Assembly (NCBI RefSeq): GCF_034058155.1
Contig: NZ_CP139148.1
Location: 372,001-436,000, forward strand
Reading direction: 5' to 3'
From: Flavobacterium sp. KACC 22761
Lineage (GTDB): Bacteria > Bacteroidota > Bacteroidia > Flavobacteriales > Flavobacteriaceae
DNA: 64,000 bases
Position 1 is the first letter of the stretch, and each line of letters starts with the position of its first letter. The notes beneath the pieces were generated by a model, which was given only the letters and a program-made list of their open reading frames with translations, searched no databases and had not been told where the DNA came from. Positions 1 through 64,000 of this stretch are shown one piece after another. A program made the position numbers and the translations under genes.

Positions 1-7
1 GATCATT

Positions 8-1198
8 TTATTTAATACTCACAAAAAATTCATCATAAAAAACCTGCCAATTATTTGCAGTCTGTGTTCTCCATAATTGGAACTTAATTCTTTTGTTCTG
101 ACGATCATAAGTTGGTACAAATGCACTCTTGTAAGTCCCTACTGAATTACAAATTGGTTTATTGTCGAAATTGAAATCTGTTCCATTAAAAGAATACCCT
201 AAAAACAGGCGTCCTGATGAACCATATTGACCATTATCGGTTGTCGTAACAAGCATCAGCCAGACATTACCCATTTTTTGAACATCAATATGCCAAGGCT
301 CTTGTTTTTCCCCCCAAGGTCTGCCCAAAATATTAATCAATTCATAGGCTTTATTTCTATCAATTATAAATTTACGTTCACTCGCACTAGCAGTTCTACG
401 TATTGCATATTGCGTGTAATAACTTCCTGGAGTAGTTTCACCATTACATACTCCATAACAATAATAGGCATCCTGATCTCTCAATATTGAGGGCGCAATT
501 ACATCAATTCCAGTAGTTGGCCAACTTGCTACTATTTCTTTGGGCGTCCAATTGACACCATCCGAGCTCTTTTTAAAAAGAAGAGCCCTTCTCGAAGCGC
601 CATTAACAACTATACCATTGTCTCTCCAATAACAGTATAAGTATCCATCTTTAAACATCAAATTCACATCTGAGCTATAAGCTGTTCCAACTGGAGAATA
701 TTCTATTGGATTTACACTTCCAGTTGGCTCGCTCCAGTTAATTCCATCGTTAGAACAAAATATATGAGCATTTTCATATTGCGAGTCACTCCCAGGATAA
801 GGAGTAATGGCGCACCAGTAGTGATAACCATTCCATTCTTCAGCGAAATACATGACTGACGGATGTGTCCATCCAGCATTTGTTAGTGAAATCTTATTTC
901 GTTCAGTACTTCCAGTAATTAAATCTCCAAAAGCTGTAGATCCAAAACTTAAAGGTACGTTAGAAGGCTTAAATGATATACTTTGTAAGTCTAATGATTT
1001 GATAGAATCAACTGATGGCCCTTGAATAATGGGTTTATTTACTAAAGTATCTGACGGTTTTACAACCACAGGAACCTGTATTAATTTTGAATCATCGGTG
1101 CCTGTTTCACAGCTACTTAAAATCAAAAGCACAGAAAACAAGAAAATCATTGATAAAATATTATAAATAATTGATTTGAAAATGTAATTTTTTACCAT
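8..1198 (-). CDS. Putative lipoprotein with sialidase/GH43-like propeller fold
   Basis: The 396-residue product starts with a hydrophobic signal ending in a lipobox (LILSSC, Cys near residue 30), so it is probably a surface or periplasmic lipoprotein. The remainder is rich in Trp, Tyr and repeated strand-like blocks such as SNDGINWSEP and SSDGVNWTP, which resemble Asp-box sialidase or five-bladed GH43-type propellers. It follows the cluster glycosyltransferases in the same direction, 22 bases after the preceding gene, which suggests a role in recognising or trimming the polysaccharide. The enzyme activity is not identifiable: no catalytic triad could be assigned by eye. It is the last gene seen in this direction at the window edge. 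Confidence 0.6.
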   Translation of the reverse strand: MVKNYIFKSIIYNILSMIFLFSVLLILSSCETGTDDSKLIQVPVVVKPSDTLVNKPIIQGPSVDSIKSLDLQSISFKPSNVPLSFGSTAFGDLITGSTERNKISLTNAGWTHPSVMYFAEEWNGYHYWCAITPYPGSDSQYENAHIFCSNDGINWSEPTGSVNPIEYSPVGTAYSSDVNLMFKDGYLYCYWRDNGIVVNGASRRALLFKKSSDGVNWTPKEIVASWPTTGIDVIAPSILRDQDAYYCYGVCNGETTPGSYYTQYAIRRTASASERKFIIDRNKAYELINILGRPWGEKQEPWHIDVQKMGNVWLMLVTTTDNGQYGSSGRLFLGYSFNGTDFNFDNKPICNSVGTYKSAFVPTYDRQNKRIKFQLWRTQTANNWQVFYDEFFVSIK

Positions 1199-1220
1199 TC
1201 AGTTTTTTTTTAGTAGACAA

Positions 1221-2387
1221 TCATTTTACGTGTTCTTTTTTTACAAGTGGAATATAAATATCTTCAAAATACCCTTTCTGCAATTGAGGCGAATACATGG
1301 TTTTATAATTATTTAAAGCATTTAAACTCATTTGACTTTTAACATACTCCGAAAGAGCATCAAATTTTAAAACAACATCTTTTAAAGCCGTTTTATTTCC
1401 GGGCTCAAACAAATAACCATTTGATTCATCTGAAATTAAAGAGGTCATTGCTCCTAAATTCGAAGTTACAACTGGAGTTCCAACTGAAAAAGCTTCTAAT
1501 ATTGTCATTGGCATTCCCTCATAACAAATGGATGGGACGATTAGAGCCTGCGCTTCCTTCAATTCATTTACAACTTCTTTTTTAGATAAATTACCTAGAT
1601 AGATAATATTTGGAAATTGTTGAATTGAACTTAATACTTGCTCTCTTAGTGGGCCGTCTCCCGCAATTTTTAATGTAAATGGCAATTCTTTAAAAGCGCT
1701 CAACAATATTTCAATACCTTTTTCTTCAGATAATCTACCAATGAATAAGAAATGGTTTGATCTTTTCACCTCTTCTTGGCAAGAAATAGAAATAAAATTT
1801 GGCTTTACTGTAAATTTTTCTCTTGATACTCCAAACTTTGATTGTTGAAAAACATCAATTGCAAAAGATGTTAAACAGACATAAGTATCGATTTTTTCCC
1901 AAGTCCTAATTTTTTTATGAAACCAAACAATAAAAGCAAGCCAAAATGTTTGCAACCATGATGAACGATAAACCTTATTTTGAATTGCCTTCCATGGAAA
2001 TGACCTATACAAACTATCATTAAACAATTTTCCTTTATGCAAAAGAATGGCAGAAGGACATAGTAAACGATAATTATGAACAGTATGCACTATCGGAATC
2101 CTTAAATTATGAATTTTTCTAAAAATTAACGGTCCTGTAGCAAAATGCCAGTTATGCACATGAACTACATCTGGCTTAAATTCTTCAATTTTTTGTTTTA
2201 ATTTTCTACAAGAAAACATGTTCCAAATTGAACCCAAAAATTGCAAAGCACCTTTCCACCCACCATGATTTTGAAAATACAAAACCTCAACTTCATAATA
2301 GTTCCTCAACAATTCCAATTCCTGATTTACCACAACATCTTCACCGCCTTGAAGTCGGTATTTTGAATGAAGAATAAGAATTTTCAA
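1221..2387 (-). CDS. Glycosyltransferase family 4 protein
   Basis: This 388-residue protein has the GT-B layout. The N-terminal Rossmann half begins KILILHSKYRLQGGEDVVV, contains DVVHVHNWH, and acts on a lipid-linked acceptor. The C-terminal nucleotide-sugar half contains FIGRLSEEKG and the E-x7-E type loop around YEGMPMTILEAFSVGTPVV. Such enzymes add one sugar during repeat-unit assembly at the cytoplasmic membrane. The start is a TTG that overlaps the stop of the upstream gene in a TTGA arrangement, which indicates translational coupling. The donor sugar cannot be told from sequence. Confidence 0.88.
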   Translation of the reverse strand: MKILILHSKYRLQGGEDVVVNQELELLRNYYEVEVLYFQNHGGWKGALQFLGSIWNMFSCRKLKQKIEEFKPDVVHVHNWHFATGPLIFRKIHNLRIPIVHTVHNYRLLCPSAILLHKGKLFNDSLYRSFPWKAIQNKVYRSSWLQTFWLAFIVWFHKKIRTWEKIDTYVCLTSFAIDVFQQSKFGVSREKFTVKPNFISISCQEEVKRSNHFLFIGRLSEEKGIEILLSAFKELPFTLKIAGDGPLREQVLSSIQQFPNIIYLGNLSKKEVVNELKEAQALIVPSICYEGMPMTILEAFSVGTPVVTSNLGAMTSLISDESNGYLFEPGNKTALKDVVLKFDALSEYVKSQMSLNALNNYKTMYSPQLQKGYFEDIYIPLVKKEHVK

Positions 2388-3289
2388 CTTTTAAATAAAA
2401 AATGAATTAATTTATATTTTATTCTAGTTACGATAGAAAATGGTTTAACAAATTGTGAAATTATTTTTGGATTCAAACTAATATCATTTGTAAACTTAAA
2501 GTTGGTCTTTTCTCCATCATCTAATATCGTTCTATAACGATTATATTTCTCTTTTGTATTACTTGCATCTTGTGAATTGAATCCAACATTTTCAACTTTC
2601 GATACTAATGGGTGGACTGAAAATAAATTATTTTTAAATTGATAATAACACCATCTGATAGCCCAAGAATTTATTTCACCATTCATTTGTCGATCTAACA
2701 TATTAGCCATGTCGGATCCCATTTTGCTGAATCGTTTTCTATTTTCCTTGTCATGTTTAAATTCATTATAATCCTTAACTTCCCAATCAATATCTGACCA
2801 TCGATCATTCCATGTCGCCCATCCCCAACTGGAAGAACGCAAAGTAAAATAAATATCTCCTGTTTGAGAATGTTTTTTTATTGGTATACTAAATCCCGTA
2901 ATTGAAAAAACTTTCTTTTTAGCATTATAAAATTCTAATGCTGCGTTCATATAATTTAAGAAATTGGCGCTACTAACCAAATCATCTTCTAGAACAATAA
3001 CTTTTTTATGATGAGCTAAAACTTCGCTAACTCCTTCAATTATAGAACATGCTAACCCTTTATTCAATAAAGATTCTTTTATCTTAATTGTTTTAAAACC
3101 ATTAATTGAACGAATATAGCTTCTTACATTGTCAACCGCCTCTTTATCATTTTCATTTTTTGCTGCATCTGAAAAAACAAATAAATCAGTTTTAATTGCA
3201 AGTTTATTTTTTTTTAAAGCTTCTACTGTTTTCTTTAAAGTATCAATTCGCTTATAAGTAAAAAGTACAACAGGTGCTAATTCCGTCAT
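2384..3289 (-). CDS. GT2-like glycosyltransferase
   Basis: The 301-residue protein has a single GT-A domain. It opens with a nucleotide-binding strand (PVVLFTYKRIDTL), carries a DXD-like metal site in VIVLEDDL at about residue 100, and has the block SSWGWATWNDRW typical of a bacterial GT2 subgroup. It probably transfers one sugar to the growing lipid-linked repeat unit. It starts at an ATG two bases from the end of the upstream glycosyltransferase and overlaps the downstream one by four bases, so it sits tightly inside the polysaccharide operon. Specificity is unknown. Confidence 0.8.
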   Translation of the reverse strand: MTELAPVVLFTYKRIDTLKKTVEALKKNKLAIKTDLFVFSDAAKNENDKEAVDNVRSYIRSINGFKTIKIKESLLNKGLACSIIEGVSEVLAHHKKVIVLEDDLVSSANFLNYMNAALEFYNAKKKVFSITGFSIPIKKHSQTGDIYFTLRSSSWGWATWNDRWSDIDWEVKDYNEFKHDKENRKRFSKMGSDMANMLDRQMNGEINSWAIRWCYYQFKNNLFSVHPLVSKVENVGFNSQDASNTKEKYNRYRTILDDGEKTNFKFTNDISLNPKIISQFVKPFSIVTRIKYKLIHFLFKS

Positions 3290-3291
3290 TC

Positions 3292-4143
3292 CTATGAGAT
3301 TTTTTTATACAATTTTGGACTAATCATTTTTGCGTATGCTTTAATCGCAAAAACAATCCATCTGATTCCCCAAAATTTATTTCTAAATTTTATATACTCT
3401 TTAATATTTAAGCCCCTCGGTGAATGAAATAATTCCCATCGTTTTCTTATCGAAAAAGTCGGATTACACCAACCAGGAATCCCCTCATTAGGTGGACAGG
3501 TTGCGATAAAATCATTTGTAGTATAACAGCCGAAGCCCGATTTTAACGCACGTAATCCATAATCAAAATCACCCATTCCATGAGTATAATCATTAGATAA
3601 GTTACCCAATTCTTCGTAAACTTTTTTAGGAACAAGTACAGCATTCCCATTTATATATTTACATCTTTGTAAATTTCCGTTGGGTATTACTGGACCGTCA
3701 TCGGTTCTTCCACCATATGAAAAAATATTTTTATCTGCCGCAATTCTACATGCAGACGTTAATATTACATCTTTCTTTTCGACTTCTACAGCGACTTTAT
3801 AAGTTTTAATTAAATTTAATAATGCATTTTCATCTAAAATAGTATCATCATTTAACCAAAAATAAAAATCAAATTCTTTTGTTTCAAAAGCAGTTTTCCA
3901 AGCCAAACGCATTCCTTGATTCCAATATAAATTACCATTTCCTTCAATAATATTTACAGCAGGGAAGTTGGTTGTTATTGCCAATTTAGTGCCATCTATA
4001 GAGCCATCATCAACTAAAAATATATCAAATTTGAAATCAATATTTATGCCTTTTTGGGCATATACATTCTGCAGACAATTAATCGTTTTGTCTTTACGAT
4101 TATGACACGTAAGAAGAACTGCAATAGTTGGTATATAAAACAT
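3292..4143 (-). CDS. Glycosyltransferase family 2 protein
   Basis: The 283-residue GT-A enzyme shows the classic GT2 landmarks: an N-terminal strand (IAVLLTCHNRKDKT), the nucleotide-binding VDDGSIDGT at about residue 45, and the DXD motif in YFWLNDDT near residue 97. Its overall layout resembles rhamnosyltransferase-like GT2 proteins, with HGMGDFDYGLRA as the later catalytic-region block. There is no membrane domain. It lies in the polysaccharide operon, after a 79-base gap from the polymerase gene upstream. Donor and acceptor cannot be assigned. Confidence 0.85.
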   Translation of the reverse strand: MFYIPTIAVLLTCHNRKDKTINCLQNVYAQKGINIDFKFDIFLVDDGSIDGTKLAITTNFPAVNIIEGNGNLYWNQGMRLAWKTAFETKEFDFYFWLNDDTILDENALLNLIKTYKVAVEVEKKDVILTSACRIAADKNIFSYGGRTDDGPVIPNGNLQRCKYINGNAVLVPKKVYEELGNLSNDYTHGMGDFDYGLRALKSGFGCYTTNDFIATCPPNEGIPGWCNPTFSIRKRWELFHSPRGLNIKEYIKFRNKFWGIRWIVFAIKAYAKMISPKLYKKIS

Positions 4144-4221
4144 TATCTATACAAATAATTTTAATAATAAAAGCTTAGGTGTTTTATAGATACTTAAACT
4201 TAGTTATTCTTTGTAAATTAA

Positions 4222-5442
4222 TTAATAGTTGCTTGACAAAAGCAAATTATTTTTATTAAAAAAAATATTTTTTTTAGTTCTTTTTAGCTCATTTGTCCTT
4301 AATACTAAAAATGGCAATCCCAAATACAATGGAAAATTCAACCATTGCTCCCCTTGGAGATTTAGTACAACAACTATTAAAACAAGAATAGCAAAAACTT
4401 TATTTTGAACTCTAGCCGCTTTCCATATAAAAAACAAATATCCCAGCATATAAAGCATTCCCAAAGAAGCAATAGTACCTGTGAAACCATTTCCACTACC
4501 TATGACATCTCCTTTTTCTCCAATAAAAAGGTATGAATGGTTGGCATAACGAGTTGTTTCATCTAATCCATTCCCAATCAAAGGATGTTTTTGAATGTAA
4601 TACCAATCAAAAATAATCGAACCAAATCGTGAATTCGAAACCTCACCAATCCTTTGATTTTGAGATTCTTCAAATTGAGATTCTATTTTATCACTTAGGA
4701 ATGATGTTGTTTGATAAAAATAGAAAGCTGCAATTGCAAAAATTGGAATTAAAACAATTGCTTTTCGATTTATCAAAAAGAAAGAAAAAAATAATATAAT
4801 AAAACCAACTAAATAACCTGTTGTACTCTGTGCTGTTAATAACGCTAATATAATTGCAAATAATCTATTTTTATAATTTGCCCAATAGAATCTTAAGTTA
4901 TTAAAATTAAGTGCTAAACACAAAGTTAATACTCCTGCATGAGCACCTGGTTCCCAAAACATACCAGCATTCTTTAACATATGAATTTCATAGGAAGTAC
5001 CGTAAAAAATATAAGATTTTATTTCTTCTCCAAGACTTATGTAAGGTAAATTAACTTCAAATATATTAATAAGCAAGTAAAAAATTAATGACAGAACTGA
5101 CAAATCAGAAAGTACTTTAAAAAAAATCCAAGTGAATTTGTTTTTCATACTATAGATGATAATTCCTCCTAATAAAAATTTAGCAATTAAATTGATTGTT
5201 CCTAAAAAAGAAATTGAATTCAATTCTAAAAATTGAAATAAACTAAGTAAAAAAACACCTAAGACAATTAGTCTAAACAATTTATAAAACTGTTTATCTA
5301 ATTTAATACTTTTATGAATCAGTAAAAAAGTTAATGCAAGAGCAAAAACCATTGTGAACTTTCCAAAAAGAAATGTCATCAATGGATTACCACTGAAAAA
5401 AAGAAGTAATAAAACTAATGAGTATGCCTTTTTTTCTTTCAT
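4222..5442 (-). CDS. O-antigen polymerase/ligase-like membrane protein (Wzy-like)
   Basis: The product has about 406 residues and roughly ten hydrophobic segments. A longer hydrophilic loop in the second half (about residues 230-300) contains the HPLIGNGLDETTR block, an arrangement typical of Wzy/O-antigen ligase family proteins that join repeat units in the periplasm. I take the ATG at 5442 (MKEKKAYS) rather than an in-frame start at 5481. That start codon overlaps the upstream acyltransferase stop as ATGA, while the longer version would add a hydrophilic tail inside that gene. These families diverge strongly, so the call rests on topology and context. Confidence 0.7.
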   Translation of the reverse strand: MKEKKAYSLVLLLLFFSGNPLMTFLFGKFTMVFALALTFLLIHKSIKLDKQFYKLFRLIVLGVFLLSLFQFLELNSISFLGTINLIAKFLLGGIIIYSMKNKFTWIFFKVLSDLSVLSLIFYLLINIFEVNLPYISLGEEIKSYIFYGTSYEIHMLKNAGMFWEPGAHAGVLTLCLALNFNNLRFYWANYKNRLFAIILALLTAQSTTGYLVGFIILFFSFFLINRKAIVLIPIFAIAAFYFYQTTSFLSDKIESQFEESQNQRIGEVSNSRFGSIIFDWYYIQKHPLIGNGLDETTRYANHSYLFIGEKGDVIGSGNGFTGTIASLGMLYMLGYLFFIWKAARVQNKVFAILVLIVVVLNLQGEQWLNFPLYLGLPFLVLRTNELKRTKKNIFFNKNNLLLSSNY

Positions 5443-6059
5443 GACAATTTGCGAATGAAATTTGCCGGATTTCCAGCCCAAATTTCATTTTCAGGAATAT
5501 TTTTAGTCACAACTGAACACGCGCCAATAATTGAGTTATCACCTATAACAACACCTTTTAATATTGTTGAATGTGCTCCAATAAAAACATTATTACAAAT
5601 TTTAACAGCTTTTGTTTTAGTTTTGATTACATCCGTCATTGGATCTAGACGGTCTTGCGAATTTAAACTATGAAAATCTGTATCATAGATTACAACATTA
5701 CCACCCAAATTTACATTGTCACCTATTTCAATTTTTTCATGGCAAACTATTGCTGTAGAACTCATGCCAACATTTTTGCCAATTATAAGTTCAGCTTTTT
5801 TTCCAACAAATATACTGCATGGATGAAAACGACCTATAGGATTAGATAATTCATGGTTATTAATCTTAAAATTGGCACCAATAGAACATTTACCTCCAAG
5901 GCTAACAACTACTTTTGGCAAACCATGACTTTTAAAATTCTGAAATTTTACACCATTAGAATACAAAATTAGGTAAGTTCGTATTTGATCAAAAGGTCGC
6001 AATATTTTTAATCTTGCTCTTCTTAAAATTTTTAATAACCCGATGAAAAATAATTGCAT
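5439..6059 (-). CDS. Hexapeptide-repeat acyltransferase (LbH fold)
   Basis: The 206-residue protein is a left-handed beta-helix transferase. Imperfect hexapeptide repeats (for example IGDNVNLGGNVVI and IGAHSTILKGVVIGDNSIIGA) run from about residue 85 to 190, and the end GNPANFIRKLS is typical of the xenobiotic/serine acetyltransferase branch. It probably O-acetylates a sugar of the repeat unit, although maltose or serine O-acetyltransferase-like substrates cannot be excluded. It lies one base after the upstream GT4 gene and overlaps the polymerase start by four bases. Confidence 0.85.
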   Translation of the reverse strand: MQLFFIGLLKILRRARLKILRPFDQIRTYLILYSNGVKFQNFKSHGLPKVVVSLGGKCSIGANFKINNHELSNPIGRFHPCSIFVGKKAELIIGKNVGMSSTAIVCHEKIEIGDNVNLGGNVVIYDTDFHSLNSQDRLDPMTDVIKTKTKAVKICNNVFIGAHSTILKGVVIGDNSIIGACSVVTKNIPENEIWAGNPANFIRKLS

Positions 6060-6060
6060 T

Positions 6061-7329
6061 TTAGTTACAAATTTTAATTACTTGCGAATATGATGAAATC
6101 AAACTGGAAACGATATTTTTTTTATCGTGCCTTTTACAGGCTATTTCTTTACTATTTCTTCCAATATTAAAATATACTTCCGGATTCCTATTATAATCTA
6201 TTATTGCAGATACAATTTCAAATACCCCGTTAGAAGGAACTAAAATCCCAGTTTTATAATTTTCAATTAGTGTTGATAATCCTCCAACATTACAGGCAAT
6301 CACAGGAATCCCAACTATTTGTGCTTCACAAATACTATTTGGACTATTATCTATATAAGAAGGATGAATAAATAAATCTGTTTTCTCCAAAATTAAAATC
6401 AAATCTTTTGGATTTTTTTTTCCGACAAATTCAATATTAAATTCTTCTGGCTTGACATTATTTTCTTTAATAAAATGATTTAACAAGCTATTTTTTCTAT
6501 CAAGCCCAACAACTTGCCATACAAAATCAATTGAAGTTTGCTCTTTCAATAATTTAGCACATTTTAATATAACATCAATACCTTTGTAGACTGTTTCTGA
6601 CAGAGTCGAAACAATTTTTATAGTACTATTTAACTTATATTCTTTTTTAAAATTATTATAAAATAATGGGCGCAAAACCTCTTCGATATGAAAGTATTGT
6701 GAATCAGGAGAATAAATCTTTGAAATTGAACAATCCCAATCTGTTCGCCCCATAAGATATTTTGCATTCTCTAGATGAGATTTTTCTCGGATTGCTTGAT
6801 TTTTAAATCTCATATATGAAGCATAAACACCACTTCCTGTTATATTTTTAAAGATAAATTTTTTGCTCAAAATAAAATTCCAATAACTTTGATTGGGAGG
6901 AAAATATGCATTAAGATATGGAATTATTAACCCTTGTAAATGTATGACAACAGGTATATCTGTATATTTTTGAATCGATGCAAACACACCTTCTGTTCCA
7001 AATACCTGTATGATATCAGGCTTAAAATCTTCAATCACTCTCAATAAAGATGGAATAACTTTATTTTCAGATTCTATTTTACCTTGAAAACCATTAATTA
7101 TTGTTCTTATCGGCGTTTTTTTACGTGCTTTTTTTAAAATTGGATAATATGTTGTATTACCTTTTTTTTCCTTTTGAAAACCTAAATTATGAAAAAACGA
7201 TATAGCCAAATCAATATCATTTCGCTCTGATATTAATTCTTCTAGTGATTCAATCCAACCACCACCATTATAAGAATGTTTGCCTTGATCATAGAGTGAT
7301 GAAGTATTACTAAACCAAAGAACTTTCAT
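6061..7329 (-). CDS. Glycosyltransferase family 4 protein
   Basis: The 422-residue GT-B enzyme begins MKVLWFSNTSSLYDQG. Its middle contains VLRPLFYNNF and IKIVSTLSETVYKGID, where the donor-binding half starts. A late acidic block, SICEAQIVGIPVIACNVGG, matches the GT4 nucleotide-sugar signature. The N-terminal half carries a long insert compared with minimal GT4 enzymes. It is co-directional with the cluster, eight bases downstream of the flippase gene. It likely adds a sugar in repeat-unit assembly; the donor is unknown. Confidence 0.87.
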   Translation of the reverse strand: MKVLWFSNTSSLYDQGKHSYNGGGWIESLEELISERNDIDLAISFFHNLGFQKEKKGNTTYYPILKKARKKTPIRTIINGFQGKIESENKVIPSLLRVIEDFKPDIIQVFGTEGVFASIQKYTDIPVVIHLQGLIIPYLNAYFPPNQSYWNFILSKKFIFKNITGSGVYASYMRFKNQAIREKSHLENAKYLMGRTDWDCSISKIYSPDSQYFHIEEVLRPLFYNNFKKEYKLNSTIKIVSTLSETVYKGIDVILKCAKLLKEQTSIDFVWQVVGLDRKNSLLNHFIKENNVKPEEFNIEFVGKKNPKDLILILEKTDLFIHPSYIDNSPNSICEAQIVGIPVIACNVGGLSTLIENYKTGILVPSNGVFEIVSAIIDYNRNPEVYFNIGRNSKEIACKRHDKKNIVSSLISSYSQVIKICN

Positions 7330-7336
7330 TATCTCG

Positions 7337-8701
7337 CTATTTAATCCACAAACCTGTGGCAGTATTATTAATAATTTTAAAATATTGTAAAGGAGCTAAA
7401 ATCACACTAGGAATAAAACATACTATTGTTGCAAATATGATACCTGAGGTTCCCATTTCTAAATTTCTAGCAAAATATATTGACAATGGTATATTTATTA
7501 AGCAACAAATTATGCTTTGTAAAGCTTGAATTTTCACTTTACCTATACCATTTAAAAAAATAGTATAAGGTGTCACAAAAATTGATGCCATTATAAAGAC
7601 CCCTATTAATAAACTTAATAAATAATTCACATGCACTTTTGATCCAACCCATAAATCATAAATAACATTAGAGAAAAGTATCATTATTAGAATAAGGACA
7701 ATAAAAACCATTGCAATTTTATTGAAGTTCTTCATAGAATTTTTAATCCATTCAAAGTCATTCTTGGTATATGCTTCAGTAATACTAGACCAATAAGGGC
7801 TTGCTATAATGGCAAAAACCATAGAAGCAATACTAAAATATTTATAAGCAATATTAAATGGAACTACATCAGCTGGAGAAAACAAATTTGAAATAATCAT
7901 ATTATCAGTAGAATACAAAATAATCCCGGAAATTTGCACCAGAAAAAACATAAAACCTAATCCAAATATATCCTTCAAATATTTCTTTTTCCAAAATTTA
8001 TATGAAGGTCTATAGTCTTTATATGTAGTTGAAAATGCAAATAAATTAATTCCAACTAATAAAAGTCCAGGAAGAGCTGAAAAAATTATTCCAAAATGCA
8101 ATAAGGAGCTTTCTGCAGTTTCTGTCATAATCCAAATCGCCAACAAAGAGCCCGCTGATGTAAAAAAACTAACCTTTCCTTGCATGGAGTGATGCTGATC
8201 AGCTGTATATATCGTAGTTATAAGTTTTGCCACCAATTGTAAACAAAAAAAAGAGAACACGATAGGCATTAAAATCGCAAGCTTTTTTTCTAGGAGTGGA
8301 TTAGTATTAAGAACTCGAGACCAATCTATAAAAAAATTCAACGTAATAAAAAGCAATATTAATGCAACGCAAACAGCTCCAATAGTATAGTAAGCAGAAC
8401 TAACATAAGCTTTAGCTGCAATTAAATCCCCCTTTGCTTTCGCTTCTGCAAATTTATTTCGCAAACCATTTCCTAAACCAATATCGAAAAAAGAAAACCA
8501 TGCAATAAAAGAACTTAATGTAAGCCAAATACCATAATTCTCAGCATCAAGAAAGTTTATAGTAAGTGGGACTAATAGAAAAGAAGATATGATACTTCCT
8601 CCCTTATAAAGAAACGACACTATTACATGCTTTGTAATATTTTTGGTTCGTTCAGTTTTTATTCCTACTTTATTGTAAACTTTGTGAATTTTGTTCCTCA
8701 A
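7337..8701 (-). CDS. Polysaccharide flippase (Wzx-like, MOP superfamily)
   Basis: The 454-residue protein has about twelve hydrophobic helices. Its first membrane segment, VSFLYKGGSIISSFLLVPLT, and the following NYGIWLTLSSF block are typical of O-antigen flippases. It should move the lipid-linked repeat unit across the cytoplasmic membrane, feeding the Wzy-like polymerase encoded downstream. The only upstream start in frame is a TTG at 8701. It is separated from gmd by 45 bases. A MATE or lipid II flippase role is less likely given the cluster. Confidence 0.85.
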   Translation of the reverse strand: MRNKIHKVYNKVGIKTERTKNITKHVIVSFLYKGGSIISSFLLVPLTINFLDAENYGIWLTLSSFIAWFSFFDIGLGNGLRNKFAEAKAKGDLIAAKAYVSSAYYTIGAVCVALILLFITLNFFIDWSRVLNTNPLLEKKLAILMPIVFSFFCLQLVAKLITTIYTADQHHSMQGKVSFFTSAGSLLAIWIMTETAESSLLHFGIIFSALPGLLLVGINLFAFSTTYKDYRPSYKFWKKKYLKDIFGLGFMFFLVQISGIILYSTDNMIISNLFSPADVVPFNIAYKYFSIASMVFAIIASPYWSSITEAYTKNDFEWIKNSMKNFNKIAMVFIVLILIMILFSNVIYDLWVGSKVHVNYLLSLLIGVFIMASIFVTPYTIFLNGIGKVKIQALQSIICCLINIPLSIYFARNLEMGTSGIIFATIVCFIPSVILAPLQYFKIINNTATGLWIK

Positions 8702-8746
8702 TGAAAATATTTTATTTAAAAATTTCTGGAAATAAAAATTGTTATT

Positions 8747-9829
8747 TTAAACCAACCTCAAATCACTTTCAACCATCTCTTTAACTAAAGCCTTCAAATC
8801 ATAATTAGGCTTCCAACCTAACTGAGTTTTAGATTTTGTAGGATCACCAATTAAAAGGTCTACTTCAGTAGGACGATAATATTCTGGGTCAACGCGTACA
8901 ACTACTTTTCCTATTTCTAACTGATATAAAGGATTATTACAAGCTTTAATTCTAGCAACTTCATTTTCATTTTCTCCTTCAAAAGTCAATTCCATTCCTA
9001 CTTCTGCAAAAGCCATCGTTACAAAATCTCTAATATAAGTTGTGACTCCAGTTGCAATAACATAATCTTCAGGAATTTCTTGCTGTAAAATTCTCCACAT
9101 TGCTTCAACATAATCTTTAGCATGCCCCCAATCTCTTTGAGAATTCAGATTTCCTAGATAAAGACACTCTTGTTTTCCTTTTGCAATAGCTGCAGTTGCC
9201 ATAGTAATTTTACGTGTTACAAAAGTTTCACCACGTCTAGGAGATTCGTGATTAAATAAAATACCATTACATGCAAACATATTATAAGCTTCTCTATAGT
9301 TTTTTGTTATCCAAAAACCATAAATCTTTGCAGCTCCATATGGCGAACGAGGATAAAATGGAGAGTTTTCATCATAAAAACCTCTTTCATTTTTATTTTC
9401 TGACATTCCTCCATAAAGCTCCGAAGTTGATGCTTGATAGATTCTTGTTTTTTTCTCTAAACCTAAAATCCTTACAGCCTCCAAAATTCTTAAAGTACCA
9501 ATCCCATCAACATTCGCAACATATTCTGGAGAATCAAAAGACACTTTTACATGCGACATCGCTCCTAAATTATAAATCTCATCAGGTTGTACTTCTTGGA
9601 TAATTCTAATAATATTAGTCGAATCTGTCAAATCACCATAATGCAATTTAAAATGAATATGTGCTTCATGTTGATCTTGATAAAGATGATCTATTCGCTG
9701 GGTATTAAAAGAAGAAGCACGTCTTTTAACGCCATGTACTTCATATCCTTTTTCTAATAATAATTCTGCCAAATATGATCCGTCTTGACCTGTTATTCCT
9801 GTTATAAGTGCTACTTTCTTAGTGCTCAT
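8747..9829 (-). CDS. gmd: GDP-mannose 4,6-dehydratase
   Basis: Gmd converts GDP-D-mannose to GDP-4-keto-6-deoxy-D-mannose, the first step to GDP-L-fucose. The 360-residue protein is a typical extended SDR. It has the NADP-binding TGITGQDG at residues 10-17, the catalytic Thr/Ser region STSELYGG at about 134-141, and the Tyr164-xxx-Lys168 pair (YGAAK). The length is near that of E. coli Gmd (373). It is followed upstream by fcl, so the cluster encodes both steps of GDP-fucose synthesis. The start is ATG at 9829. Confidence 0.97.
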
Positions 9830-9905
9830 TGGTTTTGAATTTATATTTATTTTAAGAGGGCAAGAAACTGATTATATTGATCAGCCAGCCTTGTAAAATA
9901 CTTTA

Positions 9906-10856
9906 TTATAATTTAACTTGCTTAAAATTCTGGATATTTTCTAAAAACCAGTCATACGTTTTTTGAATTCCTTCTTGAAGTTCAATTTGATGTTTCCACC
10001 CTAATTCGTGCATTTTCGAAACATCCATAAGTTTTCTTGGAGTACCATCTGGTTTACTTGAATCCCAAATAATCTCTCCTGTATGTCCTGTAATTTTCTG
10101 AATAGTTTCAGCTAATTCTTTAATAGTCAAATCCTCTCCCGTCCCGACATTATATAAATAGTCCGGCAATTTATTCTGTAAAGCAAAAACTACGGCTTTT
10201 GCCATATCGTCAACAAATAGAAATTCACGCATTGGCGTTCCACTTCCCCATAGTGTTACAGGAGCATTATTGTTTTCTTTTGCCTCATGAAACTTTCGAA
10301 TCATTGCTGGCAGAACATGCGATGTATTTAAATCAAAATTATCATACGTCCCATACAAATTTGTAGGCATAAGGCTTACATAATCCTTACCGAACTGCTT
10401 TCTAATTGCTTGACATGCTTTTACTCCTGTAATTTTTGCAATTGCATACCATTCGTTTGTCGGCTCAAGAGTATCCGTCAATAAATAATCTTCCTTTAAA
10501 GGTTGTGGAGCTAATTTTGGATAAATGCAAGAACTACCAAGAAAAATAAATTTCTCAACATTATTCTGCAATGCAGCATCAATTAAATTATTTTGAATTT
10601 GCATGTTTTCCATAATAAATTGATATGGATAATCATTATTTGCAAGTATTCCTCCCACTCGTGCTGCTGCATCAATAATTACATCTGGTCTTTCTTTTTC
10701 AATAAAATCAGCAACCTTTTGTTGATTTCTAAGATCTAATTCTTTACTAGACATTCCTATTAAATTATTAAATCCTTGAGCTGATAATGTTCTCCAAATA
10801 GCACTGCCAACCATTCCGTTATGTCCTGCTATATAGATCTTACTCTTTTTGTCCAT
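9906..10856 (-). CDS. fcl: GDP-L-fucose synthase
   Basis: Fcl epimerises and reduces the Gmd product to GDP-L-fucose with NADPH. The protein has 316 residues, an N-terminal GHNGMVG nucleotide-binding turn at 11-17, a serine/cysteine region SSCIYP near 108-113, and the catalytic Tyr137-xxx-Lys141 pair. I prefer the ATG at 10856 over a TTG three bases upstream. The gene lies 13 bases after the TagD-like gene and 76 bases before gmd, so the three are probably cotranscribed from a promoter near 11400. Confidence 0.96.
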   Translation of the reverse strand: MDKKSKIYIAGHNGMVGSAIWRTLSAQGFNNLIGMSSKELDLRNQQKVADFIEKERPDVIIDAAARVGGILANNDYPYQFIMENMQIQNNLIDAALQNNVEKFIFLGSSCIYPKLAPQPLKEDYLLTDTLEPTNEWYAIAKITGVKACQAIRKQFGKDYVSLMPTNLYGTYDNFDLNTSHVLPAMIRKFHEAKENNNAPVTLWGSGTPMREFLFVDDMAKAVVFALQNKLPDYLYNVGTGEDLTIKELAETIQKITGHTGEIIWDSSKPDGTPRKLMDVSKMHELGWKHQIELQEGIQKTYDWFLENIQNFKQVKL

Positions 10857-10869
10857 CAATGTATTTTTT

Positions 10870-11295
10870 TTACATTACTCTTTTTAATTCTTTCTCAGCA
10901 ACAACTTTTCTAAGTCCACTACTAGAAAAACGATGATCTCTCTTGTTAAAATATAACTCGATCCCCTTCTCTTCACAATATGCTCGTCCTGTAAAGTTTT
11001 TATCTTTATATTCATCACCCAAAATGCGTACATCAATCTTGAATGAACGGAGAATATCTTCTAAATCCTGTTCTGTAGCATAAGGAACAATTTCATCTAC
11101 AAATTTGCACCCTTTTAGCTGTATATAACGCTCAACTACTGTTTGTGTTGGCTTATTTTTTTCAGGACGATCTAAAGTAGGATCTGTTTGCAAAGCACAA
11201 ATCAAATAATCACACTGACGCTTTGCTTCTTCCAACATTGTAATATGCCCTGCGTGCAAAAGATCAAATGCACTGAAAGTGATACCTATTTTCAT
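10870..11295 (-). CDS. TagD-like nucleotidyltransferase (cytidylyltransferase family)
   Basis: The 141-residue protein is a single nucleotidyltransferase domain with the HAGH active-site motif (FDLLHAGHITML, about residues 10-21) and the C-terminal RFSSSGLR block that completes the nucleotide site. The family joins CTP to phospho-alcohols such as glycerol-3-phosphate, or joins other nucleotides to sugar phosphates. Here it is the first gene of the polysaccharide operon and may make an activated alditol for decorating the polymer. I chose ATG 11295, which leaves HAGH at the usual place; a TTG nine bases upstream is the alternative. Confidence 0.85.
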   Translation of the reverse strand: MKIGITFSAFDLLHAGHITMLEEAKRQCDYLICALQTDPTLDRPEKNKPTQTVVERYIQLKGCKFVDEIVPYATEQDLEDILRSFKIDVRILGDEYKDKNFTGRAYCEEKGIELYFNKRDHRFSSSGLRKVVAEKELKRVM

Positions 11296-11395
11296 ATTTT
11301 TCAAAATAATTATTCGTATTTTTTATCTGACCACAACACACGGCTTCGCCCTTCCAACTCCCAAAATTTGAAAGCAGAAAAATTTACATTAGCGG

Positions 11396-11403
11396 CAAAT
11401 ATA
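11396..11403 (-). promoter_or_regulatory. -7 promoter box for the polysaccharide operon
   Basis: The minus strand reads TATATTTG, matching the Bacteroidota -7 consensus TAnnTTTG, about 100 bases upstream of the first cluster gene. No well-spaced -33 TTG is evident. The remaining gap between the divergent genes (11296-11743) is AT-rich and shows no further gene or repeat. Confidence 0.5.
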
Positions 11404-11707
11404 TTGACAAATTTTAAGTTTTTTTTATAAAATGATACTTCCGTAAAGCCGTAAAAAAAATCATTACAAACTATAAAACACTACATATCAACAATATAAA
11501 ATAAAAAACATAAGAATAGCCCTCTAATATTTTTGCAAAAATACATTTCTAAAATGAATATCGAAACAGACAAAGAAAGAAATGTCTTATTTTAATACTT
11601 CTTGGGCTTATTTTTACAATTAGAAATAACAGCTTAATTGTTAAAAAATTGTATCTCTAAAAACATTTTAGTGAATAATTTCAAATCCAATTCTTAATAA
11701 TTAAAAT

Positions 11708-11715
11708 TACTTTTG
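11708..11715 (+). promoter_or_regulatory. -7 promoter box
   Basis: TACTTTTG matches TAnnTTTG 28 bases before the ATG at 11744, a typical distance for this phylum. A matching -33 element was not seen. Confidence 0.5.
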
Positions 11716-11743
11716 CCTATCTCATTGAGAGAAAAGTTTATAC

Positions 11744-12709
11744 ATGAAAAATCTAGCTTTCTTTTTATTTTTAATATTTAATTCGGCTTATTCACAATCA
11801 TTTGGTTGCACTGATTCGCTTGCCAAAAATTACGATCCAAATGCTGTTGAAAATAATGGCAACTGCCAATATGAAAATTTAAAACTCAGACCAAAATATT
11901 CAGTAAAGCTTAATGACAGCATTAGAGAAACTTCTGGGTTGATTGCTTTTAAAGAGTTACTTTGGACGCACAATGACGATCATGACAAAACCATTTACGG
12001 ACTAGACACTTTAGGAAACATCAAAAAAAAAGTCATTATGGACAAAGTCATCAATCACGACTGGGAAGAAATTTCACAAGACAGCTCCCATATTTACATA
12101 GGCGATTTTGGAAACAACCTTTCTGGAAATAGAATTGATTTAAACATTTTAAAAATCAATAAAACAGATTTCCTTATTGGAAAACCAACTACAGAAACTA
12201 TTTCCTTTAAATATTCAGATCAAACTGACTTTTCTCCTCAAAAGCCCAACACAACTAATTTTGACTGTGAAGCTTTTATAGTAACTAAAGACAGCATTTA
12301 TCTGTTTACTAAGCAATGGAAATTATCTAAAACAAGTATTTATGTTTTACCAAATCAACCCGGAAATCATATTGCGCAATTAAAACAAACAATCGACACC
12401 AAAGGCTTGGTCACCGGCGCCACTTATTTGGAATCAAAAAAACTGGTTGCGCTTTGTGGCTATTCCAAACTCGGAAAACCTTTTTTGTATTTGCTCTATG
12501 ATTTCAAAAACCATGATTTCGATTCGGGAAACAAACGCCGAATCGATATTCAACTTTCTTTTCATCAAATTGAAGGAATTGCAACAAAAGACGGAATTCA
12601 CTATTATCTGACAAATGAAACATTGACCCGCAAGCCAATCATAAATGTCCGGGCACAAATTCATTATTTTGATTTAAGCTCAATTCTAAATTCCTACATT
12701 CATAAATAA
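11744..12709 (+). CDS. Secreted propeller-like protein with Cys motif at the N-terminus
   Basis: The 321-residue protein starts with a Sec signal peptide (FLFLIFNSAYSQ). It continues with GCTDSLAKNYDPNAVENNG, the short Cys-framed motif often repeated in secreted Bacteroidota proteins, here present once. The rest has strand-rich blocks such as ETSGLIAFKELLWTHNDD, HDWEEISQD and YIGDFGNN that look like a six-bladed propeller. No lipobox and no type IX C-terminal sorting domain was seen, so it is probably periplasmic. It lies on the opposite strand to the polysaccharide operon and has its own -7 box. The function is unknown. Confidence 0.7.
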   Translation: MKNLAFFLFLIFNSAYSQSFGCTDSLAKNYDPNAVENNGNCQYENLKLRPKYSVKLNDSIRETSGLIAFKELLWTHNDDHDKTIYGLDTLGNIKKKVIMDKVINHDWEEISQDSSHIYIGDFGNNLSGNRIDLNILKINKTDFLIGKPTTETISFKYSDQTDFSPQKPNTTNFDCEAFIVTKDSIYLFTKQWKLSKTSIYVLPNQPGNHIAQLKQTIDTKGLVTGATYLESKKLVALCGYSKLGKPFLYLLYDFKNHDFDSGNKRRIDIQLSFHQIEGIATKDGIHYYLTNETLTRKPIINVRAQIHYFDLSSILNSYIHK

Positions 12710-12733
12710 TTCGCAAATCGGGAGATAATAGTT

Positions 12734-12741
12734 TACTTTTG
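12734..12741 (+). promoter_or_regulatory. -7 promoter box
   Basis: TACTTTTG matches TAnnTTTG and lies 17 bases before the GTG start of the ABC-F gene. This supports that start and a very short leader. Confidence 0.5.
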
Positions 12742-12758
12742 CAAAAAATTTTATTCTT

Positions 12759-14621
12759 GTGAATTACTTATCTGTAGAAAATATATCAAAGTCATTTGGT
12801 GAAAGAGTCCTTTTTGACAACATTTCTTTTGGAATCAACAAAGATCAAAAAATTGCTTTTATAGCAAAAAATGGTTCGGGAAAAACCACTATCATGAGTA
12901 TCATTAATGGTTTGGACGAACCAGATACGGGTCAAGTTGTTTTAAGAAAAGGAATCAGAATGGCATTTCTTTCTCAAGACAACAATCTGCAAGATGAATT
13001 GACGATCGAAGAGAGCATTTTCGCTTCAGATAATGAAACGCTAAAAGTTATTGAAGCATACGAAAAAGCATTAGAAAATCCCTCTGACGAAGAAGCTTAC
13101 CAAAAAGCTTTCGACGCTATGGATCAGCACAATGCATGGGATTTCGAAACACAATACAAACAGATTCTCTTCAAACTAAAACTAGAAGATTTCAAACTTA
13201 AAGTAAAAAATCTTTCGGGAGGACAGAAAAAACGTCTTTCTCTGGCTATCATATTAATCAATCGCCCCGATTTATTGATTTTGGATGAGCCAACCAACCA
13301 TTTAGATCTTGAAATGATCGAATGGCTTGAAAGTTATTTTGCCAAAGAAAATATTACGTTGTTTATGGTAACACACGACCGTTTCTTTTTAGAGCGTGTC
13401 TGCAACGAAATTATCGAATTAGACAACGGAAAATTATACCAATACAAAGGAAATTACTCTTATTATTTAGAGAAAAAAGAAGAAAGAATAACTTCTGAAA
13501 ATTCGAGTATTGACAAAGCTAAAAACTTATTTGTAAAAGAATTAGAATGGATGCGTCGCCAGCCAAAAGCGAGAACGACCAAATCTAAATCACGTCAGGA
13601 TGATTTTTATGTAATTAAAGAAAAAGCGCAAAGTCGACGTAAAGAAAACAAAGTGGAGCTTGAAATTAATATGGAAAGAATGGGAAGCAAAATTATTGAG
13701 CTTCATAAACTTTCTAAAAAATTCAAAGATCGCGTTATTCTGGACAACTTCAGTTTTGATTTTCAACGTGGAGAACGTATTGGGATTATCGGTAAAAACG
13801 GAACTGGAAAATCGACTTTCTTAAATCTTTTGACAGGAACAATTCCGCCAGATAGCGGAAGAGTTGTAAAAGGAGACACAATTAAAATTGGATATTATAC
13901 ACAATCCGGAATTAACCCAAAGCCGGGTCAGCGCGTTATTGATATTATTAAGGAATATGGAGAATATATTCCGCTTGCAAAAGGAAAGATTATTTCGGCT
14001 TCACAATTGTTGGAGCGTTTTCTTTTTGATGCCAAAAAACAATACGATTATGTTGAAAAATTGAGTGGTGGAGAATTAAAACGTTTGTATTTGTGTACCG
14101 TTTTGATTCAGAATCCAAACTTTTTGATTCTCGATGAGCCAACGAATGATTTGGATATCGTGACTTTGAATGTTTTGGAAAGTTTCCTTTTAGATTATCC
14201 TGGATGTCTATTGGTAGTTTCGCACGACCGTTATTTCATGGACAAAATTGTCGATCATTTATTTGTTTTTAGAGGACAAGGCGAAATTGAGAATTTCCCA
14301 GGAAACTATTCTGATTTCCGCGCTTATGAAGACAGCGCCGATGTTGCTCAAAAAGAAGAAAACAAAGCCGAAAAAAAAGATTGGAAACAAAATAATCCGA
14401 CAGGAAATTTAAGCTTCAACGAACAAAAAGAATATCAGAAAATAGAACGCGAGATTAAAGATCTTGAAGCTGAAAAAACTAAAATCGAACAATTATTCTC
14501 TGACGGAAAAGTTGCCGATGCTGATATCGAGAAAAAAGCAAACGAACTTCAAAATATCATAAATAAAATTGAGGCAAAAGAAGAACGTTGGTTTGAGCTT
14601 TCTGCTAAAATTGAAGGATAG
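12759..14621 (+). CDS. ABC-F family ATPase (Uup-like)
   Basis: The 620-residue protein has two ABC cassettes and no membrane domain. The first cassette has Walker A AKNGSGKTT at 36-44 and signature LSGGQKKRL near 155. The second has Walker A GKNGTGKST at about 344 and signature LSGGELKRL near 435. A basic linker between them (about 250-310) and a C-terminal coiled coil (about 555-620) fit the Uup subgroup. ABC-F proteins act on the ribosome or on DNA intermediates rather than in transport. The start is GTG, supported by the -7 box just upstream. It is likely monocistronic. Confidence 0.93.
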   Translation: MNYLSVENISKSFGERVLFDNISFGINKDQKIAFIAKNGSGKTTIMSIINGLDEPDTGQVVLRKGIRMAFLSQDNNLQDELTIEESIFASDNETLKVIEAYEKALENPSDEEAYQKAFDAMDQHNAWDFETQYKQILFKLKLEDFKLKVKNLSGGQKKRLSLAIILINRPDLLILDEPTNHLDLEMIEWLESYFAKENITLFMVTHDRFFLERVCNEIIELDNGKLYQYKGNYSYYLEKKEERITSENSSIDKAKNLFVKELEWMRRQPKARTTKSKSRQDDFYVIKEKAQSRRKENKVELEINMERMGSKIIELHKLSKKFKDRVILDNFSFDFQRGERIGIIGKNGTGKSTFLNLLTGTIPPDSGRVVKGDTIKIGYYTQSGINPKPGQRVIDIIKEYGEYIPLAKGKIISASQLLERFLFDAKKQYDYVEKLSGGELKRLYLCTVLIQNPNFLILDEPTNDLDIVTLNVLESFLLDYPGCLLVVSHDRYFMDKIVDHLFVFRGQGEIENFPGNYSDFRAYEDSADVAQKEENKAEKKDWKQNNPTGNLSFNEQKEYQKIEREIKDLEAEKTKIEQLFSDGKVADADIEKKANELQNIINKIEAKEERWFELSAKIEG

Positions 14622-14627
14622 ATCATA

Positions 14628-15136
14628 AGTTTTCAGTCTCAGTCGCAGTTTTCAGTTTTTTACATTTTATTTAAGACTTTTCTTTCTTTTTTATTATTCT
14701 TGTAGAAAAACAAAAAATGGATTTCAAAGAATTATTAGCTTATAAAAAGTCATTTGAGCTTGCAATGGAAATTTTCGAAATATCAAAAAAAATCCCTAAA
14801 GAAGAAAGATATTCTCTAACCGATCAAATTCGTCGATCATAAAGGAGCGTATCTGCAAATATTGCAGAATCATACCGAAAAAGAAGGTATACAAATCACT
14901 TTATTAGCAAATTAACAGATAGTGATGCTGAAAACTCTGAAACAAATACATGGCTCGAATTTTCGCTAAAATGCGAATATATTAGTAAGGAAACATTTGA
15001 AAAATTAAATGTAAAAAGTATTGAAATTGGAAGATTAATAAACCACATGATCAACAATCCACATAAATTTGGTTGTATTTAGAAAATTTTTTTTTAGCCA
15101 ACATAAGACTGAAAACTGCGACTGCGACTGAAAACT
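14628..15136. repeat. Inverted family-A arms bracketing the IVP pseudogene
   Basis: Arms at 14628-14658 and 15106-15136 are inverted copies of a 31-base word built on the unit CAGTCG and flanked by TTTTCAG; they match at 29 of 31 positions. They enclose the whole four-helix-bundle gene at 14717-15082. Related arms without a gene between them occur at 19435-19557, 62572-62630 and 62878-62945. Confidence 0.85.
14717..15082 (+). pseudogene. Four-helix-bundle (23S rRNA IVP family) gene with in-frame stop
   Basis: Reading frame 14717-15082 encodes a 121-residue four-helix-bundle protein of the 23S rRNA intervening-sequence/IVP family. It begins MDFKELLAYKKSFELAMEI and has IRRS, SVSANIAESYRKRRY and a long C-terminal helix. 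Codon 42 at 14840-14842 is TAA, where the family normally has a serine between IRRS and RSVSANIAE. One base change (TCA to TAA) would explain it. Everything after the stop is still in frame and well conserved, so the break is recent or a sequencing error. The gene is free-standing and not inside an rRNA gene. Confidence 0.8.
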
Positions 15137-15186
15137 ATAACTAAAACTAATTTCCCTATATTTACGAAGTTTAAAATAAATACCAT

Positions 15187-15663
15187 ATGAAAAAATTATT
15201 AGCCACATTATTTACATTAACACTTTTTATTTCTTGTACAAGCTCTGATAAAAACATTGACACAACTCCTCCAAAGGATTATTCTGCAGAAAATGATAAA
15301 GAAATCACCGATTATCTAACCAAAAATAATTTGACTGCAACAAAAAGCAGCACAGGTTTATACTATATCATCAACGAACCTGGTACTGGTGCGCAACCAA
15401 CTGCAGCTTCTAAAGTTACTGTGGCTTACAAAGGATATTTTACAAATGGAAATGTCTTTGATCAAAGTAATGCTAGCGGCATTACATTTTCACTTTCTGA
15501 AGTAATTAAAGGCTGGACTGAAGGAATTACTTATTTTAAAGAAGGCGGAAGCGGCATTCTACTTATTCCTTCGAATTTAGCGTACGGAAGCTATGCGCGT
15601 CCTGGAATACCAGCTGGATCAGTACTCCTTTTTGATGTAAAATTAATTGCAGTAAGTAAATAA
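15187..15663 (+). CDS. FKBP-type peptidyl-prolyl isomerase lipoprotein
   Basis: The 158-residue protein starts with a lipoprotein signal (LFTLTLFISC, lipobox Cys at about 17). It then has one FKBP domain from about residue 65: SKVTVAYKGYFTNGNVFDQS, VIKGWTEGITYFKEGG, IPSNLAYG and LLFDVKLIAV. It should catalyse proline isomerisation in the periplasm during folding of exported proteins. Single-domain FKBP lipoproteins are common in Flavobacteriaceae, often linked with gliding or secretion, but nothing here shows that link. It is 31 bases upstream of the methyltransferase gene. Confidence 0.92.
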   Translation: MKKLLATLFTLTLFISCTSSDKNIDTTPPKDYSAENDKEITDYLTKNNLTATKSSTGLYYIINEPGTGAQPTAASKVTVAYKGYFTNGNVFDQSNASGITFSLSEVIKGWTEGITYFKEGGSGILLIPSNLAYGSYARPGIPAGSVLLFDVKLIAVSK

Positions 15664-15693
15664 TTTTCAAGAAAACGACTGAAAAATTCAAGA

Positions 15694-16485
15694 ATGCTTT
15701 TTCAAATAAAATCTTATCTCAAATTCCTTTGGAAATCTAAAAACGAACACGCGGTGCATTCGCCATTTGTTTTCAATTTATTGACAAAGTGTTTTTATGA
15801 TAAAAAGCTAAAACCAGAATATAACATACTTGAAAAGTATAGAAAATCGCTTTTAGAAAATCAAAACTTCATTGAAGTAACAGATTTTGGCGCGGGCTCA
15901 AGAGTCTTCAAATCAAACCGAAGACAAATTTCGAAAATTGCAAAAACCGCTGGAATTTCATCAAAACGTGCTGAATTATTGTTTCGTGTTGCGAATTATT
16001 TTCAACCAAAAAATGTTCTGGAAATTGGAACTTCGTTAGGATTAGCAACTGCTGCTTTGGCCCTCGGATCCCAAAGCCTCGGAACAAAAGGAAAAGTAAT
16101 TACAATTGAAGGTTGTCCAAATACAGCAAATATTGCCCAAAATCAATTGAATGAATTCGATTGTAATAATGTCGAAAGTGTAATTTCGGAATTTGAATCT
16201 TTTTTAATTTCAGAAAATCTTCAATCTTCTATTTACGATTTAATTTATTTTGATGGAAACCATTCTAAAAATGCAACTTTAGAATATTTTGAGCTTTTGC
16301 TCCCAACAATCAACAACGATTCGGTTTGGATTTTTGATGATATTCATTGGTCAGAAGATATGGAAGAAGCTTGGGAAATGATCAAAAATCATCCAAAAGT
16401 AAAAGTTACAATTGATACTTTTCAATGGGGATTTGTTTTCTTTAGACACGAACAGCCAAAAGAACATTTTATAATAAGAGCATAA
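15694..16485 (+). CDS. Class I SAM-dependent methyltransferase
   Basis: The 263-residue protein has the SAM-binding glycine motif in VLEIGTSLGLATAALALG at about residue 108. It also has VITIEGCPN as the acidic strand and DLIYFDGNH and WIFDDIHW as later strands, a layout like O-methyltransferases. A 75-residue basic N-terminal region precedes the fold. The substrate is unknown; family members act on small catechols or on other acceptors. It ends in a strong bidirectional terminator shared with the convergent lipoprotein gene. Confidence 0.82.
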   Translation: MLFQIKSYLKFLWKSKNEHAVHSPFVFNLLTKCFYDKKLKPEYNILEKYRKSLLENQNFIEVTDFGAGSRVFKSNRRQISKIAKTAGISSKRAELLFRVANYFQPKNVLEIGTSLGLATAALALGSQSLGTKGKVITIEGCPNTANIAQNQLNEFDCNNVESVISEFESFLISENLQSSIYDLIYFDGNHSKNATLEYFELLLPTINNDSVWIFDDIHWSEDMEEAWEMIKNHPKVKVTIDTFQWGFVFFRHEQPKEHFIIRA

Positions 16486-16517
16486 AAAAAAGACAATCAG
16501 AAATGATTGTCTTTTTT
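16486..16517. terminator. Bidirectional intrinsic terminator
   Basis: A perfect 14-bp stem (16486-16499 with 16504-16517) has the GAAA tetraloop, A-rich on one side and T-rich on the other. It separates the methyltransferase (plus) from the convergent lipoprotein gene (minus). Confidence 0.9.
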
Positions 16518-16538
16518 ACTAATTCAAATACTAAAAAC

Positions 16539-17201
16539 CTATTTTTTAGCGTCTCTATTTTCTTCTGCTTTTGCGCCCATTCTGTTTATTTTATACATTG
16601 GTGCAAATTTAATTTTCAAGCCAGCAATCTTTCTATTGTCTTCAGCTGTCAAACCTTCTTTTTCAACCGTATTTTTTCGGCTGTCTAAGGCTTCATACAA
16701 TACCTTAATTTCATCCCAGTCTTCTCTGGAATAACGATCTTTATTGTCTTCAACCGTATGAACAAATTGCTGATATACGCTGTGAATATTTTGGGCATTT
16801 ACCCAAGCAAAACTCATATCGTCTCCAATTTTCCCTTCTCCAAACAAAGCATTTCGCAATTGCTGTTTCGGGCTTGGAGCTGGCGGTGGTGCCAAAGCAA
16901 CTGTCATTTCATTTTTAAAATCTTCATATTTGACTTTGCTTGCATTTATTCTTGCAGTTTCAGCAGTATTATCTTTTAAATCTGCCAAAGCTAACTGTGC
17001 GTTTTCAGCTCTTCTGTTATATTCGGCATCAACACTTTCCCAGTTTGCTTTCAACTCATCTGATTTGATATTTTTTACCGAATCAACATACACTACATAT
17101 GACTCAATGGTCCTTTGTGCTTTTTCTTGTTTTTCATCTTTACAAGATGCTAACCCTAATACTAGTAATGTAATTCCTGCGGCTATTTTTATGCTTTTCA
17201 T
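16539..17201 (-). CDS. Helical lipoprotein of unknown function
   Basis: The 220-residue protein begins MKSIKIAAGITLLVLGLASC, a clear lipoprotein signal with the Cys at residue 20. The rest is charged and mostly helical (for example NRRAENAQLALADLKDN), with a proline-rich break APPPAPSPK near the middle. No enzyme motif is visible. An ATG-like start at 17255 is possible by frame, but a -7 promoter box lies between it and 17201, so 17201 is the real start. It resembles an uncharacterised Flavobacteriaceae lipoprotein family. Confidence 0.75.
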   Translation of the reverse strand: MKSIKIAAGITLLVLGLASCKDEKQEKAQRTIESYVVYVDSVKNIKSDELKANWESVDAEYNRRAENAQLALADLKDNTAETARINASKVKYEDFKNEMTVALAPPPAPSPKQQLRNALFGEGKIGDDMSFAWVNAQNIHSVYQQFVHTVEDNKDRYSREDWDEIKVLYEALDSRKNTVEKEGLTAEDNRKIAGLKIKFAPMYKINRMGAKAEENRDAKK

Positions 17202-17230
17202 AATCTTGATTATTTTAATTAATAGATAAT

Positions 17231-17238
17231 CAAATTTA
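17231..17238 (-). promoter_or_regulatory. -7 promoter box that decides the start
   Basis: The minus strand reads TAAATTTG, matching TAnnTTTG, 30 bases upstream of the ATG at 17201 and downstream of the longer possible start at 17255. The rest of the gap up to 17493 is AT-rich with no further feature recognised. Confidence 0.55.
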
Positions 17239-17493
17239 CTACTACTCAGTTCCAAAAATTTTACATTATTAACACATTTTTAAAACAAAAAACATCTTAA
17301 AACTATAAAACACATAAAATACTGACAATTATACAACTTTAAACTAAAATAATGTAACGCTTATACGTTTCAAAAACATATTTTTTTCTTTTTTATTTAT
17401 GAAAACAGTTTTTGTAACAAAATCCAATTCTACACTACTTATCATTTTATTGAAAAGTGTTTTGTACTTTTAAATCCAAAATTGTAAAACAAA

Positions 17494-18180
17494 ATGGCAA
17501 ATCCATTAATTAAAATAACCGACATAAAACGAAATTTTACGCTTGGCAATGAAATCGTTTATGTTTTAAAAGGAATTGATCTCGAAATAAACAAAGGCGA
17601 ATATGTTGCTTTAATGGGACCTTCCGGATCTGGAAAATCAACATTGATGAATTTATTAGGTTGTTTAGACACTCCAACTTCTGGACGATATATTTTGAAT
17701 GAAAAAGATGTCAGCCAAATGCGAGATGATGAATTAGCCGAAATCAGAAACAAAGAAATTGGTTTTGTTTTCCAGACTTTTAATCTTTTGCCTAGAACAA
17801 CTGCTCTTGATAACGTTGCACTTCCAATGATTTATGCCGGTTACGGAAAATCTGAAAGAATTGCACGCGCTACAGAAGTATTAGCACAAGTTAATCTTGC
17901 AGACAGAATGGATCATCAGCCGAATCAGCTTTCTGGAGGACAGCGCCAGCGTGTTGCTGTTGCTCGCGCATTGGTCAACAAACCTTCTATAATTTTAGCC
18001 GATGAGCCAACAGGAAACTTAGACAGTAAAACGTCTGTAGAAATCATGAAACTTTTTGGAGATATTCATGCGCAAGGAAACACTGTCATTCTTGTAACGC
18101 ACGAAGAAGATATTGCGGCTTATGCGCACAGAGTTATTCGTTTAAGAGATGGTTTAATTGAAAGCGACACGAGTAAATAA
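17494..18180 (+). CDS. ABC transporter ATP-binding protein (LolD/MacB type)
   Basis: The 228-residue ATPase has Walker [10 protein letters not shown] near residue 43, the Q-loop in [18 protein letters not shown], the signature LSGGQRQRV near 149, and Walker [14 protein letters not shown]. This combination marks the LolD/MacB/FtsE class, which powers mechanotransmission-type exporters rather than importers. No permease gene is adjacent, so its membrane partner is elsewhere or it serves more than one. It is probably read alone or with the lipoprotein gene 57 bases downstream. Confidence 0.92.
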
Positions 18181-18237
18181 TTTTAGATTTTTCTAATCAT
18201 ACATTCGAATTTGAAAATTTTAATCTGAGTTTTAAAA

Positions 18238-18807
18238 ATGACCCAATTCTTTAGATATTTTTTATTCGCTTTTTTGTTTTTGGCATCTTGTAAGAATAGC
18301 CCCGTAAAAAACGATGAGAATTCTAAATTATTACCTCCAAAAATTGAGAGTGAAAAAATACGTTGGGCGACTACAAATCACTTTTTAATCGACATTGATA
18401 CCCTTTTATCTTACGAGAAAGAATTTGAATGTGATTCTGTTATTGGAGTTAATTATATAGGTTTTGACGGATATGGACATTCATTTTATCCTATAAATAA
18501 AAATGGAAAATCCATTAGTACAATAAAAACCCGGCAGAAACTGGAACGCAAACAAATTTTAAAATTAAATGCAATTCTTGGAAACAAAAAAACATTTAAG
18601 AATCCAAATTTGTATGCATGTTACAATCCAAGGCTAGGATTTATTTATTTTAAGGATAATAAAATCATTTGTCAAACACAAATTTGTTTAGAATGTTCTC
18701 AACTTGAGTCGACCGCAAAAACAGCGGGAATAAAAAGTGGTGCTTTTAACGAAAAAGCTCGTAAAGAATTAAGAAAACTGAGTAATGAACTTGGCTTAAA
18801 TAAGTAA
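18238..18807 (+). CDS. Small Cys-containing lipoprotein, function unknown
   Basis: The 189-residue protein has a lipoprotein signal (FLFLASC). Its C-terminal part has the pattern CYNPRLGFIYF, then ICLECSQLES, a set of cysteines spaced like a small redox or metal site. Similar Flavobacteriaceae proteins are known only as hypothetical. It lies between the ABC ATPase and the cobalamin adenosyltransferase. No catalytic function can be assigned. Confidence 0.7.
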   Translation: MTQFFRYFLFAFLFLASCKNSPVKNDENSKLLPPKIESEKIRWATTNHFLIDIDTLLSYEKEFECDSVIGVNYIGFDGYGHSFYPINKNGKSISTIKTRQKLERKQILKLNAILGNKKTFKNPNLYACYNPRLGFIYFKDNKIICQTQICLECSQLESTAKTAGIKSGAFNEKARKELRKLSNELGLNK

Positions 18808-18815
18808 TAAAAAGA

Positions 18816-18858
18816 AAAAACTTAGCGTCTCAGCATCTCAGGACCTTAGCAACTTAAA
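18816..18858. repeat. Single family-B arm
   Basis: The text around CTTAGCGTCTCAGCATCTCAG repeats the short word CTTAGnnTCT seen in family-B arms elsewhere (29173-29236, 30832-30980, 38493-38633, 43155-43316). Here only one arm is present, between two co-directional genes. Confidence 0.6.
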
Positions 18859-18863
18859 AAAAA

Positions 18864-19433
18864 ATGAAAGTATATACAAAAACAGGCGATAAAGGAACAA
18901 CAGCGCTTTTTGGAGGCACACGCGTTCCTAAAGATCATATCCGAATTGACAGTTACGGAACTGTTGACGAATTGAATTCTTACATCGGATTAATTCGTGA
19001 TCAGGAAATGAATCCGCATTACAAAACCATTTTAATCGAAATTCAGGATCGTCTTTTTACTGTTGGTGCCATTTTGGCAACACCACAAGAAAAAGAAGTC
19101 TTAAAAAATGGCAAACTTCGATTAGAAAATCTTGGAATTATCGATTCAGATATTGAATTGCTCGAAAACGAAATAGATACAATGGAAGAAAGCCTTCCGC
19201 CAATGACTCATTTTGTTTTGCCAGGCGGTCATCCAACTGTGTCACATTGTCATATAGCACGTTGTATTTGTCGTAGAGCAGAACGTTTGGCAGTTCATTT
19301 AAGCCATAATGAACACGTTCCTGAAATAGCAATCCAGTACTTAAACCGACTTTCTGACTATCTTTTTGTCTTGGCACGGAAGTTGTCGTTTGACTTAAAA
19401 GCGGAGGAAGTGAAATGGATACCGCGTAAGTAA
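18864..19433 (+). CDS. PduO-type cob(I)alamin adenosyltransferase
   Basis: The 189-residue enzyme transfers the adenosyl group of ATP to cob(I)alamin, making the coenzyme for B12-dependent mutases. Diagnostic blocks are the N-terminal YTKTGDKGTTALFGG, the DSYGTVDELNSYIG block near residue 32, and RCICRRAERLAVHL near 134-147. It is close to the usual PduO length. Its likely client in this window is methylmalonyl-CoA mutase, whose chaperone MeaB is encoded at 42066-43163. No cobalamin riboswitch was seen upstream. Confidence 0.95.
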   Translation: MKVYTKTGDKGTTALFGGTRVPKDHIRIDSYGTVDELNSYIGLIRDQEMNPHYKTILIEIQDRLFTVGAILATPQEKEVLKNGKLRLENLGIIDSDIELLENEIDTMEESLPPMTHFVLPGGHPTVSHCHIARCICRRAERLAVHLSHNEHVPEIAIQYLNRLSDYLFVLARKLSFDLKAEEVKWIPRK

Positions 19434-19434
19434 A

Positions 19435-19557
19435 CAGTCTCAGTTTTCAGTTTTCATACTGCAAACTAAACACGAAAACTGAATACTTTAAAGTACAGTA
19501 ATTAGTAGCAAACATCGGTTTTCATACTGCAAACTGCCACTGAAAACTGATTACTAA
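19435..19557. repeat. Family-A repeat block with 18-bp direct repeat
   Basis: This stretch after the adenosyltransferase gene repeats CAGTTTTCAG words and an inverted CTGAAAACTG. It also holds an exact 18-base direct repeat (19450-19467 and 19518-19535). It contains no gene. Confidence 0.75.
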
Positions 19558-19599
19558 TAGGGACGTTCTTAAATTTTATTAAAATAAATCAAAATTTAC

Positions 19600-19629
19600 T
19601 TGTCTTTTTCAGTAAAAAATTTATTTTTG
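19600..19629 (+). promoter_or_regulatory. Complete Bacteroidota promoter
   Basis: TTG at 19600-19602 is followed after exactly 19 bases by TATTTTTG at 19622-19629, matching TTG-N19-TAnnTTTG. It lies 21 bases upstream of the DUF2795 gene. Confidence 0.8.
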
Positions 19630-19650
19630 CACAAACTAAACAGATAACAG

Positions 19651-19872
19651 ATGTATTGGACATTAGAATTAGCATCTTATTTAAGTGATGCGCCATGGCC
19701 TGCTAACAAAGATGAACTTATTGACTACGCTATTAGAGCTGGTGCTCCATTAGAAGTAGTAGAAAACCTTCAGTCAATCGAGGATGAAGGCGAGATATAT
19801 GAATCAATGGAAGAAATTTGGCCAGATTATCCAACAGACGAAGATTATCTTTGGAATGAGGATGAATATTAA
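19651..19872 (+). CDS. DUF2795 family protein
   Basis: The 73-residue acidic protein matches the DUF2795 layout. The core is WTLELASYLSDAPWPANKDELIDYAIRAGAP, a helical fold that ends in a run of Asp and Glu. It is cytosolic by composition. Such small proteins are widespread in Flavobacteria with no known function. It has its own complete promoter and its own terminator, so it is a single-gene transcript just upstream of secA. Confidence 0.85.
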   Translation: MYWTLELASYLSDAPWPANKDELIDYAIRAGAPLEVVENLQSIEDEGEIYESMEEIWPDYPTDEDYLWNEDEY

Positions 19873-19888
19873 AAAAATAAACCAAATG

Positions 19889-19920
19889 AAAAAGTCTCTC
19901 ATCATAGAGACTTTTTTTTT
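19889..19920 (+). terminator. Intrinsic terminator after the DUF2795 gene
   Basis: An 11-bp stem (19889-19899 with 19906-19916) and the loop CATCAT are followed by a T run to 19920. It separates this gene from secA. Confidence 0.9.
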
Positions 19921-19962
19921 GGTTCAAATACATATTATATAATAAAAGAAATACAATAAATC

Positions 19963-22900
19963 ATGAGTTTCATAAACAGTATTATTAAAGTCTTTGTAGG
20001 TGATAAATCACAGAAAGATGTCAAAGCTTTACAACCTTATTTAAATAAAATCAAAACATTCGAAGCTCCATTAATGAGTCTTTCAAACGACGAATTAAGA
20101 GAAAGAACCGTTTATTTTAAAGACAGAATTAAAGAAGCTAGAGCTGATAAAGATGCTAAAATCGCTTCACTAAAAGCTGAAGTAGAAAACATCGAAGACA
20201 TCGATAAAAGAGAAGATATTTATGATGCTATAGATGCTCTTGAAAAAGAAGCTTATGAAATCTCTGAAAAAACTTTATTGGAAATTCTTCCAGAGGCGTT
20301 TTCTGTAGTTAAAGAAACGGCTCGTCGTTTTAAAGAAAACTCACATATCGAGGTAACTGCAACTGCAAAAGACCGCGAATTCTCAGCAGCAAAATCATAC
20401 ATTACTATTGAAGGCGACAAAGCAATTTGGGCCAACAAATGGAATGCTGCGGGAAAAGATATCACTTGGGATATGATTCACTATGATGTTCAGTTGATTG
20501 GTGGTATGGTATTGCACGAAGGTAAAGTTGCCGAAATGCAAACGGGAGAAGGTAAAACTTTGGTTGCTACGCTTCCTCTTTACTTAAACGCTTTGACTGG
20601 AAACGGAGTTCACTTGGTAACGGTGAACGACTACTTGGCAAAACGTGATAGTACATGGAAAGCGCCTTTATTCGAATTCCACGGTTTATCTGTTGACTGT
20701 ATCGACAATCACCAGCCAAGTACAGAAGCTAGAAAAAAAGCTTACGACGCTGATATCACTTACGGAACTAACAACGAGTTTGGTTTCGACTACTTAAGAG
20801 ATAACATGGCACACTCGCCTAGCGATTTAGTTCAAAGAAAACACAATTTTGCCATTGTCGACGAGGTTGACTCTGTATTAATTGATGATGCTAGAACGCC
20901 ACTTATCATTTCGGGACCAGTTCCTCAAGGAGATCGTCATGAATTCAACGAATTGAAACCAAAAATCGAAAACTTAGTTGCACAACAACGTCAGTTAGCG
21001 AATGGTTTCTTGGCGGAAGCTAAAAAATTGATCAAAGAAGGTAATACTAAAGAGGGAGGTTTCCAATTATTAAGAGCCTATAGAAGTTTACCTAAAAATA
21101 AAGCATTAATTAAATTTTTAAGTGAAGAAGGAATCAAACAATTGCTTCAAAAAACTGAAAATCAATATATGCAAGACAACAATCGCGAAATGCATAAAGT
21201 GGATGAAGCTTTGTATTTTGTGATTGAAGAAAAAAACAATCAAGTAGAATTAACAGACAACGGTATTAAATACCTTTCTGGAGATACTGATGCCGATTTC
21301 TTCGTTTTACCAGACATCGGAACTGAAATCGCTGCGATTGAAAAACAAAAATTAGACAAAGACGCTGAAGCTGAAGCTAAAGAAAGATTATTCCAAGATT
21401 TTGGTGTAAAAAGCGAGCGTATTCATACGTTAACGCAACTTTTAAAAGCATATGCTTTATTTGAAAAAGATGTTGAGTACGTTATCATGGACAACAAAAT
21501 TTTAATTGTCGATGAGCAAACAGGTCGTATCATGGATGGACGTCGTTACTCAGACGGTCTTCACCAAGCGATCGAAGCAAAAGAAAATGTAAAAATCGAA
21601 GCTGCAACTCAAACTTTTGCAACGGTTACATTACAAAACTATTTCAGAATGTACAGCAAATTGGCAGGTATGACCGGTACTGCTGTTACAGAAGCTGGTG
21701 AGTTATGGCAAATTTATAAATTGGATGTTGTTGAAATTCCAACAAACAAAGGAATTGCGAGAATTGACAAAGAAGATTACATCTACAAAACAACTCGTGA
21801 GAAATTCAATGCAGTAATCGAAGATGTAACAGAATTATCACAAGCAGGAAGACCGGTATTGATTGGAACAACTTCTGTAGAGATTTCAGAATTATTAAGC
21901 CGTATGCTTAAAATGAGAGGAATTCAACACAACGTATTGAATGCCAAAATGCACAAGCAAGAGGCACAAATCGTCGAAGAAGCTGGTAAAGCTGGAGTTG
22001 TAACTATTGCAACAAACATGGCTGGTCGTGGTACCGATATTAAATTGTCTCCTGAAGTAAAAGCTGCAGGAGGTTTAGCAATCGTTGGTACTGAACGTCA
22101 TGATTCTCGTCGTGTTGACAGACAGTTACGTGGTCGTTCTGGTCGTCAAGGAGATCCAGGAAGTTCTCAATTTTATGTTTCTCTTGAAGATAACTTAATG
22201 CGTTTATTCGGTTCTGAAAGAGTTGCGAAAGTAATGGACAGAATGGGATTAAAAGAAGGTGAAGTTATTCAGCATTCTATGATGACTAAATCTATCGAAC
22301 GTGCTCAGAAAAAAGTAGAAGAAAACAACTTTGGTGTTCGTAAACGTTTATTAGAGTATGATGACGTAATGAACTCTCAACGTGAAGTAGTTTACAAACG
22401 TCGTCGTCACGCATTGTTTGGTGAGCGTTTGAAATTGGATATCGCGAATATGCTTTATGATACTTGCGAATTAATTGTAAGCAACAATAAAGTAACAAAC
22501 GATTTCAAAGGATTTGAATTTGATTTAATTCGTTATTTCGGAATCACATCTCCAATTTCTGAAGCCGATTTCACAAAATTAAATGATATTGAAGTTACTG
22601 GAAAAGTATACAAAGAAGCTTTAGCATTCTATACTGAAAAAACAGAAAGAAGCGCAAGAGAAGCTTTCCCAATCATTAAAGGTGTTTTTGAAGAACCAAA
22701 CAATCATTTCGAAAGAATTGTAGTTCCTTTCACTGACGGAATCAAAACTTTGAATGTAGTTACGGATTTGAAAAAAGCATACGAAAGCCAAGGTGCTCAA
22801 TTGATTGCTGATTTTGAGAAAAACATCACATTATCAATTGTTGATGAAGCTTGGAAAAAACACTTACGCAAAATGGACGAATTGAAACAATCTGTTCAAT

Positions 22901-23304
22901 TGGCTGTTCACGAGCAAAAAGATCCATTGCTTATCTACAAATTAGAAGCTTTCAATTTGTTTAGAGGAATGTTGGACAACGTTAACAAAGAAGTTATTTC
23001 ATTCTTATTCAAAGGTGATTTACCAGCTCAAAACGTTCCTGAAATTCACGAAGCAAGAGAAGTTCGTCAACAAGAAAACTTGCAATTAAGCAAAGACGAA
23101 ATTCCAAACAGCGAAAGTATGAACCGTGAGGCTGGAGAAACACAGCAACGTCAAGTTACTGAAACTATCGTTAGAGATATGCCAAAAATCAACAGAAATG
23201 ATACAGTTACTGTTCAAGAAGTTGCAACTGGAAAAACGGAAGAAATGAAATTCAAAAAAGCAGAAGCTTTATTAGCTTCAGGCACTTGGGTTTTAGTTAA
23301 ATAA
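19963..23304 (+). CDS. secA: Preprotein translocase ATPase SecA
   Basis: SecA drives protein export through SecYEG with ATP. The 1113-residue protein has Walker A TGEGKT near residue 193, [19 protein letters not shown] near 300, GRGTDIKL near 690, and [13 protein letters not shown] near 725. It is about 200 residues longer than E. coli SecA (901). The extra length lies partly in a segment about 330-400 (for example [14 protein letters not shown]) and in an extended C-terminus. The usual zinc motif at the end is absent; the protein ends [11 protein letters not shown]. Both traits are typical of Bacteroidota SecA. The gene is followed by a perfect palindromic terminator. Confidence 0.98.
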
Positions 23305-23355
23305 TAGTTTACAGTAGTAGTAGCAGTTTTCAGACTAGTACTTAAATTACATATC

Positions 23356-23391
23356 AAACCCGACAGGTTTTAAAAACCTGTCGGGTTTTTC
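23356..23391 (+). terminator. Palindromic terminator after secA
   Basis: A palindrome of two 16-base arms (23356-23371 and 23373-23388) with the core AACCCGACAGG is followed by TTT. It lies eight bases before the IS element, which inserted just outside it. Confidence 0.85.
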
Positions 23392-23438
23392 ATATCTATG
23401 TCTCGTCCTGAAAAAAGTTGACTATAATTAACTTAATT

Positions 23439-23813
23439 ATGTCACTAACAAGAGAAGTATTTAAAAGAATTGTGCCTGATTGCACTTACAGTGAGGCATT
23501 CAAAAAACAGGTTGTAAAAGAATTTGAACTGGGATTATTTTGCAAGGCAGATCTTCGCCGTCGTTACCAAATCAGAAGTCATAGCTGTATCGACAGTTGG
23601 TTAAGAAAATATGGTAAATTTACATATCTGGAAAAACTAACACTGGGACGACCTATGAAAGATCCTCAATCTCAACGCATCAAAGAACTCGAAGCTCAAT
23701 TAGCTAAGAAAGAGCAAGAATTATTGGTCTTTAAAAAGTTTATTGAAATAGCCGAACGCGAGCTAAAAATCGAGATTGTAAAAAAGTCTGGTTCCAAGCA
23801 GTCCAAGAAATAA
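23439..23813 (+). CDS. IS3 transposase ORF A (HTH/leucine-zipper protein)
   Basis: The 124-residue ORF A has an N-terminal HTH region (SEAFKKQVVKEFELGLFCKA, SCIDSWLRKYGK) that binds the element's ends. A C-terminal coiled coil (LEAQLAKKEQELLVFKKFIE) serves for dimerisation. I chose ATG 23439 over an in-frame TTG at 23418 that lies inside the terminal repeat. The heptamer A-AAA-AAG at 23780-23786 near its end shifts some ribosomes to ORF B. On its own it would act as a regulator of transposition. Confidence 0.88.
   Translation: MSLTREVFKRIVPDCTYSEAFKKQVVKEFELGLFCKADLRRRYQIRSHSCIDSWLRKYGKFTYLEKLTLGRPMKDPQSQRIKELEAQLAKKEQELLVFKKFIEIAERELKIEIVKKSGSKQSKK
23780..23786 (+). promoter_or_regulatory. 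Programmed -1 frameshift site of the IS element
   Basis: The sequence is A-AAA-AAG with the zero-frame codons AAA and AAG of ORF A. After a -1 slip the frame continues without a stop from GTC at 23786 (VWFQAVQEINRIYRVS) straight into ORF B. The joined product runs 23439-23786 plus 23786-24706, about 422 residues. Confidence 0.88.
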
Positions 23814-24706
23814 ATCGTATATACAGGGTTAGTCCTTGTGAAATATGTCGATTGTTTGGATACAGTAAACAAGCTTATTACAAACGAAAATCACATCTAT
23901 TAAAGTCAATTCCCGACAAAGTACATCTCAAATCTTTGGTAATGTCGGTTCGTCAAAAGCTGCCAAAAACCGGTGGCAGAAAACTGCATTATATGCTGAA
24001 AGATGATTTAAAAAGACATCAAATAAAGATTGGCAGAGATAAATTGTTTGATTTTTTACGTGATGAATATTTATTAGTCCCTAAAGCTAGAAGATATTAC
24101 AAGACAACAAATTCAAGACATTGGATGCGTAAATATCCAAATTTAATAAAAGAAATCAAGCTCAATGAGCCTGAGCAGGTTTGGGTTGCTGATATTACTT
24201 ATCTAAGAACTAAAGAACAAACATATTACCTGCATTTGATAACAGATGCATACTCGAAGAAAATTGTAGGTTATAATTTATCGGATAATTTAATGGCTTC
24301 TTCTACATTAGAAGCTTTAAAGATGGCTGTCGGTAATAGGAAATACAGCAGAAATCTCATACATCATTCAGATAGAGGTCTTCAATATTGCAGCAAAGAG
24401 TACACGGAATATTTATCTCAAAGCAAGATTCTGATAAGTATGACACAAAACTATGATCCATATGAAAATGCAGTTGCAGAAAGAGTAAATGGTATTTTAA
24501 AAGAAGAATTTGGATTATCTGAAATCTTTGAAGATTTTGAAAATCTGAAAAAGCAAGCTCTAGAATCTATTTTATTTTATAATCAAATAAGAGTGCATTT
24601 ATCAATAAATATGCTGACTCCAAATCAAGCACATTTACAAAATCAAATCAAACTCAAAAGATGGAAAAAAACAAATCGGAACAAAAATAATTCTGTTCCG
24701 ATTTAA
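23786..24706 (+). CDS. IS3 transposase ORF B (DDE integrase), read by frameshift
   Basis: ORF B carries the rve/DDE catalytic core. The first Asp is in VWVADITYL, the second in HHSDRGLQYCSKEY, and the Glu in NAVAERVNGILKEEFGL; all three residues are present. A HTH_21-type region (PKTGGRKLHYMLKDD) precedes it. A TTG at 23852 could start it alone, but the frame is open back to the slip site and the upstream residues match IS3 transframe proteins, so the active enzyme is the ORF AB fusion. It excises and inserts the element. Confidence 0.9.
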   Translation, partial: VWFQAVQEINRIYRVSPCEICRLFGYSKQAYYKRKSHLLKSIPDKVHLKSLVMSVRQKLPKTGGRKLHYMLKDDLKRHQIKIGRDKLFDFLRDEYLLVPKARRYYKTTNSRHWMRKYPNLIKEIKLNEPEQVWVADITYLRTKEQTYYLHLITDAYSKKIVGYNLSDNLMASSTLEALKMAVGNRKYSRNLIHHSDRGLQYCSKEYTEYLSQSKILISMTQNYDPYENAVAERVNGILKEEFGLSEIFEDFENLKKQALESILFYNQIRVHLSINMLTPNQAHLQNQIKLKRWKKTNRNKNNSVPI

Positions 24707-24802
24707 TTAATTTTATATTACTAATCGAGTCAACCTTTTTCAGGACAACTCACTAAAAATCTCATGTTATTGTTTTTTAACATTAAATGACAGAAATCAT
24801 TC

Positions 24803-24831
24803 TTGTAAATAATATTTAAAATGTATTTTTG
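24803..24831 (+). promoter_or_regulatory. Complete Bacteroidota promoter of the metal-uptake locus
   Basis: TTG at 24803-24805, an 18-base spacer and TATTTTTG at 24824-24831 fit the consensus. It also rules out a TTG start at 24829 for the next gene, because that codon is inside the -7 box. Confidence 0.75.
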
Positions 24832-24855
24832 CCCTCGAAAACAACGAAACATACT

Positions 24856-25233
24856 TTGAAACGACTTTTCGTCATATTTCTTTCCTGCATGCTATTAGTT
24901 CCTTCTTTTGGCAGTTTCTTTGTTTACACCTCATTCAAATTAAATCAGGAAGAAATTTCAAAAACAATCTGTGTGCAGCGCAAAATGGTTTTTAATACCT
25001 GTAACGGTCGTTGTGAACTTCAAAAAAGCTTAAAAAAATACGCTGACAACGAAAAAAGAATGCAAAACAATCTGAAAGAAAAAGCAGAAGTAGTTTACAT
25101 TCAATCTTCAACTTTAAACAACTTTAAATTGACAGGGCCTATCGAATCAAAAGCAAAAATCTTTGCTTCATTCGATAAAAAACCTATTGCAATTGCAAAT
25201 TCAATTTTTCACCCTCCATCCTATTTTATATAA
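24856..25233 (+). CDS. Small secreted/membrane-anchored protein with CNGxC motif
   Basis: The 125-residue protein starts at a TTG (LKRLFVIFLSCMLL) with a hydrophobic signal or anchor. It then has the conserved block CVQRKMVFNTCNGRCELQK at about residues 38-56. The Cys-x10-Cys-x3-Cys spacing and the CNG(R/K)C core recur in small Bacteroidota proteins encoded beside TonB-dependent metal receptors. That suggests a metal (copper or iron) ligand, but no function is proven. It is read from its own promoter, 86 bases upstream of the receptor gene. Confidence 0.7.
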   Translation: MKRLFVIFLSCMLLVPSFGSFFVYTSFKLNQEEISKTICVQRKMVFNTCNGRCELQKSLKKYADNEKRMQNNLKEKAEVVYIQSSTLNNFKLTGPIESKAKIFASFDKKPIAIANSIFHPPSYFI

Positions 25234-25255
25234 ATTTTAAAAGTCACAACTATAA

Positions 25256-25308
25256 GACTTACAGTTCATAGCTTATGGCTTATTGCCTATAGCTTATAGC
25301 TTAATTTA
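25256..25308. repeat. Short-word repeat arm (TAGCTTAT type)
   Basis: The gap before the receptor gene repeats GCTTAT and CATAGC words, for example CATAGCTTATGGCTTATTGC. It is a single arm without a visible inverted partner. Confidence 0.6.
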
Positions 25309-25319
25309 TATAATTTAAA

Positions 25320-27479
25320 ATGAAAAAAATATACTTTACCCTATTGATCATAGGGCAATGTGTTTTTGCGCAAAACAAAACAGCACAAGACACAACAAAA
25401 TCGCATGAACTTGAAAATGTTTTTGTAACCGCTAATCGTACGGCAACTTTGAGAAAAGAAACTCCAGTTGCAATCAGTAAATTAACCGCCAAAACTATCA
25501 ACGATGCCAAGGCTACAGCAGTTTACGAAATCATAAATAAAACTCCGGGTGTTTTGATGGTAAATCTAGGAAACGAACAACACATGATGTCTATTCGACA
25601 ACCTATGACCACAAATGCCTATTATTTATATTTGGAAGACGGATTGCCAATTCGCCCGATGGGAATTTTCAATCACAATGCTTTATTAGAAATAAACCAA
25701 TATAATTTACAAAGTATTGAAGTTGTAAAAGGTCCTGTTTCTTCATTATACGGGCCAGAAGCTGTTGGCGGAACTATCAATTTAATTTCGATAAAACCTC
25801 CTGTTGATCCTGAGTTTAAATTCGGAATTCAGGCTGATAATTATGGATACAGAAGATTCCAGGCGGCCGGCGGTGCAACAATTGGAAAAGTTGGTTTTCA
25901 TATTGCAGGAATTTCAAGTTTGCAAAAAAATGGCTGGATGACCTATTCTGATTATAACAAAAATAATTTGAATGCGAGAATTGATTACAACATTTCTCCT
26001 TCTACCCGATTGATCAGTAATACCATGTACGGAAAATATTATTCAGATATGAGTGGCACGGTCAACGAAGACGATTTTAATAATAGAACTTATAAAAGCA
26101 CTTCCGATTTCACTTATAGAAAATCTGACGCTTTACGAACTCGTTTAACATTAGAACACGATTGGAACGAAAATTCAAGCAGTTACATCAACGCATATTT
26201 GCGCGACAATAAATTAGGCCAAAATCCGTCATACGGAATCAAATGGAGTCCGACAGTAAATCCGACAACAGCCAAAGGTGAAGTAAATTCAAACAACTTC
26301 AAAAGTTATGGCGCAATTGGGCAACACACTCAAAAATTTGATTTCTTGAACACTAAAATTGTTGCTGGCGCTTTGTACGATTATTCTCCGGTAACTTATT
26401 GGTCGTATGTTATTGATTTAAAAGCCAATTTGAATCCGGGACAACCAGGAAAACAAACTGTAAATTCGTATGAAATCATTGCTGAACACCCTGATTCTAA
26501 ACTTTCAGATTATACGGCAGATATTTTCAACACGGCCGGTTATGCACAAATCAGTTTTAACCCAATCGAAAAATTAGTTGTTACTGTTGGTGGCCGATAT
26601 GACAATATGAAAGTGAATTATGACAATGCTATTGACCTTTCTACAGGAAGCAAAGTTTATGACAAATTTACTTTTAAGGCTGGAGCAAATTACAATCCAT
26701 TTGAATTTGCTGGTTTTTACGGCAATTACTCTCAAGGTTTTGCACCTCCGGGAATTACTTCCATTTTTAGAGCTAAACCGGGAACTGGAGGAACATCGGG
26801 CGTTCCTGCCGAGTTTTATTACAACCTTAAACCAGCAGATTTCGACAATTATGAAGTTGGCGGATGGCTATCATTCTTCCAAAACAAATTAAATTTTGAT
26901 TATGCTTTTTATTATATGGAAGGCAAAAATGAGTTGCTAAACATCAAACTTACAGACAATTCAACCGATTATCGCTCGGCTGGAGAAACCCGTCACAAAG
27001 GAATTGAGTTTGGCGCTTCGTACAGACCGTCAAAACAATTCAACATTCGTCTTGGTGGCACTTATGCACAACATACTTATATCGATTTTAAACTTTCGGA
27101 CAAACCATCAGATCCGATTCAGGATTTAAACGGAAAAGAAATGCCTTCAGCTCCAAAATGGTCAGGGAATTCAGAAGTAAGTTATTATCCAAACTGGCTT
27201 CCAAATCTAAGAACTTCAATCGAATGGCAACTCGTAGGAAGTTATTATCAAGATCAAATCAATACGGTAAAATACGATGGCTACAATATTTTCAATGCTA
27301 GAATTGGTTACCAATGGAAAAAAATTGAGATTTATGGAAACGTACTAAATCTTACTGACAAATTATACGCTTACAATGTTACAAGAACCAATGTTGCCAA
27401 TGCTCAGCCTACTTATACTGCTGCCGCACCAAGAACTTTTGTATTCGGAATTCAATATAATTTTTCATTAAAAAAATAA
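25320..27479 (+). CDS. TonB-dependent outer membrane receptor
   Basis: The 719-residue protein has a signal peptide (LLIIGQCVFAQ), then a TonB-box-like stretch ENVFVTANR. A plug domain (about 45-160) contains VYEIINKTPGVLMVN and SIEVVKGPVSSLYGPEAVGGTIN. A barrel ends in TFVFGIQYNFSLKK with a terminal aromatic-rich strand. It lacks the CarboxypepD N-terminal domain of SusC proteins, so it is a siderophore/metal-type receptor. Context with the CNGxC protein, PepSY and DUF2306 genes suggests import of iron or copper chelates. Confidence 0.92.
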   Translation: MKKIYFTLLIIGQCVFAQNKTAQDTTKSHELENVFVTANRTATLRKETPVAISKLTAKTINDAKATAVYEIINKTPGVLMVNLGNEQHMMSIRQPMTTNAYYLYLEDGLPIRPMGIFNHNALLEINQYNLQSIEVVKGPVSSLYGPEAVGGTINLISIKPPVDPEFKFGIQADNYGYRRFQAAGGATIGKVGFHIAGISSLQKNGWMTYSDYNKNNLNARIDYNISPSTRLISNTMYGKYYSDMSGTVNEDDFNNRTYKSTSDFTYRKSDALRTRLTLEHDWNENSSSYINAYLRDNKLGQNPSYGIKWSPTVNPTTAKGEVNSNNFKSYGAIGQHTQKFDFLNTKIVAGALYDYSPVTYWSYVIDLKANLNPGQPGKQTVNSYEIIAEHPDSKLSDYTADIFNTAGYAQISFNPIEKLVVTVGGRYDNMKVNYDNAIDLSTGSKVYDKFTFKAGANYNPFEFAGFYGNYSQGFAPPGITSIFRAKPGTGGTSGVPAEFYYNLKPADFDNYEVGGWLSFFQNKLNFDYAFYYMEGKNELLNIKLTDNSTDYRSAGETRHKGIEFGASYRPSKQFNIRLGGTYAQHTYIDFKLSDKPSDPIQDLNGKEMPSAPKWSGNSEVSYYPNWLPNLRTSIEWQLVGSYYQDQINTVKYDGYNIFNARIGYQWKKIEIYGNVLNLTDKLYAYNVTRTNVANAQPTYTAAAPRTFVFGIQYNFSLKK

Positions 27480-27485
27480 TATTTA

Positions 27486-27554
27486 GCCACAGATTTTAAG
27501 GATTAAAAAGATTTCCTAATGATAAAAATCCGTTTAATCCGTGAAATCTGTGGC
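27486..27554. repeat. Family-E inverted arms
   Basis: Arms 27486-27514 and 27525-27554 are inverted copies framed by GCCACAGATTT and built on words like GGATTAA. A second copy of the family is at 34489-34571 and a relative at 41779-42006. The right arm covers a GTG at 27541 that could be mistaken for a start of the next gene. Confidence 0.8.
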
Positions 27555-27570
27555 CAAAAAAAAGCAAGCA

Positions 27571-29169
27571 ATGAGTAAAGAAACAAACAATAAATCTTCT
27601 AAAAAGAAAGATTCAAAATTCATCAAAAAAGTCAAACAAAACATGTACAAATGGCATCGTGTTATTGGGTTGATTACAATTATCCCGGTAATTTTCTGGA
27701 CATTTTCTGGTTTAATGCATCCCTTTATGGCGCATTTTTTCAAACCCGAAATTGCTCACGATAAAATCGAACAGCAAATTATTGACAAAAGCCAATTGCA
27801 TTATTCTATTCAGGAAGTTTTGCTGAAAAATGAAATATCGCAATTCAAAAATTTCAGAATCGTTACTTTTAATAATGCAACTTATTATCAGGTAAAAACC
27901 ATTTTTGGCGAGCTTTGGTATTACGATGCTTCCACAGCCAAAAAACTAGAAAATGGAGATCAAAAATATGCCGAATGGCTTTCGCGTTATTTCTTAGACG
28001 ATCAAAAAAGTCCTTTAAAAAACAGCGAAGTTGTAACCGAATTTACGTCGCAATACAAATATGTGAATCGGTATTTACCGGTTTACAAATTAAGTTTCGA
28101 CCGTCCAGATACCATGCAAGTTTATGTCGAAACTTCATCGAGCAAATTGGCAACTTACAATCCAATTTCTCGACAAGCTTTCATCTGGTTTTTCGACACT
28201 TTCCACAATTGGTCTTTTATCGATGCCATAAGTAACAATAGTGTCCGAATTATTACGATGATTTTCTTACTGTCAATTATTGGATTTTCTGCTTTGAGCG
28301 GTATTTTAATTTATGGATTGCTTTGGAAACAATTCAAAAAAACGGATAGTTTAGCGCCAAAAAAAGGTTTGAGAAAATACCATCGCCAAATTGGAATTTG
28401 GATTTCACTTTTCACTTTGACTTTCACCTTCAGCGGTGCATACCATGCAACAATAAAATGGGCGCCTTATACTTTGTCGCAAATGGTTTATGAACCAACT
28501 TTTGTGACCAAAGAAATCCCTGGCGCAAATAACAATCTAAATTTAGATTGGAATCGTTTTCAAAACATCAGTTTAATTACGCTAAATGACACTACATATT
28601 ACAGATGTCAATTGCTTGAAAAAGACACTAAAAAATTTAAAATGCCAAAATCAGATTCGAAATGGAATAAAAAAGACGAATCAAAATCTGAGGTGATTTA
28701 CATAAATGCCACAACAAATAAAATAGCACCAAATCTAGATTTGGAATATGCTCAATTTTTAGCATATTATTTTACAGATGGAGCGCCAAAAGCTTCATGT
28801 TGCGAAATGATCGATACATCAGAAGATGATTCTCAACCCTCATTCGAAAATATAAAATTGCTTGAATCAAAAGTTTTAACCGATTTTGATAGTAGAGAAT
28901 ACGGCTTTGTAAACAAAAGACTTCCGGTTGTAAAATTGGCTTATGACACACCTCAAAAAACGACTTATTTTATTGAAACCTCAACCTCAAGATTAGCCGG
29001 AGTCGTTACTAATTCAGATCGAGTTGAGGGTTATTCATTTGCCATTTTGCATAAATTTTTGTTTATGGATTGGGCTGGAAAAAACATTCGCGATTTAGCA
29101 ACAATTTTGGCAACGCTTTCAATTTTAATTGTCAGCATTTTAGGCTTTATTCTTTTCTTGAAAAAATAG
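27571..29169 (+). CDS. PepSY-associated TM helix protein (iron-uptake type reductase)
   Basis: The 532-residue protein has four main membrane helices: VIGLITIIPVIFWTFSGL, IITMIFLLSIIGFSALSGIL, IWISLFTLTFTFSGAYHAT and a last one at the C-terminus. Two large PepSY-like periplasmic regions alternate with them, and paired His residues lie in helices 1 and 3. This layout is that of PiuB-type proteins that accompany TonB siderophore receptors and probably reduce Fe(III) chelates. A CCEM pair in the second periplasmic region is unusual. I chose ATG 27571, since the upstream GTG lies in a repeat arm. Confidence 0.85.
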   Translation: MSKETNNKSSKKKDSKFIKKVKQNMYKWHRVIGLITIIPVIFWTFSGLMHPFMAHFFKPEIAHDKIEQQIIDKSQLHYSIQEVLLKNEISQFKNFRIVTFNNATYYQVKTIFGELWYYDASTAKKLENGDQKYAEWLSRYFLDDQKSPLKNSEVVTEFTSQYKYVNRYLPVYKLSFDRPDTMQVYVETSSSKLATYNPISRQAFIWFFDTFHNWSFIDAISNNSVRIITMIFLLSIIGFSALSGILIYGLLWKQFKKTDSLAPKKGLRKYHRQIGIWISLFTLTFTFSGAYHATIKWAPYTLSQMVYEPTFVTKEIPGANNNLNLDWNRFQNISLITLNDTTYYRCQLLEKDTKKFKMPKSDSKWNKKDESKSEVIYINATTNKIAPNLDLEYAQFLAYYFTDGAPKASCCEMIDTSEDDSQPSFENIKLLESKVLTDFDSREYGFVNKRLPVVKLAYDTPQKTTYFIETSTSRLAGVVTNSDRVEGYSFAILHKFLFMDWAGKNIRDLATILATLSILIVSILGFILFLKK

Positions 29170-29172
29170 TTG

Positions 29173-29236
29173 AAAGATGCTAAGGTTCTAAGATTATAAG
29201 ACGCTAAGTTTTTATTTTCTTAGAATCTTTTTCTAA
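29173..29236. repeat. Family-B arms, unequal length
   Basis: The left arm 29173-29208 repeats CTAAGnTTCTAAGA words. The right arm at about 29219-29236 holds the inverse CTTAGAATCTTTT. The pair may also act as a terminator after the PepSY gene. Confidence 0.65.
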
Positions 29237-29257
29237 ATTTGATTATCAAATAACCTC

Positions 29258-29905
29258 TTGAAAATAAAATTGAAAAAATACTTAAAGCTTTCGTTCCCAT
29301 TTTTAATGACATTGTGCTTTAGCTATTTTTTCATATTGATGATTCAAATTACTTGGCAATATGTTCCGTTTAGGAATGATGTCGCTTTTCTTCAAATAAA
29401 ACAAACTGAGGTTTCAGAAATCCCGTTTTATCTTTTTTTCTTTTATGCTCACGTGTATTCTGCGATTTTTGTTTTGCTTGGCGGATTTACACAATTCAAT
29501 TCCAATTTATTACAGAAAAGGTCAATTATTCACAGAAACATCGGAAAATTATATGTTTTCACGATTCTTTTTTTAAGCGCTCCGTCAGGATTGTTTATTG
29601 GTGTTTTTGCAAACGGTGGTTTTTATTCTAAAATATCTTTTGTGACGTTATCCATTTTATGGTTTTACTTCACTTTGAAAGGTCTTCTGGCTGTAAAAAA
29701 GAAAAACATACCGCTTCACAAAGCATTTATGTACCGAAGTTTTGCATTAACATTTTCTGCCGTCACACTCCGCTTTTGGAAGGTTTTTCTTGTATATTTG
29801 TTTCAGCCTTCGCCAATGGATGTTTATCAAATAATAGCCTGGATCGGCTGGATTCCGAATTTATTAATTGTTGAATTTTATCTTTATAACCAATCCAAAA
29901 AATGA
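29258..29905 (+). CDS. DUF2306 membrane protein
   Basis: The 215-residue protein has about six or seven membrane helices. It carries the DUF2306 landmarks YAHVYSAIFVLLGGF near residue 67 and IIHRNIGKLYVF near 90, with conserved His residues that may bind haem. The start is a TTG at 29258, with a second TTG four codons on. Its stop overlaps the ATG of the YARHG gene, so the two are coupled. Its place after receptor and PepSY genes suggests an electron-transfer or membrane role in the same uptake locus, but the family has no firm function. Confidence 0.78.
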   Translation: MKIKLKKYLKLSFPFLMTLCFSYFFILMIQITWQYVPFRNDVAFLQIKQTEVSEIPFYLFFFYAHVYSAIFVLLGGFTQFNSNLLQKRSIIHRNIGKLYVFTILFLSAPSGLFIGVFANGGFYSKISFVTLSILWFYFTLKGLLAVKKKNIPLHKAFMYRSFALTFSAVTLRFWKVFLVYLFQPSPMDVYQIIAWIGWIPNLLIVEFYLYNQSKK

Positions 29906-30822
29906 AAAACCTTCTTTATTTAGTAGCAGCCATTTTGCTTTTTTCTTGTAATTCAAAAGAGAAAAAAATGACCCAAAACGAAAACATAAATAATGAAGGA
30001 AAAGAATTATATACTCATCTATACGCTTCATGGGTAGGAATTTTTAATATTGAAGAACGAGATACCACAAAACTCTATATTGAAGAACCAACTTTAATTA
30101 ATATTTTAATCAAAAAAATTACAGAATCAGAAGTTACTGGTCAAAGAATTATAGCGGGAAAAAGCAGGCCTTTAAAAGGATCTGTGAGAAGAACTGGAAA
30201 TACTTTTTACTTTACACTAAAAGAACCAGGAGATGATAAAAATGATGGTACGTATAATTTTGAAATAAAAAATGACTCTATTTTAGTTGGAACTTGGACA
30301 GCTAATGATCCTAAAAAAGAAGTTACTAAAAGAAGTTATACTCTTAGTAAAAAAGTGTTCAAATACGACCCAAACGTAATGTTGCCTGAAGAAATCTATG
30401 TCGATTTTCAAAATCCAAAAGAACCACAAACAAAAATTGCTGAAACTGTAAAAGAGGAAAAAGCAGAAAAAGACACGCTATCTGATAATGATGAAGACGA
30501 AATGGAAAATGATGGAAAATTGTACAGAACTGCCTCAGATATTGTATATACCATAAATTCTTCAACAACAAAACTAAAAGAAAGCCAACTTAAAAATTTA
30601 AAGAAAATTGAATTGGAAATTCTACGAAATACCATTTTTGCGAGACACGGATTTGCATTCAAATCGAAAACCATTCGTCAGTTTTTTGATTATGTAGATT
30701 GGTACATCCCTCTTTTCAACAATGTTGACGATAAATTAACCGAAACTGAAAGACAAAACATCACAATATTAAAACGTTTTGAAAAATACGCCGAAGATAA
30801 TTACGATACTTTTGGGAGATAG
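29902..30822 (+). CDS. YARHG-domain lipoprotein
   Basis: The 306-residue protein has a lipoprotein signal (AAILLFSC) and a beta-rich region at about 30-150. An acidic linker follows (EKAEKDTLSDNDEDE, about 185-205). The C-terminal YARHG domain is at about 225-300: LEILRNTIFARHGFAFKSK, then a Tyr/Trp-rich turn and ERQNITILKRFE. YARHG domains occur in secreted or cell-surface proteins with peptidase-like or binding roles not yet settled. It overlaps the DUF2306 gene by four bases. Confidence 0.85.
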   Translation: MKNLLYLVAAILLFSCNSKEKKMTQNENINNEGKELYTHLYASWVGIFNIEERDTTKLYIEEPTLINILIKKITESEVTGQRIIAGKSRPLKGSVRRTGNTFYFTLKEPGDDKNDGTYNFEIKNDSILVGTWTANDPKKEVTKRSYTLSKKVFKYDPNVMLPEEIYVDFQNPKEPQTKIAETVKEEKAEKDTLSDNDEDEMENDGKLYRTASDIVYTINSSTTKLKESQLKNLKKIELEILRNTIFARHGFAFKSKTIRQFFDYVDWYIPLFNNVDDKLTETERQNITILKRFEKYAEDNYDTFGR

Positions 30823-30831
30823 TTTTTTTTT

Positions 30832-30980
30832 AAGTTTCTAAGATACTAAGACGCTAAGATTCTAAGATTTTGCACATTGTTTTATAAAAAAAACTGAGCT
30901 AGACACACTTTGGAGTTTTTAGCTCAGTTTTTTTAGATCTAACAACTTAGCATCTTAGAACCTTAGTATCTCAGAAGCTT
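30832..30980. repeat. Family-B inverted arms around a terminator
   Basis: Arms 30832-30866 and 30946-30980 are inverted copies, 29 of 35 positions matching, made of CTAAGA words. They enclose the bidirectional terminator at 30887-30934, in the gap between two convergent genes. Confidence 0.85.
30887..30934. terminator. Bidirectional intrinsic terminator
   Basis: A 15-bp stem (30887-30901 with 30920-30934) around AAACTGAGCTA has A- and T-rich ends. It separates the YARHG gene (plus) from the RNA methyltransferase gene (minus). Confidence 0.85.
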
Positions 30981-30989
30981 CAAAAAAAT

Positions 30990-31652
30990 TTATCTCGGAT
31001 TATCTTGATAATAACGTGCTTCGATTCTTTTAATGTCTCGAATTGAATTTTTAGCCCAATCTAAACGTTTTACCAAAATTTCTTCTTCTGATAATTGCCA
31101 CTTAACGTCAGATCTTCTAAGTCTGTTGGTCAAATTCTGAATAACAATTGCGGCAGAAACGGAAATATTTAAACTTTCCGTAAAACCAACCATTGGTATT
31201 TTTAAGAAACCATCGGCATTGTCCATGATTTCTTGTGACAAACCTTCTTTCTCTGTTCCAAAAAATAAAGCGCTTGGTTTTGAAATATCGAAATCTTCCA
31301 ACATCGAATCTTTTTCATGTGGTGTTGTAGCAATGATTTGGTATCCTTTGCTTTTTAAATCAGAAAGGCATCCTGAAACCGAATCAAATCGGTTGATATC
31401 TACCCATTTTTGTGCACCAAGCGCAATTTCTTTGTCGATTCTTTTTCCGAAACGCTGTTCGATTACGTTTAATTCCTGAATCCCGAAAACTTCGCAGCTT
31501 CGCATTACCGCGCTTGTATTATGCATTTGGAAAACATCTTCTACAGCAACTGTAAAATGTTTGGTACGGTTTCCTAATACTTCCAAAAACCTTTCTTTAC
31601 GGTTGTCTGTTAATATATTTTCAAGGAATGCGAGGTAATCTAAATCAATCAT
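30990..31652 (-). CDS. TrmH/SpoU family RNA 2'-O-methyltransferase
   Basis: The 220-residue enzyme belongs to the SPOUT class. An N-terminal helical part contains RTKHFTVAVEDVFQMHNTSAVMRSCEVFG, the SpoU motif 1 with Asn and Arg. Motif 2 lies around ALFFGTEKEGLS, and motif 3 is IPMVGFTESLNISVSAAI. The layout fits tRNA Gm18 methyltransferase TrmH, although related rRNA enzymes are possible. I chose ATG 31652, not the TTG at 31673. That ATG overlaps the end of the upstream gene, which suggests coupling. Confidence 0.9.
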   Translation of the reverse strand: MIDLDYLAFLENILTDNRKERFLEVLGNRTKHFTVAVEDVFQMHNTSAVMRSCEVFGIQELNVIEQRFGKRIDKEIALGAQKWVDINRFDSVSGCLSDLKSKGYQIIATTPHEKDSMLEDFDISKPSALFFGTEKEGLSQEIMDNADGFLKIPMVGFTESLNISVSAAIVIQNLTNRLRRSDVKWQLSEEEILVKRLDWAKNSIRDIKRIEARYYQDNPR

Positions 31653-32280
31653 TATTTGTTTTTTTATTGTCAAGTATATTTTTAATCACATTATATAATA
31701 CAAAAGTATTCCAATCTTTCTTAAAAGAATAGCCCCGATTAAAATCTAGAGCATTTTCTTTAGAATAAATCGAAATATAAGAACTGTATTTTCTTAATGC
31801 AACATCGCTCCACGGAATTAATTTTTTCTCTTGTTTCAAAAGTTTTGAAATTGAAATAATTACTCCTTCAGGATTAATATTCACCTCACCAATAGTAAAA
31901 GATTCACCAGCTTCAAATTCTTTTACAAAAGAATCAACTTGTTTTGCAAAATATAAATCCCAAACCGCATTAATTATTTTTGCATAAAGCTGATGTGTCT
32001 GATGCTTTTTTATCCCTAAATAACTTTTGATTTTAATCTTTAGAATTTCATCATTAAAATTCTTGATCAATATTTCGTATTCTCTTCCAAAGACAAAACG
32101 ATATTGATAAAAAGTCACTCCAAAACAAAATTCTTTTATTTCATCTGCATTAAAAGATGTAAAACCATTGTTAGCCAAATCCTTATCTTCAAATTTGATA
32201 AAATCAGGATGAAGATGTAGATCTCGCTCATAATTATCCAATAAGCTTCTTTTGATTTTTAATTGTAGTTCTGTTCCCAA
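31645..32280 (-). CDS. Hypothetical cytosolic protein upstream of the methyltransferase
   Basis: The 211-residue protein has no signal peptide or membrane helix. It has strand-rich blocks (FTSFNADEIKEFCFGVTFYQYRF, FTIGEVNINPEGVIIS, IPWSDVALRKYSSYISIYS) that could form two PH-like folds. I cannot name a family with confidence. It starts at a TTG, with no ATG nearby, and overlaps the TrmH-like gene by eight bases, so the two are likely expressed together. Confidence 0.6.
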   Translation of the reverse strand: MGTELQLKIKRSLLDNYERDLHLHPDFIKFEDKDLANNGFTSFNADEIKEFCFGVTFYQYRFVFGREYEILIKNFNDEILKIKIKSYLGIKKHQTHQLYAKIINAVWDLYFAKQVDSFVKEFEAGESFTIGEVNINPEGVIISISKLLKQEKKLIPWSDVALRKYSSYISIYSKENALDFNRGYSFKKDWNTFVLYNVIKNILDNKKTNND

Positions 32281-32474
32281 ATAAATAAGATTTTATATTG
32301 GCTAAAAATAAGTATTTAGTTCAATATTTTATTTCCAACATGAAATTAAATTCGGCAAACCAACAAGCCGAAACTGGTAGGATTGAAGCTCTCTTTATAT
32401 TCAAATCAGCTATTTTTACTGATTCGGGACATAATTCCCTTTCACATTAACTGCTATCAAAAACCAACCTTTTA

Positions 32475-33782
32475 ATGAAACCGCATTTTTATAAAATCCT
32501 TTTTTTTCTTTTTTTCACTTCATATAACTGCGTCGCGCAACAAAACGTAGAAATTCCAATAGGAAACGGTTGGAGCAGCAATTCTGTAAATACCGTAAAA
32601 TTTAGAAAAAATGCCTTGACGACTTTTAAAAACGTTCAATTTATAGCTTATTACGATAATGATGGCGCAGTGATTTTAGGCAAAAGAAAACTGAATTCAA
32701 CTCATTGGGAAATTGTAAAAACACCTTATACCGGAAATGTAAAAGATGCACACAATACAATCAGTATTGCGATTGACGGTGACGGATATTTGCACATCAG
32801 CTGGGATCATCATGACACCAAACTTCGATATGCAAAAAGCAAATTGCCTTTAAGTTTAGATTTAGGCAAAGAAGAATCAATGACCGGAATTGCAGAACAA
32901 AAAGTAACTTATCCCGAATTTCACAATCTGCTAAACGGAAATTTAGTATTCTTTTATCGCTCTGGCGCTTCAGGACGAGGGAATATGATCATCAATTTAT
33001 ATTCGGTAAAAGACAAAAAATGGTCGCAACTGCAAAGCGATTTATTAAACGGCGAAGAGCAAAGAAGCGCTTATTGGCAGGCCAAAGTGGATCAAAAAGG
33101 AACGATTCATCTTTCATGGACTTGGAGAGAAAGTTGGGATGTTTCAGCCAACCACGATATTTGTTATGCGCGTTCAAAAGACGGCGGTTTGACTTGGGAA
33201 AAATCAAACGGAGAAAAATACAATTTGCCTATAACAGTTACATCGGCAGAAATTGCTTGGAAAATCCCTGAAAAATCAAGCTTGATCAACCAAACCTCAA
33301 TGACTACAGATGAAAACGGAAGTCCATATATCGCCAATTATTGGAGTGAAAATAATATTCCGCAATTTCAAATTGTGTATTTGGAAAACGGAATTTGGAA
33401 AAAATCAAATACGGCTTTTAGAAAAACTTCTTTTTATTTAGGCGGTGGCGGAACGAAAAAAATCCCAATTTCCAGACCTGATTTATTGATCAAAGAAGAA
33501 GGGAAAAAACGCTATTTGTATCTTCTATTCAGAGATGCTGAAAGAGAAAACAAAGTTTCAGCGGCTTACACCAATTTAGGCGAAAACAATCCTTGGAAAG
33601 TAAGCGACTTAACCTCAACATCTATTGGTGAATGGGAACCCAATTATGATATTTCGCTTTGGGAAAAACAAAAAAAACTTCATATCTTTCTTCAAAATGT
33701 AAATCAAGTTGATGGTGAAGGTTTAGCCAAATCAGAACCAACAATGGTCAGAGTTTTGGAAGTGAACCAACTGCCTAAATAA
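32475..33782 (+). CDS. BNR_4 repeat secreted protein
   Basis: The 435-residue protein has a Sec signal (ILFFLFFTSYNCVAQ) and a propeller fold of the BNR_4 family. Typical blocks are DAHNTISIAIDGDGYLHISWDHHDTKLRY, RSAYWQAKVDQKGTIHLSWTWR, ARSKDGGLTWEKS and QTSMTTDENGSPYIANYW. The family is linked to polysaccharide lyases and glycoside hydrolases such as rhamnogalacturonan or ulvan-degrading enzymes. No carbohydrate gene is adjacent, so the substrate is open. It is 14 bases upstream of the sirtuin gene. Confidence 0.85.
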   Translation: MKPHFYKILFFLFFTSYNCVAQQNVEIPIGNGWSSNSVNTVKFRKNALTTFKNVQFIAYYDNDGAVILGKRKLNSTHWEIVKTPYTGNVKDAHNTISIAIDGDGYLHISWDHHDTKLRYAKSKLPLSLDLGKEESMTGIAEQKVTYPEFHNLLNGNLVFFYRSGASGRGNMIINLYSVKDKKWSQLQSDLLNGEEQRSAYWQAKVDQKGTIHLSWTWRESWDVSANHDICYARSKDGGLTWEKSNGEKYNLPITVTSAEIAWKIPEKSSLINQTSMTTDENGSPYIANYWSENNIPQFQIVYLENGIWKKSNTAFRKTSFYLGGGGTKKIPISRPDLLIKEEGKKRYLYLLFRDAERENKVSAAYTNLGENNPWKVSDLTSTSIGEWEPNYDISLWEKQKKLHIFLQNVNQVDGEGLAKSEPTMVRVLEVNQLPK

Positions 33783-33796
33783 TAGAATTTAAGAAA

Positions 33797-34486
33797 ATGA
33801 AAAAGAAACTTGTAGTCTTGACTGGAGCCGGAATTAGTGCTGAAAGTGGTATCAAAACGTTTCGCGACAGCGATGGTTTATGGGAAGGTCATGACGTTAT
33901 GGAAGTTGCAACTCCCGAAGGCTGGCATAAAAATCAGGAATTGGTTTTGGATTTTTACAACAAAAGACGCCAGCAATTAAAAGAGGTAAAACCAAATTTA
34001 GGTCACATCATTTTAGCCGAATTAGAAAAAGATTTCGACGTTCATGTTATTACTCAAAATGTTGACGACTTGCACGAACGTGCTGGAAGTACAAAGGTTT
34101 TGCACTTGCACGGCGAATTATTAAAAGTTCGAAGTGTTCAAAACAAAAACCTAATTTTAGATTGGACCGAAGATTTGCATACAGGTGATCTTGATAAAAA
34201 CGGACATCAATTAAGACCCCATATTGTTTGGTTTGGTGAAGAAGTTCCAGCTCTTGAAGAAGCAATTGATATAACTGAAACAGCAGATTATTTTGCGGTA
34301 ATTGGAACTTCGTTGCAAGTTTATCCTGCGGCGGGTTTAATTTCTTATACACCAAGTACAACTCCTGTTTTTTATATTGATCCAAAACCAATTGCGATTC
34401 CGAATCTCAGAAACAAAGTGGAAACGATTGCCAAATTTGCTTCAGAAGGAGTTGCCGATTTGCGAGAAAAATTAAAATCGATTTAA
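33797..34486 (+). CDS. cobB: Sir2-family NAD-dependent deacylase (class III, no zinc cysteines)
   Basis: The 229-residue sirtuin removes acyl groups from lysines using NAD. It has GAGISAESGI at 10-19, TQNVDDLHERAG at 86-97 and catalytic His105 in HLHGE. The Tyr54-xx-Arg57 pair (FYNKR) marks SIRT5-like desuccinylases and demalonylases. The four zinc-binding cysteines usual between the helical subdomains are missing; RSVQNKNLILDW stands in their place. This Bacteroidota variant is known. The gene follows a BNR_4 gene by 14 bases, with no functional link evident. Confidence 0.9.
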   Translation: MKKKLVVLTGAGISAESGIKTFRDSDGLWEGHDVMEVATPEGWHKNQELVLDFYNKRRQQLKEVKPNLGHIILAELEKDFDVHVITQNVDDLHERAGSTKVLHLHGELLKVRSVQNKNLILDWTEDLHTGDLDKNGHQLRPHIVWFGEEVPALEEAIDITETADYFAVIGTSLQVYPAAGLISYTPSTTPVFYIDPKPIAIPNLRNKVETIAKFASEGVADLREKLKSI

Positions 34487-34488
34487 AA

Positions 34489-34571
34489 ACACGAATTTGA
34501 CGAATTAACACGAATCTTTTGTGGAAGCTCTAAGTATTAAGAAAAATCCGTGTTAATTCGTGAAATTTGTA
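34489..34571. repeat. Family-E inverted arms
   Basis: Arms 34489-34520 and 34541-34571 match as inverted copies at about 28 of 32 positions. Both have the words CGAATTAACACG, close kin of the arms at 27486-27554. They begin three bases after the sirtuin stop and may serve as its terminator. Confidence 0.8.
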
Positions 34572-34644
34572 TTTTGTCTTCTTTTTTCCTTTTTTTAATG
34601 CATTCAATTGACTTTCTGATTACTTTAAATCCGCAAATTCTGTT

Positions 34645-34652
34645 TATATTTG
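34645..34652 (+). promoter_or_regulatory. -7 promoter box of purB
   Basis: TATATTTG matches TAnnTTTG, 25 bases before the ATG at 34678. No well-spaced -33 TTG was seen. Confidence 0.5.
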
Positions 34653-34677
34653 CACCTTTCGAAAAAACAACATAACA

Positions 34678-36024
34678 ATGACTACTCTAAACGAATTGAA
34701 TGCTATATCACCTATAGATGGGAGATATAGAAATAAAACTCAAAATTTAGCACCTTTTTTCTCTGAAGAAGCTCTAATAAAATACCGTGTTTTGGTTGAA
34801 GTGGAATACTTTATTTCTTTATGCGAAATTCCGTTGCCACAACTAAAAGGTATTGATTCAAGTTTATTTGAAAGCTTAAGAAACATCTACAAAAATTTCT
34901 CAACTGAAGATGCGCTTTGGATTAAAGAAACTGAAAAAGTAACCAACCACGACGTAAAAGCGGTTGAATATTTTATCAAGGATGCTTTTGAAAAACTAGG
35001 TTTGTCTCAATACAAAGAGTTCATTCACTTCGGATTAACTTCTCAAGATATAAACAACACTGCGATTCCGCTTTCTACAAAAGAAGCTTTTGAGCAGGTT
35101 TATATGCCTTCATTAATTGCTTTGATTTCTAAATTGAAAGAATTAAGCGTTGAATGGAAAGACATTCCGATGTTGGCACGCACGCACGGACAACCTGCTT
35201 CTCCTACTCGTTTAGGAAAAGAGATTTTGGTTTTTGTTGAGCGTTTAGAAGAGCAAATGCGTTTGTTGTTCAATGTTCCTTTTGCTGCTAAATTTGGTGG
35301 TGCAACTGGAAATTTCAATGCGCATCATGTGGCATATCCGCAAATTGACTGGAAACAATTCGGGACTAAATTTGTTGAAACTAGTTTAGGATTACAACAT
35401 TCATTCCCAACAACTCAAATCGAGCATTACGATCATTTTGCAGCATTTTTTGATGGTTTGAAAAGAATCAACAATATCATTATCGATTTAGATCGTGATA
35501 TCTGGACGTATGTTTCAATGGATTATTTCAAACAAAAAATCAAAGCTGGAGAAATTGGATCTTCTGCGATGCCACATAAAGTAAATCCTATTGATTTTGA
35601 AAACTCTGAAGGAAACTTAGGAATTGCAAATGCTATTTTCGAACATTTGGCTGCTAAATTGCCTATTTCAAGATTACAGCGTGATTTGACTGACAGTACC
35701 GTTTTAAGAAATGTTGGTGTCCCTGTTGGACACACCATAATTGCTTTTGAAGCTACTTTAAAAGGTCTGAATAAACTACTTTTAAACGAAAGCAAATTTG
35801 CTGAAGATTTAGAGAAGAACTGGGCTGTTGTTGCTGAAGCGATTCAGACTATTTTACGTCGTGAGGCATATCCAAATCCTTATGAAGCTTTGAAAGGTTT
35901 GACAAGAACCAATGAAGCAATCGACAAAAACGCAATTCATAATTTTATTGCAACTTTAGAAGTTTCTGATAGTATTAGAGCAGAATTATTAGCTATAACT
36001 CCTAGCAATTACACAGGAATTTAA
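34678..36024 (+). CDS. purB: Adenylosuccinate lyase
   Basis: PurB acts twice in purine synthesis, cleaving SAICAR and adenylosuccinate with release of fumarate. The 448-residue protein is near the E. coli length of 456. It carries the substrate block ISPIDGRYRNKT at the N-terminus, the catalytic TSQDINNTA region at about 121-129 and the fumarase-superfamily signature GSSAMPHKVNPIDFEN near 295. Further blocks are ARTHGQPASPTRLG and LQRDLTDSTVLRN. It is a single gene with its own promoter and a strong terminator. Confidence 0.97.
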   Translation: MTTLNELNAISPIDGRYRNKTQNLAPFFSEEALIKYRVLVEVEYFISLCEIPLPQLKGIDSSLFESLRNIYKNFSTEDALWIKETEKVTNHDVKAVEYFIKDAFEKLGLSQYKEFIHFGLTSQDINNTAIPLSTKEAFEQVYMPSLIALISKLKELSVEWKDIPMLARTHGQPASPTRLGKEILVFVERLEEQMRLLFNVPFAAKFGGATGNFNAHHVAYPQIDWKQFGTKFVETSLGLQHSFPTTQIEHYDHFAAFFDGLKRINNIIIDLDRDIWTYVSMDYFKQKIKAGEIGSSAMPHKVNPIDFENSEGNLGIANAIFEHLAAKLPISRLQRDLTDSTVLRNVGVPVGHTIIAFEATLKGLNKLLLNESKFAEDLEKNWAVVAEAIQTILRREAYPNPYEALKGLTRTNEAIDKNAIHNFIATLEVSDSIRAELLAITPSNYTGI

Positions 36025-36048
36025 AGAAAACCTAAAATATTTTCCCAA

Positions 36049-36080
36049 AAAAAAGCTATCTTTATCGAGATAGCTTTTTT
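36049..36080 (+). terminator. Intrinsic terminator of purB
   Basis: A 13-bp stem (36049-36061 with 36068-36080) around AGCTATCT has the loop TTATCG and ends in a T run. Confidence 0.9.
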
Positions 36081-36101
36081 TATTTAACTCAGACTCTTTT
36101 T

Positions 36102-36240
36102 AGCCCAGATTGAAATGAAAAGCCTTTTGTGAAAAAAGCCATATTTTTTTGCAGGTACAGAGCGACCGGAGGAAGCTCCTGGAACTGCTTAAAAAATAGG
36201 CGTTTTTCACAAAAGCTTGAAATGGAAAGCTGGATTAGCT
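36102..36240 (+). ncRNA. Structured intergenic element, copy 1 (Flavo-1-like candidate)
   Basis: A hairpin of about 139 nt lies between the purB terminator and the antiporter start. It has a 5' flank AGCCCAGATTGAAATG and a long imperfect stem pairing AAGCCTTTTGTGAAAAA with TTTTTCACAAAAGCTT. The inner loop contains AGCGACCGGAGGAAGCTC, and the 3' flank is GAAATGGAAAGCTGGATT. Copy 2 at 51504-51648 keeps the flanks and loop but uses different paired bases. It ends 24 bases before the antiporter ATG, in sense. It may be an instance of the Rfam Flavo-1 motif; that name is from memory and untested. Confidence 0.65.
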
Positions 36241-36264
36241 CCTGAAAAAAATACCACATTTTAT

Positions 36265-38496
36265 ATGATTGCATTAAACGCCGAAACCACCCACCATTTA
36301 CAACCTTTAATCAGCGACTTGGGATTAATCCTGATGACTGCCGGAATTGCTGTGCTGATTTTCAAAAAAATGAAACAGCCTTTGGTTTTAGGGTATTTGA
36401 TTGCAGGTTTTTTGGCTGGAAATCATTTTGACTTTTTCCCATCAATTACAGATATGAAAAGTGTCGAAGTTTGGGCGGAAATTGGTGTTATCTTTTTGCT
36501 TTTTAGCTTAGGTCTCGAATTTAGTTTTAAAAAATTGATGAAAGTGGGAGGCACTTCTTCCATCACCGCCATAACTCAAATCATGTTTATGACTTTGATT
36601 GGTTATTTGGTTGGCCAATGGATGGGCTGGGGAAAAATGGACAGTATTTTTCTTGGCGCAACGCTTTCGATTTCTTCTACAACTATTATTATTCGGGCTT
36701 TTGATGAATTGGGCGTTAAAGGAAAAAAATTCGTTGGGATTGTATTTGGCGCGCTGATTGTGGAAGATATTGTTGCGATTTTAATGCTCGTTTTATTGTC
36801 TACAATTGCCGTTAGTGACCAGGTTTCTGGAACGGCCTTATTACAATCGGTTTTAAAATTAGTTTTCTTTTTGATTATTTGGTTTTTAGGAGGGATCTTC
36901 ATTATTCCGACGATATTGAAAAAGGCGAAACATTTATTGAGTGATGAAATGTTGCTTATTATTTCGCTTGCCTTATGTTTAATGATGGTAATGTTTGCCG
37001 CCAATGTTGGATTTTCGCCAGCATTAGGTGCTTTTATAATGGGTTCTATTATTGCCGAAACCACTCAGGCCGAAAAAATCGAGCATTTGATTCAGCCTGT
37101 AAAAGACTTATTTGGAGCGGTTTTCTTTGTATCGGTAGGAATGTTGATCAATCCCGTTACTTTGGTTGATTTTGCGCTTCCGGTTTTGATCATCACTTTG
37201 GTAACTGTTTTTGGAAAAGCATTCAGTTCTTCAATTGGAGCTTTGCTTTCTGGCCAGCCCTTAAAACAATCGGTGCAAACTGGAATGAGTTTGGCACAAA
37301 TTGGTGAATTCTCTTTTATTATTGCGACGCTCGGGATGTCGTTGAAAGTGACAAGTGACTTTTTGTACCCAATAATTGTGGCTGTTTCAGCTGTAACAAC
37401 ATTTACAACGCCATTTTTAATTAAATACTCTGAAACTTTTGCCTTGTTTTTAGAATCAAAAATGCCAAAGAGATGGGTTAAAAACATTAATCGCTACAGT
37501 ATGAACGCGCAAGCGATTAAATCGGTTAGCACTTGGCAAATTGTTTTGAGAGCTTCTGTGACACAAATTATTCTTCATACCATCATCATTACGGCAATCA
37601 TATTATTATCATCAAAATTTGTGGCTCCGTTAGTGGCTGATACACGATTTGGAAATACGCTTGCCGCCTTAATTACTTTGGTTATTATTGCTCCTTTTTT
37701 ATGGGCGCTTTCTTTGCGAAGAGTAAAAGTTGATGAAGTCGAAATTTTATGGGAAGAGCGAAAATACCGTGGCGCACTTTTAATGCTGATTTTAATCAGA
37801 ATGAGCCTTGGTCTGTTTTTCGTTGGATTTTTATTGAATATTTTCTTCTCGCCTTTGGTTGCTTTTGTCGCGTTGATAATTGCTATTTGCGCCTACCAGA
37901 TTTTCCCAAAAAAATTAAACGAGCAATATCATAAAATTGAAAATCACTTTCTGAAAAATCTTAATGATCGTGAGAACAAAAAAATCGACAGACGTTATGC
38001 TAATTTAATGCCATGGGATGGTCACATGTCGTTTTTTGATATTGGAAAAGAATCAAACTTGGCCGGAAAAACACTTGAAGAATTAAAAATTCGAGAGCAA
38101 CTCGGAATTAATATTGCTGAAATAAAACGAGGCGATATTACCATTCCAATCCCAACGAAAAATGAGCGTTTATTTCCTGGTGACGAAATTTGTGTAATTG
38201 GCACTGATGCTCAAGTTACAGAATTTGCCAAATATTTAAATCAAAACGAAATTGAGCCTCCAACAGAAGTTCAAGAATCTGAAATTGTACTACGTCAGTT
38301 AGAGGTTTCTCAGGAAGAATTTATTCAAAAGAGTATTGGTCAGTTTAGAGGAAAAACCGGCGGTTTAGTCGTTGGTATCGAACGAAACGGAAACCGAATC
38401 CTGAACCCAGAATCACCTATTATTTTACAGAAAAATGATATTATCTGGGTTGTTGGCGACAAGAAAAAAATGAATGAGTTGATGAAAAGAAGCTAA
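36265..38496 (+). CDS. CPA2-family cation:proton antiporter with RCK C-terminal domains
   Basis: The 743-residue protein has an N-terminal antiporter domain of about twelve helices (to about 390), with GVIFLLFSLGLEFSFKKL, ATLSISSTTIIIRAF and ALGAFIMGSIIAETTQ. More hydrophobic helices follow at about 440-560. The C-terminus has two TrkA_C-like domains: ESNLAGKTLEELKIREQLG with PGDEICVIGTDAQ, then LVVGIERNGNRILNPESP with DIIWVVGDKKKMNE. It resembles KefB/YbaL exchangers that move K+ or Na+ for protons. I chose ATG 36265, since upstream codons overlap the structured element. Confidence 0.92.
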   Translation: MIALNAETTHHLQPLISDLGLILMTAGIAVLIFKKMKQPLVLGYLIAGFLAGNHFDFFPSITDMKSVEVWAEIGVIFLLFSLGLEFSFKKLMKVGGTSSITAITQIMFMTLIGYLVGQWMGWGKMDSIFLGATLSISSTTIIIRAFDELGVKGKKFVGIVFGALIVEDIVAILMLVLLSTIAVSDQVSGTALLQSVLKLVFFLIIWFLGGIFIIPTILKKAKHLLSDEMLLIISLALCLMMVMFAANVGFSPALGAFIMGSIIAETTQAEKIEHLIQPVKDLFGAVFFVSVGMLINPVTLVDFALPVLIITLVTVFGKAFSSSIGALLSGQPLKQSVQTGMSLAQIGEFSFIIATLGMSLKVTSDFLYPIIVAVSAVTTFTTPFLIKYSETFALFLESKMPKRWVKNINRYSMNAQAIKSVSTWQIVLRASVTQIILHTIIITAIILLSSKFVAPLVADTRFGNTLAALITLVIIAPFLWALSLRRVKVDEVEILWEERKYRGALLMLILIRMSLGLFFVGFLLNIFFSPLVAFVALIIAICAYQIFPKKLNEQYHKIENHFLKNLNDRENKKIDRRYANLMPWDGHMSFFDIGKESNLAGKTLEELKIREQLGINIAEIKRGDITIPIPTKNERLFPGDEICVIGTDAQVTEFAKYLNQNEIEPPTEVQESEIVLRQLEVSQEEFIQKSIGQFRGKTGGLVVGIERNGNRILNPESPIILQKNDIIWVVGDKKKMNELMKRS

Positions 38497-38633
38497 GATT
38501 CTGAGACACTGAGATTCTAAGTTTTTTTAATATAAAAAGCGCTAAGATTTCAATTCATGAAATCTTAGCGCTTTTTTATTTGACAGAAGCTCAAAAAGTG
38601 CTGAGAATAAAACTTAGAATCTCAGCATCTTAG
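38493..38633. repeat. Family-B inverted arms around a terminator
   Basis: The left arm 38493-38521 and right arm 38613-38633 are inverted; the left has one extra 8-base unit (GAGACACT). The left arm contains the stop codon of the antiporter gene. They enclose the terminator at 38534-38576, in a convergent gap. Confidence 0.85.
38534..38576. terminator. Bidirectional intrinsic terminator
   Basis: A perfect 19-bp stem (38534-38552 with 38558-38576) around GCGCTAAGATTTCA has the loop ATTCA. It serves the antiporter (plus) and the peroxiredoxin (minus). Confidence 0.92.
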
Positions 38634-38649
38634 CAACTAAGTATCTTAC

Positions 38650-39288
38650 TTATTTATTCGGCTGTGGAGTCAATCTCAAATAAGGTTTGATTGGCGTGTG
38701 TCCTTTTGGGAATTTTGCTGGAATATCGCTATCTGGAATTGCCGGAGCAATTACAACATCTTCTCCATCTTTCCAGTTTGCTGGAGTGGCAACACTGTAA
38801 TTTGCAGTCAATTGCAAACTGTCAATTACACGAAGCAATTCGTCAAAATTTCTTCCTGTTGAAGCTGGGTAAGTCAATGTCAGTTTGATTTTTTTATCAG
38901 CGCCAATCACGAAAACCGAACGAACTGTAAATTTATCGCTTGCATTTGGGTGAAGCATATCGTATAAAGTTGCGATTTTTTTATCTTCATCAGCAATAAT
39001 CGGGAAATTGACTTCTGTATTTTGAGTTTCGTTGATGTCTTTAATCCATTCTTTATGAGATTCTAAACCATCTACACTCAAAGCAATAACCTTTGTATTT
39101 CTTTTTGTAAATTCAGGAAGGTAATTCGCCACAGTTCCCAATTCAGTTGTACAAACCGGAGTAAAATCTGCTGGATGCGAAAATAAAACGCCCCATGAAT
39201 CTCCTAAATATTCATGAAAATTGATTGGTCCTTGTGTGGTTTCTGCATGAAAATCTGGAGCTACATCTCCTAATCTTAATGTTGACAT
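38650..39288 (-). CDS. 1-Cys peroxiredoxin (Prx6 class)
   Basis: The 212-residue enzyme reduces hydrogen peroxide and alkyl peroxides. Its active site is HPADFTPVCTTELGTVA, with the peroxidatic Cys at about residue 46. The C-terminal extension (GEDVVIAPAIPDSDIPAKF, ending KPYLRLTPQP) marks the Prx6 subgroup, which lacks the resolving Cys of Ahp-type enzymes. It is cytosolic with no signal. No adjacent reductase is encoded. It is transcribed toward the antiporter gene. Confidence 0.94.
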   Translation of the reverse strand: MSTLRLGDVAPDFHAETTQGPINFHEYLGDSWGVLFSHPADFTPVCTTELGTVANYLPEFTKRNTKVIALSVDGLESHKEWIKDINETQNTEVNFPIIADEDKKIATLYDMLHPNASDKFTVRSVFVIGADKKIKLTLTYPASTGRNFDELLRVIDSLQLTANYSVATPANWKDGEDVVIAPAIPDSDIPAKFPKGHTPIKPYLRLTPQPNK

Positions 39289-39400
39289 AATTTATATTTT
39301 TTAGTTCCAATAAAATTAACCAAAAAATACATTGAGAAAACATCCAAAAGGTAAAAAAAAGTTAAAATTCTACCTTATCGATATAATTACTATTTTACCC

Positions 39401-40312
39401 TTAAATAAAACTAAGAATGAAGTACCAAAAAGCAAGTGTCACAAAAGAAATTGGAATACCAAAACCAATCATCATACTGCTTAATTTCGGCTTTAATCCG
39501 TAAGTTGAGGCCAAGATTGCGCCAGTAATCATTGGCGCCATTGCAGTTTCCATTATGGTAATTTTTATAACTTCCGAATGTTGATTAAAAACAAAAACGT
39601 ACAACACAAAAAGTACAAAAGGAACCAAGAGCAATTTAAAGAAAAGCCCAAGTCGCAAAAATTTCCAATGCTGGCTTTTTCGATCAAAAGTCAATTGCAA
39701 ACCAACAGAAAGCAATGCTAAAGGCGTTACCAAACTTCCAATTTTCAGCAATACCGTTTGAAAATTTTCATTTAAATTATAATCAAAAATATTCATCAAG
39801 CACGCCAAAACAAACATTAAAAAAGGCGGAAACAAAATAATCTTTTTGAAAATCCCCAAAGCATTCGGGCTTCCTTTAGAATAAAACGCAGCTGTAAAAA
39901 CACCAAGCGTAGAAACTACTACAAAAGTTCCCGGCTGATCTACCAAAACAGCAGTTTCCAAACCTTTTTTTCCAAATAATGCTTCAATAATTGGGTACCC
40001 AAGAAAAGAACTGTTGCTTAATCCAGCGGTTAAAATCAAACAGCCAATTAGTTTGTTGGACCAACCATTTCTTCTTCCTAAAAAATAAAAAAAAATAAAA
40101 GCCAAGATATAAGTAATCCACCCCGCTCCTATTGGAAAAAGTAATTCACTACTCCATTTTATTTTTGGAATATGGTATAAAGTAATTGCAGGAAGACAAA
40201 AATAGATGACAATCTTATTAAGTGTCTTATAAATATGAGTAGGAAATTGTTTTACGTGTTGTAAAATCAAGCCCAATGAAAGAAATAAAAATATTAGAAG
40301 AAAGTTGTTCAT
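39401..40312 (-). CDS. AEC family transporter
   Basis: The 303-residue protein has about ten hydrophobic helices and matches the auxin-efflux-carrier (AEC) family. It starts MNNFLLIFLFLSLGLILQHV and has LILTAGLSNSSFLGYPIIEALFG, an unwound-helix region typical of these carriers. A second half-repeat contains LTPLALLSVGLQLTFD-like sequence and MAPMITGAILASTYGL. Substrates in bacteria include malate and other organic anions. I chose ATG 40312 over a start six codons upstream. It is alone in its direction. Confidence 0.88.
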   Translation of the reverse strand: MNNFLLIFLFLSLGLILQHVKQFPTHIYKTLNKIVIYFCLPAITLYHIPKIKWSSELLFPIGAGWITYILAFIFFYFLGRRNGWSNKLIGCLILTAGLSNSSFLGYPIIEALFGKKGLETAVLVDQPGTFVVVSTLGVFTAAFYSKGSPNALGIFKKIILFPPFLMFVLACLMNIFDYNLNENFQTVLLKIGSLVTPLALLSVGLQLTFDRKSQHWKFLRLGLFFKLLLVPFVLFVLYVFVFNQHSEVIKITIMETAMAPMITGAILASTYGLKPKLSSMMIGFGIPISFVTLAFWYFILSFI

Positions 40313-40351
40313 ATCATAAGATCGAGACAAAAATAGTTATTTCTCTTTAGT

Positions 40352-40574
40352 GAAAAGTAATTAGTAAAAAGTAATTAGCTCTTTTTTGCAAATCATAACC
40401 ACTCGTTTTCTTTTGTTAAACTTATAACACTTTGACAAGAATAATTTGCTAGTCACTTTTCACTAATTACCATTCACTAATTACTTTTTACTAATTACTT
40501 TTTACTAATTACTTTTTACTAATTACTTTTTACTAATTACTTTTTACTAATTACTTTTTACTAATCACTATCCA
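40352..40574. repeat. 14-bp tandem array with an inverted arm upstream
   Basis: Six exact copies of CTAATTACTTTTTA fill 40477-40560, with a degenerate copy on each side (40463-40476 and 40561-40574). At 40352-40382 the inverse word TAAAAAGTAATTAG occurs twice. The pair can fold into a long hairpin in the divergent gap between the AEC transporter and the Rrf2 regulator. There are no spacers, so it is not CRISPR. Confidence 0.9.
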
Positions 40575-40623
40575 CTCATTTCCAAAAGTTAGTTAAAATT
40601 TATTTTTGTATTGAAAAACTCCT

Positions 40624-40648
40624 TACATTTGTAACATATTTTATTACA
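40624..40648 (+). promoter_or_regulatory. Promoter -7 box overlapping an Rrf2 operator
   Basis: TACATTTG (40624-40631) matches the -7 consensus. It overlaps the imperfect palindrome TGTAA-N9-TTACA at 40630-40648, which ends two bases before the ATG of the Rrf2 gene. This suggests autorepression by blocking the promoter. Confidence 0.65.
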
Positions 40649-40650
40649 GT

Positions 40651-41058
40651 ATGCTTTCAGGTAAATTTGCCATAACGATTCACATTCTTACTTTGCTACA
40701 TAAATTCCCAAATGATTATTTGTCTTCGGAATATATTGCGGGAAGTATGAACCTCAACCCTGTTTTGGTTAGAAAAGAGATTGCAAACCTAAAAGCGCAT
40801 CATATTGTAGAAAGTAAAGAAGGGAAAAATGGCGGTACAAAATTGGCGGTAGATGCTGCAAAACTGACATTAAAAGAGATTTTCGAAATGACTTTTGAAA
40901 CTATTGGTTTAGGTTATGCCAAAAATCAGCCAAATCCTGATTGTCCTGTTGGAAAAAAAATCAATCAGAATCTGGATGCATTATATGCACAAATGAATCA
41001 GAAAGTCAGTGCGCAATTAGAAACTATCTCTTTGGAAGATTTTTCGAACCAATTTTGA
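40651..41058 (+). CDS. Rrf2-family transcriptional regulator
   Basis: The 135-residue protein has the Rrf2 winged helix: AITIHILTLLHKF, YIAGSMNLNPVLVRKEIANLKAHHIVESKEGKNGGTKLA, then LTLKEIFEMTF. The three clustered cysteines of iron-sulfur Rrf2 proteins (IscR, NsrR) are missing; only one Cys lies in the NPDCPVG loop. It is thus of the YwnA type, which may sense oxidants by that thiol. It sits 57 bases upstream of an NAD(P)-binding oxidoreductase, and both have the same 19-bp palindrome upstream. Confidence 0.92.
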   Translation: MLSGKFAITIHILTLLHKFPNDYLSSEYIAGSMNLNPVLVRKEIANLKAHHIVESKEGKNGGTKLAVDAAKLTLKEIFEMTFETIGLGYAKNQPNPDCPVGKKINQNLDALYAQMNQKVSAQLETISLEDFSNQF

Positions 41059-41079
41059 AACTATTTTTTTGACTTAAAC

Positions 41080-41098
41080 TGTAACATTTTTTATTACT
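41080..41098 (+). promoter_or_regulatory. Second Rrf2 operator candidate
   Basis: TGTAACATTTTTTATTACT matches 17 of 19 bases of the site at 40630-40648, with the same TGTAA-N9-TTAC layout. It lies 17 bases upstream of the oxidoreductase ATG. Confidence 0.65.
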
Positions 41099-41115
41099 AA
41101 ATAAATTTATATATT

Positions 41116-41757
41116 ATGAAAATCGCACTTATTGGAGCTACAGGATTTGTAGGCTCAGCAATTTTAAACGAATTGGCAAGCAGAAAACATGAAATTACTG
41201 CAATTGCAAGAACACCAAAAGATACTGACAATGCAAAATGGATTGCAGCAGATATTTTTAATGCAGATGCTTTGGCAGAAATTTTAAAAGGACATGATGT
41301 TATCATCAATGCTTATAATCCAGGCTGGACAAATACAAATTACACCGCTGATTTCGAAAACGGATCAAAATCGATTCAGGAAGCTGCAAAAAAATCAGGT
41401 GTAAAACGTTTCATCACAATTGGAGGCGCTGGAAGCTTATATGTAGCGCCGGGCGTGCAGGCAGTTGATACTCCAGAATTTCCAAAAGAATATTACACAG
41501 CGGCTTCCGCTGCAAGAGATTATCTAAATGTTATTAAGGAAGAAAAAGAATTAGATTGGGCATTTTTTAGTCCAGCTCTTGAAATGCATCAGGGAATTAC
41601 AACTGGAAGAACTGGAAAATACCGTTTAGGTTTAGAAAACCCAGTTTTTAACGATGATCAAAGAAGCATCTTATCTGTAGAAGATTTGGCGGTTGCTATT
41701 GCTGATGAAACAGAAAATCCAAAACATCATCAAGTAAGGTTTACTGCGGGATATTAA
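41116..41757 (+). CDS. NAD(P)-dependent oxidoreductase (NmrA/SDR-a5-like)
   Basis: The 213-residue protein is an atypical SDR of the NAD(P)H-binding/NmrA kind. It has GATGFVGSAILNEL at 7-20, GHDVIINAYNPGW near 63, VKRFITIGGAGSLYV near 96, and LDWAFFSPALEM. A catalytic Tyr-Lys pair is not clear, so it may be a redox sensor or quinone/flavin reductase. Rrf2 genes of this type are often paired with such a protein, and the shared operator supports joint control. Confidence 0.85.
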   Translation: MKIALIGATGFVGSAILNELASRKHEITAIARTPKDTDNAKWIAADIFNADALAEILKGHDVIINAYNPGWTNTNYTADFENGSKSIQEAAKKSGVKRFITIGGAGSLYVAPGVQAVDTPEFPKEYYTAASAARDYLNVIKEEKELDWAFFSPALEMHQGITTGRTGKYRLGLENPVFNDDQRSILSVEDLAVAIADETENPKHHQVRFTAGY

Positions 41758-41778
41758 TTTTTACGTTACTAAGTTTTT

Positions 41779-42006
41779 TTAGCCACAAATTACACTAATT
41801 TTCACTAATTATTTTTTTAATGAATGCTCCATGTCATCCTGAGCGAAGTCGAAGGACGCGCAATTAGCTCGACAAAGATTGCCGATTTTGATTGTGGAGC
41901 TTCTATCGTGTCCTTCGACTTCGCTCAGGATGACAAAAATGCGGCAACAAATTAGTGGAAATTAGTGTAATTGCTTCGCCTGTTCGCTATCGCTCGGGTC
42001 GTGGCA
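41779..42006. repeat. Nested palindromes: family-C hairpin inside family-E-like arms
   Basis: Outer arms 41785-41810 and 41949-41973 are inverted (ATTACACTAATTTTCACTAAT and its partner) and carry the ends AGCCAC and GTGGC (about 41781 and 42001-42005). Inside lies the family-C hairpin at 41832-41935. The gap holds no gene. Confidence 0.85.
41832..41935. repeat. Family-C palindromic element, copy 1
   Basis: Perfect 26-bp inverted arms (41832-41857, 41910-41935) contain TGAGCGAAGTCGAAGGAC. The core has CGACAAAG at 41870-41877, shared with copies 2 (43195-43256) and 3 (53573-53661). Confidence 0.9.
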
Positions 42007-42065
42007 AACTAAATTTTTTGAAACTGTTTTTGTTTTCAGTACTTTTACGATACTAAAAAAGTATT

Positions 42066-43163
42066 TTGTCAAGTTTAAAGAAACAATCGAGTAGCTTAAC
42101 TGAAAAAGCTGGAATTTCATCCCCTGAAATCACCAGTGCTTCTGCTATAAATGAAATTAAAAACAAACGCAGACAACAACCTTCAGCTTCTGAATTAATA
42201 TCTGGAATTCTATCTGGAAATCGCACAGCTCTCAGCAGAGCAATTACCCTTATCGAAAGCACCAATCCTGAACATTTAGAAAAAGCAAACGAAATCATAA
42301 ATGGATGTTTGGCTCATGCCAATAAATCAATCCGAATTGGGATTACTGGCGTTCCTGGTGTTGGAAAAAGTACTTTTATCGAAGCTTTTGGAAACTTTCT
42401 TACTAGTATTGGCAAAAAGGTGGCAGTTTTGGCAGTTGATCCAAGCAGTTCCATTTCACATGGAAGTATTTTGGGCGATAAAACCCGAATGGAAGAATTG
42501 GTTAAAAATGAAAGTGCTTTTATCAGACCGAGCGCTTCTGGAGACACGCTAGGTGGTGTTGCGCGAAAAACCCGTGAGTCAATAATTTTATGTGAAGCAG
42601 CTGGTTTTGACACCATCATTATCGAGACTGTTGGTGTTGGACAAAGCGAAACTGCTGTTCACAGTATGGTTGATTTTTTTCTTTTATTAAAAATTTCTGG
42701 CGCGGGCGATGAACTTCAAGGCATTAAACGAGGTATTATGGAAATGGCAGATGCCATCGTAATTAATAAAGCAGACGGAGATAATATCAAAAAAGCCAAT
42801 CAGGCGAAATTGGAATTCAATCGTGCTTTGCATTTATTTCAGCCCAAAAAATCAAATTGGCAACCAACAGTTACCACTTGCAGTGCCATTACAAAAGATG
42901 GAATTTCAGAAGTCTGGAACACGATTTCTGATTATTTCGAAATGACAAAAAAAACCGGATTCTTTCAAGAAAAACGACATGATCAAAATCAGTTTTGGAT
43001 GATGGAAACGATCAATGAACAATTAAAATCAAATTTCTATAATCAACCAGAAATTATTTCGCTTTTAGAACAAAATAAAAAAGCAGTGCAAAATGATGAA
43101 ATTTCACCTTTTGCTGCTGCTTCTCTTTTATTAAAATTTTATTTTAAAAAAGACACTAAGTAG
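42066..43163 (+). CDS. meaB: Methylmalonyl-CoA mutase-associated GTPase MeaB
   Basis: MeaB is the G-protein chaperone that protects and reloads B12-dependent methylmalonyl-CoA mutase. The 365-residue protein has the P-loop GVPGVGKS at 95-102, VLAVDPSSSISHGSILGDKTRM near 121-141, and SASGDTLGGVARKTRE near 156. The base-specificity motif is NKADGD. The start is a TTG; the N-terminal helical part before the P-loop has the length expected for the family. The mutase is not in this window. Its stop codon lies inside a family-B arm. Confidence 0.95.
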   Translation: MSSLKKQSSSLTEKAGISSPEITSASAINEIKNKRRQQPSASELISGILSGNRTALSRAITLIESTNPEHLEKANEIINGCLAHANKSIRIGITGVPGVGKSTFIEAFGNFLTSIGKKVAVLAVDPSSSISHGSILGDKTRMEELVKNESAFIRPSASGDTLGGVARKTRESIILCEAAGFDTIIIETVGVGQSETAVHSMVDFFLLLKISGAGDELQGIKRGIMEMADAIVINKADGDNIKKANQAKLEFNRALHLFQPKKSNWQPTVTTCSAITKDGISEVWNTISDYFEMTKKTGFFQEKRHDQNQFWMMETINEQLKSNFYNQPEIISLLEQNKKAVQNDEISPFAAASLLLKFYFKKDTK

Positions 43164-43316
43164 CTAAGATGCTAAGCTTCTAAGTTTTTCAACATTGTCA
43201 GTTCGATCGAAGTCGAGAACCGACAAAGCATTTCGACTTCGCTCAATGTGACAAACCAAATAACTTATTAAATTAAAAACCTAGAGCCTTAGCAACTTAG
43301 AATCTTAGCGCCTTAA
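43155..43316. repeat. Family-B arms enclosing family-C copy 2
   Basis: Arms 43155-43184 and 43287-43316 carry inverted CTAAGATGCTAAG words. They enclose a family-C hairpin (43195-43256) with the CGACAAAG core at 43221. The arms contain the stop codons of both convergent genes, meaB and the sulfatase. Confidence 0.85.
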
Positions 43317-45236
43317 TTTGTATTTGCTTTCTTTATACAAATTTCCTGCTGTAATAACGTGAGCCAAAGCGTCTTTGGCTAAATCTTCATTTAATTTTAC
43401 AGGAATTAAAGTCGTATCATTTTTGATTTCAAACTGTAGTGGTTTCAAATTTGGTTGCATAATAACAACCTGATTCTCTACTCTAAATGCGTTGATATCA
43501 TTAAACTGCATGATTGATCTTCCTTGTACTTTCGGATCTAATTTTGTTAGATTTCTTCCAACCATTGGCGTTTCAAATGGAAGTCCTAAATAACCCAATA
43601 ATGTTGGTGGAATATCTATCTGGCTTGCTAATCGGTCGTAAACGGCACCTTTTGCAACTCCAGGTCCCATGATAAATGCCGGAATATGGAATTTATTAAT
43701 CGGAACAAGGTTTTTGCCGTATGTTCTTGTATTGTGATCGGCGATTACAATGAAAATCGTGTTTTTAAAATACGCTTCCTTTTTGGCCATTTCGAAGAAT
43801 TTCCCAATTGAAAAATCAGCATATTTCATAGCGTTATTTACTGTTGCCGGCTTTTTATCATACGGTTTTATTCTTCCTGCAGGATATTCAAAAGGTTCGT
43901 GATTTGAAGTCGAAAACATTAAAGAGAAAAACGGCTTGTCTCCTTTTGATTTAAAATATTGATTGGCTTTAGTCACCAAATCTTCGTCAGAATAGCCCCA
44001 AGTTCCTTTGAAAGCATATTTATTTCCATCTGACTCAAAATCAGTTTGATCAACAATATCACTGAAACCATTTCCATTAAAAAACGAAGCCATATTGTCA
44101 AAATTGGCCATTCCGCCATAAATAAAACTCGTGTCGTAACCTTTTTGTTTTAAGGCATCGGCAAGTGTAAAAAAGCCTTGTTGCGAATTTCCAAGTCTCA
44201 CAACACTCTCTGACGGAGAAGGCAAAAATCCTGTCACAACTGCCTCGATTCCGCGAACACTTCTGGTTCCTGTACAATACAAATTAGTGAATAAAGTACC
44301 TTCTTTTGATAACTTATCAAATTCGGGAGTCAATGGTTTTCCTCCTAAAATCCCAACATATTCTGCTCCTAAACTTTCTTGCAGAAAAATCACCAAATTA
44401 TATGGTTTTTGCCTAGCTGAATCCGGTTGCTGCACGTGAAGAAACGGAATTTCAGGATCTGTAAAATCTTTTGGTCCGGCAATCATATATTTTTTTACAC
44501 GTTCAATTGCTTCGGCTTCATCCATTTTTCCGTACATTTTTGTGTTTGCTTCATTCTTGATCGAATAAGCCGCAAACGCAACAGTATAAAAAGAATTTAA
44601 ACCTAAGGTATTTGTTAATTGATCTGTCGAAAAAACAGCGTTACTGGCGTTAATTGGTCGTTTTGAAGTCAAGCTTGAACGTGCTCCAAAAAACAATAAA
44701 AAAGCCAATACAGGAAAAACGATCAATTTAAATTTGTAATCTGCCGTTGCGGTATGAAAATATTTTTTTCCTTTTTTTAAAGCCAAATAAAGAACGGCTC
44801 CCAAAATTAAGAACGCTACAATAATTGAAGTCAAATAACTTTTTAAAAGCATTCCGACCACTTCTTTTGGATAAATAAGATAATCCAAGAAAATCTTATT
44901 CGGGCGTGTATCGTATTGCTTTACAAAATCTGGTGATGCGATTTCTACAAAAAGAATCAAAAAAAGAAATAGAAAACTGTAAATGACCAGAAAGTTATTT
45001 GTGAATTTGATTGATTTGTTTGGCAAAAAAGTAATTAAAACTGCTGGCAGAAATGACAAATAGCAAAGCAATATCATGTCCATTCGAAGACCGATTGGAA
45101 AAATATACCAGAAATTTGGCGTTTCGACTACTCTTTCCTTAAATAGGAAAAATAAAAACAAACGGCTTAAAGTTGTAATCAGCAACCCAAATAGTATAAA
45201 ATTAAAAATGGGTTTTAGGTAACTTAATTTTTTCAT
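43305..45236 (-). CDS. LTA synthase family membrane sulfatase/phosphoglycerol transferase
   Basis: The 643-residue protein has five N-terminal membrane helices (to about residue 185). A periplasmic alkaline phosphatase/sulfatase domain follows from about 275. The catalytic Thr lies in FTNLYCTGTRSVRGIEA, NLVIFLQESLGAEYVG is the first metal strand, and ADHNTRTYG and SNHEPFEYP hold later metal ligands. In Gram-negative bacteria this family modifies membrane glycans or lipids with phosphoglycerol or phosphoethanolamine. The last residues (LRR and stop) are encoded by a repeat arm. Confidence 0.9.
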   Translation of the reverse strand: MKKLSYLKPIFNFILFGLLITTLSRLFLFFLFKERVVETPNFWYIFPIGLRMDMILLCYLSFLPAVLITFLPNKSIKFTNNFLVIYSFLFLFLILFVEIASPDFVKQYDTRPNKIFLDYLIYPKEVVGMLLKSYLTSIIVAFLILGAVLYLALKKGKKYFHTATADYKFKLIVFPVLAFLLFFGARSSLTSKRPINASNAVFSTDQLTNTLGLNSFYTVAFAAYSIKNEANTKMYGKMDEAEAIERVKKYMIAGPKDFTDPEIPFLHVQQPDSARQKPYNLVIFLQESLGAEYVGILGGKPLTPEFDKLSKEGTLFTNLYCTGTRSVRGIEAVVTGFLPSPSESVVRLGNSQQGFFTLADALKQKGYDTSFIYGGMANFDNMASFFNGNGFSDIVDQTDFESDGNKYAFKGTWGYSDEDLVTKANQYFKSKGDKPFFSLMFSTSNHEPFEYPAGRIKPYDKKPATVNNAMKYADFSIGKFFEMAKKEAYFKNTIFIVIADHNTRTYGKNLVPINKFHIPAFIMGPGVAKGAVYDRLASQIDIPPTLLGYLGLPFETPMVGRNLTKLDPKVQGRSIMQFNDINAFRVENQVVIMQPNLKPLQFEIKNDTTLIPVKLNEDLAKDALAHVITAGNLYKESKYKLRR

Positions 45237-45280
45237 TAGAAGATTTGCATTTTTTTTTTGTTGAAATGTTAGAGATGTAA

Positions 45281-45361
45281 ACTCGCAAAGTCTATTTAAT
45301 CTCGCGAAGTTGCAAAGCCTTATTTAAGATTAAAAATAAAAAGCTTTGCGACTTCGCGTGA
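45281..45361. repeat. Inverted repeat with GCGAAGT words
   Basis: Arms 45303-45318 and 45343-45358 pair at 15 of 16 positions (CGCGAAGTTGCAAAGC and inverse). A further CTCGCAAAGTC word lies upstream at about 45281. It lies between two minus-strand genes and may stop transcription. Confidence 0.8.
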
Positions 45362-45406
45362 AATTTTAATCCAGAAGAAAAAAATCAGACTTATGCGGTG
45401 CGCCCC

Positions 45407-45634
45407 CTACTCTTCGTAACGGTTTATTTCTCTATCGTAAAAATCATTTGCTTTTTCGATCAAGTTTTCCATTTCAGCATTTAATTCGGCTTCATCAAGA
45501 TCTTCTGCTTCTTCTAAAAATTCAACTTCATCATCTTTTAAATTGATAATAAATCGAGGATAATCAAGATGAATGATGAAAATATCATCTGGGAAATCAG
45601 TATTGTCTCCAAGTAAAAATTTAGGTAATTCCAT
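45407..45634 (-). CDS. Small acidic protein, conserved hypothetical
   Basis: The 75-residue protein is strongly acidic (EVEFLEEAEDLDEAELNAEME), with a strand-forming N-terminus DIFIIHLDYPRFIIN and a helical C-terminus. No motif for catalysis or metal binding is visible. Similar small proteins occur across Flavobacteriia. It is downstream of the MATE gene by 62 bases and could share its transcript. Confidence 0.7.
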   Translation of the reverse strand: MELPKFLLGDNTDFPDDIFIIHLDYPRFIINLKDDEVEFLEEAEDLDEAELNAEMENLIEKANDFYDREINRYEE

Positions 45635-45696
45635 ATTTATTTTTTTATTAATTGTTAATTTATATTTTCGAGCTACAACTTATTTTTTTCTCAAAA

Positions 45697-47082
45697 TTAG
45701 CTATTAGAAACCGAGTTTGTAATCAATTTTTTGGTTAAATAATTAAAACGCAAGTAAAGCATGATTGCCGCTGCTGTTAAACCTGCCAAAAGCCCTATCC
45801 AAACACCTTGCGCTTTCAATTCAGTATGTTCTCCGAGATAATACGAAATCGGAAAACCAATTACCCAATAAGCCACAAATGTAATATACATTGGAATTTT
45901 AACATCTTGCAATCCTCTAAGGGCACCCAAAACAACTACCTGAATTCCGTCAGAAATTTGAAAAACTGCTGCTATCACTAATAATTTTGAAGCAATAGCT
46001 ATTACTTCTGTATTATCTGTTAGCTGAATCGTGTTTTCCATATTTAGGAACATATTTGGCAAAACCGTATGAAAGACAATGAAAATGATTGCAAAGAAAA
46101 CCTCCAGAATAATAGCCAGCAAGAAAATGGACCTTGCTACAACAAGAAGCTTTTTATAATCTGTCAAACCTCGCTGATTACTTACACGAATCATTGAAGT
46201 CACGCTTAATCCCATTGCAAACATAAAGGTAAGTGAAGCAAGACTCAATGCGATTTGATTGGCCGCTTGACTTGTTTTTCCGATATTTCCACAAAGCCAA
46301 ATTGAGGCTGTAAACAAAACCACTTCAAAAAGCATTTGCATGGCTGATGGAAATCCGATGCTGATAATTTTTTTGATAGTCTCTTTTTTAATTTCCTCGA
46401 AATTAAAGCCTTTGAAAAAACGTTTCAAATCGTCTCTTCGCGAAAGCATAATATGCATAAACATGACCAAAAATATTCTTGAAATTACAGTACCAAGTGC
46501 TGCACCAATAATTCCCATTTTTGGAAAAATCCAGATGCCGTAAATCAACATATAATTTATTCCGACGTGAAGGACATTAGCCATTACCATTGCATACATC
46601 GAATATTTGGTCAATGACATTCCGTCTGCAAATTGCTTATATCCTTGATACATCACTAACGGAATCAATGAAAAAGCTACCCATCCTAAATACGGTTTTG
46701 CTAAAACAATTACATCTGCAGGTTGCTTTAACAATTCCATTATTGATTTTGCACACATAATGACACTAAAAAGAATTATGCCAAGAATGGTGCATAAAAA
46801 AAGTCCATGATGAAAAGCCGAACGAATTTTTGTGTCGTTTTTCTCAGCATCGCCTTCAGCTACAATTGGAGTAATTGCTGTAGAAAATCCAATTCCTAAA
46901 GACATCGCAATAAAAATCATACTGTTTCCTAATGAAACCGCAGCCAGTTCAGTACTTCCTAATTTCCCAACCATAATATTATCGACAATACCAATTAAAG
47001 TATGTCCGACCATTCCTAAAATTACAGGATATGCCAGTTTTAAATTATAGGAAAACTCTTTTGTGTACTGCTTTAAATTCAC
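45697..47082 (-). CDS. MATE family efflux transporter
   Basis: The 461-residue protein has twelve helices of the MATE fold: YPVILGMVGHTLIGIVDNIMVG at the start, LGIGFSTAITPIVAEGD and the second half-repeat beginning near ISIGFPSAMQMLFEVVLF. It exports organic cations or drugs using Na+ or H+. Frame-wise the gene could start at 47175, but a -7 box (47109-47102) lies downstream of that. The GTG at 47082 (VNLKQYTKEF) is therefore the likely start, giving the usual family length. Confidence 0.92.
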   Translation of the reverse strand: MNLKQYTKEFSYNLKLAYPVILGMVGHTLIGIVDNIMVGKLGSTELAAVSLGNSMIFIAMSLGIGFSTAITPIVAEGDAEKNDTKIRSAFHHGLFLCTILGIILFSVIMCAKSIMELLKQPADVIVLAKPYLGWVAFSLIPLVMYQGYKQFADGMSLTKYSMYAMVMANVLHVGINYMLIYGIWIFPKMGIIGAALGTVISRIFLVMFMHIMLSRRDDLKRFFKGFNFEEIKKETIKKIISIGFPSAMQMLFEVVLFTASIWLCGNIGKTSQAANQIALSLASLTFMFAMGLSVTSMIRVSNQRGLTDYKKLLVVARSIFLLAIILEVFFAIIFIVFHTVLPNMFLNMENTIQLTDNTEVIAIASKLLVIAAVFQISDGIQVVVLGALRGLQDVKIPMYITFVAYWVIGFPISYYLGEHTELKAQGVWIGLLAGLTAAAIMLYLRFNYLTKKLITNSVSNS

Positions 47083-47101
47083 TTCTATTTTATTTTGTCG
47101 G

Positions 47102-47109
47102 CAAAGATA
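47102..47109 (-). promoter_or_regulatory. -7 promoter box that decides the MATE start
   Basis: The minus strand reads TATCTTTG, matching TAnnTTTG, 20 bases upstream of the GTG at 47082. No -33 TTG at the standard spacing was found. Confidence 0.55.
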
Positions 47110-47271
47110 ATCAGAAGCTCTCAATTCTGTCCTATCAATAAAAAGATATCCCATTTTTAAGGCAAAATTAAGCACACCCTAATATTATGTAACGATTTTT
47201 AAAAATTATATAACAAGCTCCAAAGCCCTTGATTATACTTTTACAATATTAATAATTCAAATATATAAGCC

Positions 47272-47790
47272 ATGAGAAAAGTACAAATGATATGCCTAGC
47301 CGCTTTTGCATTTTTATTCGCCAACACGACTTTCGCCCAAGAAAGTGAAACAAAAAATTACGATCAGGGATTTAGATTAGGTTTCGGTATCAATGGAGGA
47401 ATTCCAACAGATAACGATTATGACTGGTCACTTGGCGGAGACGTTCGTTTACAATATGATTTGTCAAAAAGAACATCATTGACCTTGACAACGGGATTTA
47501 CAAATTTATTTATGGGAAAAGATGAACTTGGAAATGACGTAAAAGATCTTGGATTTATTCCGGCAAAAGCAGGGTTTAAAGCCTTTGTGTGGGAAGATCA
47601 ATTTTATGTTTTAGGCGAAGTTGGTGCCGGTTTTGCTGTGACAAACGGCTATGACAAAACAACTTTTTTATGGGCGCCAGGAATAGGATACGCAAACAAA
47701 TACATTGATTTGAGCGTACGTTACGAAGATTATCATGATTTCAGAACCAATCAAGTAGCCTTGCGTGTTGCTTATGGTTTTGACTTATAA
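47272..47790 (+). CDS. Small outer membrane beta-barrel protein
   Basis: The 172-residue protein has a Sec signal (AAFAFLFANTTFAQ). The rest alternates polar and hydrophobic residues: FRLGFGINGGIP, SLGGDVRLQYDLSKRTSLTLTTGF, FYVLGEVGAGFAV and VALRVAYGFDL ending in an aromatic strand. This fits an eight-stranded OmpW/OmpX-like barrel. The function is unknown. It is a single gene with a strong terminator 37 bases after the stop. Confidence 0.8.
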   Translation: MRKVQMICLAAFAFLFANTTFAQESETKNYDQGFRLGFGINGGIPTDNDYDWSLGGDVRLQYDLSKRTSLTLTTGFTNLFMGKDELGNDVKDLGFIPAKAGFKAFVWEDQFYVLGEVGAGFAVTNGYDKTTFLWAPGIGYANKYIDLSVRYEDYHDFRTNQVALRVAYGFDL

Positions 47791-47827
47791 AAGTTAAGGT
47801 TTAATTTATTTTTTTGTTTTTGGTATG

Positions 47828-47857
47828 AACCCGGCAGATCGCACAGTCTGCCGGGTT
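47828..47857 (+). terminator. Intrinsic terminator of the barrel gene
   Basis: An 11-bp stem (47828-47838 with 47847-47857) around AACCCGGCAGA is followed by a T-rich stretch. Confidence 0.9.
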
Positions 47858-47870
47858 TGGTGTTTTATAA

Positions 47871-47935
47871 AATTCTTAATTCTTAATTCTTAATTCTTAA
47901 TTCTTAATTCTTAATTCTTAATTCTTAATTCTTAA
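47871..47935. repeat. Heptanucleotide array (AATTCTT)9
   Basis: Nine exact head-to-tail copies of AATTCTT plus AA fill 47871-47935. The array runs into the 3' end of the peroxidase gene, whose stop (47918-47920) and last codons (LRIKN) are made of it. Confidence 0.95.
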
Positions 47936-49699
47936 ATATTTTTTATCTGTCAGCGTTTTCATAAAAGCAATCAATTGTTTTTTCTCTTTATCAGATAAAT
48001 TCAGTTTATCTTCTGGCAAAGTCTGATTTGGAACATCGAAACCTTTTCCTAAACCTCCTCCTTCATTGTAAAAATCAATAACTTCTTCGAGTGTTTTATA
48101 AACTCCATTATGCATATATGGTGCTGTAAGTTCAATGTTTCTTATCGTTGGCGTTTTAAACGAATTTTTATGAATGGAAGCTTGCGTGATGACAAATTTG
48201 CCCAAATCTCCATCGAGTTTTTTATCTTTATTTGGAACTCCAAGGATTTCACTTTCTGATCGGTCAAAATTTGGCGGCACAGTTCCGTTTGTAAGTGGAA
48301 TAAAATGACAAGTAGCACATTTTGCTTTTCCTGCAAATAGGTTAAATCCTGCTTTTTCATCAGCTGTAAAAGCAGTTTTGTTTTGCATATAACCATCAAA
48401 TTTAGAATCATATTTGCTTAATGAACGTATATAGGATGCTAAGGCATTTTTGATTGCAAATTCATTTATTTCTCCTTTCGGAAAAGCTTTTTTGAACGAC
48501 TTTACATAGGCTGGATTCTTTTGAATTTCCAAAGCCGATTTTTCCAGCGAACCGTGCATTTCGTTTTCATTTTTAATAACGGCAATGGCTTGATCTTCTA
48601 GATAACTTACTCTTGAATCAGCAAAAAATACACGTTGAAAAGCAATGTTCGAAAGTGTTGGCGTATTACGTTGCAACATCGATTTTCCGTCTAACGAAAC
48701 CGCTCTTTCCAATCCGTCAGTAAATGCTTTTTCGGCGTGATGACACGATGCGCATGAGCGCGTATTGTTTCCAGATAAAATGGGATCATTGAATAACTTT
48801 TTCCCTAAAGCAATTTTTTCTGGTGTAGTTTTATAATCTGGAAAACCAGAGAAAGCTTCTGGATCAAAAGCATTTTTATCAAATAAAGTCTGAACGGTAA
48901 CTTTTAAACCACGTTGTTCTTTCATCAGAGAAATTCTCAATTCAGACTGTGTTTTAAAAAGTCCTTTGCTTAGCGGATTCAAAATTTCTTTAATAAAATA
49001 AGCACGATCGAAAGCATTAAAATCGGTGTTTGATTTTAGATATTTTTTTCCTTTTTCAAAAATCTGAAGCACTTGTTTCGAATTTGAAACCGATTGATCT
49101 TGAAGATAAACACGATAATATTTTTCAATAGTTTCTAAAGAGACTAATGCTTCCGGAAGTGAATTCAAAACTATTGGCGAATCAAATCCCGTAATTCCCA
49201 AAGTTATAATTCGGTACACTTCTAATCGCATCGCATCAAAAACATGAGAATCGGTCAATTCATTAGAACTTGAAACTTTTTCCAGTCGAGTTAAGTTTGC
49301 TTCCAAAACTCCCAATTCCTGAATCAATTCTTGTTTGTTCGACTTGCTGTATTTCGGAAAAACCAATTCTTCAATAACCTGAAAACCTTCGGGCGGAACC
49401 ATTACTTTATCATTTTCTTCGAACTCAGGTATTGCTGGACCGTTGATTGCTTTAGAAACTGACGGCGAATAATATTCGCTTAACAATTCGACTTTTTTAT
49501 AATTTTTATGCGCTTCCAGAAATTGCCTCTGAATTTGAGCTTCGGTCGAATCTTCTTCAACAGAATATTTCAGTTTGGCAACTTTTTCAATAAGTGAAGT
49601 AATATCTTTTTGAAACAATTCATTTACTTCCTGATGTTTGCTTTTTTTCTGACAAGAAACAAGAGCCATTAAGAACAGCAAACAATATATTTTTTTCAT
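47918..49699 (-). CDS. Lipoprotein: imelysin-like domain fused to di-haem cytochrome c peroxidase
   Basis: The 593-residue protein has a lipoprotein signal (FLMALVSC). The N-terminal half (about 25-260) resembles imelysin/EfeO-like peptidase M75 domains, with GPAIPEFE, PPEGFQVIEELVFP and YRIITLGITGFDSP. The C-terminal half (about 275-590) is a MauG/CcpA-type di-haem peroxidase with CASCH and CATCH haem sites and the axial-ligand region APYMHNGVYKTLEEV. It could oxidise iron or reduce peroxide in the periplasm. I chose ATG 49699. Upstream lies a PhoX-like gene in the same direction, with a hairpin between. Confidence 0.88.
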   Translation of the reverse strand: MKKIYCLLFLMALVSCQKKSKHQEVNELFQKDITSLIEKVAKLKYSVEEDSTEAQIQRQFLEAHKNYKKVELLSEYYSPSVSKAINGPAIPEFEENDKVMVPPEGFQVIEELVFPKYSKSNKQELIQELGVLEANLTRLEKVSSSNELTDSHVFDAMRLEVYRIITLGITGFDSPIVLNSLPEALVSLETIEKYYRVYLQDQSVSNSKQVLQIFEKGKKYLKSNTDFNAFDRAYFIKEILNPLSKGLFKTQSELRISLMKEQRGLKVTVQTLFDKNAFDPEAFSGFPDYKTTPEKIALGKKLFNDPILSGNNTRSCASCHHAEKAFTDGLERAVSLDGKSMLQRNTPTLSNIAFQRVFFADSRVSYLEDQAIAVIKNENEMHGSLEKSALEIQKNPAYVKSFKKAFPKGEINEFAIKNALASYIRSLSKYDSKFDGYMQNKTAFTADEKAGFNLFAGKAKCATCHFIPLTNGTVPPNFDRSESEILGVPNKDKKLDGDLGKFVITQASIHKNSFKTPTIRNIELTAPYMHNGVYKTLEEVIDFYNEGGGLGKGFDVPNQTLPEDKLNLSDKEKKQLIAFMKTLTDKKYLRIKN

Positions 49700-49742
49700 G
49701 ATTTTATGATAATTAAAAAAAGGAATATTTAGAAAAACAGAA

Positions 49743-49768
49743 ACCACTACTTCAAAATTGAAATAGTG
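49743..49768 (-). terminator. Hairpin between the PhoX-like and peroxidase genes
   Basis: A 12-bp perfect stem (49743-49754 with 49757-49768) around CCACTACTTCAA is followed, on the minus strand, by a T-rich stretch. It can act as a partial terminator within the two-gene unit. Confidence 0.7.
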
Positions 49769-49795
49769 GATACTGTTTTATACGGACTTAAAAAT

Positions 49796-51247
49796 TTATC
49801 TTGCTAAACCTTGAAGTACCAAAATTTGGCTTGCTTGTTGCTCATTCGGACGATTTGTTCCTCCGTCAACGCCTTTGTATTTTGCTCCTGTCCAAGTGTG
49901 TGGCTGTACGCTCAACATAAAAGTATCATTGATACCAACTTGCTCCGAAACGTCAATCAAAGCGCCGTATTCCCAATCACCAAATTTAGAAGTTCCGCCT
50001 ACGTTATATTTTGCAGCATCTGTTGCAGTACGACGGTGGTCTAATTCAACTACAACTTTTAAATCTTTTGTAGCGATATTGTATTGATAGATGTATGCAT
50101 CGTGCGTTTCGTCTCCGTAACCGTTTGCATCTTCTTGAACGTAAACGTAGTTTTTAGTCACACAGATATTATCTGGATTTTGGAATTTTCCAGCAATTCC
50201 ACTTCTATTATCTCCATCAAGGATTACTTCCAAAGTTCCTTTTAGCGGATCAGCAGCATCAAGATTTAATCTGTAAACTCTTCCGTATTTCGTTCTTGAA
50301 CCATCAGCATTTGTTCCAGTTGTTGCTTGTCCCGTTGCGTTGAAATACAATTCGCGATCTGCAGTATTTCCGCCTTTGCGGTAATCTAAATCTTCAACGC
50401 GACCAAATTTGATTGCTTTCAAAGTATTTACTGCTGCGTTAATTTGAGCACCAGTCATTGTTGTATGATTGTCGATTTTTACGAAAGAAACAGGATATGT
50501 CTTGCTAACTTCCATATCTTTTTCTCTTTGATTGTCATCATTTCTTTTTAACATATATAAAGATCCGCCAGTCAAATCACCAACAGTATTTGATACATAC
50601 ATAAAAACTTGACCTCCGTAAGTTCCAGAATCGTCATCGCCAATTACTACAACCGTTTTTCCTTTGTATGCAGTAGAACGCAATGGCAAAGCATTTTCGG
50701 CACTTAAGCGTCCAAATCCTGATAATTCCTTAGAAACTGAAGCATTTCCTGCGCTTCCGTAAGGATCCAAAGCGTGTGTACGAGATTCTTCACCAGATTC
50801 TCCGCAAGTCAAATAAACTGGACCAAAACCATGTTCTGCTTGTGTCGCCATTGTTGCGCCACACAATCTCCAAGTTCCTCCGCTTGAATTCAATAAATAT
50901 TCACCTTTTGTCGGTTTGAATGTTTTGTCTAAAGTAATTCTTGAAACGGCAAAGTTATCTTCATTGTTTACCAAAAATGTAAATGTTCCGTCTGTGTTTT
51001 TCAATAAACCAGAACCATCGGCAGAACCTCCAAAAACAAAATTTGGACTATCTGCAAATACATCATCTGAGCTAAAAAGAGAGTAGATTTTCAAATTTTC
51101 AAAACCTGCTTGCGCTTTCAATAAACTTGGCGTTACAGATTGGTCTTTTAAAACAACGCTTGTGGCAGGCGTGTCATCTTTAGAATCGTTGTTACAAGAT
51201 GTAAGCACCGACCCAATAATCATTAGAGGTAGAATAATTCGTTTCAT
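49796..51247 (-). CDS. PhoX-like (DUF839) lipoprotein
   Basis: The 483-residue protein has a lipoprotein signal (IIGSVLTSC) and a propeller-like repeat of blocks. These include SRITLDKTFKPTKGEYLLNSSGGTWRLCG, VYLTCGESGEES, FGRLSAENALPL, VVVIGDDDSGTYGGQVFMYVS and NPDNICVTKNYVYVQEDANGY. These resemble PhoX/DUF839 calcium-dependent phosphatases, but the active-site Cys/Arg pattern could not be verified. It precedes the peroxidase fusion. A structured element lies in its leader on the same strand. Confidence 0.75.
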   Translation of the reverse strand: MKRIILPLMIIGSVLTSCNNDSKDDTPATSVVLKDQSVTPSLLKAQAGFENLKIYSLFSSDDVFADSPNFVFGGSADGSGLLKNTDGTFTFLVNNEDNFAVSRITLDKTFKPTKGEYLLNSSGGTWRLCGATMATQAEHGFGPVYLTCGESGEESRTHALDPYGSAGNASVSKELSGFGRLSAENALPLRSTAYKGKTVVVIGDDDSGTYGGQVFMYVSNTVGDLTGGSLYMLKRNDDNQREKDMEVSKTYPVSFVKIDNHTTMTGAQINAAVNTLKAIKFGRVEDLDYRKGGNTADRELYFNATGQATTGTNADGSRTKYGRVYRLNLDAADPLKGTLEVILDGDNRSGIAGKFQNPDNICVTKNYVYVQEDANGYGDETHDAYIYQYNIATKDLKVVVELDHRRTATDAAKYNVGGTSKFGDWEYGALIDVSEQVGINDTFMLSVQPHTWTGAKYKGVDGGTNRPNEQQASQILVLQGLAR

Positions 51248-51503
51248 AAGCTAAAATTGGTTTTATTTTTTTACAAAGTAAATCCGAGCACTTTAACTTA
51301 AAATGACTTCCATATTATCAAAAAAACAAGACTTTTACCACAAACGACTCCTATCAAGTAAAAACTTAACAATAAATTAGTAATACAAAATACACATAAA
51401 CTTCTATTAACATTACTGTCAAAAAAAGAAGCGAATTTTAGAACTTGACTCCTTACATCTCCGTTATTTTCATTTTTTTATACTAATAAATAGTCTAATT
51501 TTA

Positions 51504-51648
51504 CGAAGCATATTCCTGCTATTCATTACAATACTTTTCAATAAATTGCTTTTTTCCAAAGCCATAACAAGAGCTTCCGTTGGTCGCTTTGTTCTGTCAG
51601 GAAAAAATGCAATTTCTTTTCAAAGTATTTTCATTACTATCAGGGCTA
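51504..51648 (-). ncRNA. Structured intergenic element, copy 2 (Flavo-1-like candidate)
   Basis: On the minus strand the element reads AGCCCTGATAGTAATGAAAA at the 5' flank. Its stem pairs AATACTTT and AAATTGC with their partners, the inner loop is AAAGCGACCAACGGAAGCTC, and the 3' flank is GTAATGAATAGCAGGAAT. It matches copy 1 (36102-36240) in loop and flanks but not in stem sequence. It is about 257 bases upstream of the PhoX-like start, in sense. The rest of the gap (51248-51503 and 51649-51706) shows nothing recognisable. Confidence 0.6.
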
Positions 51649-51706
51649 AGCATTGGTTTTCAAAAGAAAAATTTTGTCTATAAATTTTGGAATTTGTACT
51701 TAGATA

Positions 51707-52180
51707 ATGAAAAAAAACTTCGTAATACTTTTGCTTTTATTAGGAATTAAAGTCTTCGCTCAAAATGAATACGAATCTTTTGACGATCCAATTTACACTG
51801 AGACTTTTGGAAAATGTTTCACCGAACTTAAACCACTTCAAGAAGTCAAAAACAGAGTTAAACTGAACAAAATAGCATTTTGTAGTTTATATCAATGTGT
51901 TCGTTACGTACAATATGTAGAATATGAAGAGAAAATGCAAAATGCAATTTTAAAAAGAGCAGTTGAAATCGCTGCATTGCTTTATAAGAATGGAACACCA
52001 ATATATTTAATAAGCGGAATGAATAGTTCGGATAAAGCCCTGATAAAAAATGCAAACTTAAATGATGACAATAAATTAATTTATATAAGTGTCGCAGAGT
52101 GCATTTCATCTAGTACATTGGATAGAATGCAAGAAATTGTAAATAGTGAAACCTCAAGACTTATAAAGTCTAAAAAATAA
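51707..52180 (+). CDS. Small secreted protein, unknown
   Basis: The 157-residue protein has a Sec signal (ILLLLLGIKVFAQ). The mature part is helical and has Cys residues in FGKCFTE, IAFCSLYQC and VAECISS, which could form disulfides. No family was recognised. It is 16 bases upstream of the propeller gene and likely cotranscribed. Confidence 0.65.
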   Translation: MKKNFVILLLLLGIKVFAQNEYESFDDPIYTETFGKCFTELKPLQEVKNRVKLNKIAFCSLYQCVRYVQYVEYEEKMQNAILKRAVEIAALLYKNGTPIYLISGMNSSDKALIKNANLNDDNKLIYISVAECISSSTLDRMQEIVNSETSRLIKSKK

Positions 52181-52196
52181 AAAACCAACATTTTTC

Positions 52197-53033
52197 ATGG
52201 AAAAATTCACATTAGAAATATTATTTCAAATCATCGGAATCGGCTCGGCATCCGGATTATTTTATAATAATGATGCGCTTTACGTAATTGGCGACAACAG
52301 CGGATTTCTGTACGAATACAATATGCAGAACCAACAATTAAACCAACATCCTTTAATTGACAATCCGACGCAAAATATTCCGAAAAACTTAAAACCCGAT
52401 TTTGAATCGATAACGCATCATAACGATACGCTTTATGTTTTTGGTTCCGGCTCCACCGAAAACCGAAACAAAATGATCGAATTTGATTTGAAGTCAAAAA
52501 CTGTTTTACAGAAAAATAATCTGGTTGATTTATACGGATTAATGCAAAGTTTTGTTGAAATAAAACCAGAGGATTTCAATTTAGAAGGCGCAATTTTCGA
52601 TGGCGAAAACTGGTATTTGTTTAATCGTGGAAACGGCGTTTCAAACAAAAACACGATTTTTACTATTCATGCAAAAAAACTGGATCAGGAATTTGCTTTG
52701 ATTGCTGTCAATTACAAACTGCCAAAAATTAGAGGTGTTCGTTCCAGTTTTACCGATGCCATTTTGGTTGAGGACAAAATCTATTTCCTTTCAACCGCCG
52801 AAGACACAAAATCGACTTATGATGATGGCGAAATCCTGGGAAGTTTCATTGGGAGAATCGACGTAAAAACCATGAAAATCGATTTTACTCAAAAAATAAC
52901 TTCGACCAATAAATTTGAAGGTTTGACTTTTTACAAAAAAGAAAATAATAAAATTGAGTTTTTACTTTGTGAGGATAATGATACGGAGGTCTTAGAAACT
53001 AAGATTTATAAATTGACTTTGCCGGTTAAATAA
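52197..53033 (+). CDS. DUF6929-like propeller protein
   Basis: The 278-residue protein lacks a signal peptide. It consists of repeated strand blocks typical of a small propeller: SASGLFYNNDALYVIGDNSGFLYEYN, FESITHHNDTLYVFGSGSTENRNKM, LEGAIFDGENWYLFNRGNG and FEGLTFYKKEN. This matches the uncharacterised DUF6929 pattern, as far as can be judged by eye. It lies in a row of three small genes (51707-53556) without clear gaps, so these may be one transcript. Confidence 0.72.
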   Translation: MEKFTLEILFQIIGIGSASGLFYNNDALYVIGDNSGFLYEYNMQNQQLNQHPLIDNPTQNIPKNLKPDFESITHHNDTLYVFGSGSTENRNKMIEFDLKSKTVLQKNNLVDLYGLMQSFVEIKPEDFNLEGAIFDGENWYLFNRGNGVSNKNTIFTIHAKKLDQEFALIAVNYKLPKIRGVRSSFTDAILVEDKIYFLSTAEDTKSTYDDGEILGSFIGRIDVKTMKIDFTQKITSTNKFEGLTFYKKENNKIEFLLCEDNDTEVLETKIYKLTLPVK

Positions 53034-53043
53034 TGTAAACTTT

Positions 53044-53556
53044 ATGAGAAAAATATTTTTTTCATCACTAATCGTTTTTATTCTTTTGGGTAGCAGTTAT
53101 CTATATTATCATTTTAAAATTAATGATAACGAGATTTCAAGTTCTAAAGCTTTTGAATTGAAATTTGAAGAAACAAAAGGTAAATACTATCAAACATTAC
53201 GTCCAAAAGATTTAAATCCAAAATCATTTATCAAACTTTTTAAAGAGAAATATAATAAAAACTCTAAACTAAATTTTGTAACAATGCTTGGAGATTTTCC
53301 CGAAAATTGGGTAAAGCCAAATGATGTTCAATATTTAATTTCAATTATGAACTCTAAAGAAAAATGTTGTGGATACATGAATACATTTTCCTCTTTTATT
53401 TCAAGTGAAAATGGCGAAGTTGGCGGTTTTGCAATAATTTTTCTAAACTCCTATATTTCTAAAAAACAAATTAATATGGGTTTGAATTGCAATCCGAAAA
53501 CAGATAAGGAATCTGTAAGAAAAATTGAAAATTGGTATCGAAATACAAAAAAATAA
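53044..53556 (+). CDS. Membrane-anchored or secreted small protein, unknown
   Basis: The 170-residue protein has one N-terminal hydrophobic segment (SSLIVFILLGSSYLYYHF) that serves as anchor or signal. Its globular part contains KCCGYMNTFSSFISSENGEVGGFAIIF. The Cys pair CC and a later Cys are the only notable residues. No family was recognised. Confidence 0.65.
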   Translation: MRKIFFSSLIVFILLGSSYLYYHFKINDNEISSSKAFELKFEETKGKYYQTLRPKDLNPKSFIKLFKEKYNKNSKLNFVTMLGDFPENWVKPNDVQYLISIMNSKEKCCGYMNTFSSFISSENGEVGGFAIIFLNSYISKKQINMGLNCNPKTDKESVRKIENWYRNTKK

Positions 53557-53572
53557 AATTAATCGCATTTTA

Positions 53573-53661
53573 TGTCATTTCGACGAAGGAAAAATCTTTG
53601 CAAGAAACTCGACAAAGATTGGGGAGCTACTCGTGAAGATTTCTCCTTCGTCGAAATGACA
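53573..53661. repeat. Family-C palindromic element, copy 3
   Basis: Arms 53573-53598 and 53636-53661 are inverted copies matching at 25 of 26 positions (TGTCATTTCGACGAAGGA start). The core CGACAAAG is at 53610-53617. It sits between the unknown gene and the CPBP gene; no outer arms enclose it. Confidence 0.9.
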
Positions 53662-53722
53662 AGATTGGGAAATGCTGTAAATACAAGAGATAAAACCAGA
53701 CTTAAACCTACAACCAAAATAA

Positions 53723-54400
53723 ATGCTCAATATTTCAGATTCAGCTAAAAAACCAGTTCTAATTATCAGCATCATACTTTCTGTACTTCTTCCGGTTCTG
53801 GCGATTTATTCTTCTTTATTATTCAAAGATCTTGGAATTAGTAAAGAAATTCAATTCTACATTTCGAGATTTGCCATCTGGATTTCACTACTGTTGTTAT
53901 TCTTATATTCGGAAAAAATAGAAAAACAACCGTTTTTGCTTTGGCCAGAAACGGAATATTCCATCGTCGCTTTCGCGAAAGCAATATTTATAACTTTCGT
54001 AAAATTATTTATAGCCGTTTATATTACTTCCGTTCTTATAATGTTGTTCAAAATAACCGGGGAAAGTGCGGTACTACAAAAAGCTTTGGCGCTTTTTAAA
54101 AAGAATTACTTTTTGCTTTTCTTTACTTGTGTTACGGCAGGCATTACCGAAGAATTAATTTTCAGAGGTTATTTGTTGCCACGATTAGAACTGCTTTTTA
54201 AAAACAAAATTCTGGCTATTGTTGTTTCCAGCATTTTATTCGGATTTCTTCATATCGGCTATGGAACGCTGTTAAATGTCATTGGCCCAACGGTAATCGG
54301 ACTTGTATTTGCAATTCAATACGAGAAATATCGAAACATCAAAATTCTTATTTTTTGTCATTTTTTGTGGGATTTATTGTTGTTGATAGCGAAAATATAA
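53723..54400 (+). CDS. CPBP intramembrane metalloprotease
   Basis: The 225-residue protein has about six helices and the CPBP (Abi) motifs: EELIFRGYLLPRLE near 142-155 (EExxxR), LFGFLHIGYG (FxxxH) near 172, and FCHFLWD near the end (HxxxB). These residues make the glutamate/histidine active site. Members process prenylated or signal-type membrane proteins or confer bacteriocin immunity; the substrate here is unknown. It is followed at 54521 by an ECF sigma gene. Confidence 0.88.
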   Translation: MLNISDSAKKPVLIISIILSVLLPVLAIYSSLLFKDLGISKEIQFYISRFAIWISLLLLFLYSEKIEKQPFLLWPETEYSIVAFAKAIFITFVKLFIAVYITSVLIMLFKITGESAVLQKALALFKKNYFLLFFTCVTAGITEELIFRGYLLPRLELLFKNKILAIVVSSILFGFLHIGYGTLLNVIGPTVIGLVFAIQYEKYRNIKILIFCHFLWDLLLLIAKI

Positions 54401-54520
54401 GAACGAAATCTTAAATAATAATCACGAAAACAACCTCTTATAAAACTTTTTAAATTATTTTTATACTTCGTCCCAACCTTTTTATCTTTTTAGTTCTCTT
54501 TATACTTAAAGACCATACTT

Positions 54521-55057
54521 GTGATAAACGAAACTCTAATTTCTGGCTGCAAAAAAATGAACCGAGACGCTCAGCGTCAGGTTTATGAGCACATGGCTCC
54601 AAAATTGTATCGCGTTTGCAAACGATACCTCAAGAAAGAAGAAGAAATAGAAGAAGCACTCGCCGATGCTTTCTATACTATTTTCACAAAATTAGAACAG
54701 CTCAAGGAAGAAAAAGCTTTTGAAGGCTGGGCCAGAAAAATTGCTGTTAATTACTGTTTGGCTACCATCAAGAAAAACACCAATTTCAATATGTATCTTG
54801 ATGATGTAAAAGTGCTCTCGCAGCCTTTTACCGAAGAAATGAGCGCATTAGAAGAAGAAGATTTACTCAATTTATTGAACCATATTCCAGATGGCTGTAA
54901 AACCGTTTTCAACCTTTTTGTTATTGAAGGTTTTGGACACAAGGAAATTGCAGCAATGCTAAACATTTCTGAAGGCACTTCAAAATCACAATTGAATGCT
55001 GCCAAAACCAAACTGAAAGAGTTGGTAAATAAATTGTATTATCAAAAAGCAAAGTAG
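54521..55057 (+). CDS. ECF RNA polymerase sigma factor
   Basis: The 178-residue protein has sigma region 2 (about 10-80: MNRDAQRQVYEHMAPKLYRVC, EEALADAFYTIFTKL, FEGWARKIAVNYCLA) and region 4 with HTH (about 120-170: GCKTVFNLFVIEGFGHKEIAAMLNISEGTSKSQL). It starts at GTG 54521. The partner gene begins two bases after its stop and encodes a membrane protein with a short cytosolic N-terminus, so sigma and partner form one operon and probably a sigma/anti-sigma pair. Confidence 0.93.
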   Translation: MINETLISGCKKMNRDAQRQVYEHMAPKLYRVCKRYLKKEEEIEEALADAFYTIFTKLEQLKEEKAFEGWARKIAVNYCLATIKKNTNFNMYLDDVKVLSQPFTEEMSALEEEDLLNLLNHIPDGCKTVFNLFVIEGFGHKEIAAMLNISEGTSKSQLNAAKTKLKELVNKLYYQKAK

Positions 55058-55059
55058 TC

Positions 55060-56022
55060 ATGGACAATCAAGATAAAATATTCGACAGGTTTAAAGAAGC
55101 AGCTGAAAATGCTCCCGCAAAAGATTTTCCTGGAATGGAAAAAGTTTGGTCGCGCGTTGAACAAAAACTCGACAAAAAAGAAGACAAAAAAACGATTTCT
55201 CTTTGGAAAAAAATTGCAGTTGCAGCATCACTTTTATTAGTAATCTCATTAGGTTATCAATTTCTGAAAACAGATAAAAAATCAACTTTAGAAAATGTAG
55301 ATCAAGTTGTAACCAATGACACACAAAATCAAACAATTAAAATCAATTCAGAAGAAAAAAACAATGCTCCAGCTTCATCAGATTCACAATTCATTCCAAA
55401 TGAAGAAGCTGAAAAAATTTTAGAAAACAAAACAAAACATAAAGAAAGCGTTGCAATTCAAGAAACAACAGGCTCAAGCATTCAAACAGAATCATCATCG
55501 CCAATAAGCGCAGGAACTCAAGAAGTAATTGTTCCAATAAATGAAGAAAACACTGAAGACAAAAGTGATGATATGCTTTCAAAAAAAGAAGTTGCATCAC
55601 AAGCTGGCTACTCAAGTTATCCTGAAAGAGAATCTGCAAAAGTTGCTTTAGCCGACAAACAAGCAGCAAAAGCGAAAAAAAGTGCGCCACTAATTATCAT
55701 GAATGGAAATGCGATCGCCCACAGCGATGATGCAAAAAGAGATAAAATGATGCAGGACCAGCTTCCGAATGTACAACCTGAAAATGTAGAATCATTAGTA
55801 ATTCTAGAAGAGCCCCTTTACATTATTGACGGCATATATTATTCGGAAAATGATTTATTCGGAAAAAACCCGACGAGTCCTTATGCGCCATTAAATCAGC
55901 AAGACATCAAAACCATAACCATTTTGCAAGATCTTGAAGCTATTGAAAAATATGGTGAAAAAGGCAAAAAAGGTGTCGTTATAATTACTACAAAAACGGG
56001 AAAACCTACTCCGAAGAAATAA
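55060..56022 (+). CDS. Membrane anti-sigma-like protein with C-terminal TonB-plug-like domain
   Basis: The 320-residue protein has a cytosolic N-terminus (about 1-48, WSRVEQKLDKKEDKK) likely to bind the sigma factor. It has one membrane helix (about 50-67, IAVAASLLLVISLGYQFL), a long low-complexity periplasmic region rich in Ser, Lys and Glu, and a C-terminal block at about 245-315. That block, EEPLYIIDGIYYSEND ending YGEKGKKGVVIITTK, is the core of a TonB-receptor plug. Ordinary FecR proteins lack this. The same block is found in the small gene at 56100. Anti-sigma function is inferred from context. Confidence 0.72.
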   Translation: MDNQDKIFDRFKEAAENAPAKDFPGMEKVWSRVEQKLDKKEDKKTISLWKKIAVAASLLLVISLGYQFLKTDKKSTLENVDQVVTNDTQNQTIKINSEEKNNAPASSDSQFIPNEEAEKILENKTKHKESVAIQETTGSSIQTESSSPISAGTQEVIVPINEENTEDKSDDMLSKKEVASQAGYSSYPERESAKVALADKQAAKAKKSAPLIIMNGNAIAHSDDAKRDKMMQDQLPNVQPENVESLVILEEPLYIIDGIYYSENDLFGKNPTSPYAPLNQQDIKTITILQDLEAIEKYGEKGKKGVVIITTKTGKPTPKK

Positions 56023-56034
56023 TTTGAACAAAAA

Positions 56035-56067
56035 AACTTTGTCAAAGTTTCAAACTTTGACAAAGTT
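56035..56067 (+). terminator. Palindromic terminator (AACTTTGTCAAAG type)
   Basis: Two 16-base arms (56035-56050, 56052-56067) form a perfect palindrome. A second copy with a longer loop is at 57939-57971. Confidence 0.75.
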
Positions 56068-56099
56068 AAACCCTAACATTAATTCAAAACTTATAATCA

Positions 56100-56420
56100 A
56101 TGAAGAGTCTAAAGCTTATTTCATCTGTCCTTCTTATGCTTTTTTGTTTCATAGCAATTGCACAGGAAAAAACAATTTCAAAAGATACAATTCAGCGTAA
56201 TAATACAGCAAATACTCAAGTTGTAATTTGCGGGCCATCGCGATCTAAAGTACTTGAACCTTTATACATTTTAGACGGAAGAGTTTCAAATTCAAAACAA
56301 TTATCAAAAATCAACCCGAATGACATCGAAACCATCAAAGTATTAAAAGGAGAAGAAGCCAAATCTATTTATGGAGATAAAGGTGTAAATGGCGTTATTG
56401 TTATTACACTTAAAAAATAA
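56100..56420 (+). CDS. Small secreted stand-alone TonB-plug-domain protein
   Basis: The 106-residue protein has a Sec signal (LMLFCFIAIAQ) and then almost only a plug core: EPLYILDGRVSNSKQLSKI, DIETIKVLKGEEAKSIYGDKG and VNGVIVITLKK. It has no barrel, so it cannot be a receptor. It is a paralogue of the last 70 residues of the neighbouring membrane protein (shared EPLYI-DG, I-TI-L, YG-KG, GV-IT). It may compete with or signal to a receptor or the anti-sigma protein in the periplasm. Confidence 0.75.
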   Translation: MKSLKLISSVLLMLFCFIAIAQEKTISKDTIQRNNTANTQVVICGPSRSKVLEPLYILDGRVSNSKQLSKINPNDIETIKVLKGEEAKSIYGDKGVNGVIVITLKK

Positions 56421-56467
56421 TTAAAAGATAAAACTATCCCATGACTTCGTTTTAATAAACGTTTTAC

Positions 56468-56475
56468 TACATTTG
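56468..56475 (+). promoter_or_regulatory. -7 promoter box
   Basis: TACATTTG matches TAnnTTTG 31 bases before the ATG at 56507. Confidence 0.5.
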
Positions 56476-56506
56476 CGTTTCAATTTTTTCAAATTAATTA
56501 CGCGAC

Positions 56507-57094
56507 ATGAATCCTATTTTAAGCCAAAATTTATTTTTAGTTAAAGAACATATCGGAATGTTTAAAGCTTCAAACAATTACGATATCTATAATCCTGAAA
56601 GCAACCAAATAATTATGAACTGCCGTGAAAAAAACTTAAGTTTTTTCACTAAAATGCTTCGTTTTACAGATTTTAAAAGAGCAACTCCTTTTAATATTGA
56701 AATCTCAACTGCCGCTGGCGAAAAGTTAATTACCGTAAAAAGAGGAATCGCAATCTTCAGATCGACAGTTGAAGTTTTGGATGAAAAAGATCGTTTGGTT
56801 GGAACATTCAAGCAAAAATTCTTTTCTATTGGAGGGAGATTTGAAATTTTGGACAAAAACGAAAGACCAGTTGCAACACTTCAAGGAAAATGGACAGGCT
56901 GGGATTTCAAATTCTCACACGAAAACAAACAATTGGCACAAGTAAGCAAAAAATGGGCAGGAATTGGAAAAGAATTTTTTACGACTGCCGACAATTACAT
57001 GCTTCAAATTGAAGATACAATTCCTACTGAAAGTACGTTAAGACAATTAATTTTAGGAGCCGTGATGTGCATTGATATGGTTTTAAAAGAATAA
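56507..57094 (+). CDS. LURP-one/phospholipid-scramblase-like protein
   Basis: The 195-residue protein has no signal or internal helix before the C-terminal hydrophobic part. It shows repeats of strand blocks typical of the tubby-like LURP-one/scramblase fold: NNYDIYNPESNQIIMNCREK, ITVKRGIAIFRSTVEVLDEK, FEILDKNERPVATLQGKWTGWDFKF and LAQVSKKWAGIGKEFFTTADNY, with RQLILGAVMCIDMVL as a closing helix. Bacterial members have unknown roles in membrane or stress physiology. It has its own promoter. Confidence 0.82.
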   Translation: MNPILSQNLFLVKEHIGMFKASNNYDIYNPESNQIIMNCREKNLSFFTKMLRFTDFKRATPFNIEISTAAGEKLITVKRGIAIFRSTVEVLDEKDRLVGTFKQKFFSIGGRFEILDKNERPVATLQGKWTGWDFKFSHENKQLAQVSKKWAGIGKEFFTTADNYMLQIEDTIPTESTLRQLILGAVMCIDMVLKE

Positions 57095-57157
57095 CAAAAA
57101 CTTGTTAAACTTAGATTAAGAAAACATCTTAAAGCATCATTTTATTTTGCAAAAGCT

Positions 57158-57165
57158 TATTTTTG
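57158..57165 (+). promoter_or_regulatory. -7 promoter box
   Basis: TATTTTTG matches TAnnTTTG 43 bases before the ATG at 57209. Confidence 0.5.
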
Positions 57166-57208
57166 TAAGACTTATAATGATGCTTTTTGCATTTCTAAAA
57201 ATACAATC

Positions 57209-57925
57209 ATGACCGACTTAAAAAATAAAACTGCCTTTATTACAGGTGCAGGAAAAGGAATAGGAAAAGCCGTTGCAATTGCTTTAGCAAAAGAAGGCGT
57301 AAACCTGATTTTAGTTTCGAGAACTCAAAAAGATGTAGAACAATTAGCTGATGAAGCTTCAAATTTAGGCGTAAAAGCTTTAGCAGTAACAGCTGATGTT
57401 TCAGACATCAATTCTATCAATGCGGCAGTTGAAAAAGCTTTAAGCGAATTCAAACACATTGACATTTTGATCAACAGCGCTGGAATTGCTTCTTTTGGAA
57501 AATTCCTCGAATTAGAGCCAGAAGCTTGGGAAAGAATCATTCAGGTGAATTTAATGGGAACGTACTACACAACTCGCGCCATTATCCCGAATATGATTGA
57601 AAGACAAACCGGTGATATTATCAATATTTCATCAACTGCAGGATTAAACGGAAATGCTCTGACAAGTGCTTATAGTGCTTCTAAATTTGCGGTTTTGGGC
57701 TTGACCGATTCTTTGATGCAAGAAATGAGAAAACACAACATTCGTGTTACAGCTCTAACGCCAAGTACGGTTGCAACAGATATGGCTAAAGACTTAAACT
57801 TAACCGACGGAAATCCAGAGAAAGTAATGCAGTCTGAAGATATGGCTGAATTGATCATTTCGCAATTAAAATTGAACCGAAGAGTTTTTGTAAAAAACAG
57901 CAGTATTTGGTCTACTAATCCTTAA
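57209..57925 (+). CDS. SDR oxidoreductase (3-ketoacyl-ACP reductase-like)
   Basis: The 238-residue classical SDR has TGAGKGIG at 11-18, NSAGIASFG near 89, the catalytic Ser in NISSTAGL near 138, and the Tyr-xxx-Lys of YSASKFAV near 151-155. It most resembles FabG-type and 3-hydroxyacid reductases. The C-terminus is short, which fits the classical class. The substrate is not clear and no fatty-acid genes are adjacent. Confidence 0.92.
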
Positions 57926-57938
57926 AAGCAATCTTGTA

Positions 57939-57971
57939 AACTTTGTCAAAGATTGAAACTTTGACAAAGTT
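57939..57971 (+). terminator. Palindromic terminator, second AACTTTGTCAAAG copy
   Basis: A 13-bp stem (57939-57951 with 57959-57971) lies after the SDR gene. It shares its stem sequence with 56035-56067. Confidence 0.75.
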
Positions 57972-57992
57972 CCAATCGCAAAAAAACATAAA

Positions 57993-58499
57993 ATGGAAAA
58001 ATATTTAAGACAATTGGTCGAAATAGAATTTGTCGATAAAAAACAGATTTTCACTGGATTTCTTATTGATTATTCTGATGATTGGATTTTGCTTCGAAAT
58101 AATCCTGTTGATTTTATTTTGGATGGGTTTGTAATTTTAAGAAACAAAAACATCTTAGCAGTCAACAGAGATCATGATTTGGCTTTTACAGAAAAAGTAA
58201 TTCGCTTGAAAGGCCTAAAAATCAATTCTGAAGATATTATCCCGATTAGAGATTTAGATTCTATTTTGAATTACATAAGCAATAAATATGGCATTTTTCA
58301 AATTGCCAAAAAATCAGCCAAATCAGCTTATTTAGGAAAATTGCTTTCTCTTACTGATGATGAACTTTTGATTGACTTTCTAGACACAAGAGGCCAATTT
58401 GGTGGCGAATTAAATTTTATTCCTGAAAAGATTCGTGTTATAGAGTTTGATACGGATTATATTAATTCTTTGAAGTTGGTTGTTCAGGATAATAAATGA
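57993..58499 (+). CDS. Conserved hypothetical cytosolic protein
   Basis: The 168-residue protein has two halves with similar strand patterns: VEIEFVDKKQIFTGFLIDYSDDWILLRNN at the start and KSAKSAYLGKLLSLTDDELLIDFLDTRG in the second. This looks like two Sm-like or SH3-like small barrels. There is no signal or membrane segment, and I do not recognise the family. It is 67 bases after the SDR gene, across the palindromic terminator. Confidence 0.65.
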   Translation: MEKYLRQLVEIEFVDKKQIFTGFLIDYSDDWILLRNNPVDFILDGFVILRNKNILAVNRDHDLAFTEKVIRLKGLKINSEDIIPIRDLDSILNYISNKYGIFQIAKKSAKSAYLGKLLSLTDDELLIDFLDTRGQFGGELNFIPEKIRVIEFDTDYINSLKLVVQDNK

Positions 58500-58513
58500 T
58501 TCTTTAAAAAAAC

Positions 58514-58710
58514 AAGAAGCTGTCCAAAAAGTATTTGATGATCAGACATCAGCTTCGTAGAAGCGAAATATTTATAGAAATTACATTTATATTGATGACA
58601 AAGCTCCAGCGGAGCGACATTTTTTTTTAATGCTGGTTATTTCGCTCCTCTGGAGCTACTTTGCCATCTGTAATTTTGAATTTCTATAAATATTCTGCCC
58701 CGCTGGGGCC
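58514..58710. repeat. Long imperfect hairpin with GCTCCAGCGGAGCG words
   Basis: Arms 58567-58620 and 58641-58693 pair imperfectly (ATATTTATAGAAATT near the ends, AGCTCCAGCGGAGCGACAT near the loop). The word GCTGTCCAAAAA occurs at 58517 and again in the terminator at 58731. The gap of 312 bases holds no gene. Confidence 0.8.
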
Positions 58711-58725
58711 TAAAAATAAAAAACA

Positions 58726-58758
58726 AAGAGGCTGTCCAAAAAATAAGGACAGCCTCTT
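58726..58758. terminator. Bidirectional terminator between convergent genes
   Basis: A 12-bp perfect stem (58726-58737 with 58747-58758) around AAGAGGCTGTCC has an A-rich loop and T-rich flanks. It serves mtaB on the minus strand and probably the gene at 57993. Confidence 0.85.
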
Positions 58759-58811
58759 GCTTTTTATCAGAAATGACAGAATATGTGATAACTTTTGATT
58801 ATTTAAAAAAA

Positions 58812-60146
58812 TTAAGCTTCTGCTAATTTATTTACAAACTCCATTCGGACACTTCCGTCTTCATCAATTTTAGTCAAATTGATTTCTTGCAAAGTATTCA
58901 CCAATTCTGGATTCCAAGGCGTTTTCACTTTTACGTAATTTTCAGTGAATCCGTGAATGTAGCCTTCTTTGTTTTCACCTTCAAAAAGAACCGTTCTTTT
59001 GGTTCCTAATTGGCTTTCATAAAAAGCACGTCGTTTTTTCACTGATAATCCGCGCAACATTTTGCTTCGTTTTGCACGAACATTTGCTGGCACAACACCA
59101 TCCATTTCAGCAGCTTCTGTATTATCTCTTTCAGAATAGGTAAAGACGTGTAAATATGAAATCTCCAATTCATTCAAGAAATGATACGTTTCTAAAAAAT
59201 GTTCATCAGTTTCACCAGGAAAACCAACAATTACATCTACACCAATACAAGCATGAGGCATTACTTCGCGAATTTTATTTACGCGGTCAATATAAACTTC
59301 GCGCAAATAACGTCGTTTCATCAATTTCAAGATATCATTGCTTCCTGATTGTAGCGGAATATGAAAATGCGGTACAAAAGTGCGGCTTTTAGAAACAAAC
59401 TCGATCGTTTCGTTTTTCAGCAAATTCGGTTCAATTGATGAAATTCTCAAACGTTCAATCCCTTCAACTTGATCCAAAGCTTGAACCAAATCCAGAAAAG
59501 TGTGCTCATGTTTTTTATTTCCAAACTCTCCTTTTCCGTAATCTCCGATATTTACTCCAGTCAAAACAATTTCTTTGATGTTTTGAGCTGAGATTTCTTT
59601 GGCGTTTTTAAGAACATTTTCCAAAGCATCACTTCTTGAAATTCCGCGTGCCAACGGAATGGTACAATACGTACATTTATAATCACAGCCATCTTGGACT
59701 TTCAAAAAGGCACGTGTACGATCTCCAATCGAATAACTACCTACGTAGAAATCAGCTTCAGCAATTTCACATGAGTGCACTTCACCCATATCATTTTTGC
59801 TTAAATCGTGAATATAATCGGTAATTTTAAACTTTTCAGTCGCACCTAAAACCAAATCAACACCATCAACTGCAGCTAATTCTTCGGGTTTTAATTGCGC
59901 ATAACAGCCAACTGCGGCAACAAAAGCTTTATCATTCAGCTTCATTGCTTTTTTCACTACTTGCTTGAACTGCTTATCAGCATTGTCTGTAACAGAACAA
60001 GTATTGATTACATAAATATCGGCTATTTCTTCAAAATCGACGCGGTCAAAACCTTCGTCATTGAAATTTCTGGCGATTGTAGAAGTCTCTGAAAAATTCA
60101 GTTTACAACCCAGCGTATAAAAGGCAACTTTCTTTCTATTTTCCAT
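58812..60146 (-). CDS. mtaB: tRNA t6A37 methylthiotransferase MtaB
   Basis: MtaB is a radical-SAM enzyme that adds a methylthio group to t6A at tRNA position 37. The 444-residue protein has the N-terminal UPF0004 domain with Cys14, Cys50 and Cys81 for the auxiliary cluster. The radical-SAM core has Cys154-xxx-Cys158-xx-Cys161 (CDYKCTYC), and a TRAM-like C-terminal part is at about 375-440. The blocks YTLGCKLNFSET and VGFPGETDEHF fit MtaB rather than MiaB or RimO. It is a single gene, with a -7 box on the minus strand at 60199. Confidence 0.95.
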   Translation of the reverse strand: MENRKKVAFYTLGCKLNFSETSTIARNFNDEGFDRVDFEEIADIYVINTCSVTDNADKQFKQVVKKAMKLNDKAFVAAVGCYAQLKPEELAAVDGVDLVLGATEKFKITDYIHDLSKNDMGEVHSCEIAEADFYVGSYSIGDRTRAFLKVQDGCDYKCTYCTIPLARGISRSDALENVLKNAKEISAQNIKEIVLTGVNIGDYGKGEFGNKKHEHTFLDLVQALDQVEGIERLRISSIEPNLLKNETIEFVSKSRTFVPHFHIPLQSGSNDILKLMKRRYLREVYIDRVNKIREVMPHACIGVDVIVGFPGETDEHFLETYHFLNELEISYLHVFTYSERDNTEAAEMDGVVPANVRAKRSKMLRGLSVKKRRAFYESQLGTKRTVLFEGENKEGYIHGFTENYVKVKTPWNPELVNTLQEINLTKIDEDGSVRMEFVNKLAEA

Positions 60147-60191
60147 AATTCTCTTAAATTAATGAAATCGTTGTCAAAAAATTTAAGGCTG

Positions 60192-60199
60192 CAAATTTA
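60192..60199 (-). promoter_or_regulatory. -7 promoter box of mtaB
   Basis: The minus strand reads TAAATTTG, matching TAnnTTTG, 46 bases upstream of the ATG. Confidence 0.5.
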
Positions 60200-60631
60200 C
60201 AAACAATATTTGTAAAAGAAAATCAATAATCGACTTCGTTTCAACAATTTGCATTTATTATGATTTTATTAAAAATAAAATCTACTAAATGAAAGTAAAA
60301 ATTTTGAAAAACAATATTTTTTCCGAACTTTACGTTATACAATTCAATAAGAATTAAATGACAAAAATATCGATTAAGTGCAAATTTCATCGATTAAATA
60401 CATTTTTTTGCAATTTAAATTGAAAAAATCTTACATTTACTAGAGCTAAATTCTCTTGTAGAATTTATTCCGATTTTAAAATTATCGAACGTGTTAATTA
60501 ATTTAATAATAAATCGGACATAACAATTTTGATTTTCAATCGTTATGTTGTTGTTTTGTGTAACAAAATGAAATGGGAAAGCCGAAAACCAAAGAGAGTA
60601 GGCAAAAATAAAATTACAAATACCACACTTT
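60200..60631. other. AT-rich divergent intergenic region
   Basis: This gap between mtaB and the secreted protein holds no ORF of note. The only structure seen is a short inverted repeat ACATAAC / GTTATGT (60518-60524 and 60542-60548), 100 bases upstream of the next gene, which could be an operator. No complete promoter was seen. Confidence 0.4.
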
Positions 60632-61150
60632 ATGAAAGCATTTTTACCCACAATCTGCTTGATGTTCTTAACCGTTTTTAGTTCGCAAGCGCAAACTAAT
60701 GCACCAGCCGCAAATCCATTTCCATCTATTAGTACTTTAACGGCTTGGGCAAGTTTAAACTCTCAACAACAATTTGATGTTGCCATTCGTGCCGTTGGTT
60801 TTAAATTTGAGGTTAAAGAACCAGGTGCAGAATCTACTGCCTACACTTATATTCGTAAAGTAACTGTAAATGAAGTAAACTATACAGACAGAATTGTTTA
60901 CAGAATTACGAATAATAATTCTGCAAGTATTATTTCGTTGGTTACAGCTTCTACAGATTTAGTAAGCTTGTACACACCGCAATTAGCAACTTTCAAAAAC
61001 AACAATTGCAAAACTGAAATGTCTAAAGACAAAAACACAACTTGCAGCTGTTACGAAAGTGCCGCTTTTGCAATCGACCTTTGCGACGAGCGTGTAAAAT
61101 TAACAATGGGTGATGGAAACAAATATTTTGTTTCTGTAGCTAAAAAATAA
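60632..61150 (+). CDS. Small secreted protein, unknown
   Basis: The 172-residue protein has a Sec signal (FLTVFSSQAQ). The mature part begins with a Pro-rich stretch (NAPAANPFPS) and shows four Cys in NNNCKTEM, TCSCYESA and DLCDERV, which suggests disulfides. No family was recognised. A long hairpin at 61156-61224 overlaps the end of the gene region and separates it from the convergent GNAT gene. Confidence 0.65.
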   Translation: MKAFLPTICLMFLTVFSSQAQTNAPAANPFPSISTLTAWASLNSQQQFDVAIRAVGFKFEVKEPGAESTAYTYIRKVTVNEVNYTDRIVYRITNNNSASIISLVTASTDLVSLYTPQLATFKNNNCKTEMSKDKNTTCSCYESAAFAIDLCDERVKLTMGDGNKYFVSVAKK

Positions 61151-61155
61151 GCAAT

Positions 61156-61224
61156 TAAGAAATTACGTTTTCCAAATCTTTGCAAACTATCTTAAGCTTA
61201 CAAAGATTTGGAACGCATTTCTTA
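61156..61224. terminator. Long hairpin terminator between convergent genes
   Basis: The arms 61156-61182 and 61201-61224 pair as CCAAATCTTTG with CAAAGATTTGG, with further pairing of TAAGAAAT and ATTTCTTA outside. Confidence 0.75.
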
Positions 61225-61225
61225 G

Positions 61226-61753
61226 TTATAAGTTTGGATTTTTCATTTCATACCAGACTTCAGTTTCTCCTTCATACTCAAAAGAGTTTACGTATTGCAA
61301 GCCTAGTTTTTCGAGAATTTTTCTTGAGTTTTCATTCCCTGCATCTGCAAACGCATAAAGCGCATCTACTTTCATTTCATTAAAAGCATAATCTACAAAA
61401 GCTCTTCCTGCCTCTGTGGCATATCCTTTTCCCCAATGTTTTTCTAAGAAACGATAACCTATTTCATAAAAGTTTTTGTGTCCGTTAATTTCATCTGTAA
61501 TGAACTTAATTCCGGACCACCCCAAAAACTCATTAGTTTCCTTAAGAATCACTGCCCAGCGTCCTGTTCCAAAATCTTTATATTGTTTTTGAACAAAATA
61601 AATATATTCGATACTCTCTTCGGGCTTTTTTACTGGATTATTACCCAAGAAAAGATGCACCTTTGGATTTGAATCCAATTCAAACATTCCATCAGCATCA
61701 GAAAGAAGAAATTCTCTTAATAGCAAACGCTCTGTCTCAATTGGATTTTTCAT
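61226..61753 (-). CDS. GNAT acetyltransferase (RimJ/RimL-like)
   Basis: The 175-residue enzyme belongs to the Acetyltransf_3 group of GNATs: TERLLLREFLLSDADGMFEL at the start, the acetyl-CoA site GYRFLEKHWGKGYATEAGRAF near 88-108, and NENSRKILEKLGLQY near 145. Such proteins acetylate ribosomal-protein N-termini or amines; the target is unknown. I chose ATG 61753 over a TTG one codon upstream. It lies six bases after the HAD hydrolase gene in the same direction. Confidence 0.9.
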   Translation of the reverse strand: MKNPIETERLLLREFLLSDADGMFELDSNPKVHLFLGNNPVKKPEESIEYIYFVQKQYKDFGTGRWAVILKETNEFLGWSGIKFITDEINGHKNFYEIGYRFLEKHWGKGYATEAGRAFVDYAFNEMKVDALYAFADAGNENSRKILEKLGLQYVNSFEYEGETEVWYEMKNPNL

Positions 61754-61759
61754 CAAAAT

Positions 61760-62563
61760 TTAATTTAAGATATATTTCTGCACTACTTCAGCCACTCCAT
61801 CGTCATTATTTGAAGCTACGATTAAATCGGCTTTGTCGCGCAATTCTGGCGTTACATTATCAACCCAAACACCAAGTCCAGCATATTCAATCATTGTTAA
61901 ATCGTTTCCAGCGTTTCCAACTGCAATAATTTCTTCTTGACGGATATTTAATTTTTCAGCTAAAAATCTCAGACTTGCCGCCTTATCGATTCCTTGTTGC
62001 GCTGCTTCGAGGAAAAAAGGTTTTGACATTGAAATACTCAAATGTGGCATTTTGGCTTTCAGATCTTCTTCTAATTCTTTTAATTCTGAAGGCTCTTTCA
62101 GTAAAATACATTTTACAGCCGGTCGATCAACATAATCTTTAAAACTAGAAACCATAAGGTGAGGCATTCCAGTAATCTCTTTTTCGATTTCGATAAACTC
62201 AGAATCGGTTTCACTTATAATTTCGTCATCTAAATAAGTGATTATATGCGTATTCATTTTCACGCTGTAATCATACAATTCGTGAATTTGCTGTACAGTT
62301 AATTTCTGTTCAAACAAAACAAGATCGTCTTTTGCCTGGCTTATGATTGCGCCGTTAAATGAAATTATATAGGAATCATTTAAATCAAGCTCCAGCTCTT
62401 TAGCATAAGCGGTCATTGCCGTAGTTGGTCTTCCAGAAGCCAAAACCACATAAACGCCTTTTGCCTGAGCTTCTAATAATACTTTTTTGTTTAAATCTGA
62501 AATTCTATGATCGTCTGTCAACAAGGTATCATCCATGTCGAGCACTAACATTTTGTATTGCAT
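61760..62563 (-). CDS. Cof-type HAD-IIB phosphatase
   Basis: The 267-residue protein is a Cof/YbiV-type sugar or cofactor phosphatase. Motif I LDMDDTLLTDD lies at about 8-18, motif II at VLASGRPTTAM, and motif IV at VGNAGNDLTMIEYAG near 217. The C2B cap lies between. Family substrates include sugar phosphates and flavin or thiamine phosphates. In motif IV the family usually has GNGxND, whereas here an Ala replaces that Gly (GNAGND). It is in a row with the GNAT gene. Confidence 0.92.
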   Translation of the reverse strand: MQYKMLVLDMDDTLLTDDHRISDLNKKVLLEAQAKGVYVVLASGRPTTAMTAYAKELELDLNDSYIISFNGAIISQAKDDLVLFEQKLTVQQIHELYDYSVKMNTHIITYLDDEIISETDSEFIEIEKEITGMPHLMVSSFKDYVDRPAVKCILLKEPSELKELEEDLKAKMPHLSISMSKPFFLEAAQQGIDKAASLRFLAEKLNIRQEEIIAVGNAGNDLTMIEYAGLGVWVDNVTPELRDKADLIVASNNDDGVAEVVQKYILN

Positions 62564-62571
62564 ATTTTTGT

Positions 62572-62630
62572 AGTTTTCAGTCGCAGTCGCAGTTTTCAGT
62601 TTTCCCTGTGACTGAAAACTGTGACTGTAG
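62572..62630. repeat. Family-A inverted arms without cargo
   Basis: The left arm 62572-62603 (TTTTCAGTCGCAGTCGCAG type) and the right arm 62611-62630 (ACTGAAAACTGTGACTG) are inverted and close together, with no gene between. Confidence 0.8.
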
Positions 62631-62635
62631 ACTTC

Positions 62636-62854
62636 TTAAATACTCATTCTGAAATTTTCTATAACGGGATTTGCTTTTGCAAAATCGGTTTCCTGAATAA
62701 AAACCTCAACAGCCAAATCTGTTCCGCCAAAACCTCCCAAACGAGCCGATTGTATATTATCTTTTTTTACGGTTTCTACTCCTGCTTCTTCTAATCTTTC
62801 CTGCAAGGCAATTGCTAAGACTTCGCTTCCCGAAAACACTTTCATTAATCCCAT
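62636..62854 (-). CDS. DUF2007-like putative signal-transducing protein
   Basis: The 72-residue protein fits DUF2007: VFSGSEVLAIALQERLEEAGVE, then DLAVEVFIQETDFAKANPVIENF. It is a single ferredoxin-like or GlnB-like small fold without signal or metal site. The role is unknown. It is bracketed by family-A repeats on both sides (62572-62630 and 62878-62945). An alternative start at 62845 is possible. Confidence 0.78.
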   Translation of the reverse strand: MGLMKVFSGSEVLAIALQERLEEAGVETVKKDNIQSARLGGFGGTDLAVEVFIQETDFAKANPVIENFRMSI

Positions 62855-62877
62855 ATCATTTTATTTTTATAATTATT

Positions 62878-62945
62878 AGTTTTCAGTCACAGTCGCAGTT
62901 TTCAGTATTATCTCAAAGTGAAAACTGCGACTGAAAACCGTGACT
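62878..62945. repeat. Family-A inverted arms without cargo
   Basis: The left arm 62878-62906 and right arm 62918-62945 are inverted copies of the CAGTTTTCAG word, close to the arms at 62572-62630. They lie between the DUF2007 and helicase genes. Confidence 0.8.
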
Positions 62946-62948
62946 CTA

Positions 62949-63611
62949 CTATTCTTCCTCTACATCGTCCTCTTCTTCATCAAGCTCTTCCTCACCTTCT
63001 TCATCCATATCAAACAAATAAGGCTCAATCATGATTTTATCTGCCAAAATTTCTATGCGTTCTGTCAAAGTTTCAGTAAAAATTATTCGTTGTGTTTTGG
63101 CAATACTGTTTGAAATACGAGTTATTTTAGCGTCATGACGCAATTTTAAAATCGGATCTGCATCATCTACAATAAACATTTTAAGACGATTCACATTATA
63201 ACCTGCCGTACTGAACATGTCATTTAATTTGATTGGTGTTCCAATCAAAACGTCGATTCCTGTCGAAACGTAGTTTTTATCGTAATCCATATCGCCTTTG
63301 TCGTGAACTCCGTACACTTCAAGATTAGTATATTTATTATACTTATCAAAAAGTTCTTCCATTGCCAAAACCTTTTCTTTGTCTTCAACAATAATCAACG
63401 CTCTCGGCGATTCTTCATTTTTCCCTGCCAATTGCTGAATTACATTCAAAACAATTGTCGTGGTTTTTCCGCTTCCTTTTGGTGAAACAATTACACAATC
63501 TGCACCGCTTTTTATGGTCGAAAAAGTTTCCATCTGCAAAACATTTGCTTCAGTTAAACCATTTTCAATTAAGGCGTCTTGTAATCTCTCGTTTATTTTT
63601 TTTAGTTTCAT
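62949..63611 (-). CDS. One-domain DEAD-box-like ATPase protein
   Basis: The 220-residue protein resembles the first RecA-like domain of DEAD-box helicases: motif I SPKGSGKTT near 43-51, VLIGTPIKL near 121, motif II as VDDAD near 146 instead of DEAD, and IIFTETL near 173. The second domain (motifs IV-VI) is absent. The gene ends in an acidic tail (EEGEEELDEEEDDVEEE). It may be a truncated or specialised family member rather than a working helicase. The tail could bind RNA-binding partners. Confidence 0.78.
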   Translation of the reverse strand: MKLKKINERLQDALIENGLTEANVLQMETFSTIKSGADCVIVSPKGSGKTTTIVLNVIQQLAGKNEESPRALIIVEDKEKVLAMEELFDKYNKYTNLEVYGVHDKGDMDYDKNYVSTGIDVLIGTPIKLNDMFSTAGYNVNRLKMFIVDDADPILKLRHDAKITRISNSIAKTQRIIFTETLTERIEILADKIMIEPYLFDMDEEGEEELDEEEDDVEEE

Positions 63612-63614
63612 ATC

Positions 63615-63660
63615 TAAATTTTAGATTTATGATTTTAGATTTCAGATTAAAAACTAAATC
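63615..63660. repeat. TTTAGATT word repeat
   Basis: The 46-base stretch between the helicase and regulator genes repeats TTTTAGATT words (ATTTTAGATTTATGATTTTAG). It is a single arm. Confidence 0.6.
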
Positions 63661-63661
63661 A

Positions 63662-64000
63662 TTATTTGCTCGCAAACATTTTCACATCACTTTCAGAGAT
63701 TTCATTTCCTCCTAAAATGATTAATCTTTCTACTACATTTCGAAGTTCACGAATATTTCCTGTCCAATCATACTCTTGCAATAATTTTATGGCTTGCGCC
63801 GAAAATCCTTTCACGGCATTTCCTTGTTCCGAAGCAATTTTTTCTGAAAAATGTGCAATCAAAGCCGGAATATCATCACGTCTTTCATTCAAAGGCGGTA
63901 CTTTAATTAAAATCACGGCCAAACGATGGTATAAATCTTCCCTAAAACGACCTTCAGCGATCTCTTTTTTCAAATCTTTATTAGTCGCAGCGACAACACG
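63662..64000 (-). CDS. Sigma-54-dependent transcriptional activator, 3' part
   Basis: Only the last 112 residues are visible; the gene continues past the window edge. The AAA+ core of NtrC-type activators is clear: AATNKDL, GRFREDLYHRLAVILIKVPPL, RRDDIPALIAHF and YDWTGNIRELRNVVERLIIL. The protein ends at DVKMFASK, soon after this helical subdomain, without the Fis-type HTH found in most activators. The domains before the AAA+ region are outside the window. Confidence 0.9.
   Translation of the reverse strand, partial: RVVAATNKDLKKEIAEGRFREDLYHRLAVILIKVPPLNERRDDIPALIAHFSEKIASEQGNAVKGFSAQAIKLLQEYDWTGNIRELRNVVERLIILGGNEISESDVKMFASK

Follow-up and report, generated by a model that had tools for sequence, protein, structure and literature searches.

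Results

An IVP gene between inverted arrays of short words

The 64,000-nt stretch of DNA analysed here, which we call the window (Flavobacterium sp. KACC 22761, contig NZ_CP139148.1, positions 372,001-436,000; this genome is G000 below), contains a four-helix-bundle gene of the IVP family lying between two inverted arrays of short words, in the interval that separates a gene for an ABC-F type ATPase from one for an FKBP-type protein (Table 1). Gene and arms together, hereafter the cassette, extend from 6 nt after the ABC-F stop codon to 50 nt before the FKBP-type gene. The arms are 32 nt long each, 94% complementary and 445 nt apart, and their inverted-repeat score is 27.0, whereas 60 dinucleotide shuffles of these flanks never exceeded 14.5, so that the pair reported in the preliminary description (31 nt, 29 of 31 identical) is real. 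Folded as RNA, they form a stem that closes over the whole gene (z = -6.4; none of 100 shuffles equalled it), as do the complementary ends of 23S rRNA intervening sequences (IVS). The reading frame is likewise of the IVP/S23 type found in IVS, the orthologue L049 scoring 110.9 bits against PF05635 (23S_rRNA_IVP). The window itself contains no match to rRNA, and this copy sits between two protein genes, not in a ribosomal stem-loop.

The enclosed gene had been called an IVP pseudogene; the label is correct because of its one in-frame stop. Of the 13 IVP copies at this site, 11 are free of in-frame stops, L061 being the only other copy that has one. Within the arms lies a promoter-like TATTCTTG, resembled, as judged by eye, by a sequence in several orthologous cassettes; TAnnTTTG is a promoter type of this phylum.

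Table 1. Positions of the cassette, its neighbours and the gene-less hairpins within the window
Feature	Position	Strand	Basis
ABC-F type ATPase gene (upstream neighbour)	12759..14621	+	left arm starts 6 nt past its stop
Left arm, words CAGT(C)NC / AGTTTTC (word A), G-rich strand	14628..14659	+	inverted-repeat search
Promoter-like TATTCTTG, within arms	14695..14702	+	by eye in full-site sequences; position checked
IVP / four-helix-bundle (TIGR02436) gene, single in-frame stop	14717..15082	+	profile match over cut-off
In-frame TAA of the IVP gene	14840..14842	+	translation
Right arm, same words inverted	15105..15136	-	inverted-repeat search
FKBP-type peptidyl-prolyl isomerase-like protein gene (downstream neighbour)	15187..15663	+	profile scan
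Gene-less degenerate word-A hairpin	19436..19552		sequence comparison
Gene-less hairpin, CTAAGNNN units (arm word of IVP L001)	30816..30996		word comparison
Gene-less hairpin, CTAAGNNN units	38487..38647		site comparison
Gene-less hairpin, AGTAATT (arm word of IVP L002, same genome)	40347..40564		word comparison
Gene-less hairpin, CTAAGNNN units	43150..43314		site comparison
Gene-less word-A hairpin	62571..62633		inverted-repeat search
Gene-less word-A hairpin	62877..62945		inverted-repeat search

Gene-less hairpins and the turnover of sites

Two arm pairs of the same words with no gene inside had been claimed near the end of the window, and both were located; a third hairpin of word A, degenerate and absent from that description, lies at a site that carries other words in some relatives. 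Further gene-less hairpins use the arm words of other IVPs of the genome (Table 1). The site of the second CTAAGNNN hairpin carries CAAAGNNN in G049, G006 and G057, and that of the third carries it in G053, G049, G006 and G057. In five close relatives, gene-less sites vary in presence or in word. The sampled word hairpins are intergenic and their loops mostly short; in two of the window (30816-30996 and 38487-38647) the loop contains a second, terminator-like inverted repeat, as seen by eye. No word hairpin of the window matches Rfam; the RNAs that are recognised there are two Flavo-1 and one DUF805b (36098-36240, 51508-51651 and 60572-60604).

For the cassette's own site, the 80 best-matching relatives of the FKBP gene, out of 216, were compared; the ABC-F gene lies upstream in 35 of the 80. 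Arms and IVP are present as in the window at 11 of these 35 sites (L042, L044, L045, L047, L049, L050, L053, L054, L061, L068 and L081). Some relatives have a short gap without arms (e.g. L056, L073, L095), others have no IVP and a hairpin of another, CAGAGATTCACAAAG-like word (L041, L043, L048, L069, L075, L093), and L046 retains an A-type right arm with no IVP. Related species thus have the site in full, in empty and in differently filled form; the pattern that had been named as fatal to the cassette idea, arms always at the same locus and empty pairs of unrelated sequence, is not what these genomes contain. Sites lacking the cassette exist, but the available species are too diverged in their intergenic DNA for a junction or a target-site duplication to be placed.

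Other repeat-bounded units occur in the same genome. A GIY-YIG nuclease gene (PF01541, 57.5 bits) lies within perfect 47/47 inverted arms, TTGTCATTTCGACGAAGGAG..., at L171:7009-7572 (G000 2857009-2857572), and gene-less relatives of these arms lie in the window at 41832-41935 and 53573-53661; this is a second gene-in-hairpin arrangement. The window also contains an IS-like unit with 19-nt inverted ends and two ORFs, one with an rve integrase core (23405-24746), and two inverted copies of a 33-nt repeat, AACTTTGTCAAAGTT..., with about 1.9 kb between them (56035-57971) and three ORFs inside, one TonB-plug-like and one scramblase-like.

Word arms around IVP genes across Flavobacterium

The 5.04-Mb contig of G000 has nine IVP loci (from ten matches, two overlapping ones in different frames being one locus). 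All nine carry inverted arrays that exceed their shuffles and lie close to the stop and start codons of neighbouring genes, with words resembling CTAAGNNN, AGTAATT, AAAGTCG, AGTATTA, CAGTCGC/AGTTTTC, AATTATG, TGTTTAT, AATTAGA and AATTGTT. Among the matches listed, IVP genes are present in at least 60 of 61 Flavobacterium genomes. The genus survey covered 80 loci from 30 genomes (9 from G000 and 71 others), chosen as high-scoring among the matches listed and not at random; many are mutually orthologous and they form 30 site clusters, site-2 orthologues included (L010 is counted with L009, and an 84-nt fragment at one end of L018 is left out). At 65 of the 80 the inverted repeat between upstream and downstream flank exceeds 95% of mismatched-flank pairs (mean 19.0 vs 9.84), and 15 fall below this threshold. 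The units of the arms recur at a lag of 7-8 nt (match fraction 0.45-0.46 vs 0.32 in shuffles); like STRR-type heptanucleotide repeats, these degenerate units of about 7 nt stand in tandem and are dispersed between genes. An origin of the arms in chance or low complexity was rejected on the evidence of the mismatched flanks and the shuffles. Nor do the arms simply adopt the commonest word of a genome: the nine IVPs of G000 differ in word, and a given lineage has the same word in different genomes and at different sites.

The left arm is G-rich in 22 of 25 site clusters, with three ties, and C-rich in none. Both neighbours could be called at 77 loci, and at 72 of these the IVP gene is co-directional with the two of them, a raw proportion with no baseline computed. 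Intact IVP copies are under purifying selection, with median dN/dS of 0.06-0.18 at five sites, where dS is near saturation (medians 1.1-1.6); in-frame stops interrupt 7 of 92 copies. Locus L135 (G040 C17:27621 and 30468) holds two IVPs, 96% identical and about 2.8 kb apart, whose arms are both built of TTGTATAATGTATA-type words; a recent duplication is probable. Our searches of the open-access literature turned up no previous description of IVP genes flanked by word arms.

The word follows the IVP lineage, and gene and arms are exchanged together

IVPs at least 78% identical to L049 (class A) occupy four different sites and have word A at all of them. Of 17 further relatives (63-73% identity), 13, at several sites, have the word A', AGTGNTCAGT, four of the 13 with weak arm scores; those that deviate are L195, L196, L198 and L207. 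Between non-orthologous sites, the word is shared in 6 of 9 pairs at an IVP identity of at least 70%, compared with 0.00 of 1754 pairs below 50%, and arm similarity correlates with IVP identity (Mantel r = 0.145; maximum of 1000 permutations 0.148).

Site 1 has the same two flanking genes in 16 genomes (both flanks homologous in 16 of 16), and its two arms are of the CTAAG or the CAAAG type together (r = 0.96, 16 loci). On the tree of the site-1 IVPs the arm type changes once, between two clades of eight taxa each (supports 0.96 and 0.99), as against six changes on the tree of the downstream gene, built from sequence starting 70 nt beyond the IVP match (about the random mean of 5.7), and four on the purB tree (random mean 5.6). 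The cassette has therefore been replaced without its immediate neighbour; gene and both arms are exchanged at this site as a unit. With residues numbered along the matched stretch, the proteins of the two arm types differ by F25Y, S50G, K76F and I78L, and those of classes A and A' by N53K and N106L as well as a gap at 108; with so few sequences, these are only candidate specificity residues.

Words are more abundant in genomes with the cognate IVP

We counted motif matches to words A, B and A' in 61 genomes (a hairpin may give several matches) and subtracted those at IVP loci, taking from each genome its best copy, plus a second copy in six cases. The median for word A is 29 in the 7 genomes with a cognate IVP and 1 in the 54 without, and that for word B is 3 vs 0 (13 and 48 genomes). 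For A' it is 18 vs 1 (18 and 43 genomes), the class being set by protein identity and not by the arms, so that the 18 include G030 and G031, which have another arm word, G059, whose best copy has word A arms, G026, a fragment, and G048, through a second copy at 70%. Phylogenetic regression (PGLS) on the purB tree, with 57 genomes (G003, G016, G023 and G034 are not in the tree), links each word to its own IVP (A, p = 1.6e-6; A', p = 0.0012; B, p = 0.0032). IVP-A does not predict A', nor IVP-A' word A; among the other cross terms, word B is also predicted by IVP-A (p = 0.004), and words A and A', weakly, by IVP-B (p about 0.04).

The set of A' genomes had been fixed before counting. Nine of the 11 named genomes have at least six copies beyond the cassette, and G047 has 4 and G001 none. 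The expected scarcity of A' outside the named set failed: A' is abundant without a cognate IVP in G040 (101), G021 (88), G009 (29), G013 (24), G017 (20) and G012 (17), as well as in G048 (68 matches, 61 after subtraction), initially classed as A only and found to be A' by its second IVP copy. Word A is similarly abundant without a cognate IVP in G004 (29), G015 (30), G040 (23) and G052 (70), which fits a later loss of the IVP without proving it. Conversely, after subtraction, A' is scarce despite a cognate IVP in G001 (0), G030 (3) and G047 (4), and word B is at zero in G036, G043, G033 and G055. In G037 the A' count of 13 does not exceed its backward control (14). The balance of CTAAG and CAAAG arrays follows the type of the site-1 cassette as predicted overall (16 genomes; Mann-Whitney p = 9e-4, PGLS p = 0.0014), yet in G006 and G015, with CAAAG-type cassettes, CTAAG arrays outnumber CAAAG arrays. 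Within genomes, own hairpins matched own IVP arms better in G000 only (p = 0.04); in the small samples of G036 (10 hairpins, p = 0.62) and G057 (20 hairpins, p = 0.52), with four IVPs each, they did not.

IVP cassettes outside the genus

Of two plasmid queries, the first gave 33 records with IVPs, most of them from cyanobacteria, and the second 23; a scan of viral contigs gave only two loci. From these we took 13 of the 33 and 10 of the 23 plasmid records plus the two viral contigs (25 loci; for L429, L430, L437 and L440 we placed the gene ends manually on either side of the match). They belong to Cyanobacteriota, Gemmatimonadota and Pseudomonadota, plus the two viral contigs of unknown host. 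Inverted word arms exceed the shuffle maximum at 23 of the 25, with words such as GCAGGGG, GGGAACA, GGGTGTA, GGTGACA and GGCTTTT; L425 ties with its shuffles, L426 has no arms and those of L420 emerge only with 350-nt flanks. The left arm is G-rich at 22 of the 23 loci that score at least 14 (L425 included, L420 and L426 not). The element is thus not limited to word A or to Flavobacterium. For two Nostoc plasmids, the scan covered 50 kb of each and found no array of the arm word away from the cassette.

One IVP, that of L440 on a plasmid of Azospirillum lipoferum, is nested in a 23S rRNA gene (LSU_rRNA_bacteria, 980 bits), between inverted arms of GACAGAG/GACGGAT-like words; at least one rRNA intervening sequence therefore shares the architecture. 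On cyanobacterial plasmids, three word-armed cassettes (L431, L432, L436) form part of CRISPR operons, where they are flanked either by cas6 and cas4 or by cas10 and a cmr3-like gene; IVPs in cas loci have been noted before (PMC3936711).

Discussion

The reading we favour, at a probability of about 0.58, is that an IVP gene and its two inverted word arms constitute one mobile cassette, that the gene-less hairpins are its miniature relatives, and that the IVP spreads or maintains the word hairpins. Lineage-specific words bracket most of the IVPs examined, and related genomes carrying the gene tend to have many more copies of its word, a pattern suggesting that gene and repeat together are a single system that spreads itself. 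In such a system, each IVP lineage would have its own word of about 7-8 nt, and the IVP, a putative ring-shaped binder, would most likely recognise the hairpin of that word as RNA or as single-stranded DNA. Each entry of the solved relatives 2rld and 2gsc contains five chains, and for 2gsc a ring made up of five four-helix bundles has been described (cited in PMC4990558 and PMC10053308). The G-rich 5' arm and the sense orientation are consistent with recognition on a transcript or a single strand. The IVP would then help enzymes of the host or of a third party to copy, renew or insert word hairpins at intergenic sites, the cassette itself would move by the same route, and those cassettes that ended up in a ribosomal hairpin would be what is known as 23S rRNA intervening sequences. 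Against this reading stand the exceptions in word abundance and the cross terms described above, the hairpins of G036 and G057, the Nostoc plasmids, the 15 loci below the arm threshold, the lack of a catalytic domain match in the IVP, and the broken state of the window's own IVP.

The preliminary description had suggested that the IVP gene rides in a non-autonomous mobile cassette. The cassette idea is supported in part, by the versions of the site in related species, by the exchange of gene and arms as a unit, by the same word at different sites and by the dispersed gene-less hairpins; 'non-autonomous' is doubtful because word abundance follows the presence of the cognate IVP, and the IVP may be an active partner rather than a passenger of the hairpins.

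The alternative that survives best, although we consider it unlikely, is that binder and sites co-evolve without any mobilisation, the IVP binding RNA as a regulator or chaperone and acting on word hairpins at the 3' ends of mRNAs, its own included, with slippage and recombination making the repeats and use by the IVP keeping them. Co-direction with the neighbours (the 72 of 77 loci given above, with no baseline computed), arms that fold as RNA and adjoin stop codons, and purifying selection on the IVP would all fit such a regulator, but the exchange of entire cassettes at a fixed site does not follow the adjacent gene, cassettes with the same word occur at different sites, and orthologous sites vary in hairpin presence and in word.

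Somewhat less probable again is that an unrelated enzyme moves word hairpins which happen to carry the IVP, the correlation with abundance then reflecting hairpins that bring the gene along. Words and IVPs diverge in step, which would not be required of a passenger, and G004, G053, G054, G029 and G012 are word-rich without a match to Y1_Tnp, the only transposase type scanned. The IVP does have no known catalytic domain, in keeping with a passenger, and hairpins can carry other genes, since the GIY-YIG gene sits in the arms of another repeat of the same genome.

It is improbable that the gene-less hairpins are merely IVP cassettes after loss of the gene, like solo LTRs. L046, with its A-type right arm and no IVP at the orthologous site, looks like such a remnant, but G000 has 29 word-A matches away from the IVP locus vs one class-A cassette, 400 kb of sampled G000 stretches contain no IVP remnant at E 1e-4 or better, and the loops of the sampled hairpins are mostly short.

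There is very little to be said, finally, for ordinary REPIN/RAYT elements moved by Y1 (HUH) transposases, an idea which the hallmarks shared with RAYTs (PMC2817692; see below) and the presence of Y1_Tnp in 41 of 61 genomes would favour and which is largely refuted at the genome level: the enclosed gene is an IVP and not Y1_Tnp, and in scans with the Y1_Tnp profile word-rich genomes such as G004 (29 A, 38 B and 153 CT), G053 (262 CT) and G054 (21 A, 37 B and 132 CT), and also G029, G012 and others, have no match, so that Y1/RAYT transposition was rejected as a requirement. In G000 there are eight Y1 transposase copies of near-equal score (133.9-134.4 bits) and four further Y1 matches.

A wider proposal may be put forward tentatively, although we would lean slightly against it: IVP proteins could underlie a cross-phylum class of selfish gene-repeat systems without a transposase of their own, each reading a lineage-specific 7-8-nt word and seeding or renewing its hairpins genome-wide, with the heptamer repeats of cyanobacteria, Xanthomonas, Beggiatoaceae and Bacteroidota and the 23S rRNA intervening sequences as products. 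This would give a role to a widespread protein family of no known function, place the intervening sequences within a larger class of mobile cassettes, and make the pairing of word and lineage a natural code that is directly testable.

Comparison with known systems

In REP/REPIN-RAYT systems, a pair of inverted repeats flanks the gene, gene and repeat co-evolve, and the presence of the gene predicts repeat abundance (PMC2817692; PMC3116915). IVP cassettes show the same three hallmarks, the last with exceptions. They differ in that the RAYT is a Y1 HUH transposase, whereas the IVP is an unrelated four-helix bundle without known catalysis (a profile scan of L049 matched only 23S_rRNA_IVP and bAvd, with no catalytic domain and no Y1/HUH transposase), and in that the repeat is an array of degenerate 7-8-nt words.

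With the 23S rRNA intervening sequences, the cassettes share the protein family and the placing of the gene within complementary, stem-forming ends (PMC4990558), and L440 is itself such a sequence inside LSU rRNA whose ends are inverted word arrays. The window element, in contrast, lies between two protein genes and has a promoter-like site of its own, and word arrays and dispersed gene-less hairpins are not among the features of intervening sequences given in PMC4990558. A more distant relative is Avd of the diversity-generating retroelements: L049 scores 40.6 bits against the bAvd model (cut-off 40), and the relation between IVP and Avd has been stated before (PMC10053308). Unlike those retroelements, the cassette has no reverse transcriptase among the four neighbouring genes scanned (ABC-F, FKBP, methyltransferase family, or no match).

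The closest parallel on the side of the repeats is with dispersed heptamers, namely TAACTGA in Beggiatoaceae, cyanobacteria and Bacteroidetes (PMC4679880), GGGAATC in Xanthomonas and GGGGA(C/T)T in Nostoc (PMC4692102). These too are 7-nt units, mostly intergenic and often near gene ends (PMC4692102; PMC4679880), with convergent pairs in Xanthomonas and few inverted pairs in Nostoc (PMC4692102). The published descriptions mention neither a gene enclosed in the arrays nor a cognate protein lineage (PMC4692102; PMC4679880). For TAACTGA, horizontal transmission without an evident mechanism was suggested, and S1, Csp and Csr proteins were named as candidate binders (PMC4679880). Xanthomonas campestris encodes an IVP, XCC0516. 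The IVP would offer a partner protein for these dispersed heptamers, whose origin was left open in the accounts of both groups (PMC4679880; PMC4692102).
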